64,000 bases of DNA. Source: Coptis chinensis (lineage: Eukaryota; Streptophyta; Magnoliopsida; Ranunculales; Ranunculaceae). This document shows positions 1 to 64,000 of this stretch, piece after piece (the first letter of the stretch is position 1; every line of letters starts with the position of its first letter). The stretch is from positions 71,209,501 through 71,273,500 of the forward strand of contig CM027384.1 of assembly GCA_015680905.1 (NCBI GenBank), read 5' to 3'. The notes below the pieces were generated by a model. It saw nothing but the letters and a program-made list of their open reading frames with translations. It was not told where the DNA came from and did not search any database. Both the position numbers and the translations under genes were made by a program.

Positions 1-45
1 CTAGACTGTGGATAACCGTAAAAATAATAGTAGAATCCTAAATAT

Positions 46-1125
46 TGATGTTAACAACACTAATACGTAATCCTACCGTTCTTACATTTAAATCAATTCT
101 TCTTACTCTTAAAACATAATCATGCAATATAATGAGTAATGATTCGTCCACTCTTAACTCTCTAGACTTAAATCGAATTCAACTAATCAAACCCAAAAGG
201 AACAATGGTGAGAGTAATGAGTTGATGTGAAATTTCTATACTATCATTCCCAACACAAGAACAATAATAACAATAAGACATAATTAAATTAAACTGAAAT
301 TAAAACTAATTTAGAACTAAGATTGTGAATAACTAATTATGAATTTAAGACAACTAAATCTAAATAAGAATTTAAGCAATAATCTAAATTGAAATGAAGA
401 ACTAATACTTTATTCTAAAAACTAAAATATGATTCTAAACTAACTAATTGAATGAATGTAAAAAAACTAGATCTAGATCTAAAAACTAATCTAGATCTAT
501 CTTTTTCTAACCCTAAACTCTATTAACATTAGCTTCCTAACCTAACTGCCATTAACAAAGAGTCAAGCTTTTATTTTTATACTTTCAGATCCAAAAATCG
601 TGCATGGGCTTGGAGCCATGTTTTAGGCCAGAAAATCGGGCCCAAAACCCAATTTCTTTAGTCCAAAATGGGCTCCTCAGCTGTAGTTGGCTTCGACAGA
701 TGTTTCGTCCACTTCTGCTCCTCTGATTGGGCCAAGGCTTGGACCATTGGAAACCTCTTTTCGAGCCGGTCGTTTTGACATAAGGTAGGCCCAATTCCGA
801 GGTTTGAGTTCAAAGATATGGTCTTCGGAAGTTCTACTGACTTTGTGCACTGTTTCTACCCGCGTGGACTTTGACTTTTCAGCTTTTGATCGGGCTTTAC
901 AAAGGCTTTGTCTTCTTGAAAATTGGTCTTTAATCACATAACTCCTTAGCAACCGACCTTTGCTCCTTTATCTCGCTAAAGTTGCACATTTCTGCACATA
1001 ATGGACTTTGAAGCCTGAAATGCATAAAAACATGTAATCAATATTAACTCTTAGTTATTATTCACATAATTGGCCTAAAAGTACGATTGTTAAGGGGTTA
1101 AAACTACAGTTTTGGGCTCTTATCA
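46..1125 (-). repeat. LTR of partial Athila-type element A1 (3' LTR, minus strand)
   Basis: Read on the minus strand this starts TGATAAGAG and aligns over most of its length with the LTRs at 2690-4104, 11161-12580 and 12581-14038. Shared landmarks are the block ending in CCCCTTAA just inside the start and the motif around GAGAGTA near the end. It is shorter than its relatives in the middle. Its orientation and position make it the 3' LTR of the minus-strand fragment at 1126-2689. Bases 1-45 are flank with nothing recognisable. The inner end is clear; the outer end is placed by analogy. Confidence 0.7.
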
Positions 1126-2689
1126 ACTGTGCACACCCCTATATAAGCAAGAAATTGGGGTGGCACAAAATGGATGATGTGTGGCCAACTATAAACTAAT
1201 AGTCGAAAGAGTTGGGGGTCTAGCCATAAAAACATGATACTAAATGCACCCCAAATAGAATGAAATTATATAATTGGAAGCAATCATGTAGAAGAATGAA
1301 TGAAAACTTATGCAACCCATCAAAGAACATATGCAAACCATCATGCTGTAGCTTTTTTAAAGATTTAGAATGACCCAAAAGATGAATTATTGTTACTTTA
1401 GGTGAGAAAGGAATGAAGTATGGATCCTGATGTCTTTCATGAGGCTCAGATGAGGAAAAATAAGACAAACTAGGTTTCTCACTACACTCGGCCAAAGCTT
1501 GGCTCTCAACTACAGGAATGATATACTCATGGGATTGTGTGCTAGGCAAAAACTCTTCACTGTGAGGGTTGAAAAAATTATAGAGGGTCTCCGAGGCAAT
1601 TGGCTGAAGTGCAAATTCGAGGTTCCTCTGAAATGGTGGGTGAATGGATGGCTTAGTTGTGGTAAATGGTTGGATTTTAGGAGGTGGTAACTCAGGTGGA
1701 TGGTGGTCGGTTGGTGGTTCATCAGTTGGTGGATCCTCACATGCTCTTAAGAAATCATAGAATTCTTCATCTAGCTTAGCTGAATCCATAAAATTGTGGT
1801 TTGTGGCTTTATCGTTAAAAAATTCATCTATTTCTTCCATTTTTATTTTCTCAGCTGCCAAACTAAATTGATATTCACATTGCGATAAAGAATTTAATTC
1901 CTGCACATTACCTTGTTCATGCCTTAGATTAGAATTGTTGATTTCTATTTCCTCACTCTCATCCTCTAAAACAATATAAGTTTCCTCAATGGCATCATGG
2001 TCATCCGAAACAAGTCCTACGGAGTCGTCTTTAAGAATTTCATCATCGAGGTAGCGTGCGGAGTTAATATAATAGTTAATGGGAAGGTCATGAGAAGGTA
2101 CTGGTTCATGAAATTTAGGGTAGGTCTTAACTAGGCCGAATAGTTTGGTTATGGGAATAGGTTGTTCTACTTATATGTCGATCTCTGACAAGGTTGAAAG
2201 TTCTGTGTTAGGTAAGGGGACCATGAAAATCATTTGGGCTAGATTCTGAAACATAGTTTGAGTTTTGGCATTTTGTTTTCTAAACGTTTTTCATTGTTGG
2301 CTATTTGTTCCCTAAATGTTTGTTCTACTGAGTCAGTCATTTGTTGGGAAATTTGGTCTAGGAAGGGTGACAAACTATATGGGTGGGTGATTTCTAGCAT
2401 GGTGGAAGGGTCTGGCGTAGGTGAGGTTAGCATCAATCTTGTCCATTCTAGGTTCTGAAGTATTATGAGGCGCTCTTGGTATATGGCTTTTGAGTGAATC
2501 TGGTTGATCTCGTACTGTGATGGGTTAGGTTGAGGCTGAATGGCTGGTTGATTGTTATTGGTGGAACTCCATGAATAGTTTGGATGACTAGAAAACTTTT
2601 GATTATATGCGTTACTATGGAAATTTGAAAATTGAGGCTCATAATTATAATTGTTTCCTATAGTAAGCTCAAATTCTTGATATGATGGA
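1126..2689 (-). mobile_element. A1: partial Ty3/gypsy (Athila lineage) internal region, minus strand
   Basis: This is an internal fragment of a gag-pro-type LTR element, read right to left. At 2703-2239 is a Q/N/P-rich stretch resembling the C-terminal part of the Gag of the neighbouring element A2. At 1906-1220 is a 228-residue reading frame that resembles the extra frame downstream of the A2 protease at 7986-8550. Both contain PPFQRNLEF followed by a hydrophobic stretch, and both place LLGH about 80-100 residues later. No protease, reverse transcriptase or integrase is seen. It is a broken remnant. It ends abruptly where A2 begins at 2690, and the LTR at 12581-14038 may be its other end. 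Confidence 0.65.
1220..1906 (-). CDS. Extra frame of A1, homologue of the A2 post-protease frame
   Basis: This 228-residue uninterrupted frame encodes a proline- and acid-rich protein: an acidic N-terminal half with FFND and EEFYDFLRA, a P/H-rich middle, then PPFQRNLEF and an aromatic C-terminal half. It has no domain I can name. Its counterpart in A2 keeps the same order of motifs, so the frame has been conserved between two diverged copies of the family. That suggests it was translated in an ancestor, perhaps as the C-terminal part of a Gag-Pro polyprotein. The function is unknown. The ATG shown is the most upstream one and is not otherwise supported. Confidence 0.5.
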   Translation of the reverse strand: MQELNSLSQCEYQFSLAAEKIKMEEIDEFFNDKATNHNFMDSAKLDEEFYDFLRACEDPPTDEPPTDHHPPELPPPKIQPFTTTKPSIHPPFQRNLEFALQPIASETLYNFFNPHSEEFLPSTQSHEYIIPVVESQALAECSEKPSLSYFSSSEPHERHQDPYFIPFSPKVTIIHLLGHSKSLKKLQHDGLHMFFDGLHKFSFILLHDCFQLYNFILFGVHLVSCFYG

Positions 2690-4104
2690 TGATAAGAGAC
2701 CAAACTATAGTTTTAACCCCTTAATAATTTTACATTTAGACCAATTATGTGTATAATAAATAAGAGTTAGTACTGTTTACATGCTTTTGTATATTTCAGG
2801 TCTTTGAGTTAAATATGTGAAGAAATATATAGCAAAGGTTGGTTGCTAAGAAGTTCTATGGTTAAAACCCAAGTTTCAAGGAGAAAAAACATTTTTAATG
2901 CCTAGTCAAAGCTGAAAAGTCAAAGTCAACACGGGTAGAAAAAGAGCAGAAAAGTCAACAGAACTTCTGTAGGCCGTATCTTTGGACTCAGACCTCGGAA
3001 TTGAGCCTATTATATGTCAAAACGACCGGCTCAGAAAGAGCTTTCTAATAGTCTAAAATTTGACCTAACCAGAGAAGTAAACGTAGATGAATAAGGTATT
3101 GAAGTAATTTTGCATAGAGAAACCCTTTTTGGACATATGTAATTAGGTTTTGGGCTTGATTTCAAGGCCCAAAACATGACTCCAAAGCCCATGCACGAAA
3201 TTATAAACTTAACCCTCTCATATATAAAGAGGTTTAAGGCTAAACAAAACTTGACTACTCCCTTTTTAGTTTAGTTGTAAATTATGGTTCTCTCTCTCAT
3301 CTAGATAATCTCTCTCTTTAGATAATAATTTAGTTTCTTTCTTTAGTTTTAAACCCTAGTTATTGTTAATTAGCCTAGATACACCATTAATTTAATTCAA
3401 GTTATTCTTAATGAAGTAGTTCTTCATTATGTCTTATTCTTTCTATTATTATGTCCATGATAGTCCCATGATTCATAGCTAAACTCCCATTAGAGGGAGT
3501 TTGAATGAAGCTTTAAGAAGACTTGATTTGTTAGTATAGATTTGTTGTTTAAGGTTTTAAGTTTAGGTTTTTCTTGACTTAGAGATAAGAAGAGTTTAAC
3601 CTAAACTAGAGAATAGTGAGTTTGCCATGAGAATGAGAACAAGCTTTTTCTCATGCTAATTAGTTTATGACTAGAGATAGTATAAAGTAATTAGGGATTT
3701 TTAAAGGTCTAGTCTTTATATTTTAACCTTGTGTGAGAATATCTAGACTAAGATTTTATATACAAATCTATGCTATCATGTTAAGAAATTAAAAAGTGGA
3801 TTTTAATCTCTCTCTAGTTTTTCTCAATATTTGATTCATGTATATTTAATTACTTTAATTAATATTAGTATAAGATCAATTGATAGTATTATCTCGTAGT
3901 ATAAATTCACATCCATAATTATTGCTCTCACCATTGTTCCTTTTGTTTGATTAATTGGATTATATTTATGTCTTGGTAGTTTAGGAGTGGAACAAATCCG
4001 TACTCTTTATAAATTATATCATTATATGTGAGAGTAGGAAATAAAATAATTGATATCGTAAGAATAAGGTTAGAGAAATCGCGTTGAATTTTTACAAGCT
4101 ATCA
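2690..4104 (+). repeat. A2 5' LTR
   Basis: It starts TGATAAGAG and ends CTATCA, two bases before the primer-binding site. It matches 11161-12580 along its length. A TATA box (TATATAAAG) lies at 3221-3229, followed about 60 bases later by CT-rich leader sequence. The LTR is A+T-rich with several CTCTCTCT runs. Confidence 0.8.
3221..3229 (+). promoter_or_regulatory. TATA box in A2 5' LTR
   Basis: TATATAAAG sits in mid-LTR, and the 3' LTR has a TTTATAAAG at the homologous place (11711-11719). Position and spacing fit the U3/R promoter of a plant LTR element. Confidence 0.5.
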
Positions 4105-4106
4105 AA

Positions 4107-4120
4107 TGGCGCCACTGCCG
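4107..4120 (+). promoter_or_regulatory. A2 primer-binding site
   Basis: TGGCGCCACTGCCG lies two bases after the 5' LTR. TGGCGCC-type primer-binding sites are usual in the Athila and Tat lineages. The E2 element in this window has the same motif at its equivalent place (39579). Confidence 0.7.
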
Positions 4121-5396
4121 TCTTAAACTCATTCAGGACAAGAATTCAATTGGTTGAATCCAAGGGGCAATCCCCCATTCTCAACCCACCCACAATTTTA
4201 ATTTTTCTTTCTTATTTCTTGCATTTTTGGTATTGTTTACTATTTTAGGCACAAGGGCGCCCGCCCTCCATTTTGCCTTGTTCCGAGCGCGCCCTCCCTC
4301 CCTTGTGTCTGCGGATTCTCAGTGAAGAACACTGCAATAAAGGTATTTTTAAATTTCCAAAAAATTTTGAAATATTTCAGGCATAATATTTACGGTGTTG
4401 TTGATTTACTGGAATAGGTTCAGATTTTTCCAAGTTGTTTTACCTAGTCAACTATTACCATCTTTATAGTATTGCATTTCAGCTTTCAAACCGTAAGTTT
4501 CGGGAAAAACTGACGAGTAAGGTTACTTAGGCAGTTCCAAAAATTCTAAGATTTTTACAGGAGTATCTATTATAAGTCAGGAGTTTACAGTAAAACTTTG
4601 AAGTATTTTTTATATATTTTGACCACCTAACTAGTGGATTGTTTCCAGTGTATTTCTACAGTTTTGCAAGACTTAATATCTGGACCAACAACCGATAAGG
4701 AGGGTTTGTAGAACTCCAATTGCTCTAAATATTTTACATGAACACGCATGATTTGTCAGGAGTCTCCAGTAAAAGTTTATCAATTTTTGGCTCTGTTTTG
4801 ATTTGTTAACCATTCGGTTGTTTGTATTGTGTCCGAAAACTATTTCCCAAACTTTGCAGGGCAGTAAAAGGACTTTCATAACTCTAATTGTTCTGAAATT
4901 TTACAGGCTACTTACTGAACGTCTTAGCAAACTACTTTTCTAGGCCCAGCCCATCAGAAAATCGTGTGAAAGCCTACTTCTAAAAAAAAATTAACAGAGC
5001 ACGCATGCGCCTTTGTTACTTTATAATTTAGCGCGCTCGCGCCCCTCTGAAGAAAGCCCAATTTACATAGGTTAATTACAATTCATATTTTCATTGGAAA
5101 TAATTGCTGGTTCAGTGTTCCAAGCTCTTATAGAACACTGAGATTCGTATTAAACACGCTATTCATAAGAGTAGCAAGGAGGTATTCATGTTCTCCTTCT
5201 TTCACTCCTCGTCTCTTTTGTCAGAGGAGTTTAATTCTAGTATAATCAGGCTTATTTGACTATTGTTATTGTTCTTTCATTTTAGACTTAGCCTTGTATG
5301 AGATTAAGGTCTGGTAAGAAAAAACCATCTAACATTATCTATCGTAAACGTCAACGCACGCGCCTATCTAGAATATAGCACACCACACCTGCAACA
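4121..5396 (+). other. A2 leader region with degenerate repeats
   Basis: This is non-coding leader between the primer site and Gag. A GC-rich stretch at 4255-4310 is followed by two or three degenerate copies (about 4530-4920) of a unit of roughly 190 bases. The copies contain an AACTCYAATTG-type block, a TTTTACAG block and a CAGTAAAA block. No reading frame of note was found. Confidence 0.4.
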
Positions 5397-6647
5397 ATGG
5401 CTAAAGAACCAGAGACTCCTCTCTCTGATTTTTACAAAGCCCTAATTGATGGACCTAAGTCATGCATCGTTCTTGCAGACCCAGTGAGGGATTTTCGAAT
5501 TCTCCCGAATATATTTAACTTGTTACCAGTTTTCCATGGTTTAGACCACGAGAAACATTATCAACATATGCGTAGGATAGAACAAGTTATCACTACATTC
5601 CATCATTCTAGCATAAGTCTAGATCAAGTTAAACTTAGGGTGTTTTCATTCACCCTAGCCGACAAGGCGGCGTCTTGGTTAACTGCCCAAACGCCAAACT
5701 CCGTGGACTCATATGCTAAACTTGTTCAATTGTTCATGGAACAGTTTTACCCACCATTAAAGACAGATGAAATGCTTCAAAAGGTTCATTTTTTTCCACC
5801 AAAACCCTCATGAATCCTTTTTAGAGGCCTGGAATTGTTTCACTGATCTTCTCATTGAATGCCCGCATTATAACCTTGCGAAAGACACGCTTGTCCGCGC
5901 ATTTTTCAAGGGCCTTTCACATCATCATAAGGAGGTTCTAGATATCATGAATGGGGGTAGTTTTCTTAGTAAAGGAGCCTTGGAGGCTTATAAATTCTTA
6001 GAAGATCAATCAAAGAGAAACAACAATTGGGGAGGTAACAACTATTCCCACTCCACTCCTTCTTCTTCAACAGTTAAGGCTGCCAGTATGTTTGAGGTTA
6101 AACCTGATCCCGAGCTTAGAACTCTTATCGATGCCCTCACTAAAAAGATAGATGCCATCTCTGTTCAACAAAACTCACTTCAGTCATGAACATAAACTCT
6201 ACTCGTTATAATGTTTGTTTTAGTCTTGAATATTCTGACTTCTATTGTCCTCGTGTCTATGAACAACCACCACCACAACTAGAAAATGTCTATGCTTTTA
6301 ATAACAAATCTAACACACAATGGAGGCAAAACACTAATTATAATCCACAACAACAAGCTACATCTCCAGGTTTTAAGAATCAAAATGTTAGGCCCACTAC
6401 AAACTTCAACCAGTTTATTCCGCATCAAGGACAAGGAAACTTAGGTGACCAGAATAAAAGTTTAGTGCCCATGACCCAGAACTATAAACATCAAGACATG
6501 ATCATACAACAAGCCTTAGTTTCGGTCACTCCTCCTATGGCCACTCAACCTGTCAAACCATCTACAGACGAAGTAGTAGTAACCTTGCTGCAAAATCATA
6601 ATCAAATTATACAACAAATATTTCAAATGATGCAGTCTTTGTGCTAA
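5397..6647 (+). pseudogene. A2 Gag region
   Basis: Gag is the structural protein that packages element RNA in virus-like particles. From the ATG at 5397 the product resembles plant retrotransposon Gag: a helical core with KLRVFSFTLADKAASWL at about residues 80-96, followed by FMEQFYPP. Next come FLEAW and the LSHHHKEVLDIMNGG block, and a Q/N/P-rich C-terminal part that matches the A1 fragment at 2239-2703. The reading frame is broken in about two places. The homologous Gag in E2 (40275-41422) keeps the same core order, including EWLTAQP. Confidence 0.7.
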
Positions 6648-6836
6648 AAGGTTATTGACATGTCTCCTAACCAAAATAATAACCAAACAGGCGTGCTTCA
6701 AGGTCAAGCAGTGCCTAATCCTACATCAACAAACACCGCCTTCGAAATGAACATTATTTAATATAATTGTGATATAAACCAAGGGGACCTACAGGCAGTC
6801 ACTACCCTTCGTTCAGGTAGAGTAGTTTATAACAAA

Positions 6837-7735
6837 GTGACTATACTTACAGATCGTCCGCAAATGGAAGCTGAAAATGAAACCATACCGAATACTGTCA
6901 TAGAAACTAAAGAGCCTACAACTGTAGAAGTTCCAGTCCAACCACAACCAAAAGGTAGAACCTTACTAAATACCACCATAGAAATTGATGATCCTAGACC
7001 TGTAGAGGTTCCAATATGGACACCTAGATGGAAAACGGCTAAAGATAAAGCAAAGACTAATAATACTTTTGACCCTTATGTTAAATATATAGATAAACCA
7101 CCGTATTCCTTGAGACTAGTTGTGTCTAAAAAGGACGAGAATTTTGATGAGATTAGGGAAGTGTTTAAAAGTCTGACTATAAACCTACATTTTCTATATG
7201 CTATAAAAAGTCTACCTGGACACGCTAAGTTTCTAAAAGAGTTATGCACCAAGAAGAAGAAAACCAACATACCCAACGAAGCCTTCTTAACTGAACAATA
7301 TCCCTTTTTATCTGAACATAACGGAATTATTAAGTACAATGACCCTGGTCGTCCTACTGTACAATGCACCTTGGGAGATTACTTCATAACAACTGCTCTA
7401 TTAGACCTGGGGGCGAGTGTTAACTTACTCCCTGTTTATTTATATAAACAACTAGGTCTAACAAAACTTTAACCAACCAAAATAACTTTGCAGTTAGCCG
7501 ATCATTCTATTAAGTACCCCAAGGGCGTAGTTGAAAATATTCTCGTTAAAGTTTAGGACTTTTACTATCCTGCCGACTTTGTTATTCTCGACATAGAAGT
7601 TGCTCATGATTCCATTCCCATCATCTTAGGATGTCCTTTCTTGGCAATTGCCAATGCTTAAATCAATTGTCGGGATGGCTCAATGACTCTTTCTTTTGGA
7701 AATCTTTCTATGGAAGTTAACATGTTTAGATAAAA
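6837..7735 (+). pseudogene. A2 aspartic protease region
   Basis: This is a retropepsin-like protease that would process the Gag-Pro polyprotein. A linker rich in E, T and P is followed by an FKSLTINLHFLYAIKSLPGHAKFL block conserved in Athila proteins. The active-site motif is DLGASVNLLP at about residues 191-200, and the flap and C-terminal ILG segment lie downstream near 7620. E2 (41751-42851) and E3 carry the same domain, including the FYYP..F block. The frame is broken in about two places. Confidence 0.75.
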
Positions 7736-7985
7736 GTAGGGACAACTAGGTTTGCCTGTAGAAGGAGAAGTGAAGTCCATTGAGAGTTTTATATCTCACA
7801 TTAGTGCGGCTGACGCTTTCGTCCCCACACTAGTAGATACCAATCTTATGGAATAAGAAAAAGATCACAATTTTAACTCCCTAGATGTAGTTGAAATCGA
7901 GGGAGATTTCCTTCGACTCTTTTGCAACCCTTCTTCACCACCTCAAGAGTCCCCTCCTATTGACATCCATTCATCCCTCAACGCC

Positions 7986-8550
7986 ATGACGGAAGAAGAA
8001 TTTTTCAACCTCTATCCCACTGATTTTTCTGACCCACCTATTGAGGAATGTCTTGCATATCTCAAGGCTTCTGATGATCTAGAACTGAGAAAACTAGTTG
8101 AGCACCATTCACCCACCTCACATCCTCATGTCACTCATTCACCTTCCATCACCAATAATCCCCATATTCCACCTTTTCAAAGGAACCTTGAGTTTGTACT
8201 TGACCTTTTTGCTTCTCCTGTGCTTCATGATTTTTTAAACCCTCCTGATTCGGAAATAATACCCAAGGACAAGCCACCTGACACCTTCATTTTCAGATTT
8301 GAGACAGTTCATACTTACACCATGAATGAGTTTTGTGCTAAACCCACATTCTCATTTTTTCCATTCCATCCTTCTAAAACTTATTTATATCCCATATATT
8401 TTCCACAACCATCCATTTTCTCATGATCATTTACTTGGACACCCTTTCGTTCAAAGAAGAAGAAGAAAGTGCATGCTCAGTTACATTCTAGGTCTATCAG
8501 GCTTCACTTTCATTCCACTAAGCTGTGTCGTACAACATCTTGGTGCTTGA
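7986..8550 (+). pseudogene. A2 extra frame after the protease
   Basis: This frame runs from a start at 7986 with an acidic N-terminus (MTEEEFFNLYP), through an H/P/S-rich middle and IPPFQRNLEF near residue 60, to an aromatic tail. It resembles the 228-residue A1 frame at 1220-1906. I recognise no family. Its place just downstream of the protease, where reverse transcriptase would normally follow, suggests it is a C-terminal part peculiar to this gag-pro family. The true start cannot be decided, because the segment may originally have been fused to the protease. Confidence 0.45.
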
Positions 8551-11160
8551 TTCTGTTTGGGGGTGCTTTATGTGATAGTTGTTTATGGAAAGATCCACAA
8601 TTATTTAGATTATTGATATATGATAAACTGCATATTAATACATATATATCACATTAAGTCTAAGGAATCTGACTTTAAAAGACCCATATAATTTTTTGTA
8701 ACATACCACCTTTCTGGAGTATATGCCACAAATATTTTCAAACTTAAAAAGAGTTTTCAAATTTTGTTTGGGGGTGGCGTATTTTGGTATTTTAATTTAA
8801 ATCTTTTTGCCACCCTTTGCCTCTCATATTTACTCTAGTAGAGTTCATGTTAGTTAGTACATAACAGTTTAATTGTTTCATGTTATCATATCATCTTTAT
8901 AATATTTATGTTACAGGTACTGTCAATTTTTGCCAAGTTTCTATGGAAAATTCTTTTCTTATCTCTATACACTTTGAGGACAAAGCGTTCGATTGTTTGG
9001 GGGTGGGATAGAAACATTTGCAAAAATTAGGCACTTTTAGGATGTAAATTATACACTTTTCTTTATAAAATGTTAAAAATCATAAAAAGTAGTTAGTTAA
9101 ATAATTTAATTGTGCTATTGAAATATTTCATGAACCCCCTTCTCCCAAATTGTTTGGGGGTGGTATATTTAATTTTACCATATTGTAAGTTCACGTAGTA
9201 AATATCGAAATATAGAAATATAGAATCCATAGGCCTTGTTGATTTTATTAGGATGCATAATGTAATTAGGTACCTTAATTTCGTGAAATTCACTATTTCA
9301 CGGAATTTCAGAAGCTAATCTGATAGGAGCCACGATAGGTGCATGCTTGATTTGTGAACATATGATATTATTTTATTTATGTTAGAATCCGCTTATGTCC
9401 CAAATGCTATTTATTATTTCATGTTATCCCCATAACGGGAGAAATTCATATAGGAGTTGCGTTTGTTTTTATCTCTTTATATTAGTATAGATTACCTTTC
9501 TTTTTCAGGTGCTCCCGTTTACAAGCATGTTTCTATGGTACTCTCTATCTTTTATTTTCATTCCATACTTTGGGGACAAAATATGATTCTGTTTGGGGGT
9601 GGTACAGAAACACGTTGTAAATGTTTAAGCACATATTAGGTTGTATATTACATATTATTTGTCTTATAAAAATTAGAACAAAAAAATCAAAAATATAGTT
9701 TATGCTTTGCACTTTGAGATAATGGTATTGTTCCATTTTCCATGATGATATTAGTCTAGAAATCTCACGTAGTACATGAATTAGGAATTAATTTTTTTAA
9801 CTTAGATTAATATATAGGTAATAGTTATTGCACATTTTCATGAACATCTTGTATGAGCATCTATGATTGTACCTGACAATATTTTTTTTCAGACTTAGGT
9901 TAGAGTACTTTATACATATCCTGTGAGCATCATGCCAAAAAGCCCATATGAATTAATATTTGAGTGATGACACAAGGGAGAAGTCAATTCTGAGTAGAGA
10001 AATCACACATCCACTTGCTTGATCACCATACCATATCCTAAGCGAGAATTTAGGCCCTCTTTGGATCAATATAGCCAGAAATTCACACCTATATGAAATT
10101 TATTATCCGTTAGTCGCCCCACTAAGCTTTTCATTAGTCTTTTCCCAAACCACAAATCCTTTACCCAATAAAACAAAATAAAAAATAAAATCAGCCTACC
10201 TATCTGGATAAGTCTGAGAAATAGGATGAGTGAAGAAAATAGAAGAGAAAAACCTATGTAAACAAAAATTAGTTAGTTGCTTCGAAAGAAAAAGAAATAG
10301 AAAAAGAAAATAAAAGAAAGATTTCAAAAGGAAAGAAAAATAAAAGTTAGAACTCCAAAAATATAATAAAATAGAGTCAAAAGCCAAAACAAAAAAGCTA
10401 AGGTTGGAAACAAAGTGTAAAAGCAAAATAAGAACAAGATTTTCTCTAGTTACATAATATAAACACCATATTTTCTAAGATTTGTCTTTTTGAATATCCA
10501 TTTCCTTCCTTTTTTAACCAATATCTACGCCCCGTATCACCTAATAAAGACTTCTAGCTCAATTAGGAATAGGTTGGTGTGATAGTAAGTGGTAGATGTG
10601 TTTGATCGACTTCGACTTCCTTGGATTGTCATTGAGATTGTGAGGAAACGTGTGCCTATTGCACACTAGAGTTAGCAAACTTGAGTGAAAAAATTAGAGT
10701 GTTATGTGTCTTGATACATTTCTTGTGAGAACCTACTTAGGCACGCTACCCAAAAGTTTCAGAAAAAAACCTGCCACTGCATTTCATAACATAGTTCATT
10801 GTATAGCTGTTTATCTTAAAATGATTTGATTATTAAGCATGTATTAATTTAGGAGTTAAATTTATGATCATTGATTAAATACTAGTTAGATGTTTAGATA
10901 TCTGAGATAAATTAGGGGACAATTACTTTTATTTCTTAGTCGTTGTAGTATAAATGAAGTTTATGAGTACCTTCTCTAGAAAACTCTCACGAGGCTATAA
11001 CTCGTCCACTAGGAAATTCTTAGTGGTTTAATGTTTTATTGCATATGGTCAATGCAGTCGCACTCAGCGAAACGAGAGTAGTTAGGAATATATTTTTGGC
11101 CACTTATTTTAATTTCACATATTTACTTGAGGACAAGCAAAATGCTGTTTGGGGGTCGTC
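8551..11160 (+). other. A2 3' non-coding region with repeated GGGGG polypurine modules
   Basis: No coding frame was found over 2.6 kb. TGTTTGGGGGTG-like motifs occur six times: about 8554, 8765, 8995, 9151, 9589 and 11145. Three of them follow a GAGGACAA-type or GGGGACAA-type box (about 8973, 9570, 11129). In Athila and Tat elements this pair of boxes normally occurs once, as the polypurine tract next to the 3' LTR; the last copy here has that position. The others look like tandem duplications of the end module. A block at 10980-11100 resembles the same part of E2 (44830-44930). Confidence 0.6.
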
Positions 11161-12580
11161 TAATAAGAGCCAAAACTATAATTTCAACCCCTTAATAGTA
11201 TTATATTTAGGCCAATTATGTTTATAATACATAAGAGTTAGTAATGTTTACGTGTTTTTGTATATTTTAGGTCTTGGAATCAATTATGTGAAGAAATACA
11301 TCACTTTTGCAAGAGAAATGAGTCAAATTACTTGCTAGAGAAATTATATGATTAAAGCCCAAATTTCAAGGAGAAAAATCCTTTTTAAAGTCTAGTCAAA
11401 GCTGAAAAGTCAAAGTTAATGCGGGTAGAAAAAGAGCTGAAAAGTCGATAGAACTTCTGTAAGCCGTAACTTTGGACTCAGACCTCAGAATTAGGTTTAT
11501 TGTATGTCAAAACGATCGTCTTAGAAAGAGCTTTCTAATGGTATAAGCCTTGAGCCAATCAGAGTAGTAAAAGTGGATGAGAAGTGTATTGCAATAAATT
11601 CCTACAGCGAAACCCTTTTTGGACACAAGTAATTAGGTTTTGGACTTGATTCAATGTCCCAAAACACAGCTCCAAAGCCCATGCACAAAATTGTAAACAT
11701 AACCCTCTCCTTTATAAAGGGGTTAAGCTAAACAAAACTTGGCTACTCCCCTCTTTAGTTTAGTTGTAAATTAGGGTTCTCTCTCTCTCCTTTCCATTAG
11801 TTAGAATAATTTAGCTCTCTCTCCCCCCTTGCTTTAGTTTAGTATAGTTTAAGTAATTAGGGTTTATAATTGTAGCCTCCATAAAATATCTTCAAGTTAT
11901 TATTATTATTCAATTCAATTACTTCTTTTTCTTTTATGTCTTCTTCTCATTCTTTTATTCATAATAGTCCCATGAATCAAAGCTAAACCTCCATTAGAGG
12001 GGATTGATTGAAGCTTTGATGAGGACTTGATTTGTTAGTATAGAATTGTTGGTTAGAATTTCAAGTTTAGGTTTTTCTTGACTTAGAAATAATAAGAGTT
12101 TAATCTAAACTAGAGAATATTGAGTTTTGCCATGAAAATGGAAAAGAAACTTTCTCTCATGCTAATTAGTTATGACTAGAGATACCATAATTTATTAGGG
12201 ATCATTAAAGGTCTAATCTTTATGTTTGAACCTTGTGTTTGAATGTAAAGATTAGGGTTTCGCAACAAACTTTATGCTAGCATGTTAAGTATTAATTAAA
12301 GTGGATTTCAATCTCTCTCTATTGTTCTCCATATTTTATTCAAGTAATATTCAATTGCTTAATTAAATTAGTATAAGTTAAATTCATATATTTAGTTTCG
12401 TAGTATAAATTCACATCCATAAATATTGCTCTCACCACTATTTTCTTGTGTTTGATTAGTTAAATTCGTTTAAGTCTAAAGAGTTAAGATTGAACGATTC
12501 CGTACTCTATATATTGCATGAATATAGATGTGAGAGTAGGAAATAAATAATTTATAACGTAAGAATAGGTTAGAGAAATC
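11161..12580 (+). repeat. A2 3' LTR
   Basis: It aligns with the A2 5' LTR from TAATAAGAGCC to the GAGAAATC block. It follows directly on a TTTGGGGG polypurine tract, as expected of a 3' LTR. At its right end it meets, in inverted orientation, another LTR of the same family. Confidence 0.75.
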
Positions 12581-14038
12581 CATAAAAACAACAACTAGAT
12601 CTCTCTAATTTATTCTTACGTTATTAATTATTTATTTCCTACTCTCACATCTATATTTATGCAATATATAGAGTACGGAATCGTTCTACTCTTAACTATC
12701 TAGAGTTAATGAATTCAACTAATCAAACACAAGTAAACAATGGTGAGAGCAATATTTATGGATGTGAATTTATACTACGAAAATAAATATATGAATTTAA
12801 CTTATAATAATTTTATTAAAGCAATTGAATATGACTTGAATAAATATGAAGAAGAATAAAGAGAGATTGAAATCAACTTTTTAATTTTTTAACATGCTTG
12901 CATAGATTTGTATAGAAAACCTTAGTCTAGATATTCTCACACAAAGTTAACATATAAAGACTAGACCTTTAATGATCCCTAATTACTTTATACTATCTCT
13001 AGTCATAAACTAATTAGCATGAGAGAAAGTTTGTTCCCATTCTCATGACAAACTCACTATTCTATAGTTTAGGTTAAACTCTTCTTATCTCTAAGTCAAG
13101 AAAAACCTAAACTTGAAACCCTAAACAACAAATCTATACTAACAAATCAAGTCCTCTCAAAGCTTCATTCAAACTCCCTCTAATGGGAGTTTAGCTTTGA
13201 TTCATGGGACTATCATGAACAAAAGAATGAGAATAAGACATAATAGAAAGAGAAGCAATTGAATAGAATAATAATAATAACTTGAAGGCATTTTAATGGA
13301 GTTTTTATGGAGGCTACAATTATAAACCCTAATTACTTAAACTATACTAAACTAAAGAAAGGGGAGAGAGAGAGAGCTAAATTATTTTAACTAATAGAAG
13401 GAGGAGAGAGAGAGAGAACCCTAATTTACAACTAAAGTAAATAGGGGAGTAGCCAAGTTTTGTTTAGCATTAACTCTCTTTATATAGGAGAGAGTTAGGT
13501 TTACAATTTAGTGCATGGGCTTTGGAGCTGTGTTTTGGGCCACTAAATCAAGCCCAAAACCTAATTACTTTAGTCCAAAAAGGGTTTCTCTTCAGGATTT
13601 TACTGCAACACCATTTTCATCCACTTTTACTGCTCTGATTGGATCACGGCTGAATCCATTAGAAAGCTCTTTTTGAGCCGGTCGTTTTGACATATAATAG
13701 GCTAAATTCCAAGGTCTTAGTCCAACGATACGGTCTGTGAAACTTCTGTTGACTTTTATGCTATTTTTCTACCCGCGTTGACTTTGACTTTTCATCTTTG
13801 ACTACGCTTTAAAAAGGTTTTTTTCCCCTTGAAACTTGGGCTTTAATCATATAATTTCTCTAGCAAGCAATTTGACTCTTTTCTCTTGCGAAAGTGACGT
13901 ATTTCTTCACATAATTGATTCAAAAACCTGAAATACACAAAAATACAAGAACATTACTAACTCTTATTTATTATAAACATAATTGGCCTAAATATAATAT
14001 TATTAAGGGGTTGAAACTACAGTTTTAGACTCTTATTA
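12581..14038 (-). repeat. Minus-strand LTR of the A family, tail to tail with A2
   Basis: On the minus strand it starts CTAATAAGAG at 14038 and runs the full LTR to about 12581, with a TATATAAAG box near 13470. It is the mirror of 11161-12580, so together they form an inverted repeat of about 2.9 kb with almost no spacer. It could be the 5' LTR of A1 (46-2689), separated from it by A2, or an independent solo LTR. No target duplication is visible at 14039. Confidence 0.7.
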
Positions 14039-14777
<739 letters not shown>

Positions 14778-14829
14778 TCACATAAATATTAGAACAATGA
14801 TCAATTATTAATTCATGAATCTTGTTCTA

Positions 14830-15090
<261 letters not shown>

Positions 15091-15311
15091 CTACACGTAC
15101 TTGCCAACTTTGTCGCTTCATTAGAGCTTAACCTCGCCGTGGAGGCATTGAAGCAATAAGTATAGCTCTGGATGATTGATTCCTTGGCTTCTGTAGCACT
15201 TCTGAATACACAATGACCTTCATTATGAATTCTAACCTACACAATTGATTAAACATGATGCTATATTGGCATAGATTAATTTGATTACCTTCTAGTGACA
15301 TTTGTTAGAAC

Positions 15312-15642
15312 TGTGATACTCCTGGGCGTGGCCCCGAGGAGGGGGTATGATGGAAAGGCGCCTAGCCCAGGTTTGGGTAACGGTTGCGCCATGGTGTGAT
15401 CCTATTTCGCTTAAGTGGTTGTTCAAAGATCCTGGCTATGAGTAATTGATCCTCCAAATCCTAATGTCAAGGCATTTTCAAGCACAATTGGCTGTGGGTT
15501 GGTGAGAACTCTACAGTTAAGCGTGCTCGGGCGGGAGTAGTTTCCTGGGAAGTCTCGTCTAGACAAAACCCCATACTGTCGAAAGTCCGCAGTGGCTAAG
15601 TGGGGACAATATCGATGTGGTAGGATGGGGCGGGTCGTTACA
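15312..15642 (+). repeat. Cassandra 5' LTR
   Basis: A 331-base LTR. The 5S-derived segment is at about 15505-15565, ending CTGGGAAGTCTCGT, which matches the 3' half of plant 5S rRNA. Confidence 0.88.
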
Positions 15643-15688
15643 AAATAGTATCAGAGCCGAGGACTGCTCGATCTTAAGGTGGTGGGAT

Positions 15689-15985
15689 TGTAATACCCCT
15701 GGGCGTAGCCCATGGACGGATATGATGGAAAGTGCCTAGCTCGGGTTTGGGTGACGGTTACGCCATGATGTGATAGATCCCACTTCGCTTAAGAAGTTGT
15801 CCAAAGATCCTATCTATGAGTAATTGATCCTCCAAATCCTAACGTCGAAGCCTTTTCCGGAACGTTTGGTTATGGATTCCGTAGGAACTCCGCAGTTAAG
15901 TTTGCTCGGGGGAGTAGTCTAAGGATGGGCCACAATGGCTAAGTGGGGATAATATCGACGTGGTAGGATAAAGCGGGTCGTTACA
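15689..15985 (+). repeat. Cassandra 3' LTR
   Basis: A 297-base LTR homologous to 15312-15642. It has its own 5S-like core around 15885-15935 (GGAACTCCGCAGTTAAG, then AAGGATGGGCCA). Confidence 0.88.
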
Positions 15986-16382
15986 AGAACATTTACGTAC
16001 GAGTCAACCATTGTTTCATGACAATCCAGAGATCGACTTTTACTAACAGCGGAATCATCACCCGCCTGTTCATTACATATTCAAATTATATACGACTAAC
16101 TTTAAAGAGGGAAGAAGAAGATGTATTTAACAGAAGTATCAGTACGTACAACACCTTTTCATCTTGTCCATCAACATTTACAAATGTGCTTAACGTGATA
16201 AGAAGAAGAAGAGCAAACAATTTACAGGTAGGTATGAACTCGTTAAGCGACATGTTTATAGAATCAAATTACTTTGCTCTAGGCCGGAATGTATGTAAAA
16301 TATATGTATATATAGTTCTTGTAGGTTTCTAAAATTTGTTGGTGCTTAACTTAGCTTCATATATGTATGTAATTGCTGGCCG

Positions 16383-16500
16383 TATATCTTCTTCCCATCA
16401 CATTATCACATTATCACATATATCTTCTTCCCATCACATTATCACATATATGTAAAATATAGGTAAAAGGAAGAAGATATATGTGATAATGTGATGGGAA
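16383..16500. repeat. Imperfect inverted repeat / hairpin with internal direct repeat
   Basis: The block TATCTTCTTCCCATCACATT with ATCACATATA occurs twice in direct order (about 16385-16452). It then appears once as reverse complement (about 16469-16500), with a spacer of about 17 bases. It could fold into a stem of about 30 bp. It may be the remains of a small foldback element. Confidence 0.6.
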
Positions 16501-17698
16501 ATTAGTCAATTAAAGCAAACAGCAAGGGGATACTGTTGTTCATTTGTTAGGAGTTTTGTGGTCATGGAGTACTTTATATGGACAAGACAGATGTGGATTC
16601 TATTTTTGCAAGCACTGACCTTGGACACACGGTCAAGTCCGATTTACTTCAAGTTTTGGTTGTTGGTCATGAAACTATCATCCAAGTATCAAAAACTCAA
16701 AATAGAAGAACAGGGTTATCGGCAAATGGGCTGGGCTTTCGAGCTTGATCAGGCCGACAGGGGGTTTGCAGCTATCAAAACTCTCATTTTCCGGTGGTAG
16801 ATTGAGTTGTGTCTTCTGCATTTTTTTTTCCTTTTGATAGAACTGTTATGGCGAACAGTGATTCACAAAGGCTTCCAAGAAAAGGAATAGTTGAAGACTT
16901 GGAACGTGACATACTGACATAGATGGCCCAGAAGAGGGTGAGATTGCACCAATGAAGGTTACCTACATACCGAGCAATTAATGACTATGGCATCAAAGAT
17001 CCTTATGTATGTCCTTGGTTGATTCAGACATTCAGTGACTTGGCCAGTATAGTATGATCAGAATGAAATCAGTAAATTACTTAATTTGTCTATGGCAACT
17101 GGGAGGGAAATTAAATTAGAAGGGAGCGAGTCGATAGTCCTTGCTTCGGACGCTGAGGAGTCTCGCTCTTTTAAGCTTGTCTGCTCACTTTCAAATTCCA
17201 CCTATCATCTAGAGTTCTAGACTTTTCTGAGGTATCTCCTTTTTTGGCCTTCGCTCATATATTGCAACTCAACTCACATGGTTGTGTACTGTACTTAAGT
17301 TATACGGTGTGAATGTGTGACAACTGACAACACTATTTTCATTTTCAGGTGGACTACCATAATAAATTTGATACTCAGGTCTCAAGAGTTTGGTATATTT
17401 GCTCCACTAAAAGCTTGAAGATATTTTTCAAAGGCCCATCTTCTCCGGTGTTTAAGTTCATTATTTTGCACAAATACCTTTACTGAGCTTATCTTGGCAG
17501 ATAATTTTCTAGTAAAGGCCTATAACAAGTCCCATTCCCAGTACAGCTTGCTGTTTAATGGATTTGCAAGTTTGTTATGGAAGTTGTTGTTATAACATAC
17601 AAGACAAAAAATATAGTTAAAGCTAACTTGGTTAATGTTGTGGGTACTGAAATCGGCACTGGTCCTTGGCTTTCTGAGTTTTCTCCAGGGACCAAAAA
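16501..17698. other. Unassigned region with possible decayed coding pieces
   Basis: At 16562-16738 one plus-strand frame reads GVLYMDKTDVDSIFAS and then continues without a stop for about 60 codons. At 16850-16920 another reads MANSDSQRLPRKGIVEDLE. Both look protein-like, but I cannot name a family and no exon structure is clear. The rest shows nothing recognisable. Confidence 0.25.
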
Positions 17699-18600
17699 TG
17701 TCATGAGCCACGCATATATGCCCCATGTAAAGGCTCGATTTGGTGTGAATCTTTAGAGGCATTGATTGGTGAGGGGAGTGTGAGTTGTATATGATTTTGA
17801 CTGAGTTCAGTTAGATGTGAACTACCTACGTATCAAGTTCTTTAGTCAAACTTGAATCAAGTCAGACATAGTTCCTCTTCTCTTTATATAGGCAAGATGC
17901 CTGCGCTTCCTCCTCTCACGCGTCAGGTCAAGTTTAGAACTTGATGTCATTTAATGAGCCATGATGGCAAGTTGATGTGAAGTAGTGGCATGCGCATCTG
18001 AAGCTCCGGTCTTGGTGATGCCAGTTGGGGCATACGTTACTATTTGTTGAAGTATGAGCTAGTGTGGACCTTCTGGAAGTCGTTGCCTAAATCGAACTGG
18101 TGAGGCGATCTCTACGGAGAGATCGTGCCATTAGTTCGAGTTGCTGTCAGGCAATCTGGGATCACGGGTCGAGTCCATGCGACCTGGAGATGTAAGCGAA
18201 TGAGATCGGCTGATAGCTCTGCATGTGCTGGACACGTGTCTGATATCCATTGGGATGTGGATATTACTCCCTCACACAGCCCCATCTCAATAGGTCGCTG
18301 TAACCAAAATAGCAATCTGCTGAGAGAGAACGGTGGCCCGTGTATGGCACATGCGCGGGTGTGGGCAATTTTGAATGTGAATAGCAACCGCTTCGGTTTA
18401 GGGTGGGTAAAAATATAACGTACTTGAAAAGACAACGCATAAGAAGATGTGTCGGTCTAGGTTTTGGTGTAATTATGGCTTGCATTGGGAACTGAACGAG
18501 CGGCTTGTATAAGATGTTTTTGGGAACTGAAGAGTTTATGTTTGCCACATTTTCTTCACATTTTTAGAGCGGTTAAGCATCCAGGTTAGTTCTCTCGCCA
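17699..18600 (-). repeat. Probable 3' LTR region of E1
   Basis: It lies where the 3' LTR should be, beyond the antisense gene. On the minus strand it has a TATATAAAG box at 17891-17883 and a TACGTAGG motif about 50 bases on. A similar TACGTATC motif in the block starting at 27677 supports an LTR identity. No second copy is present to fix the borders, so both ends and the orientation are uncertain. Confidence 0.35.
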
Positions 18601-20287
18601 TTTTTGCTTCTCTCGCTTTCATATATAGCATTTTTGTGCTAGGTTTGTAATCTTTCTAGTGTAAAGGATGTTTGACTCCGATGATACAGGTTCTGATGAG
18701 ATTATGGAGAGATCGCTAGGATCTGAAGATATGATGGAGGAAGAGGTTTCTGGATCGATCTGTTGTTGCTATTTTAGAGGACAGTTCTTCTTCCAGTAGT
18801 TTACCACCTAGGGTTGTAAATAGAAGTGCGGTCACGAGCTTTGAAGATATTAGGTCAAGATTTGGCATTAACACCCCCAACCTGGAGATACGCGACCTGA
18901 ATAATGTAGATAATGTGTTTAGCAGTAGTTTTTTACTGATAAATAGGGGGGTCGTTGTATGTTTGGGACAATTGAGGGCGGGGTTACACTTGCTGTTCTC
19001 AAAATTAACTTGTGACGTGTTGAACTTCAGTGGGAAAGCTCCTTGTTAGTTCGATGGAAACAGTTGGAGGATGTTTAGGGTTTTTGATCTGTTGAACAAG
19101 TCAGGGGAATATGATATCAGACTCAATGATGTGCTTGAGCAGTTTGCTGTGAAGCGATCTAGGTCAAAAAATTTTAGTTTACAAACTATGTCAAGTAAGT
19201 TGTCTGTTCTGGATGGAGTTAGTAACCAGTCTTGGGAGCAAAGACCGTTGTTGTTGAGAGGGAATTACTGTGTGGCTGGAAGTAGTTTGAGATGTAAGAG
19301 TTGTAATTTTGATGGTATGTGTGTACTAGTGTTTGTACTTGTGTTGATTGCTTATCTCGTTTTCCTGCTGGTTATGATATTTGGTTTGTATTGTTTTTAT
19401 AGACGTTATTTCGAACCAAGGGTTCTGTGGTGAAATCGAGAGATTTGCACAGCTTAATTAGTCGATCTGAGAAGAGGGAGATATTGGGGGTGGGTTGTTG
19501 CGAACTACTTCATTGAACGAGGTGGTGAAGGTATCAGGTCAAAGCGGAGGCAACAGAAGAGAAGGGCACGAGCTGCTATTATTGTGAGTTATGAAGCTGA
19601 GGTTGAAATGGAAAGAGAAGAGAGTGACTTGGTTACCCAGGAAGAACGTTGTAAAGCATACTGGAGCTGGCGTGGTTAGACGATCTGCCCCGCGTACTGG
19701 AGGGAGCTACGAGGTCGCTCCCAAAGAGCTGGGGAGGCAACAGAGGGAGAGCTCTCCACTTATGATGGACGATATTGTCGTCACAGTGCGTGAATCCCAG
19801 CTAAAGAGGAAGGCTGGCCCTTCTGAAGCTAGGCCTGGGAAAAGTGCCAGGGTGGAGGGTGGCCGACTTACCGCGGGGGCTGAGCGAACTAGGGGACGTC
19901 CTAGATCTGCTTATAGGTCCAGGGCTGCACCTGATCTAGGCAGCCTGGACTTAGAGGCTTTTAAGGCCAATCAGAGCTAACCCGCTGTCCCTAGGGCACA
20001 CACCCCAGCTGTGAAGGTGAGAGTCCCCAGTAAGGTTAGTGGGAAAGCTGTAATGAGTCAGGACGATTTGGACCACAATCTGGTGTACATTGATGACCAG
20101 GGTAAAAAGCGAACTATTCAGCGTTCTGACTGCAGTTATAAGTTAGCTCATGTGGTAGGTTGTCTTCTTAAGATTATCGCGCTAGATGGTGATCGTACTG
20201 ACCTTGATGGCAAAAGTTTGAAAGAAAATATGAGGTTGATGGATTTGTCCCAATGCTTGGTAAGTGTTAATGTTGTTATATATATAT

Positions 20288-20656
20288 CGGGCTGGCTACG
20301 TCGACACACAGAAATGACATACGCAATCCTACCTACCTACATAATGAACTAAAAGCTGATTTTATGCGGATGTGATCTCCATAACATGAAGATCATCTCC
20401 TTTGAACATGTCTAACCCTACAAAAAATTGAGTTCAAATTAGAAATTTATCTGATGGTCCAGAATTTGAACACTCTTTTGACATTCTTTTGACAAGACTA
20501 TACACATCCGATTGAGCTAATTTTTTGTGGAAATACTATCCATGGTAGGGAGATAATATCTACAAAAAATCAGCCCTTAGAGCAATGTGTAAGTTTGCTT
20601 TTGGATTGCGTATGTCAATTCCGTATGTCATTTCTGTATGTCGACGTAGCCAACCA

Positions 20657-20657
<1 letters not shown>
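20288..20657. mobile_element. MITE, about 370 bp, inside an intron of the E1 antisense gene
   Basis: The terminal inverted repeats are about 40 bases long. The left end reads GGCTGGCTACGTCGACACAC and continues with AGAAATGACATACG; the right end is its reverse complement with few changes (GGTTGGCTACGTCGACATAC). There is no coding capacity. It is bordered on both sides by TA runs, so the target duplication cannot be read: TA (mariner-like) and a 9-bp AT duplication (Mutator-like) both fit. The superfamily is therefore undecided. Confidence 0.75.

Positions 20658-20716
<59 letters not shown>
20658..20716. repeat. (TA)n microsatellite
   Basis: An essentially pure TA dinucleotide run of about 29 units directly beside the MITE. 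A short TA run also lies on its other side (20278-20287), so the MITE probably inserted into a pre-existing TA tract. Confidence 0.95.
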
Positions 20717-20718
<2 letters not shown>

Positions 20719-21265
20719 ATGGTCATTATATTGATGGTCATCGTCTTCTCATTTTGTGTAGTTGTTCAGTGGGTATCGCAAGCTTAAAGAGATTGCCCAA
20801 ATTGCTAAGTCAGAGAAAGCTGTGGTTGACAAGCTGAGAGAAGCAAGAGTTCGATGCATTGAAGGCGAAGTACCAGGACGTCTGCTTGGAGAAGGTCGTT
20901 TTGGGTAATGAGCTTGCCTAGTTGAAGATCGAGCTCAAGACTATTACAGGCTATGCCAAGCATTGTAAGGAAGTCGCCCAAAAGCTAATGATGCTTACAA
21001 CGTCATGGATGCTGACTATGCCAAGCTAGAGCAGTCGTACTTCGCTCTCAAATATGAACATGATCGTGGGCCTTTAGGTGCACCAGTGCTAGACGTACCT
21101 GAAGATGCAGGCGATGTTCCTTCCTTGGGTGTTTCTTCTCTTGATCTTGTAGAAAATTGTCTTTATCAGACCGTTGATGGTACTTCTTCTGAAGCGGTTG
21201 TTGGAGCCAACATGGAGGGCGTACTGGAGCCCCTGGCCACTGAAAATTTGGCAAATGTTTCTTAA

Positions 21266-22180
21266 TATTCTAAGCTTTCAATGAGTGTTCCTCTTGTTTG
21301 TTGTTTGTCAATTTGTGAAAGGTTGTTATGATACAATAGAGCTAGTTTCCTGGGCTTGCCCAGGCAGTTCGCCTTATTATTATTGCATGGCCTAAGCTAG
21401 ATACATTAATAGCTGATAACCTGGGGGCGACCTAGGCACTTCGCTTTAATTTTGGTATTTGAATGAACTGGTTTCTCGGAATGTTCTGGGCAGTTCGATA
21501 TGATTTTGCTACCGTTCTAATCGAGTTGGTTTTCGGGATGTTCTGGCAACTTAGTTAGTATATGAAATGGTTTCCTGAGTCTGTTCAGACAGTTCGTAAT
21601 TTACATTTATAAAATGCATGCGTACTTGCTTTCTTCCTTTTCCTTCGGTCTTGAATGCAATTGCTTGCTGTTTTGATCCGCATTTGCTTTGAAGTTAGAA
21701 GTGTATGTTTTGCGAATCAGTAAGATTGTGGCTCTAGAGAGTTTTGGGCTCGAGTGATCAAGTTGTTGTGTAGTTCTTAGAGTTGGAGTGAGTGTTTTAC
21801 TCCAGTGAACATTTTAGTCTGTGTATGTGTGTTGTTTTTAGTGAACGTTCTACACGGAGGTGGCCCTAGAAGTGTAGGTTTCCAACTAGTGAGAAGTGTA
21901 TGAGCTATGTAACCTGTGAGCTCGAATGAGCATTTTAGCTTGAGTAAGCATGTTGGTTGCTTTAGAGAGCATTCTACACTAAGTTAACCCTAGAATTGTA
22001 GGCCTTCAACTAGTGAGAAGTGTTGGAGCTAAGAAGTCCTTTGAGCTCAAGTGAGCGTTTTAGCTTGAGTAAGCGCGTTGTCATAGAGAACGTTTGAGCT
22101 TTGGAGAGCGATTTAGTTCAAGTAAATATTTTGCTCTTAGAGAGCGAGCTGTGTGTCTGCTTGTTAACATTGAGAGACTG
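21266..22180. repeat. E1 spacer with degenerate tandem repeats
   Basis: Two diverged repeat families are present. At about 21345-21600 there are four or so copies of a unit containing GGTTTCCTGGG and CAGTTCG-like ends. At about 21690-22160 there are three or four copies of a unit containing GAGCGTTTTAGCTTGAGTAAGC, ACTAGTGAGAAGTGT and CCTAGAA.TGTAGG. No coding frame was found. Variable tandem repeats between pol and the 3' LTR are a known feature of Tat/Ogre-type elements. Confidence 0.6.
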
Positions 22181-23260
22181 CTATGTATTGATGCAAATAG
22201 AATCTTTTATTGATAAAATTTCTTTAACAAGAAAGTATTCCAAGGACGTGGTAATGTCTATCCGATTGACTTGAGTTTTGATCCAATATGCTCCATTTCC
22301 AATTACTCTTTCCACTATGTAAGGGCCTTCCCAGGTTGGTGCCAGTTTTGAGTCATCCATAGTCTTTTTCAAGACTAAGTCACCAGATTGGAAACTTTGA
22401 GGGTTTACTAGCTTGTTATATGTCTTCCTCAGAGTTTGGTGGTAGGATGCAACTCGAATGGCTGCTAAGTCGCGACATTTTTCAAGTAAGTTGACCTCTC
22501 GAGCAAGAATAGAATCGTTCTGACCAGATTCAACGATCTCAGGGTGAGTCATTATAATTGTCAGCTCGGTAGGAATGACGGCCTAAGTACCGTTGCATAG
22601 TGAGAAGGGTGACTCGCCTGTACTATAATGAGCTATTGTTCTGTGAGCCCATAGAATGTTTTCTAGCTGCATTAGCCACTGGGTCTTGTTCTTTTCAATC
22701 TTTTTCTTCAAGTTATCCAGAATTGCCTTGTTACTGGCTTCTGCTTGACCATTGCTTTGGGCGTACTGGGGGGTGGAGAACGCGTGAACGATCTTCCACT
22801 TAGCCAAAAATTCTTTAACTATTTTCCCTTTGAACTGGGAGCCATTGTTCATCACCAATGTGTGGGGTAAGCCAAATCTGGTAATGATGTTAGTCTAGAT
22901 GAAGTTTCTGACATTAGATTCTTTGACATAAGCTAAGGGGATCGCTTCCACCCATTTGGTGAAATAATCAGTTGCCACTAGGACAAACCGGAAGCTTGTG
23001 CTTTTCTGTGGAATGAATGGACCCATGATGTCCAAGCCCTACATGTGAAATGGCTAAGGGTTGGCAATGTTGATAAGTTTTTGAGCTGGCTGGATGATAT
23101 TGTGGCAAAATATTTGGCACTTAATGCATTTCAATACATACTTCTTGGCATCGATCTGCATTCTTGGCCAGAAGTATCCTTGTGAGATCGCTTTGTGAGC
23201 CAAAGAGCGACCTCCTGCCTGATTTCCGCATTCTCCCTCATAGATCTCTATGAAAATCAT
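22181..23260 (-). pseudogene. E1 integrase region
   Basis: The zinc-binding N-terminal domain is at 23260-23054 (CGNQAGGRSLAHKAI, then GYFWPRM, then KCIKCQ). The catalytic core covers about 23030-22583, with NNGSQFKG, then YAQSNGQAEASNKAI in the position of the third catalytic residue. The C-terminal domain at 22552-22181 includes GDLVLKK and WEGPYIVERVIGNGAY. Integrase would insert the cDNA into the host chromosome. It is broken in a few places. Confidence 0.8.
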
Positions 23261-23266
23261 CTGGCC

Positions 23267-23920
23267 CTATTCTAGGCTTATGCATCTCAGATGGGGTCCT
23301 CCGGCAGACTTTCTGAAAAGTTTACCATTTACTTGGCAGTAACGACCTGACTGGTACCGCACCTGTCTGGCCTTGGTGCGATCTGCTGGAATTTTGCCTA
23401 GCTGGATATAATCTATGATAGGTTGCATCCATGTTTGACTCATATGAGTGTTAGAGAGTGGGCATAGGTCACTGATTTCTAGGACGTGTTCATTTTGGTA
23501 AGCAGGTCTATCGATTACTTCAATGAGTAGTTTCCTAGGGTCGCAGTTTGGTGTTTGGGTCGCAAGGTACGCCAAACTGTCAGCATGGTGATTCTCTTCC
23601 CGTAGGGAATGGTGTATGGTGACTTTCTTGAAAGAAAGCAGTATTTGATTTACAACTTGAACGTATTTAGAAAGGTTACCTTTATTGGTGGTATACTTGT
23701 TGGTGACCTGGCGAACAACCAGTTTTGAATCGCTAAAGACTTTGAGCTCCTGAACTTTGAGTTCTAATGCCATACAAAGCCCCATTATTAAGGCTTCGTA
23801 CTCAGTTTCATTGTTGGAGGTCGCAAAATCAATGCGAATTGATTTTTCCACCATAGCGCCATCTGGTGACACTAGGACTACTCCAACTCCGTTGCTACCT
23901 GGATTGCTAGTTCCATCCAC
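23267..23920 (-). pseudogene. E1 second RNase H domain (aRNH-like)
   Basis: A 217-residue open stretch begins MDGTSNPGSNGVGVVLVSPD, a second RNase H fold with D..G..G..., then NNETEYEAL and VFSDSKLVV. Presence of this additional RNase H after the reverse transcriptase-linked one is a signature of the Tat clade in plants. The same domain occurs in E4 near 52430-52765. Confidence 0.8.
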
Positions 23921-24028
23921 GAAGAGTAACCATACCGACGTGTCATGTTGTTTAGAGGTCAGGGCGTCGACCTCTGGTTCCCAGTTCAGGTCGTCAACTG
24001 GGAAATATGATAAGAAATCTGCAACGAC

Positions 24029-25740
24029 CTAACCTTTCTGAGATGTTCTCGGGGTGAACTCAATATAGTGTTCACTGAGTTTTTCTGCCCATATTGCTAT
24101 GCGAGTTGTTTTGTTGGCTTTAAGAAGGATCTTCTTTAGTGGGAGGTTGGTGAGCACTTCGATTGGATGTGCTTGGAAGTATGGCCTGAATTTTCTTGCT
24201 GAATAAAATAATGCCAATACTGGCTTTTCAATGTGGGAGTAGGTCTTCTCAGCTGGCAATAATGTCTTGCTTATGAAGTATATTGGTTTTTCTGCGTTCT
24301 GTTCCTTTTTGAAGAGAACTGAACTGATAGCGAAGTCAGATACGGCTAAGTATATCCCTAATGTTTCACCATCGACTGGTTTTGCCAGCACGGGTGGTGT
24401 GGACAGGTAGTCCTTGAGAGTAAAGAATGCTTGGTGTCATTGCTCGTTCCATGAGAACTGTTCACCCTTATTGAGAATCTATAGGAAAGGTCGGCATTTG
24501 TCTGACGCTCTCAATATGAATCGGTTTAGAGCTGCCACCATTCCTGACAGTTTCTGTATCTGCTTCTTTGTTTTTGGATCGGGCATTTCCAAGAACGCTC
24601 GAATTTGATCTGTGTTAGCTTTTATCCCACGTTATGAGACTTGATACCCTAGAAATTTCCTAGAGGTCACTCCAAAGAGCCATTTCTCGGGGTTTAGTTT
24701 CATCTGAGTTCGCCGCAGTCTGGAGAACACTTATGCGAGATTATCTAAGTGATCTACAACTTTCTTGCTTTTTACGACCATGTTGTCTATGTAGATTTCC
24801 ATGGTATCTCCTAATATGTCTTGGAATATCTCAGTGACAAGTCGTTGGTAGGTCGCTCCAGCGTTCTTGAGGCCGAACGGGAGGACGTTGTAACAGTAAC
24901 TCCCTTGTTCTGTTATGAATAAGGTTTTCTCTTGGTCGTCTTTTACTAAAGATATTTGGTTGTAGCCACTATAAGCATCCATAAAGGACAAAAGTTCGTG
25001 GCCACAAGTCTAGTCAACAAGTCGGTCGATTCTGGGTAATGGGAAACTATCCTTAAGAGTTTCTTGATTTAGGTTAGTAAAGTCCACGCAAAAGCGAACT
25101 GTGCCATTCTTTTTTGGGACTGATACTATGTTAGCGACCCATTCAGGATAATCGACCTTCCTAATGAAGCCAACTTTTTTTAGATTTTCGACCTCTTCAT
25201 TGATTGCTTTTTGAAATCTAAAGGATAACTTTTGAGGTCGTTTCGCGAACTAGTTTAGCATTTGGATTAACATTTAACTTATGACATGCAACATTGGGAT
25301 CAATTCCAGGGACATCGATATACGACCAAGCAAAAACATCTTTAGTCAATGATAAAAAGCTTACAAGTTGTGCCTTGAAAATAGGATCAAGGTTAGCTCC
25401 TACATAAACGAACTTGGGGTCTTCCTCAGTTCCAAGGTTGAATTTTTCCTTTAGTTTTGGCTGAGGTGCCGCAGTAGTGGGGGGAGCGACCTCTGGGGTC
25501 TTGGTCTCTTATGCTGCCTCCTTGACCACGGGGGGTTGAGCGACCTCTGGGGCCTTGGTTGCTGGAGCCACTCCTTTGACTGAGTCCCCAGTGTTCTACC
25601 TTTTTAGGTCGCGCTGAGGATTTGTTGTTAGGGATTTGACTTCATAGATGAAATCCTCTGCCAGTTTTTTCTTATTGATCTCCCCCTTGTTATTGACTGA
25701 AGACCTAACGAGCTTGTTGACTGAGGAGATCTAATTGCAG
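24029..25740 (-). pseudogene. E1 reverse transcriptase and RNase H region
   Basis: Reverse transcriptase motifs read on the minus strand include FMDAYSGYNQI and LPFGLKNAGATYQRL, then a YID-type catalytic box (24991-24731). The linked RNase H follows at 24391-24029, with LYFISKTL-like and TYSHIEKPVLAL motifs and a P.F.AHPIEVLTNLPL segment. These make the cDNA from element RNA. The frame is broken in several places. Confidence 0.8.
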
Positions 25741-25763
25741 TTGTAAGCATCGAGCTGGTCGCT

Positions 25764-26501
25764 TCAAAGCTCCATCATACCTCTGGGGCCAGAGAAGCGT
25801 AGCACCTGATGGAGTGTTGATGGCACTGCTTGCATCTTATGTATCCAACGGCGTCCTAAAATAGCAGTGTAGGACGAGTTGACATCCAGAATGCTGAAGC
25901 GTGTGTTGATGCTAACTTTGTCTTTGCATGACCCAACTGAGATAGGTAGGATAATGTCACCAATTGGGTCAGCTCGAGATCCATTGAAGCCATAGAGGGG
26001 GGCTATTGGATCTATCAGTACCGACTTGGGCAAGTTCATCTCCTTGATAGTCTGATAGAACATGATATCACATGAGCTGCCTGGGTCAATTAGGACGCAC
26101 TTTACTGTCCAATCGCTAATTTTGACATGGACAACCAGAGCGTCATTATACGGGAGGCATACCTTGCTGAGGTCGGCCTCAGTGAAGGTGATGTCTCCTG
26201 AGTAGCGGCCAATTGTGTGTGGGGTGGGGGCTGCTTGTGAGGAGAATTGGTAAACTTCTTGTAGAGCGCCTACCCATCTCCTTGTCTCCCTTATGGAAAT
26301 GACAGAGTCGTCACGGAAGGTGATCATGTTGATCATCCTGTTATTATCTCTGTTAGATAAGTGTTGGCGGCGCTCATGACGAGATCGGTCCATTGAGCGT
26401 CCTCGAGCCTGGGAGCGCGCACTCTCTGTTGTTGTTGGGTTGTGGAGTTCGGCTGTGCTCTCTGCGAGCCATGAGCTTGTGGCGCAGGTCGCCATCGGCA
26501 A
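25764..26501 (-). pseudogene. E1 aspartic protease region
   Basis: A 245-residue stretch contains the retropepsin-like motif DPGSSCDIMF and a second block ILGRRWIHKMQAVPSTLHQ, the pattern of Tat-clade proteases. E4 carries the equivalent DCGSAVDLLF and ILGRRWIHEMKVVPSTYYQ, which supports the family call. Confidence 0.8.
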
Positions 26502-26772
26502 TATTAGTATAGTGCTTGATATGCCCTACCTCAATGAGGTCTTGGAGGTAATGCTTGAGCCCCCGACATTCATTGGTCTCATGGCACTTAGCTTTATGGA
26601 AAGCGTAGTATGGCTTTCCTGGTGTGTCTTCTAGCGGTTTTACCTCAAGTCGGTAATAGACCGTTTTTTTTTATTTTATTTTCTCCAGTATGTAGCTTGG
26701 AGATTTTGTAATCATAACGAACTCGCGTTTTATGTGCGTCCTGGTACAAAACTATTGTTCTTGTTGTCTGGG

Positions 26773-27676
26773 TCACTTTTTTGAGGATGGGGCAACATCT
26801 GAGACGACTTTCTCTTGTTCGCCTTCGTGGTCTAAAGCTTCCTGTAGCTTTACATACTTGTACACGCGAGTGTACAGGTCTTCCAATTTCTCAGGACGCT
26901 CCTTCATTAGCGACCTGTATAACCAGGTGTGTTTCTGGATAGCCTTGGTGAAGGCCAAGGTGGCGAAGGACTCCTTGAGGTCGCTATCCATGGACAACAA
27001 CTTGGTCTTGAATCGTCCTAAAAGGGAGCAGATTGACTCATCACTCTTCAGCTGGAACAACAGGAAGAGTGAGTCGAGGTCAGCTTTTTTACATCTGTTG
27101 TGGACGTAATGGCTAGCGAACTGATCGGTTAGCTTCTCAAAGCTATCAATGGAGTTCGGTTCCAGTGAATAGAACTAGTCAAGAGCTCCATCTTTCAAGC
27201 TTGTAGGAAACAAGCGGCATTGTAGTGGTCGAACTCTTGTGCACTATAGAGTACGAGGCTTTGAATGTAGCGAGCTACATGTAGACCAAGACACGTACTG
27301 CCATCATACATCGCGAAGCGCGGTTGGATGAAGTCCTGAGGGGAGGGTTTACTGAGTACCTTCGCTGTGGATGGGGACACTCTGTATGTCTTTAACATCT
27401 TTTGAACGATCTGGGTGGCGTCCTTCTTCACAATAGTTTGATCGATCCGCTGGGAAAGGTTGTTGATCTGTTGATTCACTTCGTTGATGCCGTCCTCGGC
27501 GGTGACTCCGTTCGGGTTCTGGGACTCGACCTGGGTTCTTAGTGCAGTGTTTTCCCTGCCAGAGCAAGGTGATGCTGTCGTTCATCATGCCAAGTTGGTT
27601 GACCAGGTTCTGAACTTGCTCTTTTAGGCTTTCCATGCTTCGTGGGCTTGCGATTTGGATGGTTTTTTGAAAGTAT
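26773..27676 (-). pseudogene. E1 Gag region
   Basis: The C-terminal half at 27060-26773 contains the usual plant Gag signature: ESICSLLGRFKTKLLS, then FTKAIQKHTWLYRSLM, ending in LEDLYTRVYKYVKLQEA. The N-terminal part at 27690-27195 has heptad-like helical segments (LKEQVQNLVNQLGMM) and KPSPQDFIQPRFAMYDGS. It is broken in about three places and cut at 27677 by the next repeat. Confidence 0.75.
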
Positions 27677-30600
27677 GTGTCACACCCCAAATTTCAAGAA
27701 AATTTAAAATAGGGAATTATTCAAGATATAAATATCTCAATCGCCACCCTATTCAATAATTTGAAAACCCAAGGGTGAAACGAAAACCTAATATCCTAAT
27801 ATCAAACACCACAATAAAAATCTGAGATCAAATTTAAAACAGAATGAACAATCTATCAATCTCATTATTAAATTAAAAAGAAACTAACCAAATCTATTAC
27901 ATCTGTCTCAATTCAAAAATGTCCACTCCATAAAACTTAACCCAGAAAGACTCCAAGAGTGAATCCAAATCAAGCGTCGCCATCCACTGTATTCTACCAT
28001 CTATGTTTCCACGAACACACCCACATTGCAAAACAAAACAAATATGGGTCAGCAAATTGAATTTGCTGGTATGAGTAAGACTAAATATAAAAACAATATG
28101 TTCAATATTTCAAATAAAGGAATATACTATTACAATCATTTCAACTTGGAAGACAACTTAGTTTTATTTTCTTAAAACGGCATGTAGTTTCTTCCCAAGT
28201 AAGATTTCACCCCTAATATACAATTCCAAGAATCTCATATAACAGTACTCATCATTCCCACTTTCCAAAATAACTCACAACATAAATAACACTTATATTC
28301 TACTTATTAAATGCACATATAATAACCTAATTAAATATGAGTTTGATACACCTTACCTTTAAGCCAACACGTCGTCTTAGGGTAGGATATTTACGTCCCT
28401 GCATAAAAAATTAATAGATCCTACCCTCCTGCAAAACAGAGTTAGACATCACAATAAAATGATTTATCTCAGTCAGTTAAATTTTCATTCATAATCAAAA
28501 CTCATTTAAGACATTTAAGTCTAATTGATACAACTTGGCTCGTCCCGCATATTCGGAGAATACCCATCATATACTAACAGGTCATTCATGGCACATTCAA
28601 TGAATACCTTGGGTCATTCCCGCCACATTCAAGGAATACCCATCATATACTAATAGGTCATTCATGGCACATTCAATGAATATCTTGGGTCATTCCCGCC
28701 ACATTCAAAGAATACCCATCATATACTAACAGGTTATTCATGGCACATTCAATGAATACTTTGGGTCATTCCCGCCACATTCAAGGAATACCTATCATAT
28801 ACTAACAGGTCATTCATGGCACATTCATGAATACCTTGGATCATTCCCGCCACATTCAAAGAATACCCATCATATACTAACAAGCCATTCATGGCACATT
28901 CAATGAATACCTTAGGTCATTCCCGCCACATTCAAGGAGTACCCATCATAACACTAGTAGGTCATTTATGGCATATTCAATGAATACCTTCCTATCACAT
29001 GACATCTCAAGTCATAATATATCATTAACAAATCCTAAGGCGTGGAGAGTTCTAAAGGTGTGGTCGACTCGTTGAAAATATTATTCTTAGTTCACTTATC
29101 ATTGTACTAGCATTAATCATGCACAACAATTGATCACACGCGCGTGCAGAAAGTTATTTTCACGCATTAATGCAAATAAATCACGCATTTAAATATCATT
29201 GAACTTAACGCAACACGAATGGTCATCAATCAAATATAATTCAAACAGCCACAATTAAATACTAACATTATACACATATAGTTATCACAAAAACTAATAT
29301 ATAATATATAATATAGTGGCTGCACCTGTATATAAGGCTGCCTACGTATCCAATCTTTCAAGATTGGAATCAAGCCTTATGTAGCTCTTAACTAATAAAT
29401 ATCAACATTTTTATATGTACCTTTAAGGAAAACAACAATTTAAACTATATAGAATCACATACAATAAGTTTCAAATACTCCCACAATCATATACATAAAG
29501 TTTCATACCCAGAGATACACTATGAACCTTTAAATCCAAAAATTCACAAATGGATATTTCTACCTTTTTTATTCTAAAAAATGATCTTATAAACCATGTC
29601 GGTTCCAAATAAAGCCACAGTTTAAAAGTAGGCTAAAAACACTATATAAAACACCCAAGAAGAGTTTAAGAGACTCTTAGTTCATTACTAGACATATTCC
29701 CCAAAATAGGTTCATGCACATAAAGGATAACACGGTAGGTTTTCTAGCCAACTTGTCAATGCTATAGTTTTTCCTACATTAATCCAAATGACATGTAACT
29801 TAATTATTTAGAAACTAGGATATGTAGACCTATTGTTTTATGTAGAACTCGAAATCCCAGCCTCAGCCCATCTAGAAGAAAACTTATGTCAAAAACGGTA
29901 AAAATCCTAATTTTCAGCAAACTAGATTTCTGGTGGACTATATTCCAAATGACACAACTCTTTCCAGAGGTATCCAAATGCATCAAGGCTTTTTGTGTTG
30001 AAAAGCTAACACACAGAACTTATTGTTTTATGTTTTACAAAAGTATTCAATCTCATTCTAAATGTGCGAAAACTAGGTTCGAACGCAATGCGCGTAGAAA
30101 CTAATTTTTGACGCACTGTTTTCTGCCAGTCAAACTTCCAGACGCCATAATTAATTCCACGAATCTCGTAATGCAATGAGGCCAATTGGAATAGAAATCA
30201 GACTTCCAGATCTTACTTTCTAATGTTTTCATAAAAATATTGTTCAAAATATAACTAAATTAAACTGAACTTGAACACAGTGTGCAGAAACTGATTTCTG
30301 ACGCATTGTTTTATGTTAACCAAACTTCCAAACATCATATCTACCTCCACAGACCTCGGAATGCAACAAGAAAAATTGGGTTAGAAAGAAGACTCAGAAA
30401 ACTAATTTTTTCATGTTTTGACAAGAGTTTAAATCTGACCCTAACTAGGTGAAAACACGATTCCAAACAGGCATAGATCGGATTTCTGCCATCAGAAAAG
30501 TCTGATCTGCCAACTTCGGAAGGGTGTAACTCCTTCTACATAAACCGAAATGCTATGGGGATTTTTGAGTTTGAAAGAGGGCAGATAACACTTACTTAAC

Positions 30601-31000
30601 GTGTTTTAAAGAAAACCAATATCAATCTCTAAACACACTGAAATTCGTATCCAAATCAGACAAAATTCATGACTTAAACAAGACCAAACAACACGCACCA
30701 ATATTAGAATAAAGTGTATGCCCATTTGAGTACTTACCAAATTTAATAGAAGGGTTCGTGTTCATGTAGTATCCTTATACACCAAGAAAATGGTTCAAAA
30801 CTAATAGATAGGCTATGCTCACGCAACACATTAAAGTCAGACTTATAACCTTGCAAAATTATTAGGTGGGGAGAAATACAAAGGGTGTTGTACCTCCTGG
30901 TATTCAAAACCCGTTTCTCCTATGCATGGAAATCATATATCATGACTTATTTTAATATAATAACCAAATCCACAAATTCCAGTTTAATTGAAGTTAAAAA
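27677..31000 (+). repeat. Long LTR-like block (possibly Tekay/Del-type chromovirus)
   Basis: It begins abruptly inside E1's Gag with TGTCACACCCCAAATTTC, a start typical of long plant chromovirus LTRs. It has no coding frame. It contains a 76-bp tandem array (28550-28990) and a TGTATATAAGG box at 29320-29330 followed by CTGCCTACGTATCC, a motif often seen near LTR transcription starts. I could not find its 3' end, a second copy or a target duplication, so the right limit is approximate. Confidence 0.45.
28550..28990. repeat. Tandem array, about 76-bp unit, 5-6 copies
   Basis: Each unit contains GGTCATTCATGGCACATTC, then AATGAATACCTTGGGTCATT, then CCCGCCACATTCAAGGAATA, then CCCATCATATACTAACA. 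Within the unit are two related half-repeats built on CATTCA.GGAATAC. Copies differ by single bases and a few indels. Confidence 0.9.
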
Positions 31001-31639
31001 TTCTTAGTCACAAATTAGACTATATATATACAATAAAATACAACATGATTTCCATTGTGCAACAGATGTCAAATCATGCCACAGTTACTAATCTATAAAG
31101 AAAGTACTGTGCAACAAATGTCAGATCATCCAACAGTCAAAAATATGTAAAGAAATTATTTCACAGATGTTCTGTATCAACTCCACGGACACCATGTTCC
31201 TACTAGTAAAGAAACCTAAAATAAAAACAAATAATAGCTCTTCAATGCACAGGATTCTGTTTTGAGCCACATTTCGTGCATTCTATACACAATGCATAGT
31301 TCCATAAATGAAAGTTAGTAGAAAATCTATTTACATTGGTCAGACTTTTTTTGTCTCTATTCAAATTGTATACCCCACCATAGTCCCTACCTCAAATTGT
31401 ATACCTTAACCACCATAGTACATTGGGAAAAAAAATTCAGCCCCACCTTTTTTACGTCCAGATTCTCTCCTCTAACTGCTTCTTTCGTAGTTGGTATGTC
31501 ATTCATTACTTTACAAAACTATTTTCTGTTATGCCTCGCCTCAATTTCCAGAATGACAGGTCAGTTTTCCTTGGGAACAAATACATAGAGAAACCAAAAA
31601 AAAAATTGATTGCCTCAACGATGGTCAGTGTTGTTTTTT
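31001..31639. other. Unassigned junction region
   Basis: AT-rich DNA between the LTR-like block and the first Helitron-like exons. It has a short imperfect direct repeat (GTGCAACA.ATGTCA.ATCAT, near 31057 and 31109) and a second one (CAAATTGTATACC, 31369 and 31393). The Helitron 5' terminus should lie here, but no certain TC start was found. Confidence 0.3.
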
Positions 31640-31919
31640 GATGATGTCTTCCATTGAAGATACAAGGTTAGTTTTTTTTAAGAATGTTTTCAGTTCAGAC
31701 AGAATGGATTTAACGGATTTAGTATATGACGATATTTTCCCTTGCTTGGTTTTTTGGTTTCAAGATAACAACTTTATTGAGTCTCAGGTATAAGGTAACA
31801 CAAACAGTCGGCCGAGCAGTGGTAAGATTCCCCGACTCAATGTTCATTCATGAGTTAATCCTTATTGTTTTCGTCTCAACATACAGTCTAACTTCTAATG
31901 TATATCTAATGTAACCTTA

Positions 31920-33181
31920 TATTTGCTTTCAATATGCTGATTCAAACAATCACACAAATTGATTCAAATTTACTCCATAAGTTAAATATGGATTGTGAAA
32001 CACTAGCGCCAGTGAATCGAGAAATAGTGCAAGAGTACATTCGAACGCAAACAGCAACACAAATTGAGGTCAACCCACTATCAAAACTTAGTTTTCCTTT
32101 GTATAACTTCAAGTCAGGTGAAATAAAATCATACTGGTTTTAAAGCTACTGCTACTACAAATTCTTCATGGTTCTATTTCAGAGCAACTTTGTCATCAAA
32201 GAACACCCCAATTCCAAATACGACATCAAATAGCAGAGAAGATTGTACTCCAACATTACGCCCAACAACAGAACATCCACTGCCACTTGAGGTCGTCACT
32301 GTAAATCGTTCTTCCGTTATTGAACGACTAAATCAATATGAACTAGCTCAACGTGCGCGTAGAGAAAGGGAACGAGCTTTGCGATTGCAACTCACTTCTC
32401 CATTTGGAACTTTTGTTCCTTCGTCAGTTACAAACTATATTTCAGGAGGTTCCACACATGATCCCATGCTGATATCACAGTGTCCAAATGATATGCAATT
32501 TGGCAATCAATTGTCACCATTACATTCTACCTGCGAAGACTTGCACCACGCTTCTCCAGTATCGACATGTAGTTTTTCCTCCAGCCTCCAACTTGGATCA
32601 TCTCCCTTGCAAAGCAGCCAGTAAGTCTAATATTACCCCTATAAACTTTTTATATTCTTATTTTATGGTGATTAAAATCTCATTGGTACCTCTATTTTGA
32701 ATTTCATATCAGTTAATACTACTCTTGTGAGTACGTCTGAGATAGACTTACTTTCTCAAAAAGATATGAATTGTGACGAAAACCATCAAGGCCTACATCA
32801 AGTCGTGATGGTCAATCGTTCAAACATAATTGAACAACCCAATCGATATGCACTGGCTCAACGTGCGCGTAGAGAGAGGGAAAGAACTTTATAATTGCAA
32901 AGCGTTTTTCAAGTGCCAAGTGTTATTTCTTCATCCACTATAGACAATGTTTTCAGAGGTTCCCAACATTCTATATTGACCCTGCCTCAACATAGCGACA
33001 AAGGTAAAAATGTCGTTGATGATGAGACACTGATTTTACAAGGTCCAAATGATAGGCAATTTGTTAGACAATTGTTTGTAACACATTCTGGTGCCGAAAA
33101 TATGTGTCATCATTCTCCACGTTCTACACATAATCTCGCTTCTGCTTTCCAACTTGGATCTTTTTCCTTGCATAATGGCCA
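31920..33181 (+). pseudogene. Helitron N-terminal exon modules, tandemly duplicated
   Basis: Exon a (about 31920-32116) encodes MDCETLAPVNREIVQEYIR. Exon b (about 32184-32620) encodes VVTVNRSSVIERLNQYELAQ and RARRERERALRLQ, and ends LQLGSSPLQSSQ before a GTAAGT donor. Exon c (32713-33181) repeats the module: VMVNRSNIIEQPNRYALAQ and RARRERERTL, ending FQLGSFSLHNGQ with the same donor. Exon c also begins NTTLVSTSEIDLLSQKDM, which matches the start of the Rep exon at 46645 (DTTLLSMSDIDLIHSQKE). Exon c has one in-frame TAA after RERERTL (32891-32893). The basic RARRERER stretch may be a nuclear or nucleic-acid-binding element. This unit lies upstream of the Helitron N domain. Confidence 0.6.
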
Positions 33182-33199
33182 GTAAGTCTGATATATATT

Positions 33200-34736
33200 T
33201 GATAAGTGCTCAAAAAGTGCTATTTAACCCTTGATTATGCTTCTTGTTTAGCCCTCTTAGTGGACTAATAGTGTTTGTAAGTTATGTTTTATGATTCTAC
33301 AGGTGAAAGAGAGAGTTTTGTGGAATATTAGAGAAAAAGGGGTAAAATTGAGCAATTCGGAGCATTAAGGATTGCATGGGAAGCCCGTGGACAATCATAG
33401 AGAAGGCCAAGGAATTAGAGCTATTAAATATGCGACTTGGACCTATTTTAAAGCCTATTTGGAAGCCCAAGGCCAAAAGATTTGTTACTTGGACCAAAGC
33501 CCGCAAAAAAGGATATAAGGATAGAGCAGAAGAGATAAAATAGGCTTATGAGTCTGGGACGCTTGGATCGAGCGTCCAGATGCATTGATCGCGTCTGAGA
33601 CACATGAATAGTGCGTCCAGACGCATGGATCGACACTGTAGCCAATTTCTTCTCAGTTTTGGAGACGGTTGGACTCTGAAAGAAGTTTATTTGTATTAGG
33701 AAACAAATAACGGTTTGGAATGCTTCTAGAGCTCATTGTAACCTCTATAAATAGAGGACCTAAGTGCCTCATGTAATTTGCCAATTCACTTATACTCTTG
33801 TCCCCAGAACTTAAGGCAGAGAGAGATTAATAATAAAAGATCGGTTTTAACTAGCTGAGTCTTAATAAATTAGTCTTTCTAGTCTTATATTCTTCGACTC
33901 TTCTTCTTCTCGTTCTTCCTTCTCTATGGAAGGCTAATCTTCTCCTTCAAGGGAGGAGATGAAGCCAGTGCTTAAGGTTTAATGATTCTTCTAGTTTATA
34001 GTGTTCTTCAATCAGGTTAGTTCTTTATGTTTTTAGTTATTAGTTTCATTGCCCAGACTAGGGGATGGAAGTATAGATTAAAGTTTTTATTTATTGCAAT
34101 CGAATATCATGCTAGTTTAGGGTTTTATTTATTGCAATTGAATATTTGCTAGTAATATGCTTTTATTTATTGCAATTGAATATAATGCTATAATAGGGTT
34201 TTATTTATTGTAATTGAATATTATACTATTATTCTCTACTTTTCTTCTAGTTGTGTATTGTTTTAGAGTAAGTGAAGTATTCCTTGTGTTTGCCTTAGAT
34301 GGTGATTCATTGAATAGCTACCCAAGCTCACATAAAAAGAAAGAAGATACTAGTAACATGAATATAGGAACAACCTTAAGTAGAGTTATTCGTTAACGAT
34401 GTTTCGTCCAAGAGGGCATCGACACTCGCTCGATTGTCTAATTGTAGTCTACTTGTGAGAACAACCATGAAGCAAAAGGTCATTGAATCAAAAGTGTTTG
34501 TGGATTCTAATCTCTTGAATTCCCTCTCTTATAAATTCTTAATAGTTTAGTTTAGTTTAGTTTAGCATTAGAATCTATAATCTCTATAATTATAGTTTTT
34601 AATCCTTCAAACCCCCTTTTCAGTCCTGTCTTTCATATAAACATACACTTAAAAGTGGAACGATACCCTATTCATCCTTTACTCATTGAGGGATAATTAG
34701 GTTTTGATACGCTTCTATTTTGTTCAACGACCATAT
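33200..34736 (+). repeat. E2 5' LTR, first part
   Basis: It matches 45025-46536 of the 3' LTR. It contains CpG-bearing repeats of the kind GACGCATGGATCG (33555-33640), a TATA box CTATAAATAG at 33745, and four copies of a minisatellite with TTTATTTATTGCAATTGAAT (34085-34230). It also has a run of TTTAG units (34546-34569). The last ~40 bases of the LTR are at 39541-39576. Confidence 0.9.
33745..33754 (+). promoter_or_regulatory. TATA box in E2 5' LTR
   Basis: CTATAAATAG is repeated at 45572-45581 in the 3' LTR and, on the minus strand, near 57215 in the related E3 LTR. It lies about 50-60 bases after the CpG-bearing repeats. It is probably the element's Pol II promoter. Confidence 0.6.
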
Positions 34737-34764
34737 CTACAACATAAAAGACATTTAAAATCAC

Positions 34765-35105
34765 TCCATAAGTGATGTCAAAAATATACGACGTCACTTT
34801 TGCAAGTGATGTAACTGGTGGCGACGTGAAAAGTTAGGGTTTTCCACATCACTTTTTAAACGATGTCCACAAGTGATGTTACTTTACATCACTTTTTAAT
34901 TGATGTCCACAAGTGATGTTATAACTTTACATCACTTTTTAATCGATGTCCACAAGTGATGTTATAACTTTTAGCATAACTTTTTAAGTGAAATCAATAA
35001 GACCGATTAAACGTCACTTAGAAAGTGACGTTTCATTTAGATTCCAAATTACTTGTAAAGTGATGTGAAATAACTCTTTAAATCACTTTAAAAGTGATGT
35101 CCCAT
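34765..35105. repeat. Left subterminal repeats of the CACTA-like transposon
   Basis: There are about ten AAGTGATGT or ACATCACTT motifs in alternating orientation. They include three near-identical units of about 50 bases, each with GATGTCCACAAGTGATGTTA. Confidence 0.85.
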
Positions 35106-36721
35106 TTAACAAAAAAAAAAAAAAAAAATTGCCCATATCATCTCAATATAATACCATTTTCCTGGTCATTTATCATCAAATAAAGATGAATTGTATCTTA
35201 AAATCACATTCATCACACGAATATCATCTTCAATTACAAATATTACACTATATACAAAAAATTGTAACAAGCCAACATATACCAACAAAATTTAATCTAC
35301 AGTACCGTAGTAAGCCAAAAAGAACCACAATCACCCAACCAAGAACCTATCACAGCCTGACTTGATGCAATCAATTTAATCCAAGAACCTATCACAGCAT
35401 AACAAATCACTCTGTTTTCTTTTTTCTGCAGTATGAAATATTGTACTAGAAAATCAAAACAAATTTTATAAAAGGAAAATAAACAGACGGAACATCCGCA
35501 TAATATAGTACCTAAATGGCAAAGGAAGTTCTATAGAAAACAGTTACTTGTGTTCAAGATCAGGTACTTGTGTTCAAGATCAGGTTCAGCCCTATGCCAA
35601 CAGCTGGTTGGAGGACTTGGAGGTTGAGTTAAAATAAAAACGTTGTCGTCCATTTTCCTGCATCACTAGCGAAGTAATCTAAAACTTGTGCCTGCCCAGA
35701 AAAAAAAAAACATTTAAATAGTTGTTAATGATTTCGGTAGTAACACAAATAGCATGTAAGCAGCACCAGTGCTTTAGGCTCCTATCTAGTATGCTAATAT
35801 TTTTCCAGATTACAGTACTCAAATTAATGGTGCAATTGATTAACCATCATAAGACTACCAAAAAGCTTACCACAATACGGATTGTGATAGAGACTGCATA
35901 TACCAATCAGAACTCAAATTGTCTTTAAGCTTAACCCTATAGTTCCCTATGCAAAAATTGGAACCATTTATCAGAAAATTTTATTGCTTAAACTAAAATC
36001 CAAGATAACTTATTAAAGAAAAGAAAAGACAGATAATTTTTAGTTGGTCAGATGATATTGAAAAATTGAGTGGTTTGAACTAGCTAGAAAAAAAATACAT
36101 GCATTCAAGATCGAAGCAAAAACTAGACGGTTTAGAATGTGAGAAGTTGGAAAAACGCAAGCGAAATGGTGTGGTAGTGCAAACCATAAGCACCTAACCA
36201 TTCCATCACAAAAAATAAAAGCAGATGCAACTTTCATAGTAGGTTCCAATTTGTATTGAATGAAAACATAAAGATATACTTCATAGTTCCAAGTGCAAAA
36301 ACAAAAGCAGCAATTGTGTATAAAAAGAAAGATAAAGTGAAGTGTTAAACTGTTCTAGTCCAGGTTGCCAAACTGTGAGAAGGTGTAGTTTTATTATTGA
36401 TTTAGCAAACAGTTAGGTGTAGTTTTATTATTGATTTAGCAAACAGTTACAATCAAAAAGTGAATTGAGGCTGTTGAGAAGAAGGAGAAGATTCCACTTT
36501 GCACTAGTTGGGCAAAAAAAAACTTCCGATGCAGATTGGAGTTTGGGGAGTTAGTGTGTGCAAATGTCCAATAACAAGTCCATAGGGACAAAAACAACAA
36601 CAATCACATTATCCCCATGCATCTAATACGAACAAACATAGTAAGAGCCCTTTGCTTGAACTAAACAGAAGCATACATGTTGTATATTAGAGAAGAAACA
36701 TCGTTGTATAGACCTTCAAAT
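35106..36721. other. Transposon interior without recognised gene
   Basis: AT-rich DNA downstream (minus strand) of the COG6 stop codon, with no convincing frame. It has an A18 run at 35111 and two short direct repeats: GTACTTGTGTTCAAGATCAG at 35545/35564, and GTGTAGTTTTATTATTGATT at 36384/36417. Part may be COG6 3' flank. Confidence 0.35.
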
Positions 36722-38460
36722 TCATAATATAGTCCTTATCTGACCTGGTGTATGTCTGGCCAATGACTTGGGATCAGGATAACCGTTCTCTAGATCCATG
36801 ATTGCATTATAAACCAATTCGTAAGCTTCGGCAAGTGATCTTGCTGCACAGATACAAGCCTCTGAACGTAGTTGTGGGACTTGCATCTGTTCAAATTCAG
36901 GCAACGAACCTTCAATCCCCAAAACGAGTCCAAATAATGCTCTCAAACAATTTGAAAGTGATACAGGTGGCATGCCCTCTACCTCTGCTAATGACAATTT
37001 AGTTGATGCATCACTATCTTCCTTGTTTACCAAATTCTGAATTTGAGATATTCGGTTAACAAACCATATTTTCTTAGGATGCTAGCCACCTCTTTCTCCA
37101 CAAGAAGGTTCACATTTTTCTCAATCATGGATCGAAGATTTTTAACATTCTCTGCAGCAACATCATGTCCTAACAATGGTTGCTGGATAGCAGATAAGCA
37201 ATTGATGAGGAAGATCTTGGATGGCATGTCATTACTCTACATGACAAAATGATTTTCGAGGTAAACATACATAGCTCATTAAATACTTACAAAAAAACAA
37301 AACCCGATGTCATTTAATTATTTTCACTTTTTACATTACACGACACAAAATTGATTCTAAGAAGGAAAGAAAGAGAGGAATGTAATACTTGTTAGATTGA
37401 GCAAAAGCCAACTTTACCAAAGGCCAAAGGAACCAATGTACACATATAGCAACACATATAACTGTCTGAAATCAACACATATAGCCGTCTGATATACTCA
37501 CCATTTTAGATGGCTTCAGTAAATAGTCCATTAAAGAGAGTAAAAAATGCAATAATTATATTGCTAACCAACCGGGTCGATATATATTAAGGAGATCTCA
37601 AGTAAGAACCTCATAAATGTAGCTCCTCTGCACGGCACAACATATAACACTACAGTATTCTCTTATGACAGCTCGTATCAGACGCAAATTGTCGATGAAT
37701 TTGTGAATTAACAAATACATGGAGAATGAACAGAGGTTTGCAACTCACCTGAGAAGATGGGATGGAACTGCTGTTGTTCAAAAGAGCATCAACAGGTGAT
37801 GAAGAATCCCTAGTAAATTGGCTTGAATCAGAACTCGCTCTACTTCTCCTTAATGACTGGACTGCTTTGGATCTATGTGTTTTCGTTGCTTGCTCAAACA
37901 TCTGCAGGGTGTAAGAATCTGAGTAAATGACTTAAAAGCAAAAGGACTCGCGGACTTGACATCTAATCAACTCGAAGACACGCCTAGAACTTGTAAAAAA
38001 CGTATGGTAGAAGAACTTCTTTCAGTTTTCATCAAAGAAAGAACTGGTTTTAATGGTAGAATAGAAGTTGTCAGAATCTAAGACATCTGCAGTAGACTAG
38101 CTTACTCATGTTCTCACTAGTCACTAGATCTCCAATAATTAAACCACCTTAGGATGTCAACCACAGTAAATACACGAGTATAGAACTTGTCTTTAAACCA
38201 ATGGCCGTGACTCAACCATAACATTAAGTTATCAAGAAAAGTATTGGCTATTCCACCAAATCTATTGCTTACCCTCAGCAATAGGAACGTAGGAGCAAGG
38301 ACTCAAAGGTTATTGCAGTAATACTTGAACGATGGGCTCCAGTGAAGCAGATATCACAGGCTCAAAGTCAAGCTTCTTCACTGAAGCAGGAACCATCAGG
38401 CTATTGTAAGTATCAATAATTTCCAAGAATATCAAACTCCTTAAACATCTTGCCGATTAG
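36722..38460 (-). pseudogene. COG6: Captured fragment of COG6 (conserved oligomeric Golgi complex subunit 6)
   Basis: COG6 is a subunit of the COG tether for retrograde vesicle traffic within the Golgi. Three exons on the minus strand match the C-terminal half of plant COG6. Exon A (about 38460-38325) encodes LEIIDTYNSLMVPAS ... SASLEPIVQ. Exon B (37901-37749) encodes MFEQATKTHRSKAVQSLRRS, then RASSDSSQ. Exon C (37236-36722) encodes KIFLINCLSAIQQPLLGHD, then GSLPEFEQMQVPQLRSEAC and NGYPDPKSLARH, ending QIRTIL and a stop. Introns keep GT-AG borders and correct phase, so genomic DNA was captured, not cDNA. A frameshift near 37030 separates the two halves of exon C. The N-terminal half is absent, so this is a non-functional copy; the parent gene must be elsewhere. 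Confidence 0.9.
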
Positions 38461-39159
38461 AGGTGATCAATTTGACAATGTAATCAATGCCAACTTCAAA
38501 ATAAACTCCACAGTTTTGAAAAATTAATCCCATTTTAAAATACAAAGTGATTTCTTCATATAGAAACCAACTCATATCACCTGTAAAATTCTTGAACTTG
38601 AAGCATGAGAGCGAGAGAGGGAGGGCGCCAAGGCTAGAAAAATGCGAGAGAGATTAATTGAAGAACGAGAGAGAGAGAGAAAGAGAGACGAGGTGGGGGT
38701 GAGAAAGGAGACCTTCTCCTTTTGGGAGTGGGATGGATTTCGGTTTCTAGGCTGAGTGTGTTGGGTTATGAACTATTTGAACTTTAATTTGGAGTGTCGG
38801 TTTTCTGAAATGGGAAATAATGAAAAATTTAGACAAGGCTCCCATATGGTGGCAGTTTTGGGGTGGCTGGTGAATATGGTGGGGGTGGTGGCGGCTTTGC
38901 TTAGCGAGGGTTTTGATTAGAGAGAAAATCACACGGGGTGTGGTGCTAGAAATTTCATTTGAGGCAGGCCCCAAAAATTTGGTGTAAAGTCCAATAATTG
39001 ACCTTCCGCAATAGCAATTAACCCAACAATGCAATCAATTTTATTGCACCCATTCGTCCAAACGCTATCCTTAGTTTTCCAAAAAAAAATTATAGGGTTT
39101 TTTTATAAAATCTATTGAATAAATGCTATCTATTTATAGTTTTCTAGTAGATTTGGAAG
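38461..39159. other. Transposon interior, GA/CT-rich tract
   Basis: At 38600-38690 there is a long GA-rich tract (CT-rich on the minus strand), such as is common in plant 5' untranslated leaders. It lies upstream of the COG6 exons in their orientation. It could come from a promoter or leader captured separately. No coding frame is supported. Confidence 0.3.
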
Positions 39160-39520
39160 TCACATTATAAGTGATTTCGAAAACTTGGCAAAGTCACTTT
39201 TAAAGTAATGTTGAATACATAGATATTACATCACTTTATAAGTGACACGGTGAGTAACAACACCTTTAAAGTGATGTTGAATACATGGATATTACATCAC
39301 TTTATAAGTGATACGGTGAGTGACATAAAAAAGTGTTACTACATCACTATTACGACATCACTTATTAAAATAATGTTGTACAACTCTACTATATTAGTTT
39401 CTAAAATAAGTGATATTAAAAAAAAATTGTGATAATTATTACATCACATGCTGAGAAAAGTGATGTCATAGTTTTCATATGACATCATTTCACTGAAAGT
39501 GATGTAAAATTAGTGATGTC
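39160..39520. repeat. Right subterminal repeats of the CACTA-like transposon
   Basis: Eight or more copies of AAGTGATGT / ACATCACTT-type motifs, partly as a direct duplication (CTTTAAAGTGATGTTGAATAC at about 39200 and 39265). They mirror the left side. Confidence 0.85.
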
Positions 39521-39540
39521 ATATGTCATATTTGTTGTAG

Positions 39541-39576
39541 TATATACCATCTCACACACAAAAAGAGGCATTGTCA
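39541..39576 (+). repeat. E2 5' LTR, last part
   Basis: It continues the LTR beyond the transposon and ends GCATTGTCA, identical to the end of the 3' LTR at 46564. Confidence 0.85.
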
Positions 39577-39578
39577 AA

Positions 39579-39590
39579 TGGCGCCGCTGC
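39579..39590 (+). promoter_or_regulatory. E2 primer-binding site
   Basis: TGGCGCCGCTGC lies two bases after the LTR, the same spacing and type as in A2. Confidence 0.75.
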
Positions 39591-40169
39591 TATTTTAAGT
39601 TGTTTATGTTTAACATTTTCTTTCAAGATTAGAAGTTTCGATCTTGAGGTAGTTTTAGCCGCATCATCCATCCTTTTGAGAAAGAAAGAAGCTTGAAGGA
39701 CATCTTGAAGACAAGATCTACCATCCTGGTTAGTCGAATCTTCATTCTTTTTATTTCATTCTTAGTATAGTTGCATCGTAATTTAGTTTTATTTCTTTCT
39801 TAGTATAGTTGCATCGTAGTTTAGTTTTATTGCTTTCTAATATAATTGCATTTAGGACCTTTTCAACAATTGAAGTTGTAAGCCAACACAGCGAAACATC
39901 AAACTTTAGTGTTTCTTGTCTGAATCTTGACAAACGGACTATCGTCTGTGGGTCGTGGTACTTAAGCAATCCAAGTGATTCACCATAACCCTAGAAGAGA
40001 CAGTTTTAGACAACGGGCGAGATACTAGCTACAAAGCCCAACCTAGTTAAAGGAAAGTAATTTTGCATATTAGTATAATTTAGAATAGTTGCATATTAGT
40101 TTAATTGCATTCAAGCATAGTAGGATACTTTTTCATCATCTTCGCATAGCAAGAATACTAGACAAGATT

Positions 40170-41422
40170 GATACAATGGCCGCACGCAATGATGGAGGTG
40201 TTTTGGACACCAATAATCCTGAAGCTATCCCACCCATGCAAGCATAGCAGAGGAAGAAGCTGAGCGATTTCTATTTGCCAATCATTGGAGACCTACCCAG
40301 CAGTATTGTTTTTCTAGAGACAGAATCTAACCAGTTTGAACTTAGAGCATCAGTAATCTCTATGCTTCCAAAGTTCAATGGTTCAAACAATGTTCAGCCA
40401 TATGTTCACATGAACAAATTTCTATCAGTCCTCAGAACTTTCAAGAACCAGAATATCAAAGATGAAAGTATCAAGTTGATTCTTTTTTCGATCTCACTCG
40501 AAGGTAAAGCCTTTGAATGGTTAACTGCACAGCCGATCAATTCAATAGATAACTGGGAGAAGTTGAAAACAAAGTTTATGAACAAGTTCTACCCTTTTGT
40601 AAGATAGATGCCATGCAGAAAGCCATCGGCAATTTCAAAGGAAAGGTGACTGAAGAATATCATCAAAGCTAGGAGAAATTCAATAATCTGCTAGTCTTGC
40701 GTCCACATCATGGTTATGATAAGAGCACATTGGCTCATTTTTTCTATCGAGGACTCTCGATGATGAACAAGCAGATGATACAGTCAATGCACAAAGGCAA
40801 GTTTACATCAATGGATGGAGAGGAAGCTTACAACTTTCTCGAGAATTTAGCTGAAGAAACACAACAATGGACTACTAGCAACGAGGATGTTGCTTGCATG
40901 GAGGGGGAGCCAAAGCAATTTGGTTACCAAGCACATGAACAATCAGATCAAGAACTGAAGTCTATATTGGCTAGCCTGTCCACCAGCATTGAAACTCTGA
41001 GTAAGAAATTCAACCAGTTCTCTATGAATCCCTCCAAGATAAACAAGTCTCAAGCTAAATCTCTCCCAATCATACAAGCTAGTCAATATTGTGAAGTCTA
41101 TTCGGGCACTTCCCATGCAACTCTAGAATGTCCTGGTTACTATCAACATGCATTAGTTGGAGAGTACAATGTGAACTCATTTCAGAGGGCCAACCAAGGT
41201 GGTAATAACTTTCAAGGCAATTATTGGAGACAGAACGCTGGACCCCCAAGTTCTCAAGATCAAAGTTATATTCCACAGACAAGTCAAGCTTCACTGTTGG
41301 TCCCTCAACAACAATTATACTCTCAACAGAATTCCAATACAAGTGGAGAGTTAGTGCCTAATCCTAGGAGAATGCTATTACTTTGTTATCACAGAAAAAT
41401 TAGAAATTTGAAAGTGTTCTAG
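40170..41422 (+). pseudogene. E2 Gag region
   Basis: The structural Gag protein, opening near 40173 (MAARNDGGVLDTNN, also seen in E3). The core has MLPKFNGSNNVQPYVHMNKF, then EGKAFEWLTAQPINS and KLKTKFMNKFYP. The second half has HHGYDKSTLAHFFYRGL, EEAYNFLENLAEETQQW, and a C..C-type CEVYSGTSHATLECP cluster, then a Q/N-rich tail. It is broken in about two places. Confidence 0.75.
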
Positions 41423-41750
41423 AGCTTCTTGCATAGTCTCAGGTTAATCTCCAGCAATCTCAGGCAAGTCAATGTTCTAGAATGGAGTCTCTAGAGGCTA
41501 AGGTTGACCAACTCACTACTGCTTTGTCTGTAAAGACACAAGCCACTCAACCTAGCTTATTGGAACCAATATCGAGGAGTGAAGATGTATGCCACATTGG
41601 GACAACTTCTAGTACTGATCACCTCCATGATCAGGTCACCTGCCATTACCTCGGATCGATTAAAGATAGACAACGAGGTTGACTTACCTTCTCATGATGG
41701 CATTGTTTCTGAGAACAATCGGGTCAAGATTCAAATGAAGTTCAAATGAA

Positions 41751-42851
41751 GTGGGAGAAATCCTTTCAACTCCCATTTGTCAAGATAACCAAGACAAGAT
41801 ATGCAAGAATGCCCAAAGAGAAAAGAAGAGCACACATTACATGCTGATGTGTTTGTACCAAAGGCACCTTTTCCTATGTTTTTGCTCAAAGCAAAAAAAG
41901 GACAAGCAATTTTTAGAGATGAAGGATGCATTTGAGAAAGATAACATCAATATCCCCTTTCTCAAAGCGATCAAGCAGTTGCCATCATATGCCAAATTCT
42001 TGAAGGATGCATACAACATAAAGAGAAGTACTCATGTTCCAAAGCGAGCATTTCTAGCTGGACAAACAACATCTATTATCCATCAGCAAGCTCCAGTCAA
42101 GCTCAAAGATCCAGGAAGTCCTACAATATCATGCAAGATAGGAGAAAAATTCACGGGTAATGCTCTTTTAGATCTTGGTGCTAGTGTTAATCTCTTGCCA
42201 TATCATGTGTACCAAGCATTGGGCCTGGAGAACCTAAAGCCTACACAAGTCAAATTGAAGTTAGCTGACCGCTCTACCAAGATTCCCAGAGGCATAGTTA
42301 AGGATGTTCTTATTCAAGTAGCTGATTTCTACTATCCAGTGGATTTCATTGTAATAGACACCAAGGAGGCCTTTGATAAAATTTCAATTATTCTAGGCCG
42401 ACCTTTCCTTGCTACCGTAAAAGCTTTGATAAATTGTCACAACGGTGAAATGAAGATCAACTTTGGTAAGATGTCCATGGACATAAATATCTTTCACCTG
42501 TTGTATAAGGATTGTGATGACACCGAAGGTAGAGAGGTGTACTTCCTTGATAGCATGATACAAGAATCCTTCCCATTTGAAGATACAATTGAGAGTGCTC
42601 AATCTACAGAAAACTGTGATGAACTTGAGAACCCTACCACAGAGGCGTTGCTAGCCATGTTCTTGGAATCTCTACATAAAATTCAGGATTTAAGTGAGCA
42701 TAATGGAAAATTGGCAGAGAGAGTATCATATCTTGAAAAGATGAACTCTACATTTAAGGATGAACAACAGACTTCTACCCAGAAAAATCAGTTGCTAGAG
42801 AATCAGCTTAAAGAAGTTTTAGAAAAACAACAGAATCTAGAAGTGAAATGA
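41751..42851 (+). CDS. E2 protease and coiled-coil frame
   Basis: A 366-residue uninterrupted frame. Residues about 60-90 form the block FLKAIKQLPSYAKFLKD shared with A2. The aspartic protease active site NALLDLGASVNLLP is at about residues 138-151, the FYYPVDFIVID block near 200, and ILGRPFLATVKALINC near 215-230. After the protease the protein becomes acidic, then coiled-coil (about residues 300-366, heptads such as LAERVSYLEKMNSTF). Reverse transcriptase does not follow. The in-frame upstream limit is uncertain, because this frame may have been fused to Gag. Confidence 0.75.
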   Translation: MGEILSTPICQDNQDKICKNAQREKKSTHYMLMCLYQRHLFLCFCSKQKKDKQFLEMKDAFEKDNINIPFLKAIKQLPSYAKFLKDAYNIKRSTHVPKRAFLAGQTTSIIHQQAPVKLKDPGSPTISCKIGEKFTGNALLDLGASVNLLPYHVYQALGLENLKPTQVKLKLADRSTKIPRGIVKDVLIQVADFYYPVDFIVIDTKEAFDKISIILGRPFLATVKALINCHNGEMKINFGKMSMDINIFHLLYKDCDDTEGREVYFLDSMIQESFPFEDTIESAQSTENCDELENPTTEALLAMFLESLHKIQDLSEHNGKLAERVSYLEKMNSTFKDEQQTSTQKNQLLENQLKEVLEKQQNLEVK

Positions 42852-43120
42852 GTCTTCTGAAGCAGAAAGTGGACCATATTGATAAGAAGAATTGCACTAC
42901 TGAAGCATCTTCTACACCATCATTGTCTGAACGAGAGAAGTATGTGAGCCAGTCTACCGCCCACCTTGAGCACAGTCAGCCAGACATCCATTATCATCAC
43001 TGTGGTGGTAAAGGGCACATCAGATACTATTGTCCTGTTAAAAAAAAAGATTTTTGTCAATCTTCTACACAGAGGAACCACAAGGCCTATCACACAATCA
43101 TCAGACTTGAAATAGTTTAA
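42848..43120 (+). CDS. E2 zinc-knuckle-like segment after the coiled coil
   Basis: A 90-residue frame overlapping the end of the previous one by four bases. It begins SLLKQKVDHIDKKN, which continues the coiled-coil character. It contains HHCGGKGHIRYYCP, a CCHC-type nucleic-acid-binding knuckle, at about residues 50-63. In most elements this knuckle lies at the end of Gag, before the protease; here it follows protease and coiled coil. It was probably part of the same product. Confidence 0.55.
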   Translation: MSLLKQKVDHIDKKNCTTEASSTPSLSEREKYVSQSTAHLEHSQPDIHYHHCGGKGHIRYYCPVKKKDFCQSSTQRNHKAYHTIIRLEIV

Positions 43121-45024
43121 GGTAGAGAAGCAACTTCACTAGCAATCTTTTCGGCATATCAAGGAGTATTTTTGACAACCTACAAGGTAAGACCTCCTCG
43201 TCCTCCAAACATTCGTTAGATTTGGGTAAGAAAATCTGATCTACTCACTCCAAATTGATAATGCATGATATATAGTCTTAGGGATCTGACTTAAAAAGAC
43301 CTAACAAAAAAAAATGTTAAAAGGAAATGTTCTTATTTTTTGGATTAATTTTGATATTCGGCATCAATGGTAACATCTTCCCTTTTTCTCTGACATAGTT
43401 CTTGTTGATAAATGCTCTGACATAGTTCTTGTTGATAATTTTGATTAATTTGGATTAAATGCTCTGACATAGTTCTTGTTGATAGAATTCTTTATCAAGG
43501 CACCATCATAGTACTTAGTCAGTTTTGTGTACTTTTGCTAGAAGGGAGATTTAAACCCCTAGTAAACTAGAAGTAGAATTTTTAGACTTAGCCCGTGAGA
43601 CTTGAGCTTTATACCTATTCTTTGGAGAGTTCTTACGAAAAATCCGAGTCTTAGTGACTCAACATCTTTCAGTTCTTTATGTCGTTGTAATATAGTCTCA
43701 TTATTTATTGATTTGGTTAATCACGAAGTGACATCAACTGGGGAGATAGCCATTAGGTCTTGTAGTCTATTCGAAACAGAGTATCATACTGATAAGTCAA
43801 GTACCGAACCCATTCAGCCTTTATCCCATCTAGTAGGACCATCATGTTAAACCCTTTTGAGCCTTACAATAAGCCATTTTCTTTCATAAAACCCTTTACC
43901 CTTTACCCAACTCCAGACAAGGAGTATAGCCAAAATATTTATCAGCCATACCCATATGTTTCTGAGAATACGAGGGGCATAAAGAGGAAGAAAGAGCACA
44001 AAAGGAAGATTACAAGGAAATACCAGAGAGATATAATGAAGACCATCATTCTGTTCTAAGTGAAAGAAGCTAGTGGAAAACAAGCATATCCAGTACTAAT
44101 CAAGGGTATACCACTAAGCTAATAAAAAAAAAAAAAAAAATCGAACAGAATGGATGGAAAAGCTAAGACAAAGGAAGAATTTTCTCTGTAATACAGAATT
44201 TGAAGAAATCTTCCAAAGAATGAAGCAAAACCCTTAGTGTTTTTCAGAAACAACCTTAGAATCCTTTTTACCTTTCCTTCATAAACTAATACCCAAGCCA
44301 AGTTACAACCCATGACTTATCACTACAGTATGGTACAAAGTCTAGAATAGGTGAAAGGATGCTAAAGTGAAGGACCCGACACTTCATATGTGATTGACAT
44401 TCTTTCCATGAGACTACTTTTATTCATAAGTCTGTTTTTCAAGGTAGTATGTGGGATGTTCATATGCATTATTCTTTTCCCCACATACATGAGGTAAAAT
44501 AGTAGACCATCTTCCGAGAGAATCTTTTCTGAGAGTATGACCGGTGAGGATTGAAAGTCGAGATTATCTACCTATAGTAAACTAAGGATTCCGTTTCTTG
44601 GATAGGAGAGTATAGGAGATTGACTAAGTACACACATAAGCTTTGATTAAGAATTTTGTTAATTTTTACTATCTCCTATCATAATTTATGAGTCTTTGCA
44701 GCAATGTAGTTAGCAATGGAGACTGTCTGTTGGAGTAAGCACTAAGTGGGTAAGGAATTTCTCTCTATGAAAAATATTATCATTCTTGAACATGTTATTG
44801 ATTGATTTTGTGGGTATATCACCTGAAAACCCTCACGAGACTATAACTCATCCTTTTTGGGGAACTTAAAGGTTTAAAGCCTTGTTGTATATGGTAAATA
44901 CAATCGCAATGCCTGCGAAAATGAGTTAGGATTTTATTTTTGTTATTAGGATGTGATTTTGATCACTTATCTATTTTTTTTATCTTATTTGCTAAGAGAC
45001 TAGCAAAAGGCTAGTTGGGAGTTG
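43121..45024 (+). other. E2 3' non-coding region
   Basis: No gene was found. It contains a conserved block at 43273-43301 (TAGTCTTAGGGATCTGACTT) also found in A2 (8655) and, four times, in E3. It also has a triple direct repeat CTCTGACATAGTTCTTGTTG (43390-43480), an A17 run at 44124, and a purine-rich AGCAAAAGGCTAGTTGGGAG just before the 3' LTR, probably the polypurine tract. Confidence 0.55.
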
Positions 45025-46564
45025 TGATAAGTGCTCAAAAAGTGCTATTTAACCCTCGATTATGCCTCTTGTTTAGCCCTCTTAGTGGACTAATAGTGTT
45101 TGTAAGTTATGTTTTATGATTCTACAGGTAAAAGAGAGAGTTTTGTGGAATATTAGAGAAAAAGGGGTAAAATGGAGCAATTCAGAGCATTAAGGATCGC
45201 ATGGGAAGCCCGTGGACAATCATGGAGAAGGCTAAGGAATTGGAGCTATTAAAGATGCGATTTGGACCTATTTTAAAGTCTATTTGGAAGCTCAAGGCCA
45301 AATGATTCGTTGCTTGGACCAAAGCCCACAAAAGAGGATAGAAGGATTAAGCAGAAGAGATAAAATAGGCTTATGTGTCTGTGACGCATGGATCGAGCGT
45401 CCAGACGCATTGATCGCATCTGAGATGCATGAATAGTGCATCCAGATGCATGGATCGACAATATAGCCAATTTCTTCTCAGTTTTGGAGACAAAGTTGGA
45501 CTCTGAAAGAAGTCTATTTGTATTAAGAAACAAATGACAGTTTAGAATGCTTCTAGAGCTCATTGTAACCTCTATAAATAGAGGACCTAAGTGCCTCATG
45601 TAATTTGCCAATTCACTTATACTCTTGTCTCCAGAACTTGAGGCAGAGAGAGATTAATAATAAAATATCGGTTTTAACTAGCTGAGTCTTAATAAATTAG
45701 TCTTTCTAGTCTTATGTTCTTCGACTCTTCTTCTTCTCGTTCTTCCTTCGCTATGGAAGGCTAATCTTCTCCTTCAAGGGAGGAGATGAAGCCAGTGCTT
45801 AAGGTTTAATGATTCTTCTGGTTCATGGTGTTCTTCAATCAGGTTAGTTCTTTATGTTTTTAGTTATTAGTTTCATTGCCCAGACCAGGGGATGGAAGTA
45901 TAGATTAAAGTTTTTATTTATTGCAATCGAATATCATGTTAGTTTAGGGCTTTATTTATTGCAATTGAATATTTGCTAGTAATATGCTTTTATTTATTGC
46001 AATTGAATATAATGCTATAATAGGGTTTTATTTATTGTAATTGAATATTATACTATTATTCTCTACTATTTATTCCGTGTGTTTGCCTTAGATGGTGATT
46101 CATTAAATAACTACCCAAGCTCACATAAAAGGAAAGAAGATACTAGTAATATGAATATAGGAACAACCTTAAGTTGAATTATTCGTTAACGATGCTTCGT
46201 TCAAGAGGGCATCGGCACTCGCTCGATTGTCTAATTGTAGTCTACTTGTGAGAACAACTATGAAGCAAAAGGTCATTGAATCAAAAGTATTGGTGGATTC
46301 TAATCTCTTGAATTCCCTCTCTTATAAATTCTTAATAGTTATTTTAGTTTAGTTTAGCATTAGAATCTATAATGTCTATAATTATAGTTTTTAATCCTTC
46401 AAACCCCCTTTCCATTCTTGTCCTTCATATAAACATACACTTAAAAGTGGAATGATATCCTATTTATTCTTTACTCATTGAGGGATAATTAGGTTTTGAT
46501 ACGCTTCTATATATTTTTGTTCAACGACTATATACCATCTCACACACAAAAAGAGGCATTGTCA
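45025..46564 (+). repeat. E2 3' LTR
   Basis: A complete LTR of 1540 bases, TGATAAGTGC to GCATTGTCA, with TATA box at 45572 and the same minisatellite as the 5' copy (45900-46060). It serves as the empty-site reference for the transposon at 34737-39540. Confidence 0.92.
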
Positions 46565-46639
46565 ATATTACTATTGGAAACTCTTTGTTTTGGTATCTTG
46601 TGGTCAATAAAATCTAATTGGTTCTATTTTGAATTTCAG

Positions 46640-48313
46640 ATCAGTTGATACTACTCTTTTGAGTATGTCTGATATAGACTTAATACATTCTCAAAAGGAG
46701 GTGGACTTTAAACAAACCTCTGAAGGCGACGCAGAAATGTCCGACGAAGAAGATTATGATGTATTTGAGCTTGGGAACCCATTTGAGGCCCTGCCTGTTG
46801 TTCCAGATGTGCACCATGATCTTGGCAAAATGAACGTCCAATGTCAGTCTTGCTCTACCCTCCATTGGAGAGCTAAGCAATTGACCAGGTCTACCAAGAA
46901 GAAGCCTTTATTTGGGCCATGTTATCTACAAGGAAAAATAAAAGTCCCTTGCCTTCGACCTTTACCCCAACCCCTTGAATCACTATTCGAAGGTGGTGAT
47001 TGGCTAGCAAAAGATTTCCGTAAAAACATTCGAGGGTACAACGCATGCAATGCCTTTACAAGCCTGGGTGTTAAAGCAAATGATCGTGTCCTCAGAGGCC
47101 GTGGTCCAAAATCATTTACTATTTATGGAGAATTGTGCCATAAAATTAGATCACTATTACCAAATGGTGATGCTGACCCGAAATACACCCAACTATACAT
47201 TTACGATACAATTGCCACTCTAGAATATAGAAGGCAACGCAATCCACATTTGTTAACAGAGGTGTTAAGTATTATTCAGGGGGTGCTTATTTAAGCGAAT
47301 GCATGGTCCAAGTTTTTTAAAAATGCAAATGACATCCTAAGGTCAAATGCAACTGCAGACAATAATATTTTAGCATACATACAATATACGCCTGGTACTG
47401 ATTGACGTCGGTACAATCTTCCATCGACTTCTGAAATTATCGTTGTGTTGCCTGGGGATGAAAGTAAATGTGATATGTTACGAGACATCATTCTACATTA
47501 TAAAGAAGGTGGACTGGAAAGGATAAGTGAGTGTCACCCAGCATATTCACCTCTACATTATGTGCTACTTTTCCCTAGAGGAGACCTTGGTTGGGCACCA
47601 AATCTGCGTCAATGGGATATTGCTAACAATTGTCCAGGTGAAGCCCATTTGACTCAAGTACAATATTATGCTTATCATTTATTCGATCGGCCCACAAAAT
47701 ACTCATCTATTTTAAGGGGAGATTATCTATTTCAACAGTGGATAGTGGATGCCTGGGCTGCAACTGAATAAAACCGTTTGTGTTATGTTCGGATGAACCA
47801 AGATAACATTCATGCGGATTTGTGTATGGAAGGATTGCCTCTCGAAGATATCAGCCTGCATTACATTCTCCCGTCGAGTCATACAGGGAGCCTAAGACAA
47901 ATGTACAAAATTTACCAGGACTCCATGGCCATAACGCGTTATAATAAACATCCGGATGTGTTTCTTATTGCTATGGCAAACCCAAAATGGCTAGAGATTA
48001 GAAGAGCACTCAAGCAGCACCAAACTGCTTCGGACCATCCTGAAGTGGTCGCACATGTATTTAAGTTGAAAAGGAAAGCCATTATGGAAGAAATACAGAG
48101 AAATGGTGTGTTCGGCGAAGCAGTTGCACATGTATATACAATTGAATTCCAGAAACGAGGTCTTCCACACATGCATGCCCTCATCTTTCTCAAATAGCCT
48201 GATAAGGTACGCAACGCAAAACAGGTGGATAAGATAGTGTGCGCAAAATTCCCCGACCCTGTCTCCCAACCAAAACTTTTTGAAACTGTAAAGAGGTGTG
48301 TAGTGGCCCATTA
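46640..48313 (+). pseudogene. Helitron Rep/helicase, N-terminal and HUH Rep portion
   Basis: The protein would nick and join DNA ends in rolling-circle transposition. The Helitron-like N domain is seen in CQSCSTLHWRAKQ, then FRKNIRGYNACNAFTSLGVK and FTIYGELCHKIRSLLPNGDA with QLYIYDT. The Rep part follows: PLHYVLLFPRGDLGW, MNQDNIHADL, HPDVFLIAMANPKWLEI, and the HUH motif in QKRGLPHMHALIFL at about 48150-48190. All pieces lie in one frame with four in-frame stops (near 47293, 47402, 47769 and 48196), so it decayed mainly by point mutation. The catalytic tyrosines lie beyond 48313, where E4 inserted. Confidence 0.88.
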
Positions 48314-48751
48314 TGTGATACGGGACTTAGACAAAGACAAAGGGGGAAGGCAGTGTAACAAGGAAGGTCGGGAAGTACAGGATCATGTCTGCAAAACCCT
48401 AGAGAGTGGATGTGGCATAAGTACTAGCGTGGGATGAAGGGAATGGGAACGGTCTGGATAGGTGTGACCCAAAAGAGGAGTAACGACTGAGTCAGCGAGA
48501 CAAGAGAGGGAAGCAGCTTAATACGCTACCCTGGGGAGCTGGGGATTCGAGCCGCAGAACCCTAAGAGGCAGACGTGGCCGTGGTATGGCAAAGAGGAGA
48601 GTCGTCAGATGAGGAGACAGATGGACGGTACATAGAGGAAGGGGGAAGGGTATAAAAAGAAGGAGAGGAAGAGAGAAAAAGAGGCCACATTTGAGAAAGA
48701 GAGGAAAAAGGAGAGAGAAGGAGAACTAGGAAGAGATTTTAGGTTCATACA
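48314..48751 (+). repeat. E4 5' LTR
   Basis: It starts TGTGATACGGG, where Helitron coding similarity stops, and ends TTCATACA two bases before the primer site. A TATAAAAAG box is at 48651, about 100 bases from the LTR end. The second LTR is out of the window, so the left border rests on the Helitron break and the TG start. Confidence 0.65.
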
Positions 48752-48753
48752 TT

Positions 48754-48771
48754 TGGCGCCGTCTGTGGGGA
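48754..48771 (+). promoter_or_regulatory. E4 primer-binding site
   Basis: TGGCGCCGTCTGTGGGGA, the usual form in Tat/Retand elements, directly after the 5' LTR. Confidence 0.85.
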
Positions 48772-48797
48772 GGAAGAACAAAAGCAAAGTAGGAATG

Positions 48798-50075
48798 GCA
48801 CCTAAGAAACGGGTAGGCAGACCGAAGAGAGTGGCGGTGCAGGAACCGACACCAGAGGCGATGATTGATGAAGAAGGAGGCATGAGAGAGGATCCGAAAG
48901 CAGAAGAGACGCAACTCATGAGAGAAGAGATAGGGAGGTTTAGAGAGGAGAATGAAGGGTTGAGAAGAGAGAGAGAACGAGAAAAGGAAGGCGCAGGCGG
49001 AGAGGCAAGTGATAGCTCTGAAGAGGAGGAGGATGAGCCGAACCTCATTGAGAACTCGGTGACCGGCTTGACAATCAAGCAGGTGCAAGAGATGATAGAC
49101 AAGGATAGGGAAGCGAACCAGCAGAAGGCTAAGAGTTGGGGAGGAGCAGCTAGTCAGGTGGTGGCGGGGCTAAACCACAATCTATTAGCAGACGTCATCT
49201 GGATGTCGGAGGTCCCAAAGCATTTTAATGAGCCTAGATTCGAGAGATACGATGGTAAAGGGGACCCAGCATATCACATCCATCATTTCCGGCAACAGAA
49301 GCCACTGTGGCAAGAATCAAGATATGATGGGCTGAGATGCATGATGTTCCCGACCAGTTTAAAAGGAGGGTCGTTGGACTGGTATTATCGGTTGCCAACA
49401 GGGAGCATAAAGAATTTCCAAGAGTTGGAACAAGCATTTGTAGATCATTTCATACACCAGAAGAAGCGTGCGGTGGACATCGCAGCCTTGTTCAATGTGA
49501 GACAGAGGTCAACGGAGTCAGTAAGGGAATATTTGTGTCGGTTCAAAGCTGAGACATTGAAGGTCGAGAATCTAGATGAGAGAACCGCGGTGATCGTGTT
49601 TGAGCGAGGGTTGTGGCCAGGAACGGGAGTGCATTAGTCAGTAGCGAAGAACGAGATTACAACCTTGTATAAGCTATATCCGGGGGTAGAGAAATACATC
49701 AGGTATGAAGACACCTTACAAAAGGAGTCTAAGAGATCAGGGAAAGCTGTTTTATCGTTGGAGAAAGACAGAGAGGATCGAAGGGAAGGGACGTCTGAAA
49801 GAGAAAGTGGGGTGTACCGCCACCACCCTCTGAGGGAGGAAAGAGCCCGAGAAGTGGCTCGAAGGGAGAACAGAGAAAGGAAGTCATACCGGGAGATAGA
49901 GGTGACATCATTGAATAGACCGTTGAGAGAAATATTGTCATTGATTAAAAACCTGCAGGGGTACGAAGGGCTGCGGAACACACCAATAGAGTTATCGGAT
50001 AAACCCTTCTGCGCATACCACCAGATGAGAAACCATGAGACGGACGACTGTTATGCGCTAAAGTGGATGGTTTAG
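48798..50075 (+). pseudogene. E4 Gag region
   Basis: The likely start is the ATG at 48798 (MAPKKRVGRPKR). The upstream in-frame ATG at 48753 overlaps the primer site and is less likely. There is a basic N-terminus, an acidic/coiled middle (MREEIGRFREENEGLRRERE), then the Gag core with FNEPRFERYDGKGDPAYHI and GGSLDWYYRLPTGSI, followed by HQKKRAVDIAALFNVRQ. The C-terminal part at 49665-50075 ends with CAYHQMRNHETDDCYALK, a zinc-finger-like cluster found in Tat-clade Gag. It is broken in about one place. Confidence 0.82.
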
Positions 50076-50078
50076 AGA

Positions 50079-50825
50079 TTGGTGGAAAAGGGTAAGATGA
50101 GAGAGTTTGTGAGGGATGCACAGAATGAGGAACGTCGGCCGCGACAGGATCAGATATTCGGAACTATTCATGTGATTTTCAGTGGGGAGGTGCTAAGTCA
50201 TAATACCTACAGAGATCGGGTAAGGAGGACCGCGAGCATCCAGCAGATCCACGAGGGGACTGATATACCGAGACCAAGGATAGGGTCAGCAGAGGACAGG
50301 GACAAGATCATATTCAGCAAGGCGGATTTGCGGGCAGTAGACTCTTCCCATGAGGATGCGTTGGTCATCACGGTGGCGATGGGCAATTAACTGGTGAAGA
50401 GAGTGCTGATCGATTGTGGTAGCGCGGTGGATTTGTTGTTCAAAGGAGTGTTGGAAGAAATGGGAGTGGATCCGAAGCAGTTGAGGCCTCCGCGAACTAA
50501 TTTATACGGATTCAATGGAAGCATGACAGAGCCTATAGGAGAATTCTTTTTGCCGGTAACCACGGGTCCGGTGACAGTATTCGCGCGGTTCATGGTGGTA
50601 GATTCCGCATCACAATACAACGCGATCTTAGGGAGGCGGTGGATCCATGAGATGAAGGTCGTCCCATCCACATACTATCAAGTGATAAGGTTCCCTACTC
50701 CGATGGGCACATATGAAGTCTACGGGGATCAGGTGACGGCCAAGAACAGTCATAGGGGTACAGTGAAACGATTGGTCCACAAGACAGAAGAAGAAAGTTC
50801 CCACCCTAGGAAGAGGCAAGCATAG
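50079..50825 (+). pseudogene. E4 aspartic protease region
   Basis: It has IIFSKADLRAVDSSHEDALVI, then LIDCGSAVDLLFKGVLEEMG with the retropepsin-like active site, LYGFNGSMTEPIGEFFLPV, and ILGRRWIHEMKVVPSTYYQV. The same series is found in E1 (26501-25764), which makes the family call firm. Confidence 0.82.
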
Positions 50826-52765
50826 CAATTACAATGTGTCCCCGCAGGGAGAAAGTTGGAGCCAGCGGAGGGACTGAAAACACTAGATGAGCTCGAAGTG
50901 GTGAATATTGGAGACGGGGAAGAAGAAAGGTTCACGTCGATAGGATCCAGTCTGTCAGAGGACTGGAAGAGTACATTGATACAATTCTTGTCAGAAATAG
51001 AGATGTGTTTGCGTGGACTATTGAGGATATAACGGGATTAGACACAGAATTTGCATGTCATAGGTTACACATGAGGGAAGATGCCAAGCTAGTAAGGCAA
51101 AAGATGTGAAGCGTTAGACCGAAGTACACAGAGGGCATTCACAAAGAGGTAGCGCGGTTGAAGGGAGCTGGAATAATTTAGGAAAAGGAATTCACCGAGT
51201 GGTTATCCAATATGGTCGCAGTACCGAAAAAAAATGGCAAAGTATGTATGTGCGTAGATTTCATGGATGTGAATACAGAGTGTCCGAAGAATAGTTATCC
51301 CATGCCATGAGTAGATGAGTTGGTGGATAGGATGACAGGGTACAAAATATTCTCTTTCATGGACGCGTCTATGGGGTATAACCAGGTCGCGATGTATAGG
51401 CCGGATCAGGAGAAAACATCATTTGTGGTAGAAGGTGGCACGTACTGCTATACAAGGATGCCATTTGGGCTAAAGAATGCTGGAGCCACTTTCCAAAGAT
51501 TGGGAGAGAAAATGTTTGAAAGCAAGATTCGGAAGGGAATTGAGATATACATAGATGACATGGTGGAAAAAAGCATGTCCGAGGAGGAGCATTTAGAGGG
51601 CTTACGGGAGACATTTGGGATACTGCGAAAGTACAATTTGAAGTTAAACCCAGAGAAGTGCACCTTCGGAGTGACCAAGGGAAAGTTCTTGGGTTACATC
51701 GTGACCCATCCGGGAATTGAGGCCAATCCGAAGCAGATAAGAGCCTTGATAGAAATGCCTTCACCGCAGAACGTCAAGGAGGTGCAGTGGTTAGCTGGAA
51801 GGGTGGCGGCTTTGAACAGATTCATTTCCAAGTCATCCGATAAATGCAGGCCACTGTATCGATTATTGAGAAGTACCATAGATTTCTCGTGGACCGCGGC
51901 ATGTGAGGAGGCATTTCAAGAGTTGAAGGGGTATTTGGGCAAGGCGCCTTTATTGTCTCGGCTCGAGGAGGGGGAGAAGTTGTACTTGTATTTGGGGGCC
52001 ACCGAGTATGCAATAAGTTTAGTGCTGGTCCATCTAGTAGAGAGGGTGGAGAAACCGGTGTATTTTCAAAGCAAAACACTACTGGATGCAGAGACACGGT
52101 ATAGTAGGATCGAGAGGTATGCCCTGGCATTGATCTTCTCGGCTCTCAAGCTGAAGCCCTACTTAGAGTCGCACTCCGTGGTGGTGGTGACGAACTTGGC
52201 TCTCAAACAAGCTTTAAGGACTGAAAAATCAGGAAGAATGCTGAAATGGCCAGTGATGCTTAGCGCGTTCGAGATACAATATCAGGTAAGGACCGCGGAG
52301 AAGGTGGAGGCAAAGTTTTTGGCCGAGTTCCCCGCCGAGGATCCCACTTGGGGAGAAGAGATGGTTATGGAACCAGAGAGGGAGGGGGAGTCCGACTTAC
52401 TGGACCCTTGGGACAAGAGGAATGGATGGAGGGTATTTGCAGACGGGTCTGCCACTGACACATGCAGCGACATAGGGGTTGTGTTGGTTACACCTGATAA
52501 CAACAGAATAGAACATACAATGAAGTTAGGATTCGCAGCATCCAGTAACGAAGCAGAGTGTGAGGCAGTGATAGCAAGACTGAGAATGGCCGAAGATCTG
52601 GGTGTAAAGGAACTGACCGTGTATTCAGACTCGAATCTCGTGGTGTGTCAAGCTAATGGATGGTTCGCTGCTCGATGTCCGCGAATAGCAAAGTATTTGA
52701 AGGTGGTGCGCGAGAGATCTAGCAAATTTGTGAACCTCCAATTTGTACATCTGGGGTCGCGGTGA
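50826..52765 (+). pseudogene. E4 reverse transcriptase, RNase H and second RNase H region
   Basis: A 481-residue open stretch (51320-52765) holds most of it. Reverse transcriptase has FSFMDASMGYNQVAMY, RMPFGLKNAGATFQRL, the catalytic box EIYIDDMVEKS and LKLNPEKCTFGV. The linked RNase H contains LYLYLGATEYAISLVLV, FQSKTLLDAETRYSRIE and YLESHSVVVVTNL. The second RNase H starts at about 52430 (VFADGSATDTCSDIGVVLV, then ASSNEAECEAVIARL and VYSDSNLVV). The first motifs of reverse transcriptase lie upstream at 51000-51320. It is broken in about three places overall. Confidence 0.85.
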
Positions 52766-53042
52766 GAATAGACATGCGCATGCACTAACGTATGTTGTGG
52801 CAGCCATGCCCAGGTCAGAGGAAAGGACGATACGGGTAGGGATATTGGACAAGTCGAGCACGGAAAAAGTGGTAGAGGTGTGTCAGTTCATGGAAGAAGA
52901 AGGGGGATGGATGGAGCCCATCAGATATTACTTGGAGGGAAAGGAGGTTTTGGACAAGAAGAAAAAGAGAAGGTTGGAATAGACGTCCCAGCGGTATATG
53001 CTGGTGGAAGGGGAATTATACTGAAAGAACTTCAATGGACCC

Positions 53043-54138
53043 TTGTTAAAATGTCTGGGGTCACGGTTGGCATCTGAGGTGATGGCAGAATTGCATGAAG
53101 GGAACTGTGGGAACCATTCGGCAGGAAGGACTACCGCGCTCCGACTTTTGATACAAGGCTACTTTTGGCCACATATGAAGAGGGACGCGGTGGACTTCGC
53201 AAAGAAATGTGACAAGTGTCAAAGATTCTCACAGCTGATATTCACACCCACGGAACCTCTGCATAATGTCTCGAGTTCGTGGCCTTTTGCAATGTGGGCT
53301 ATGGATATTGTGGGACCATTGCCCATGGCCAGCGACAAAAGGAGGTATATGCTAGCAGCCACAGACTATTTTACTAAGTGGATAGAGGTCGTGCCTTTGC
53401 AGCAAGTCAAGGAAACATAGATGATTAAATTTCTGTGGGAAAACATCATGTCGGTTTGGTTTGCCGTACGCCATCATTGTAGACAATGGGACACAGTTCA
53501 CGGGAGCTAAGGTGACGGCGTTTCTACAAGCATACAAGGTGAAACAAGGATTCTCTGCCCCCTACAACCCCGAGGGCAACGGCCAGGCGGAATCTTCTAA
53601 CAAAACGATAATGAACAATCTAAAAAGGAAGTTAGAAGATAACAAGGGTGTGTGGGCTGACGAGTTGAACCATGTGCTCTGGGCTTACCAAACCACACCG
53701 CAGACAAGCACCAAGGAGACTCCCTTCGCCTTAGTATACGGCATCGAGGCCATAATTCCTACGAAAATGGTGGCGCCCACTATGCGAACCAAGGCTGTGG
53801 AGGAAGGGTCGAATTGGCGCATATTAGCAGGTGACTTGAATCTGGCAGAAGAGAAAAGAGACTCAGCTCGCATCCGATTGGAAGAGTATCACAGAAGGCT
53901 GCAAAGGCAATACAACAAAAGGGCCCGACCACGGCGTTTCAAGATTGGAGAGTTGGTGCTACGCCGAGTAACTCCGAGTACAAAAGAAGAGAGGGATGGG
54001 AAGTTGGGTCCTAACTGGGAGGGGCCATACACCGTGGTGGAAGTGGGAGGTTCAGGTACCTATAGGTTGTAGACCATGAAGGGTAAATTGATAGACAAGC
54101 CTTGGAACATAAGAATGTTGAAAAAGTTCTACAACTGA
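53043..54138 (+). pseudogene. E4 integrase region
   Basis: The zinc-binding domain is at 53076-53230 (ELHEGNCGNHSAGRTTAL, GYFWPHM, KKCDKCQRF). The core has FAMWAMDIVGPLP, then IIVDNGTQFTGAKV and PYNPEGNGQAESSNKTIM, which carry the D, D, E triad positions. The C-terminal domain has FKIGELVLRRVTP and GPNWEGPYTVVEVGGSGTYRL, with the tail running to about 54138. It is broken in about two places. Confidence 0.85.
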
Positions 54139-54330
54139 ATGTAATGTAGTCCTGTGCAATGTAAGGAAGTCTAGAGCAGAGGACTAAAGTTGTATGTAAA
54201 TGTATAAAATCGCAGCACTTTTGTGAATGAAAATGTGTTTCTTATGTGTATTGTTTAAAGAAGAATATAAACTGTGAATCTGAGATGCAAGAGATACATG
54301 GGGTAAGGAGAGTTGCCCTAACAGGCTTGA
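54139..54330 (+). other. E4 post-integrase spacer
   Basis: AT-rich non-coding DNA between the end of integrase and the tandem array. It has a possible polyadenylation context (AATGTATAAAAT near 54198). Nothing else was seen. Confidence 0.35.
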
Positions 54331-55060
54331 AAGCCTAATCGAGCCCACGGAGTGGGATGAGCCCTCCGCAAATCAGAGATGCAAGAGAAAGGTGGGGCAA
54401 AGAGAGTGACCCCAAAACCTGGTCGAGCCCGCGGAGTGGGATGAGCCCTCCACAGATCCGAGATGCAAGAGATACATGGGGCAAGGAGAATGGTCCTAAT
54501 AGACTTGAGAGCCTGATCGAGCCCGCGAAACATAGATGCAAGAGAAAGGTGGGGCAAAGAGAGTGGCCCTAAAGCCTAGTCGAGCCCGCATAGTGGAATG
54601 AGCCCTCCACGGATCCGAGATGCGAGAGACACATGGGGTAAGGCGAGTGGCCCCAACAGATGCGAGAGTCTGGTCGGGCCCGCAGAGTGGGATGAGCCCT
54701 CCGTGGATCATAAATGCAAGAGAAAGGTGAGGCAAAGAGAGTGGCCCCAAGGCCTGGTCGAGCCTGCGCAGAGTGGAATGAGCCCTCCACGGACCGAGAC
54801 ATGCGAAAGATACATGGGGCAAAGAGAGTGGCCCCAGAGTGGGATGAGCCCTCCGTGGATCATAAATGCAAGAGAAAGAGAGAGATCGTGGCCCCGGAGT
54901 AGGAATGAGCCCCGCGGATCAGAGATGCAAAAAAGAGATAGGAGGGGCAAAGAGAATTGCCCCAAAGCCTCCTCAAGAGCTGGATCGAGCCAGCTGAGTA
55001 GAATGAGCCCTCCCCGGATCACGAGATGCAAGAGATAGGAGGGCAAAAGAGATACAAGGG
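54331..55060. repeat. E4 3' tandem array, composite unit of about 120 bp
   Basis: About six or seven copies of a G-rich unit. Each has a gAGTGGGATGAGCCCTCC block, then GATCAGAGATGCAAGAGA, then either GGTGGGGCAAAGAGAGTG or ATACATGGGGCAAGGAGA, then a CCTGGTCGAGCCCGC block. The two alternating forms make a higher-order unit of about 240 bases. The array produces apparent open frames on both strands, which I treat as by-products of the repeat. Confidence 0.85.
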
Positions 55061-55329
55061 ATACATAGCATACTAAAGAGGGAATAACATAGCATAAGGA
55101 GAGAGATGTCGTACAAGCGGATAGAGAGAACTAAAAGATAAAGAGGGAACAACATAGCATACTAAATCAAATATCATACTAAAGGAAATAATGGAACTAG
55201 GAAAAGTATGGCAAACGACAGACATATAAAATGTAGTTACACAGCAAAATATGCGGACAGGGTCGAACCTAGGTCACAAGTTAATGACAAGTATTTGATA
55301 CAAAGAGAGAACTAGGGCATTCCCTAGGT

Positions 55330-56023
55330 GGATGAATCAGCTATGTTTTTAGTAGCAGTAACTTTAGCGGCGGTAGAGGGGGACTACGGAATGACTGTAG
55401 CAGGAAAGGGGTCATCGCCCATCACAAGGTTCTCGGGTAAGCCAGAAGGGTCCGCGGCTTCCGTAGGATCACTGGCGACCTCAGTGGGTTCAGTCACCAG
55501 AATGGCGAGTCCCTCTGGGAGAAGGCGGCCTTCCTGGGTGAGCCGGGCGAGTCCAACCTGGACTTTCCGTGCCACCCTCTTCTCCACCAGAGCCTTGAAA
55601 TGGTCACGAAGAGCCGTCATGTTTGATTGGTGCTGCTCCATCATCTTGGCGGTGTCATCCTTGTGGGCCTGACTGAGGGCGTCCACGGTTTTCTCATGTT
55701 GTTGGGTGAGGGTCCAAATTGAGTTGGTGGTGGTGGAGAAGCTCTTCTCTTTGACAGCGCAAGCGATCATTGACGGGGTCCATGTACAATTGATGGGAGG
55801 ATTTTGCCGACTTAAGTTCGTCCTGAGCCTGGACTTTGGCCAAATTGGCAATTGCCAGATTTGCCTGAAGTCCGGTGTAGGCCGCTCGCAAACCAGTGGG
55901 GCCATTGAGCTCCTGTTCCAGGGCGGTCACCTTGTTCTTGGCGCGGAGAAGGTCGCGGATCATGAAGGAGATGTCCAGGCTCACCTGAGTCAAAAAAGGA
56001 GAGGCATAAAAAAAAAAAAAAAC

Positions 56024-56056
<33 letters not shown>

Positions 56057-56177
56057 GAGAGGAAGTTATACCCTTTCCCAGTTCGTGTATAGCGAGGTGC
56101 GATGTTGGTCAAATGTACCTCCATCAGCATAGGCAATGTCCTTAGGCAGATTAGCATTGTAGAACAAGGAGGAGGCT
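55330..56177 (-). pseudogene. Antisense coiled-coil gene (aORF) of E4, 3' part
   Basis: It lies on the opposite strand to E4's gag-pol, at the same place as the aORF of E1. Read right to left, the first piece is GWSASSLFYNANLPKDIAYA to about 56073. A GT-AG intron follows, whose pyrimidine tract is the T-run opposite the A-run at 56008-56051. The next exon, from 55987, is a long coiled coil (MIRDLLRAKNKVTALEQELN, ANLAIANLAKVQAQDELKSA) and ends near 55384 in VMGDDPFPATVIP. It is broken in about one place. E3 cuts off its 5' part. The function is unknown; the coiled coil suggests a multimer or binding partner. Confidence 0.6.
56008..56051 (+). repeat. Poly-A run (44 bases, one C)
   Basis: A homopolymer interrupted once by C. 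It lies in the intron of the E4 antisense gene, where it would be a very long polypyrimidine tract on the transcribed strand. Confidence 0.9.
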
Positions 56178-57811
56178 GACCAACCTCTTTTTGTGTGTTT
56201 AGATGGTGTATGGATGATGTAGATAGATGATGATCGTTGAACAAAAGAGAAGCGTATCAAAACCTAATTATCCCTCACTAAGTAAAGGATGAGTAGGGTA
56301 TCGTTCCACTTTTAAGTGTATGTTATGTGAAAAACAGGATTTGGAAAGGGGTTTGAGGGATTAAAACTAATATTGTAGAGATTGTAGATTCTAATGCTAA
56401 ACTAAGCTAAACTAACTAAACTATTGAGAATTTATAAGAGAGAGAATTCAAGAGATTAGAATCCACCAATACTTTTAATCTATGACCTTGCTTCATGGTT
56501 GTTCTTACAAGTAGACTACAATTAGGCAATCGAAATGAAGTGCCGATGCCCCTTTGGATGAAACATCGTTAACAATTAACTCTACTTAAGGTTGTTCTTA
56601 TGTTTATGCTATTAATATCTTCTTTCCTTTTTATGTAAGCTCGGGCAACCATTCAATGTATTACCAAGAGCAACATCAAGGAGTACTTCCTAATAGGGCT
56701 GACCATTCAATGAATCACCACTTAAGGCAAACACAAAGAATACTTCCCTAGGCAGCCACTCCCCTGAGCTACCCCTTCTAAGGCAACACAAAGAATACTT
56801 CCCTAACTCTAAAGAATTACACTACTAGAAGAAAAGTAAAGAACACTAGCATGATATTAATATTGCAAAACATAAACCCTATTCTATACTTCCATCCCCG
56901 GTGTGGGCAATGGAACTAATAACTACAAACATAAAGAACTAACTGATTGAAGAACACCATGAACCGGAAGAATCATTAAACCTTAAGCACTGGCTTCATC
57001 TCCTCCCTTGAAGGAGAAGATTAGCCTTCCATATAGAAGGAAGAACACGAAGAGCGAGAAGAAGAAGAGTTGAAGAACATAAGACTAGAAAGACTAATTT
57101 ATTAAGACTCGACTAGTTAAAACCGATCTTTTATTATTAATCTCTCTACGCCTCAAGTTAAGGAGACAAGAATATAAGTGAATTGGCAAATTAAATGAGG
57201 CACTTAGGTCCTCTATTTATAGGGGTTACAATGAGTTCTAGAAGCATTCCAAACCGTCATTTGTTTCCTAATACAAATAGGTTTCTTTTCGAGAGTCCGA
57301 CCGTCTTCAAAAACTGAGAAGGAATTGGCTACTGATTGTCGATTCATGCGTCGGAGGCATTATCCATGCGTCCCGGACTTAATCAATGCGTCGGATGCTT
57401 TCGATCTATCGTCCCAGACGCAATCAATTCGTCGACGGGCCTTTCGATCCATCGTCCCGGATGCATAAGCCGATTTTTCTCTTCGCTCTATCCTTTATCA
57501 TCCTTTTTGCGGGCTTTGGTCCAAGCAGCGAATCCTTTGGCCTTGGGCTTCCAAATAGACTTTAAAATAGGTCCAAGTCGCATATTTAATAGCTCAATTC
57601 CTTGGCCTTCTCCATGATTGTCCACGGACCTCCCATGTGATCATTAATGCTCGAATTGCCGTTTTACCCCATTTTCTCTAATATTCTACAAAACTCTCTT
57701 TTTCACCTGTAGAATCTTAAAACATAACTTATAAATACTATTAGTCCACTAAGATGGCTAAACAAGAGGCATAATCGAGGGTTAAATAGCACTTTTTTTG
57801 AGCATTTATCA
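56178..57811 (-). repeat. E3 3' LTR
   Basis: On the minus strand it begins TGATAAATGCTC at 57811 and ends GGTCA at 56178. It aligns with the E2 LTRs, including the TATA box (CTATAAATAG-like, near 57215) and the CpG-bearing GACGCAT/GGATCG block (57340-57465). A stretch at 56640-56815 has a threefold repeat of CACAAAGAATACTTCCCTA-like units not seen in E2. Confidence 0.85.
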
Positions 57812-60428
57812 CAACTCCCAACTAGCCTTTTGCTAGTCTCTTAGCAAATAAGATAAAAATAGATAAGTGATCAAAATCACATCCTAATAACAAAAAGAAA
57901 ATCCTAACTCATTTTTCGCGGGCATCGCGATTGCATTTACCATATGCAACAAGGCTTTAAACCTTTAAGTTCCCAAAAAGGGCGAGTTATAGTCGTGAGG
58001 GTTTTCGGTGATATACCCACAAAATCAATCAATAGCATGTTTAAGAATGATAGTATTTTTTGAGAGAGAGAAATTCCTTACCCACTTAGTGCTTACCCCA
58101 ATAGGCGGTCTCCATTGCTAACTACATTTCTGCAAAGACTCATAGATTATGATGGGAGATAGTAAAATTGACAAAATTCTCAATCAAGGCTTATGTGTAC
58201 TTAGTCAATCCTCTATACTCTCCTATCCAAGAAACAGAATCCCTAGTTTACCATAGGTAGATAATCTCGACTTTCAATCCTCACGGTCATACTCGAGAAA
58301 AGAATCTCGAGGAAGATGGTCTACTATTTTACCTCATGTATGTGGGGAAAAGAATAATACATCTGAACATCCCACATACTACCTTGAAAAACAGACTTGA
58401 ATAAAAGTAGTCTCATGGAAAGAATGTCAATCACATATGAAGTGTCGGGTCCTTCACTTTAGCATCCTCTCACCTATTCTAGACTTAGGTACCATCTTGT
58501 AATGATAAGTCATGGGTTGTAACTTGGCTTGGGTATTAGTTTATGAAGGAAAGGTAAAAAGGATTCTAAGGTTGTTTCTGAAAACACTAAGGGTTTTGCT
58601 TCTTTCTTTGGAAGATTTCTTCAAATTCTGTATTGCAGAGAAAATTCTTCCTTTATCTTAGCTTTTCCATCCATTTTTTTTTTTTTTTTTTTTTTTTTAC
58701 TCAGTGGTATATCCTTGATTAGTATTGGATATGCTTGTTTTCCATTAGCTTCTTTCACTTTGAACAGAATGATGGACTTCATTGTATCTCTCGATATTTC
58801 CTTGTAATCTTCCTTTTTGGTCTTTCTTCCTCCTTGTTGCCCCTCGTATTCTCGAAAACATATGGGTATATGGTGATAAAGATTTTGGCTATACTCCTTG
58901 TGCGGAGTTGGGTGGGTGGGTAATGGGTTTTATGAAAGAAAATGGTTTATTGTAAAGGCTCAAAAGGGTTTAACATGATGGTCCTACTAGGTGGGATAAA
59001 GGCTGAATGGGTTCACTACTTGACTTATCGAAGTATGATACTCTGTTTTGAATAGACTACAAGACCTAATGGCTATCTCCCCAGTTGATGTCACTTGCGT
59101 GATTAACCAAATTAAAGAATAATGAGACTATATTACAACGACATAAAGAACTGAAAGATGATGAGTCACTAAGACTCGGATTTTTTAAGTAAGAACTCTC
59201 CAAAAATGGGTATAAAGCTCAAGTCTCACGGGCTAAGTCTAAAAAATTCTACTTCGGTTTACTAGGGGTTTAAATCTCTCTTCTTGCAAAAGTACACAAA
59301 CCCGACCAAGTATTATGGTGGTGCCTTGATAAAGAATTCTATCAATAAGAACTATGTCGAGCATAATAAATAGTCTAAGGGGTAATGAAATCAATAATAT
59401 CAACTATCTATCAAACTCACACTAAGCAAGATTATAGAATCTATATCGGACTCATCATTAAAATTCATTTTTCTCATGCTCTTGATATAGAAACAAAAAT
59501 ATTTTTGTTTTTGAAAACTAATTTTCGAAATTCATTTCTCAAGTACACCCCTCCCCTACTTATGCATGCATTGACCTCAATGTATAAAGAAGTAAATGAA
59601 ATGGATGAGAAAAAGGTAGGATATTACCATTGCTGCCGAATATCAGAATTAGTTCAAGAAACAAATTTTTAGGTCATTTTACGTCAGATCCCCAAGATGT
59701 AATGTGAGTCTTTTAAAGTCAGATCCTCAAGACATAATATGAGTCTTTTAAAGTCAGATCCTCAAGACTTTTGAGTCGTTTATAGTCAGATCCTCAAGAC
59801 TAGTACTCCCACCCACTCGGTTCCACTTTGTAGGAATTCTTCTTATCTCTCTCAGCATGTGATTGACAAAAGTATACCTTGTACCAACAATTTTCTCTTA
59901 ATGGGCTGTAACCGGGACAAGTTTGAATGGCAATTCTTACAAACAACCTAGCTTATGCACTCTCCTCTTATGTGCAAATGGACTTTTACCGAACCCTACA
60001 CGAGCCATACAAATAATCTTCCTTTGAAGGTCAACGGGGAGTAAAATCCATAAACTAACGGTGGGGAATACTTAGGTTTCCATCTCAAAAACTGATCTTT
60101 TCAACAACATGCTTACTTCCTGTAGACATTTTCGCTCAATCTACTAGAATTCCTTCCAGTGATATCCCTTCCTTTACCATGAAGTGACACTTTTCCCGAT
60201 TCGAGAACTAAGTTGGTATCGCAACAACGTTTAAGAACTAAGGAGATGATGATGCGGACAATCCTCAAAAGGACATGTGAATGCCTTTTCTTGGTCCTCG
60301 GGGTGAATATGGATCTGAAAGTATCGAGTAACCATCAAAAGCGGTAGGAAGCTTGTCCGGCTAATCTTTCAAATATCGATCGATGAAAGGCAATGGAAAA
60401 TGATCTTTCCTCGATGCGCTATTCAACT
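57812..60428 (-). other. E3 3' non-coding region
   Basis: It aligns with E2's 43130-45024 in reverse orientation, including the TTTGCTAGTCTCTTAGCAAA block beside the LTR and a T-run (58673-58698) opposite E2's A-run. At 59675-59800 there are four copies of a unit of about 30-50 bases with AGTCAGATCCTCAAGAC, found once each in A2 and E2. Confidence 0.6.
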
Positions 60429-61096
60429 TCACATGTCGATGCAAACTCTCCATCCGGTCCGAATCACGGTTGGAATCAACTCATTGTTCTCATTCTCGAT
60501 TACTATGGTTCGGACTTCTTTTGGCACATCTTGAATTGGACTAACCCATTGACTATCGAAATAGGGTAGATAATCTTTGGCATCAAGGAGTTTGGCGTCC
60601 TCTTCTCGAACTACTTCCTTCATTTTGGATTAAGCCTCCTCGTGGTTGCTTAGAAGTCTTGGAATCCTCTTCCGGATGAATCCTATGTTGAACTATCATA
60701 GGGCTGATCCCCTTGATATCATCAATTGTCAACCTATAGGTGACTTGTGTTCCTTTAAAAGTGCTACTAACACGGATTCTTGCTCCGTAGTCAAATATGA
60801 TGCAATGACTGACTTGGGTAGGTTCCCAAATCTCCCAAGAAAACATACTTGAGTGTAGGCGGTAAAGGCTTCAATTCTAACTTAGGTGGCTCCTTCTTAA
60901 GCTCTTTAGGTGGTCCATCAAGCATAGGCGATTCAAGCTTTTCTTTGAACTTGATGTCATTCAATCGGTGATGAATCAAAAATTGCATTGATTGACTCAA
61001 CACTAAGTTCCTCACAATCGAGTGAATGCCGGAGCTTTCAATAACTTCGTCGAGGATATGAATGAGTCGATAATCTTGTGCTAACGCTTCAATCAT
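60429..61096 (-). pseudogene. E3 protease-RT linker and start of reverse transcriptase
   Basis: 61096-60791 reads PPKLELKPLPPTLKYVFLGD, the usual Athila block before reverse transcriptase. 60846-60583 contains LTIDDIKGISPMIVQHRIH. 60623-60429 reads MKEVVREEDAKLLDAKDY, then SQWVSPIQDVPKE and IRTGWRVCID, the first reverse transcriptase motif. No later reverse transcriptase motif is found before the 3' non-coding region. So E3 still shows where reverse transcriptase belonged. It is broken in a few places. Confidence 0.7.
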
Positions 61097-61124
61097 GCAT
61101 ACCTCGTTCCGCGATTACACCACC

Positions 61125-61700
61125 TCACGTGGTTCTTTGTAACATATGGAAAACATTGGTCTCGACTTTCATATTACCAAAGGATAATGTCATATTACCG
61201 TTTCGACGGTTGATGAGTGCATTTGCGGTGGCCAAGAATGGTGCGCCTAGAATGATTGGTATTATTTGCCTACGGATGTAGGTTACGTGGTCGAGTACTA
61301 TGAAATCAACCGGATAATAGAAATCTTCGATCTTGACTATGACATCTTCAATGGTTCCTCTAGGTATCTTCATTGATCTATCAACTTATTTGTAAAGTAA
61401 CATCGGTCGGTTTTAGATCCTTCAAGCCCAACTTTTCGTGGTAGGCGAAATATGGTAGAAGATTCACTGCGGCACCCAAATCTAATAAAGCTTGTTCCTC
61501 CAAAGAATCTCCATTCTGCATGTAGCAGTTGGACTTCGGGATCTTTCGGTTTCACAACCGATAGATTCGTAGAGTGCGATGAACATCTTTGGCGATAAAA
61601 GCTTCTTTTCCGGAATGTTGGTCTTCTTCTTTACTAGATCTTCGGGGAACTTGGCATATGAGGGAACTTGCTTGATGGCGGTCGAAATGGGATATTAATC
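61125..61700 (-). pseudogene. E3 aspartic protease region
   Basis: It has KIPRGTIEDVIVKIEDFYYP and VDFIVLD, then PIILGAPFLATANALINRRN and GNMTLSFGNMKVETNVFHML, which follow E2's protease closely (KIPRGIVKDVLIQVADFYYP in E2). The active-site portion lies just upstream, around 61370-61500. It is broken in a few places. Confidence 0.7.
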
Positions 61701-62699
61701 TGTAAATTCTGAAATACATCGCAAATCTCCTTATCTTGGTAATCTTTTCTAGTATTCACTAGTTTGAAGGAAAGCGGTCTTTGGCGGATTCTTCAATATC
61801 GGTTCTCTTCTTTTCGAACCCCGGTTGGCTTGGTAACAAATAGTGGAGTGTGGTGGAGTCACTCGTGATGGCTTCTTCTTACTTAATTCCACGGTAGTTC
61901 TTTCAACTTCCCTCAACAGCATTACTTCTTGGGGGTACAACACTAGATATATCACGGAATGTTAGAAGCTGGGTGGGATGGTGGGGACATAAGTTACCTT
62001 AGGTTCCCGAGAATCTTTTCTGGTTCATAGACAATCTTGTTATCAACTTTCTTGCGACCTCGAGTGGTGACAGCATTAACTTGTTCATAAGTAATCTCGG
62101 GTTATCTACTTGCAAGACACCTCTTCCTTTTCGGTTGGCTCGGTGGCTTGGTAATGTTCCTTTTGATCTCTCTGTCAAGGGACGCAATGATTTGCCCTAT
62201 CGGCCTTGAATGACACTAAAGTTATTCTCCAACTTCGGGTTCTTTGATTTGTCTGTTTGACTCATTGACAATGGTGGTGATAGCTTCTTCGGATGTGGGA
62301 TAATAAGCTGCTTTGCTCTTTCGGGTAGGGGCAATATATCCACTCATAAGATCCGGTACTAACTCTTTGTTTGTGTTGGCTTGGTATTCTTTGGTTACGG
62401 TATGATTGTTGATTTACGTATGGTTCTTTGGCGGTTTTGGAACTCAATCTTGGTTATTCAGGCGATTTGGTGATTTGAAATCACGGAGGAAAATTCCTCG
62501 ATTTGTATTTTGTGGCTTCCAATAATTACGTCCTTGATTAAACTGGTTATTTCTTCCTAAAGAGTTGATACTACATGCCTCTGCATTAGTATCGGATATT
62601 ATGAACACTCTTGATTGGTATGGCCTTCATCATAACATAGCTCACAAATGGTATAACAAGGCTTGGATGGTGAGGTTTAGCTTGGAAATTGTTTGGTTT

Positions 62700-63641
62700 T
62701 GGAGGATTCATGGGGCCCGATCAAACTTCTTGTTCAGATTTTCAAGTCTGTTGATAGGCTTGCCATAATTGATAGCATTGCTTGATTTGGGTCTTCTTGA
62801 ATTTGGTTGCCAAATTTCTTGGCACCCCTCCACTCTAGCTCGTCCTGCGTTGCTAGTACTCCATTGTTGAGTGTCTTGACTAAATTTCGAGAAAGTTGTA
62901 AGCTTCCTCTCCATCCAATGATGTAAACTTACCTTGATGCATTGATGTATCATCAGCTTGTTCATAGTAGAAAGTCCTCGAAAAAAAAAATGAGCGGTGT
63001 GCTCTTATCATAACCATGATGTGGACATGAGACTAGCAGATTATTGAATTTCTCCCGGCTTTGATGATATTCTTGATCACCTTCCCTTTGAAATTGGCGA
63101 TGGCTTGCTTTGCATTGCATCGTTTTACGGGGTGGGTAGAACTTGTTCATAAACTTTGTTCTTAACTTCTCCCGGTTGTTGATTGAATTGATCGGTTGTG
63201 CAATTAACCATTCGGATGCTTTACGCCCGAGGGAGAGTGGAAAAAGAATTAACTTGATACTCTCATCCTTGATATTACGGTTCTTGAAAGTTAGGGGTGA
63301 TAGAAATTTGTTCATGTGAACATAAAGGTGAACATTATGCGAACCATTGAACTTTGGAAGCATAGAGATTCGCGATGCTCTAAGTTCAAATTGATTAACC
63401 GTCTCCGGAAAAACAATCTTGCTTGGTGGGTCTCCAATGATTGATGAATAGAAAGAAACTTTCGGCTTTTTCTCTGTTGTGCTTGCATTGGAGGAATAGC
63501 TTCAAGATTATTGGTGTCCAAAACACCTCCATCATTGCTTGCGGCCATTGTATCAATCTCGTCTAGTATTCTTGTGAGTCGGTTGTTAAACCTTGTCCTT
63601 TGTTGTGTTCTTACGGACGATGATATGGAATGACGGGGCAT
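62700..63641 (-). pseudogene. E3 Gag region
   Basis: It begins near 63641 (MPRHSISSSVRTQQRTRFNN) and shares MAASNDGGVLDTNN with E2. MLPKFNGSHNVHLYVHMNKF, then ASEWLIAQPINSINN and KLRTKFMNKFYPP follow E2's Gag core. 62965-62708 matches the E2 stretch after QSMHKGKFTSMDGEEAYNF. It is broken in several places. Confidence 0.75.
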
Positions 63642-64000
63642 ACACTAGAAAATTCTATCGCGAAAACAACAAAAACTATCCTACTATGCAACTATTCTAA
63701 ATTATACTAGAATGTAAAACTACTTTTCTTCAATTTGGGTTGGGCTTTGCAGCTAGTATCTCGCCCGTTGTCTAAAAGTTTGTCTCTTCTAGGGTTATGG
63801 TGAATCACTTGGATTGCTTAAGTACCAGCTGCCACAGGCGATAGTCCGTTTGTCAAGATTAGGACAAGAAACACTAGAGTTTGATTTTTATTTGTGTTGG
63901 CTTACAACTTCAATTGTTGAAAAGGTCCTAAATGCAATTATACTAGAAAACAATAAAACTAAACTATGATGCAATTATACTAAGAAAGCAATAAAAAGAA

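Follow-up and report, generated by a model that had tools for sequence, protein, structure and literature searches.

The capture of host gene fragments by CACTA transposons has been described in plants under the names Pack-CACTA and Pack-TYPE (Gisby & Catoni 2022, PMC8903248; review PMC13317346; Catoni et al. 2019, as cited there). In the sections available of these publications, the ends of a non-autonomous DNA transposon enclose host coding DNA and are amplified as a family, and a fusion model has been put forward in which two elements are joined together with the intervening DNA (PMC8903248). An earlier example from soybean is Tgm-Express1, a CACTA element of 5.7 kb with parts of exons as well as introns from several host genes which, in the text at hand, is located in an intron and gives rise to transcripts beginning at the promoter of the host gene (Zabala & Vodkin 2007, PMC1947982). 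In this line, the available part of a study on CACTA elements of Chenopodium reports an AP2 fragment of 80 bp located upstream of a transposase-associated domain (PMC8978399).

Here we describe an element in a 64,000-nucleotide stretch of the Coptis chinensis genome (C8:71209501-71273500, hereafter the window), which is very probably the product of a Pack-CACTA-type capture of genomic DNA from COG6, a housekeeping gene for a Golgi protein, within a composite insert, with one capture followed by amplification. Similarly to the Pack-CACTA elements, it has non-autonomous ends that enclose host coding DNA and have multiplied as a family, and a host fragment of identified source, the COG6 gene on C3, is found within its terminal inverted repeats (TIRs). 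It shares with Tgm-Express1 the carriage of host exons together with introns, and with the Chenopodium elements the presence of captured host gene fragments. On the other hand, in comparison with the Pack-CACTA elements as outlined in those sections, the COG6 element adds to its intron-containing fragment of ~1.9 kb the terminus of another CACTA-type family as well as a third repeat. Unlike Tgm-Express1 as presented in the text at hand, it lies in the LTR of a retrotransposon, has a leader-like tract of its own and carries one identified captured host gene. The kind of system is already known (Pack-CACTA, Tgm-Express1); COG6 as the captured gene is new within the literature searched, and the sequence-only reading of this DNA, which knew of no report for this gene, agrees with our search as far as it reached.

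Architecture and Insertion Site of the Element

The element is made of five segments that together cover it (Table 1): a left and a right part of one family, A, and between them a third foreign segment, the COG6 fragment and the terminal piece of another family, B (family names are our own labels). As had been read from the letters, the COG6 exons lie between subterminal repeats and inverted ends. The window contains the motif AAGTGATGT 17 times, where 0.89 would be expected, and 16 of these 17 sit in the two ends of the element (10 left, 6 right) on both strands. The left backbone is 91-92% identical to two COG6-free A elements that were fetched in part and compared, and the right end is 93-98% identical to 39 other right ends scored.

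Table 1. Features of the COG6-bearing element and of its host retrotransposon (window positions; exon numbers are our own count from the reading frames of the resident gene)
Feature	Positions	Strand	Remarks
LTR retrotransposon	33200..46565	+	limits approximate; hosts the element in its 5' LTR
Whole element, family A	34737..39540	.	apparently non-autonomous, CACTA-type by its relatives; carries the COG6 fragment
Family-A left backbone	34737..36052	+	subterminal AAGTGATGT repeats at 34770-35100
Third foreign segment	36050..36560	-	aligns in order with three non-contiguous blocks of a dispersed repeat (L060 and others)
Captured 3' part of COG6	36561..38465	-	exon 8 in part, exons 9 and 10, the two introns between these exons and ~155 bp downstream of the stop codon
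COG6 exon 10 (last exon)	36716..37236	-	1-bp deletion near 37058
COG6 exon 9	37749..37901	-	51 codons, starts with ATG, open in the window copy
COG6 exon 8, 3' part	38325..38465	-	approximate limits; the window copy has a frameshift and stops here
Terminal segment of family B	38466..39152	-	provisionally CACTA-type end; TIR remnant CTACTAGAAAA
Family-A right end	39153..39540	+	subterminal repeats

The termini of the window copy read CTACAACA.../...TGTTGTAG, with the outermost CA/TG eroded, and if the ends are taken as eroded in this way the copy runs from CTACAAC to GTTGTAG with TAT on either side. Compared with the empty site of the 3' LTR, two additional bases (CA) are found in its left flank. 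The outer CA/TG were lost, or else the ends have mutated, and this copy is probably immobile. As its sequence stands, the window copy does not end in CACTA, and the CACTA assignment rests on the related copies: four of the five carry CACTACAAC, and thus TIRs starting with CACTA, at both ends, the window copy being the exception, and each of the four non-window copies is flanked by a perfect 3-bp target site duplication (AGT, ACT, GTT and AAC). No stop-to-stop frame of at least 170 aa was found within the limits of the window element, which together with the five segments covering it indicates a non-autonomous element.

The empty, uninterrupted target site is retained near 46529-46533 in the 3' LTR of the host retrotransposon (about 45025-46565), and the two LTRs differ by a K2P distance of 0.0495 over 1534 columns. 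Several other long frames of the window look retrotransposon-like by eye (for instance 40673-42851, 48636-49637 and 51311-54072), and positions 63681-63996 are, on the opposite strand, 90% identical to the right flank of the insertion.

The Captured COG6 Segment and Its Source Gene

The proposal that a CACTA-type element had taken up genomic COG6 DNA was borne out, with three exons (one of them partial) and both introns present on the minus strand. The segment had been placed at 36722-38460, and the homology proved to be somewhat wider (Table 1). Alignment of the element with the COG6 gene on C3 gave two stretches, one of 1043 columns with 92% identity and one of 866 columns with 95%. The 59-aa translation of 37058-37236 matches the Pfam family COG6_C with an E value of 1.8e-11, in comparison with 1.6e-33 for the corresponding exon of the C3 gene. 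The phases of the exons match as claimed, and all five copies preserve the splice dinucleotides of exon 9 (AG and GT) and the acceptor AG before exon 10. The reading frame, however, is broken by the deletion in exon 10 and, in the exon-8 piece of the window copy, by an inserted base and by stop codons in the aligned frame.

A search of the host genome (935.6 Mb in 116 contigs) for the full COG6 gene and for further copies, which the sequence-only reading had proposed, returned a gene on C3 plus five copies of the element. Among the 15 COG6_N matches listed, the two above the family cut-off both fall at the C3 locus (about 107.0 Mb), and the downstream exons found there match COG6_C with E values of 3.2e-18 and 1.6e-33. 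Because the sole above-cut-off COG6_N matches among those listed and the COG6_C exons coincide at this place, the locus is identified from its sequence as COG6, the source gene of the fragment. The copies stop at breakpoints inside the transposon whereas the resident gene continues at C3, as expected for a captured piece and not for a plain COG6 locus.

In the C3 gene (within L013, C3:106994500-107004400), the second captured intron holds an insertion of about 650-660 bp, with imperfect inverted ends and a flanking 9-bp duplication, GGCCTTTAG, that is missing from all five transposon copies. On account of this duplication and of these ends, we take the insertion to be MULE-like. A deletion of ~660 bp within the second intron of the transposon was set aside, since it is the resident gene that has an insertion with a 9-bp duplication. 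The insertion being present in the gene and absent from all five copies, the capture most simply came before it.

Number and History of the Copies

Besides the gene, the DNA search revealed five copies of the segment, namely the window copy and those at C5:36.38 Mb, C9:38.97 Mb, C8:3.06 Mb (C8a) and C8:26.10 Mb (C8b), which are 90-95% identical to the C3 gene depending on the aligned piece. The breakpoint between the 3' COG6 end and the third segment is identical in all five, as are the 1-bp deletion in exon 10 and the join between the B segment and the A right end. Because the five copies share this 3' breakpoint and this deletion, their sequences indicate a single capture that was frameshifted early and amplified afterwards. 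The frameshift of the COG6 piece was thus already present in their common ancestor, and the amplification of the copies would therefore have been independent of an intact COG6 product.

Over the columns in which none of the six rows has a gap, 34 substitutions, a mix of changes on the transposon stem and on the gene branch, set the five copies apart from the gene. A further 18 are common to the window copy and C8b, and 17 to the remaining three copies, and both sub-clades are supported in the tree (100/100 and 99/100). The noncoding K2P distance between the two sub-clades (0.066-0.094) is about as large as that between the gene and the copies (0.056-0.077, uncalibrated), as could be expected if related elements had captured COG6 independently instead of one capture having been amplified. 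However, the breakpoint, the deletion and the B/A join shared by all five copies leave separate captures with a practically negligible probability.

For the copies of a single capture, dN/dS between copies ranged from 0.53 to 2.82 in 10 comparisons, six of them below 0.85, with small synonymous counts (2.5-20), and the gene-to-copy values (0.50-1.13) take in the gene's own branch; codons with gaps were left out and the frame of the gene was kept past frameshifts. These ratios suggest no clear purifying selection among the copies, with a weak constraint being possible. C8b (L012) is the only one of the five with an insertion of ~300 bp in COG6 exon 9 and with a deletion that joins the B segment to the COG6 part.

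The Composite Insert and Its Assembly

The B segment harbours a CT-rich leader and a splice-donor-like exon end (about 38581); the CT tract and TTTTACAG followed by GTGA are both found in it on the same strand as COG6. Two other loci, at C2:16.46 Mb and C8:66.34 Mb, have this segment with 78-84% identity. It ends there in CACTACTAG or TACTACTAG, and outside this terminus the two loci are unlike each other. From the TIR motif, B may provisionally be regarded as a CACTA family. The leader is not the 5' UTR of COG6 itself, a candidate that was rejected because the tract is 78-84% identical to B and meets COG6 within exon 8. The sequence-only reading had correctly noticed a CT-rich leader in the orientation of COG6 and proposed that a chimeric antisense or a truncated transcript might arise from it. 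With leader and exons both on the minus strand, the antisense RNA finds no support, and a truncated sense chimera is at most suggested. The leader is retained up to the COG6 join in the window, C5 and C9 copies. In C8a and C8b homology is missing across it, splice region included, and ~185 unaligned bases at its position in C8a could be a diverged leader.

At two loci on C3, a TNP2 match some 2 kb away from B-type ends was considered as the transposase of B and discarded, as it lies outside the B end. In these two loci (L067, C3:105952800-105957300, and L068, C3:97657200-97661500), which are 97.4% identical over 4.3 kb and apparently constitute a co-amplified composite, it is a CACTACTAG end that is found at that distance from TNP2. 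Splicing also found no support as the origin of the three-block third segment, whose blocks overlap by a few bases and show by eye no GT/AG at their joins.

The joins A/third, third/COG6, COG6/B and B/A show by eye roughly 0-3 bp of overlap or a short filler. They fit end-joining or gap repair, although the joins alone do not distinguish these from a fusion of neighbouring elements. The window element has two A ends and one B end. No precursor for a neighbour fusion was found in the 9.9 kb around COG6 on C3, which align to the element in the COG6 part only. In the course of events that we propose, a non-autonomous CACTA family A would have gained a composite insert between its two ends, made of a B end with its CT-rich leader, ~1.9 kb of genomic COG6 and a piece of a dispersed repeat, presumably put together by end-joining or gap repair. 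A CACTA transposase acting in trans would then have mobilised the element to at least five places, one of them the 5' LTR in the window. The COG6 piece is now most likely a passenger pseudo-fragment.

Searches with both ends showed that family A extends beyond the COG6 copies. The main matches reached at least 91% among the best 40 of 309 candidates scored for the left end and at least 93% among the best 40 of 315 for the right end (window included in both), the latter with 13 further rows of short secondary matches at 70-82%. When left and right ends were paired by eye, the other members of the family measured about 4.4-6.9 kb. Several of them share another interior, and the two fetched in part hold no COG6. 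Two elements (L063 at C2:31.36 Mb and L064 at C8:57.29 Mb, the second of about 6.8 kb by its paired ends) have a common non-COG6 interior that is 97.7% identical over 3662 columns. The transposase domain TNP2 (PF02992) is abundant in the genome, and among the 150 matches scored of 2715 candidates none was seen by eye inside an A element with paired ends.

Coding and Regulatory Potential

Should the leader be spliced to exon 9, exons 9 and 10 of the window copy would be open for 120 codons from the ATG of exon 9. The final 68 bases of the window leader contain another ATG, which is not in the frame of exon 9 and would yield a product of 25 aa if spliced in this way; C5 and C9 have GTG at that position. 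A working chimeric gene could thus be imagined in which the B leader acts as promoter and first exon, is spliced to COG6 exons 9-10 and yields a small COG6-like protein, 120 aa long in the window copy, which could disturb the tethering complex. The leader, its donor-like end, the acceptor of exon 9 and the splice sites between exons 9 and 10, all in one orientation, would suit such a gene, as would the open frame just described. Yet a gene of this kind appears highly unlikely in view of the frameshift common to all five copies, the lack of clear constraint among them, the out-of-frame ATG of the window leader and the leader splice region over which C8a and C8b have no homology.

Small RNAs from the copies might alternatively dampen the resident COG6 in trans, for which five copies on C5, C8 and C9 with 90-95% identity to the gene would offer suitable templates. 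This reading is also very unlikely, since the leader is sense instead of antisense and no inverted duplication of COG6 within the element was found among the 25 longest inverted repeats listed.

A more general idea suggested by the arrangement of the sequence is that family A might act as an exon-trap shell, in which the promoter-like end and first exon of another family are set in sense before spliceable host exons. We consider it improbable; if it held, the copies that keep the leader would be ready to serve as chimeric transcription units for COG6 exons 9-10.

Significance

Altogether, the COG6 element represents a well-documented though fairly ordinary case of a known form of gene capture and opens no new kind of system. 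Since the source gene and the breakpoints are known, together with the empty target site, five copies and a frameshift dating back to their ancestor, capture, breakage and spread can be placed in order. COG6-like gene models at these sites of C5, C8 and C9 would be transposon passengers.
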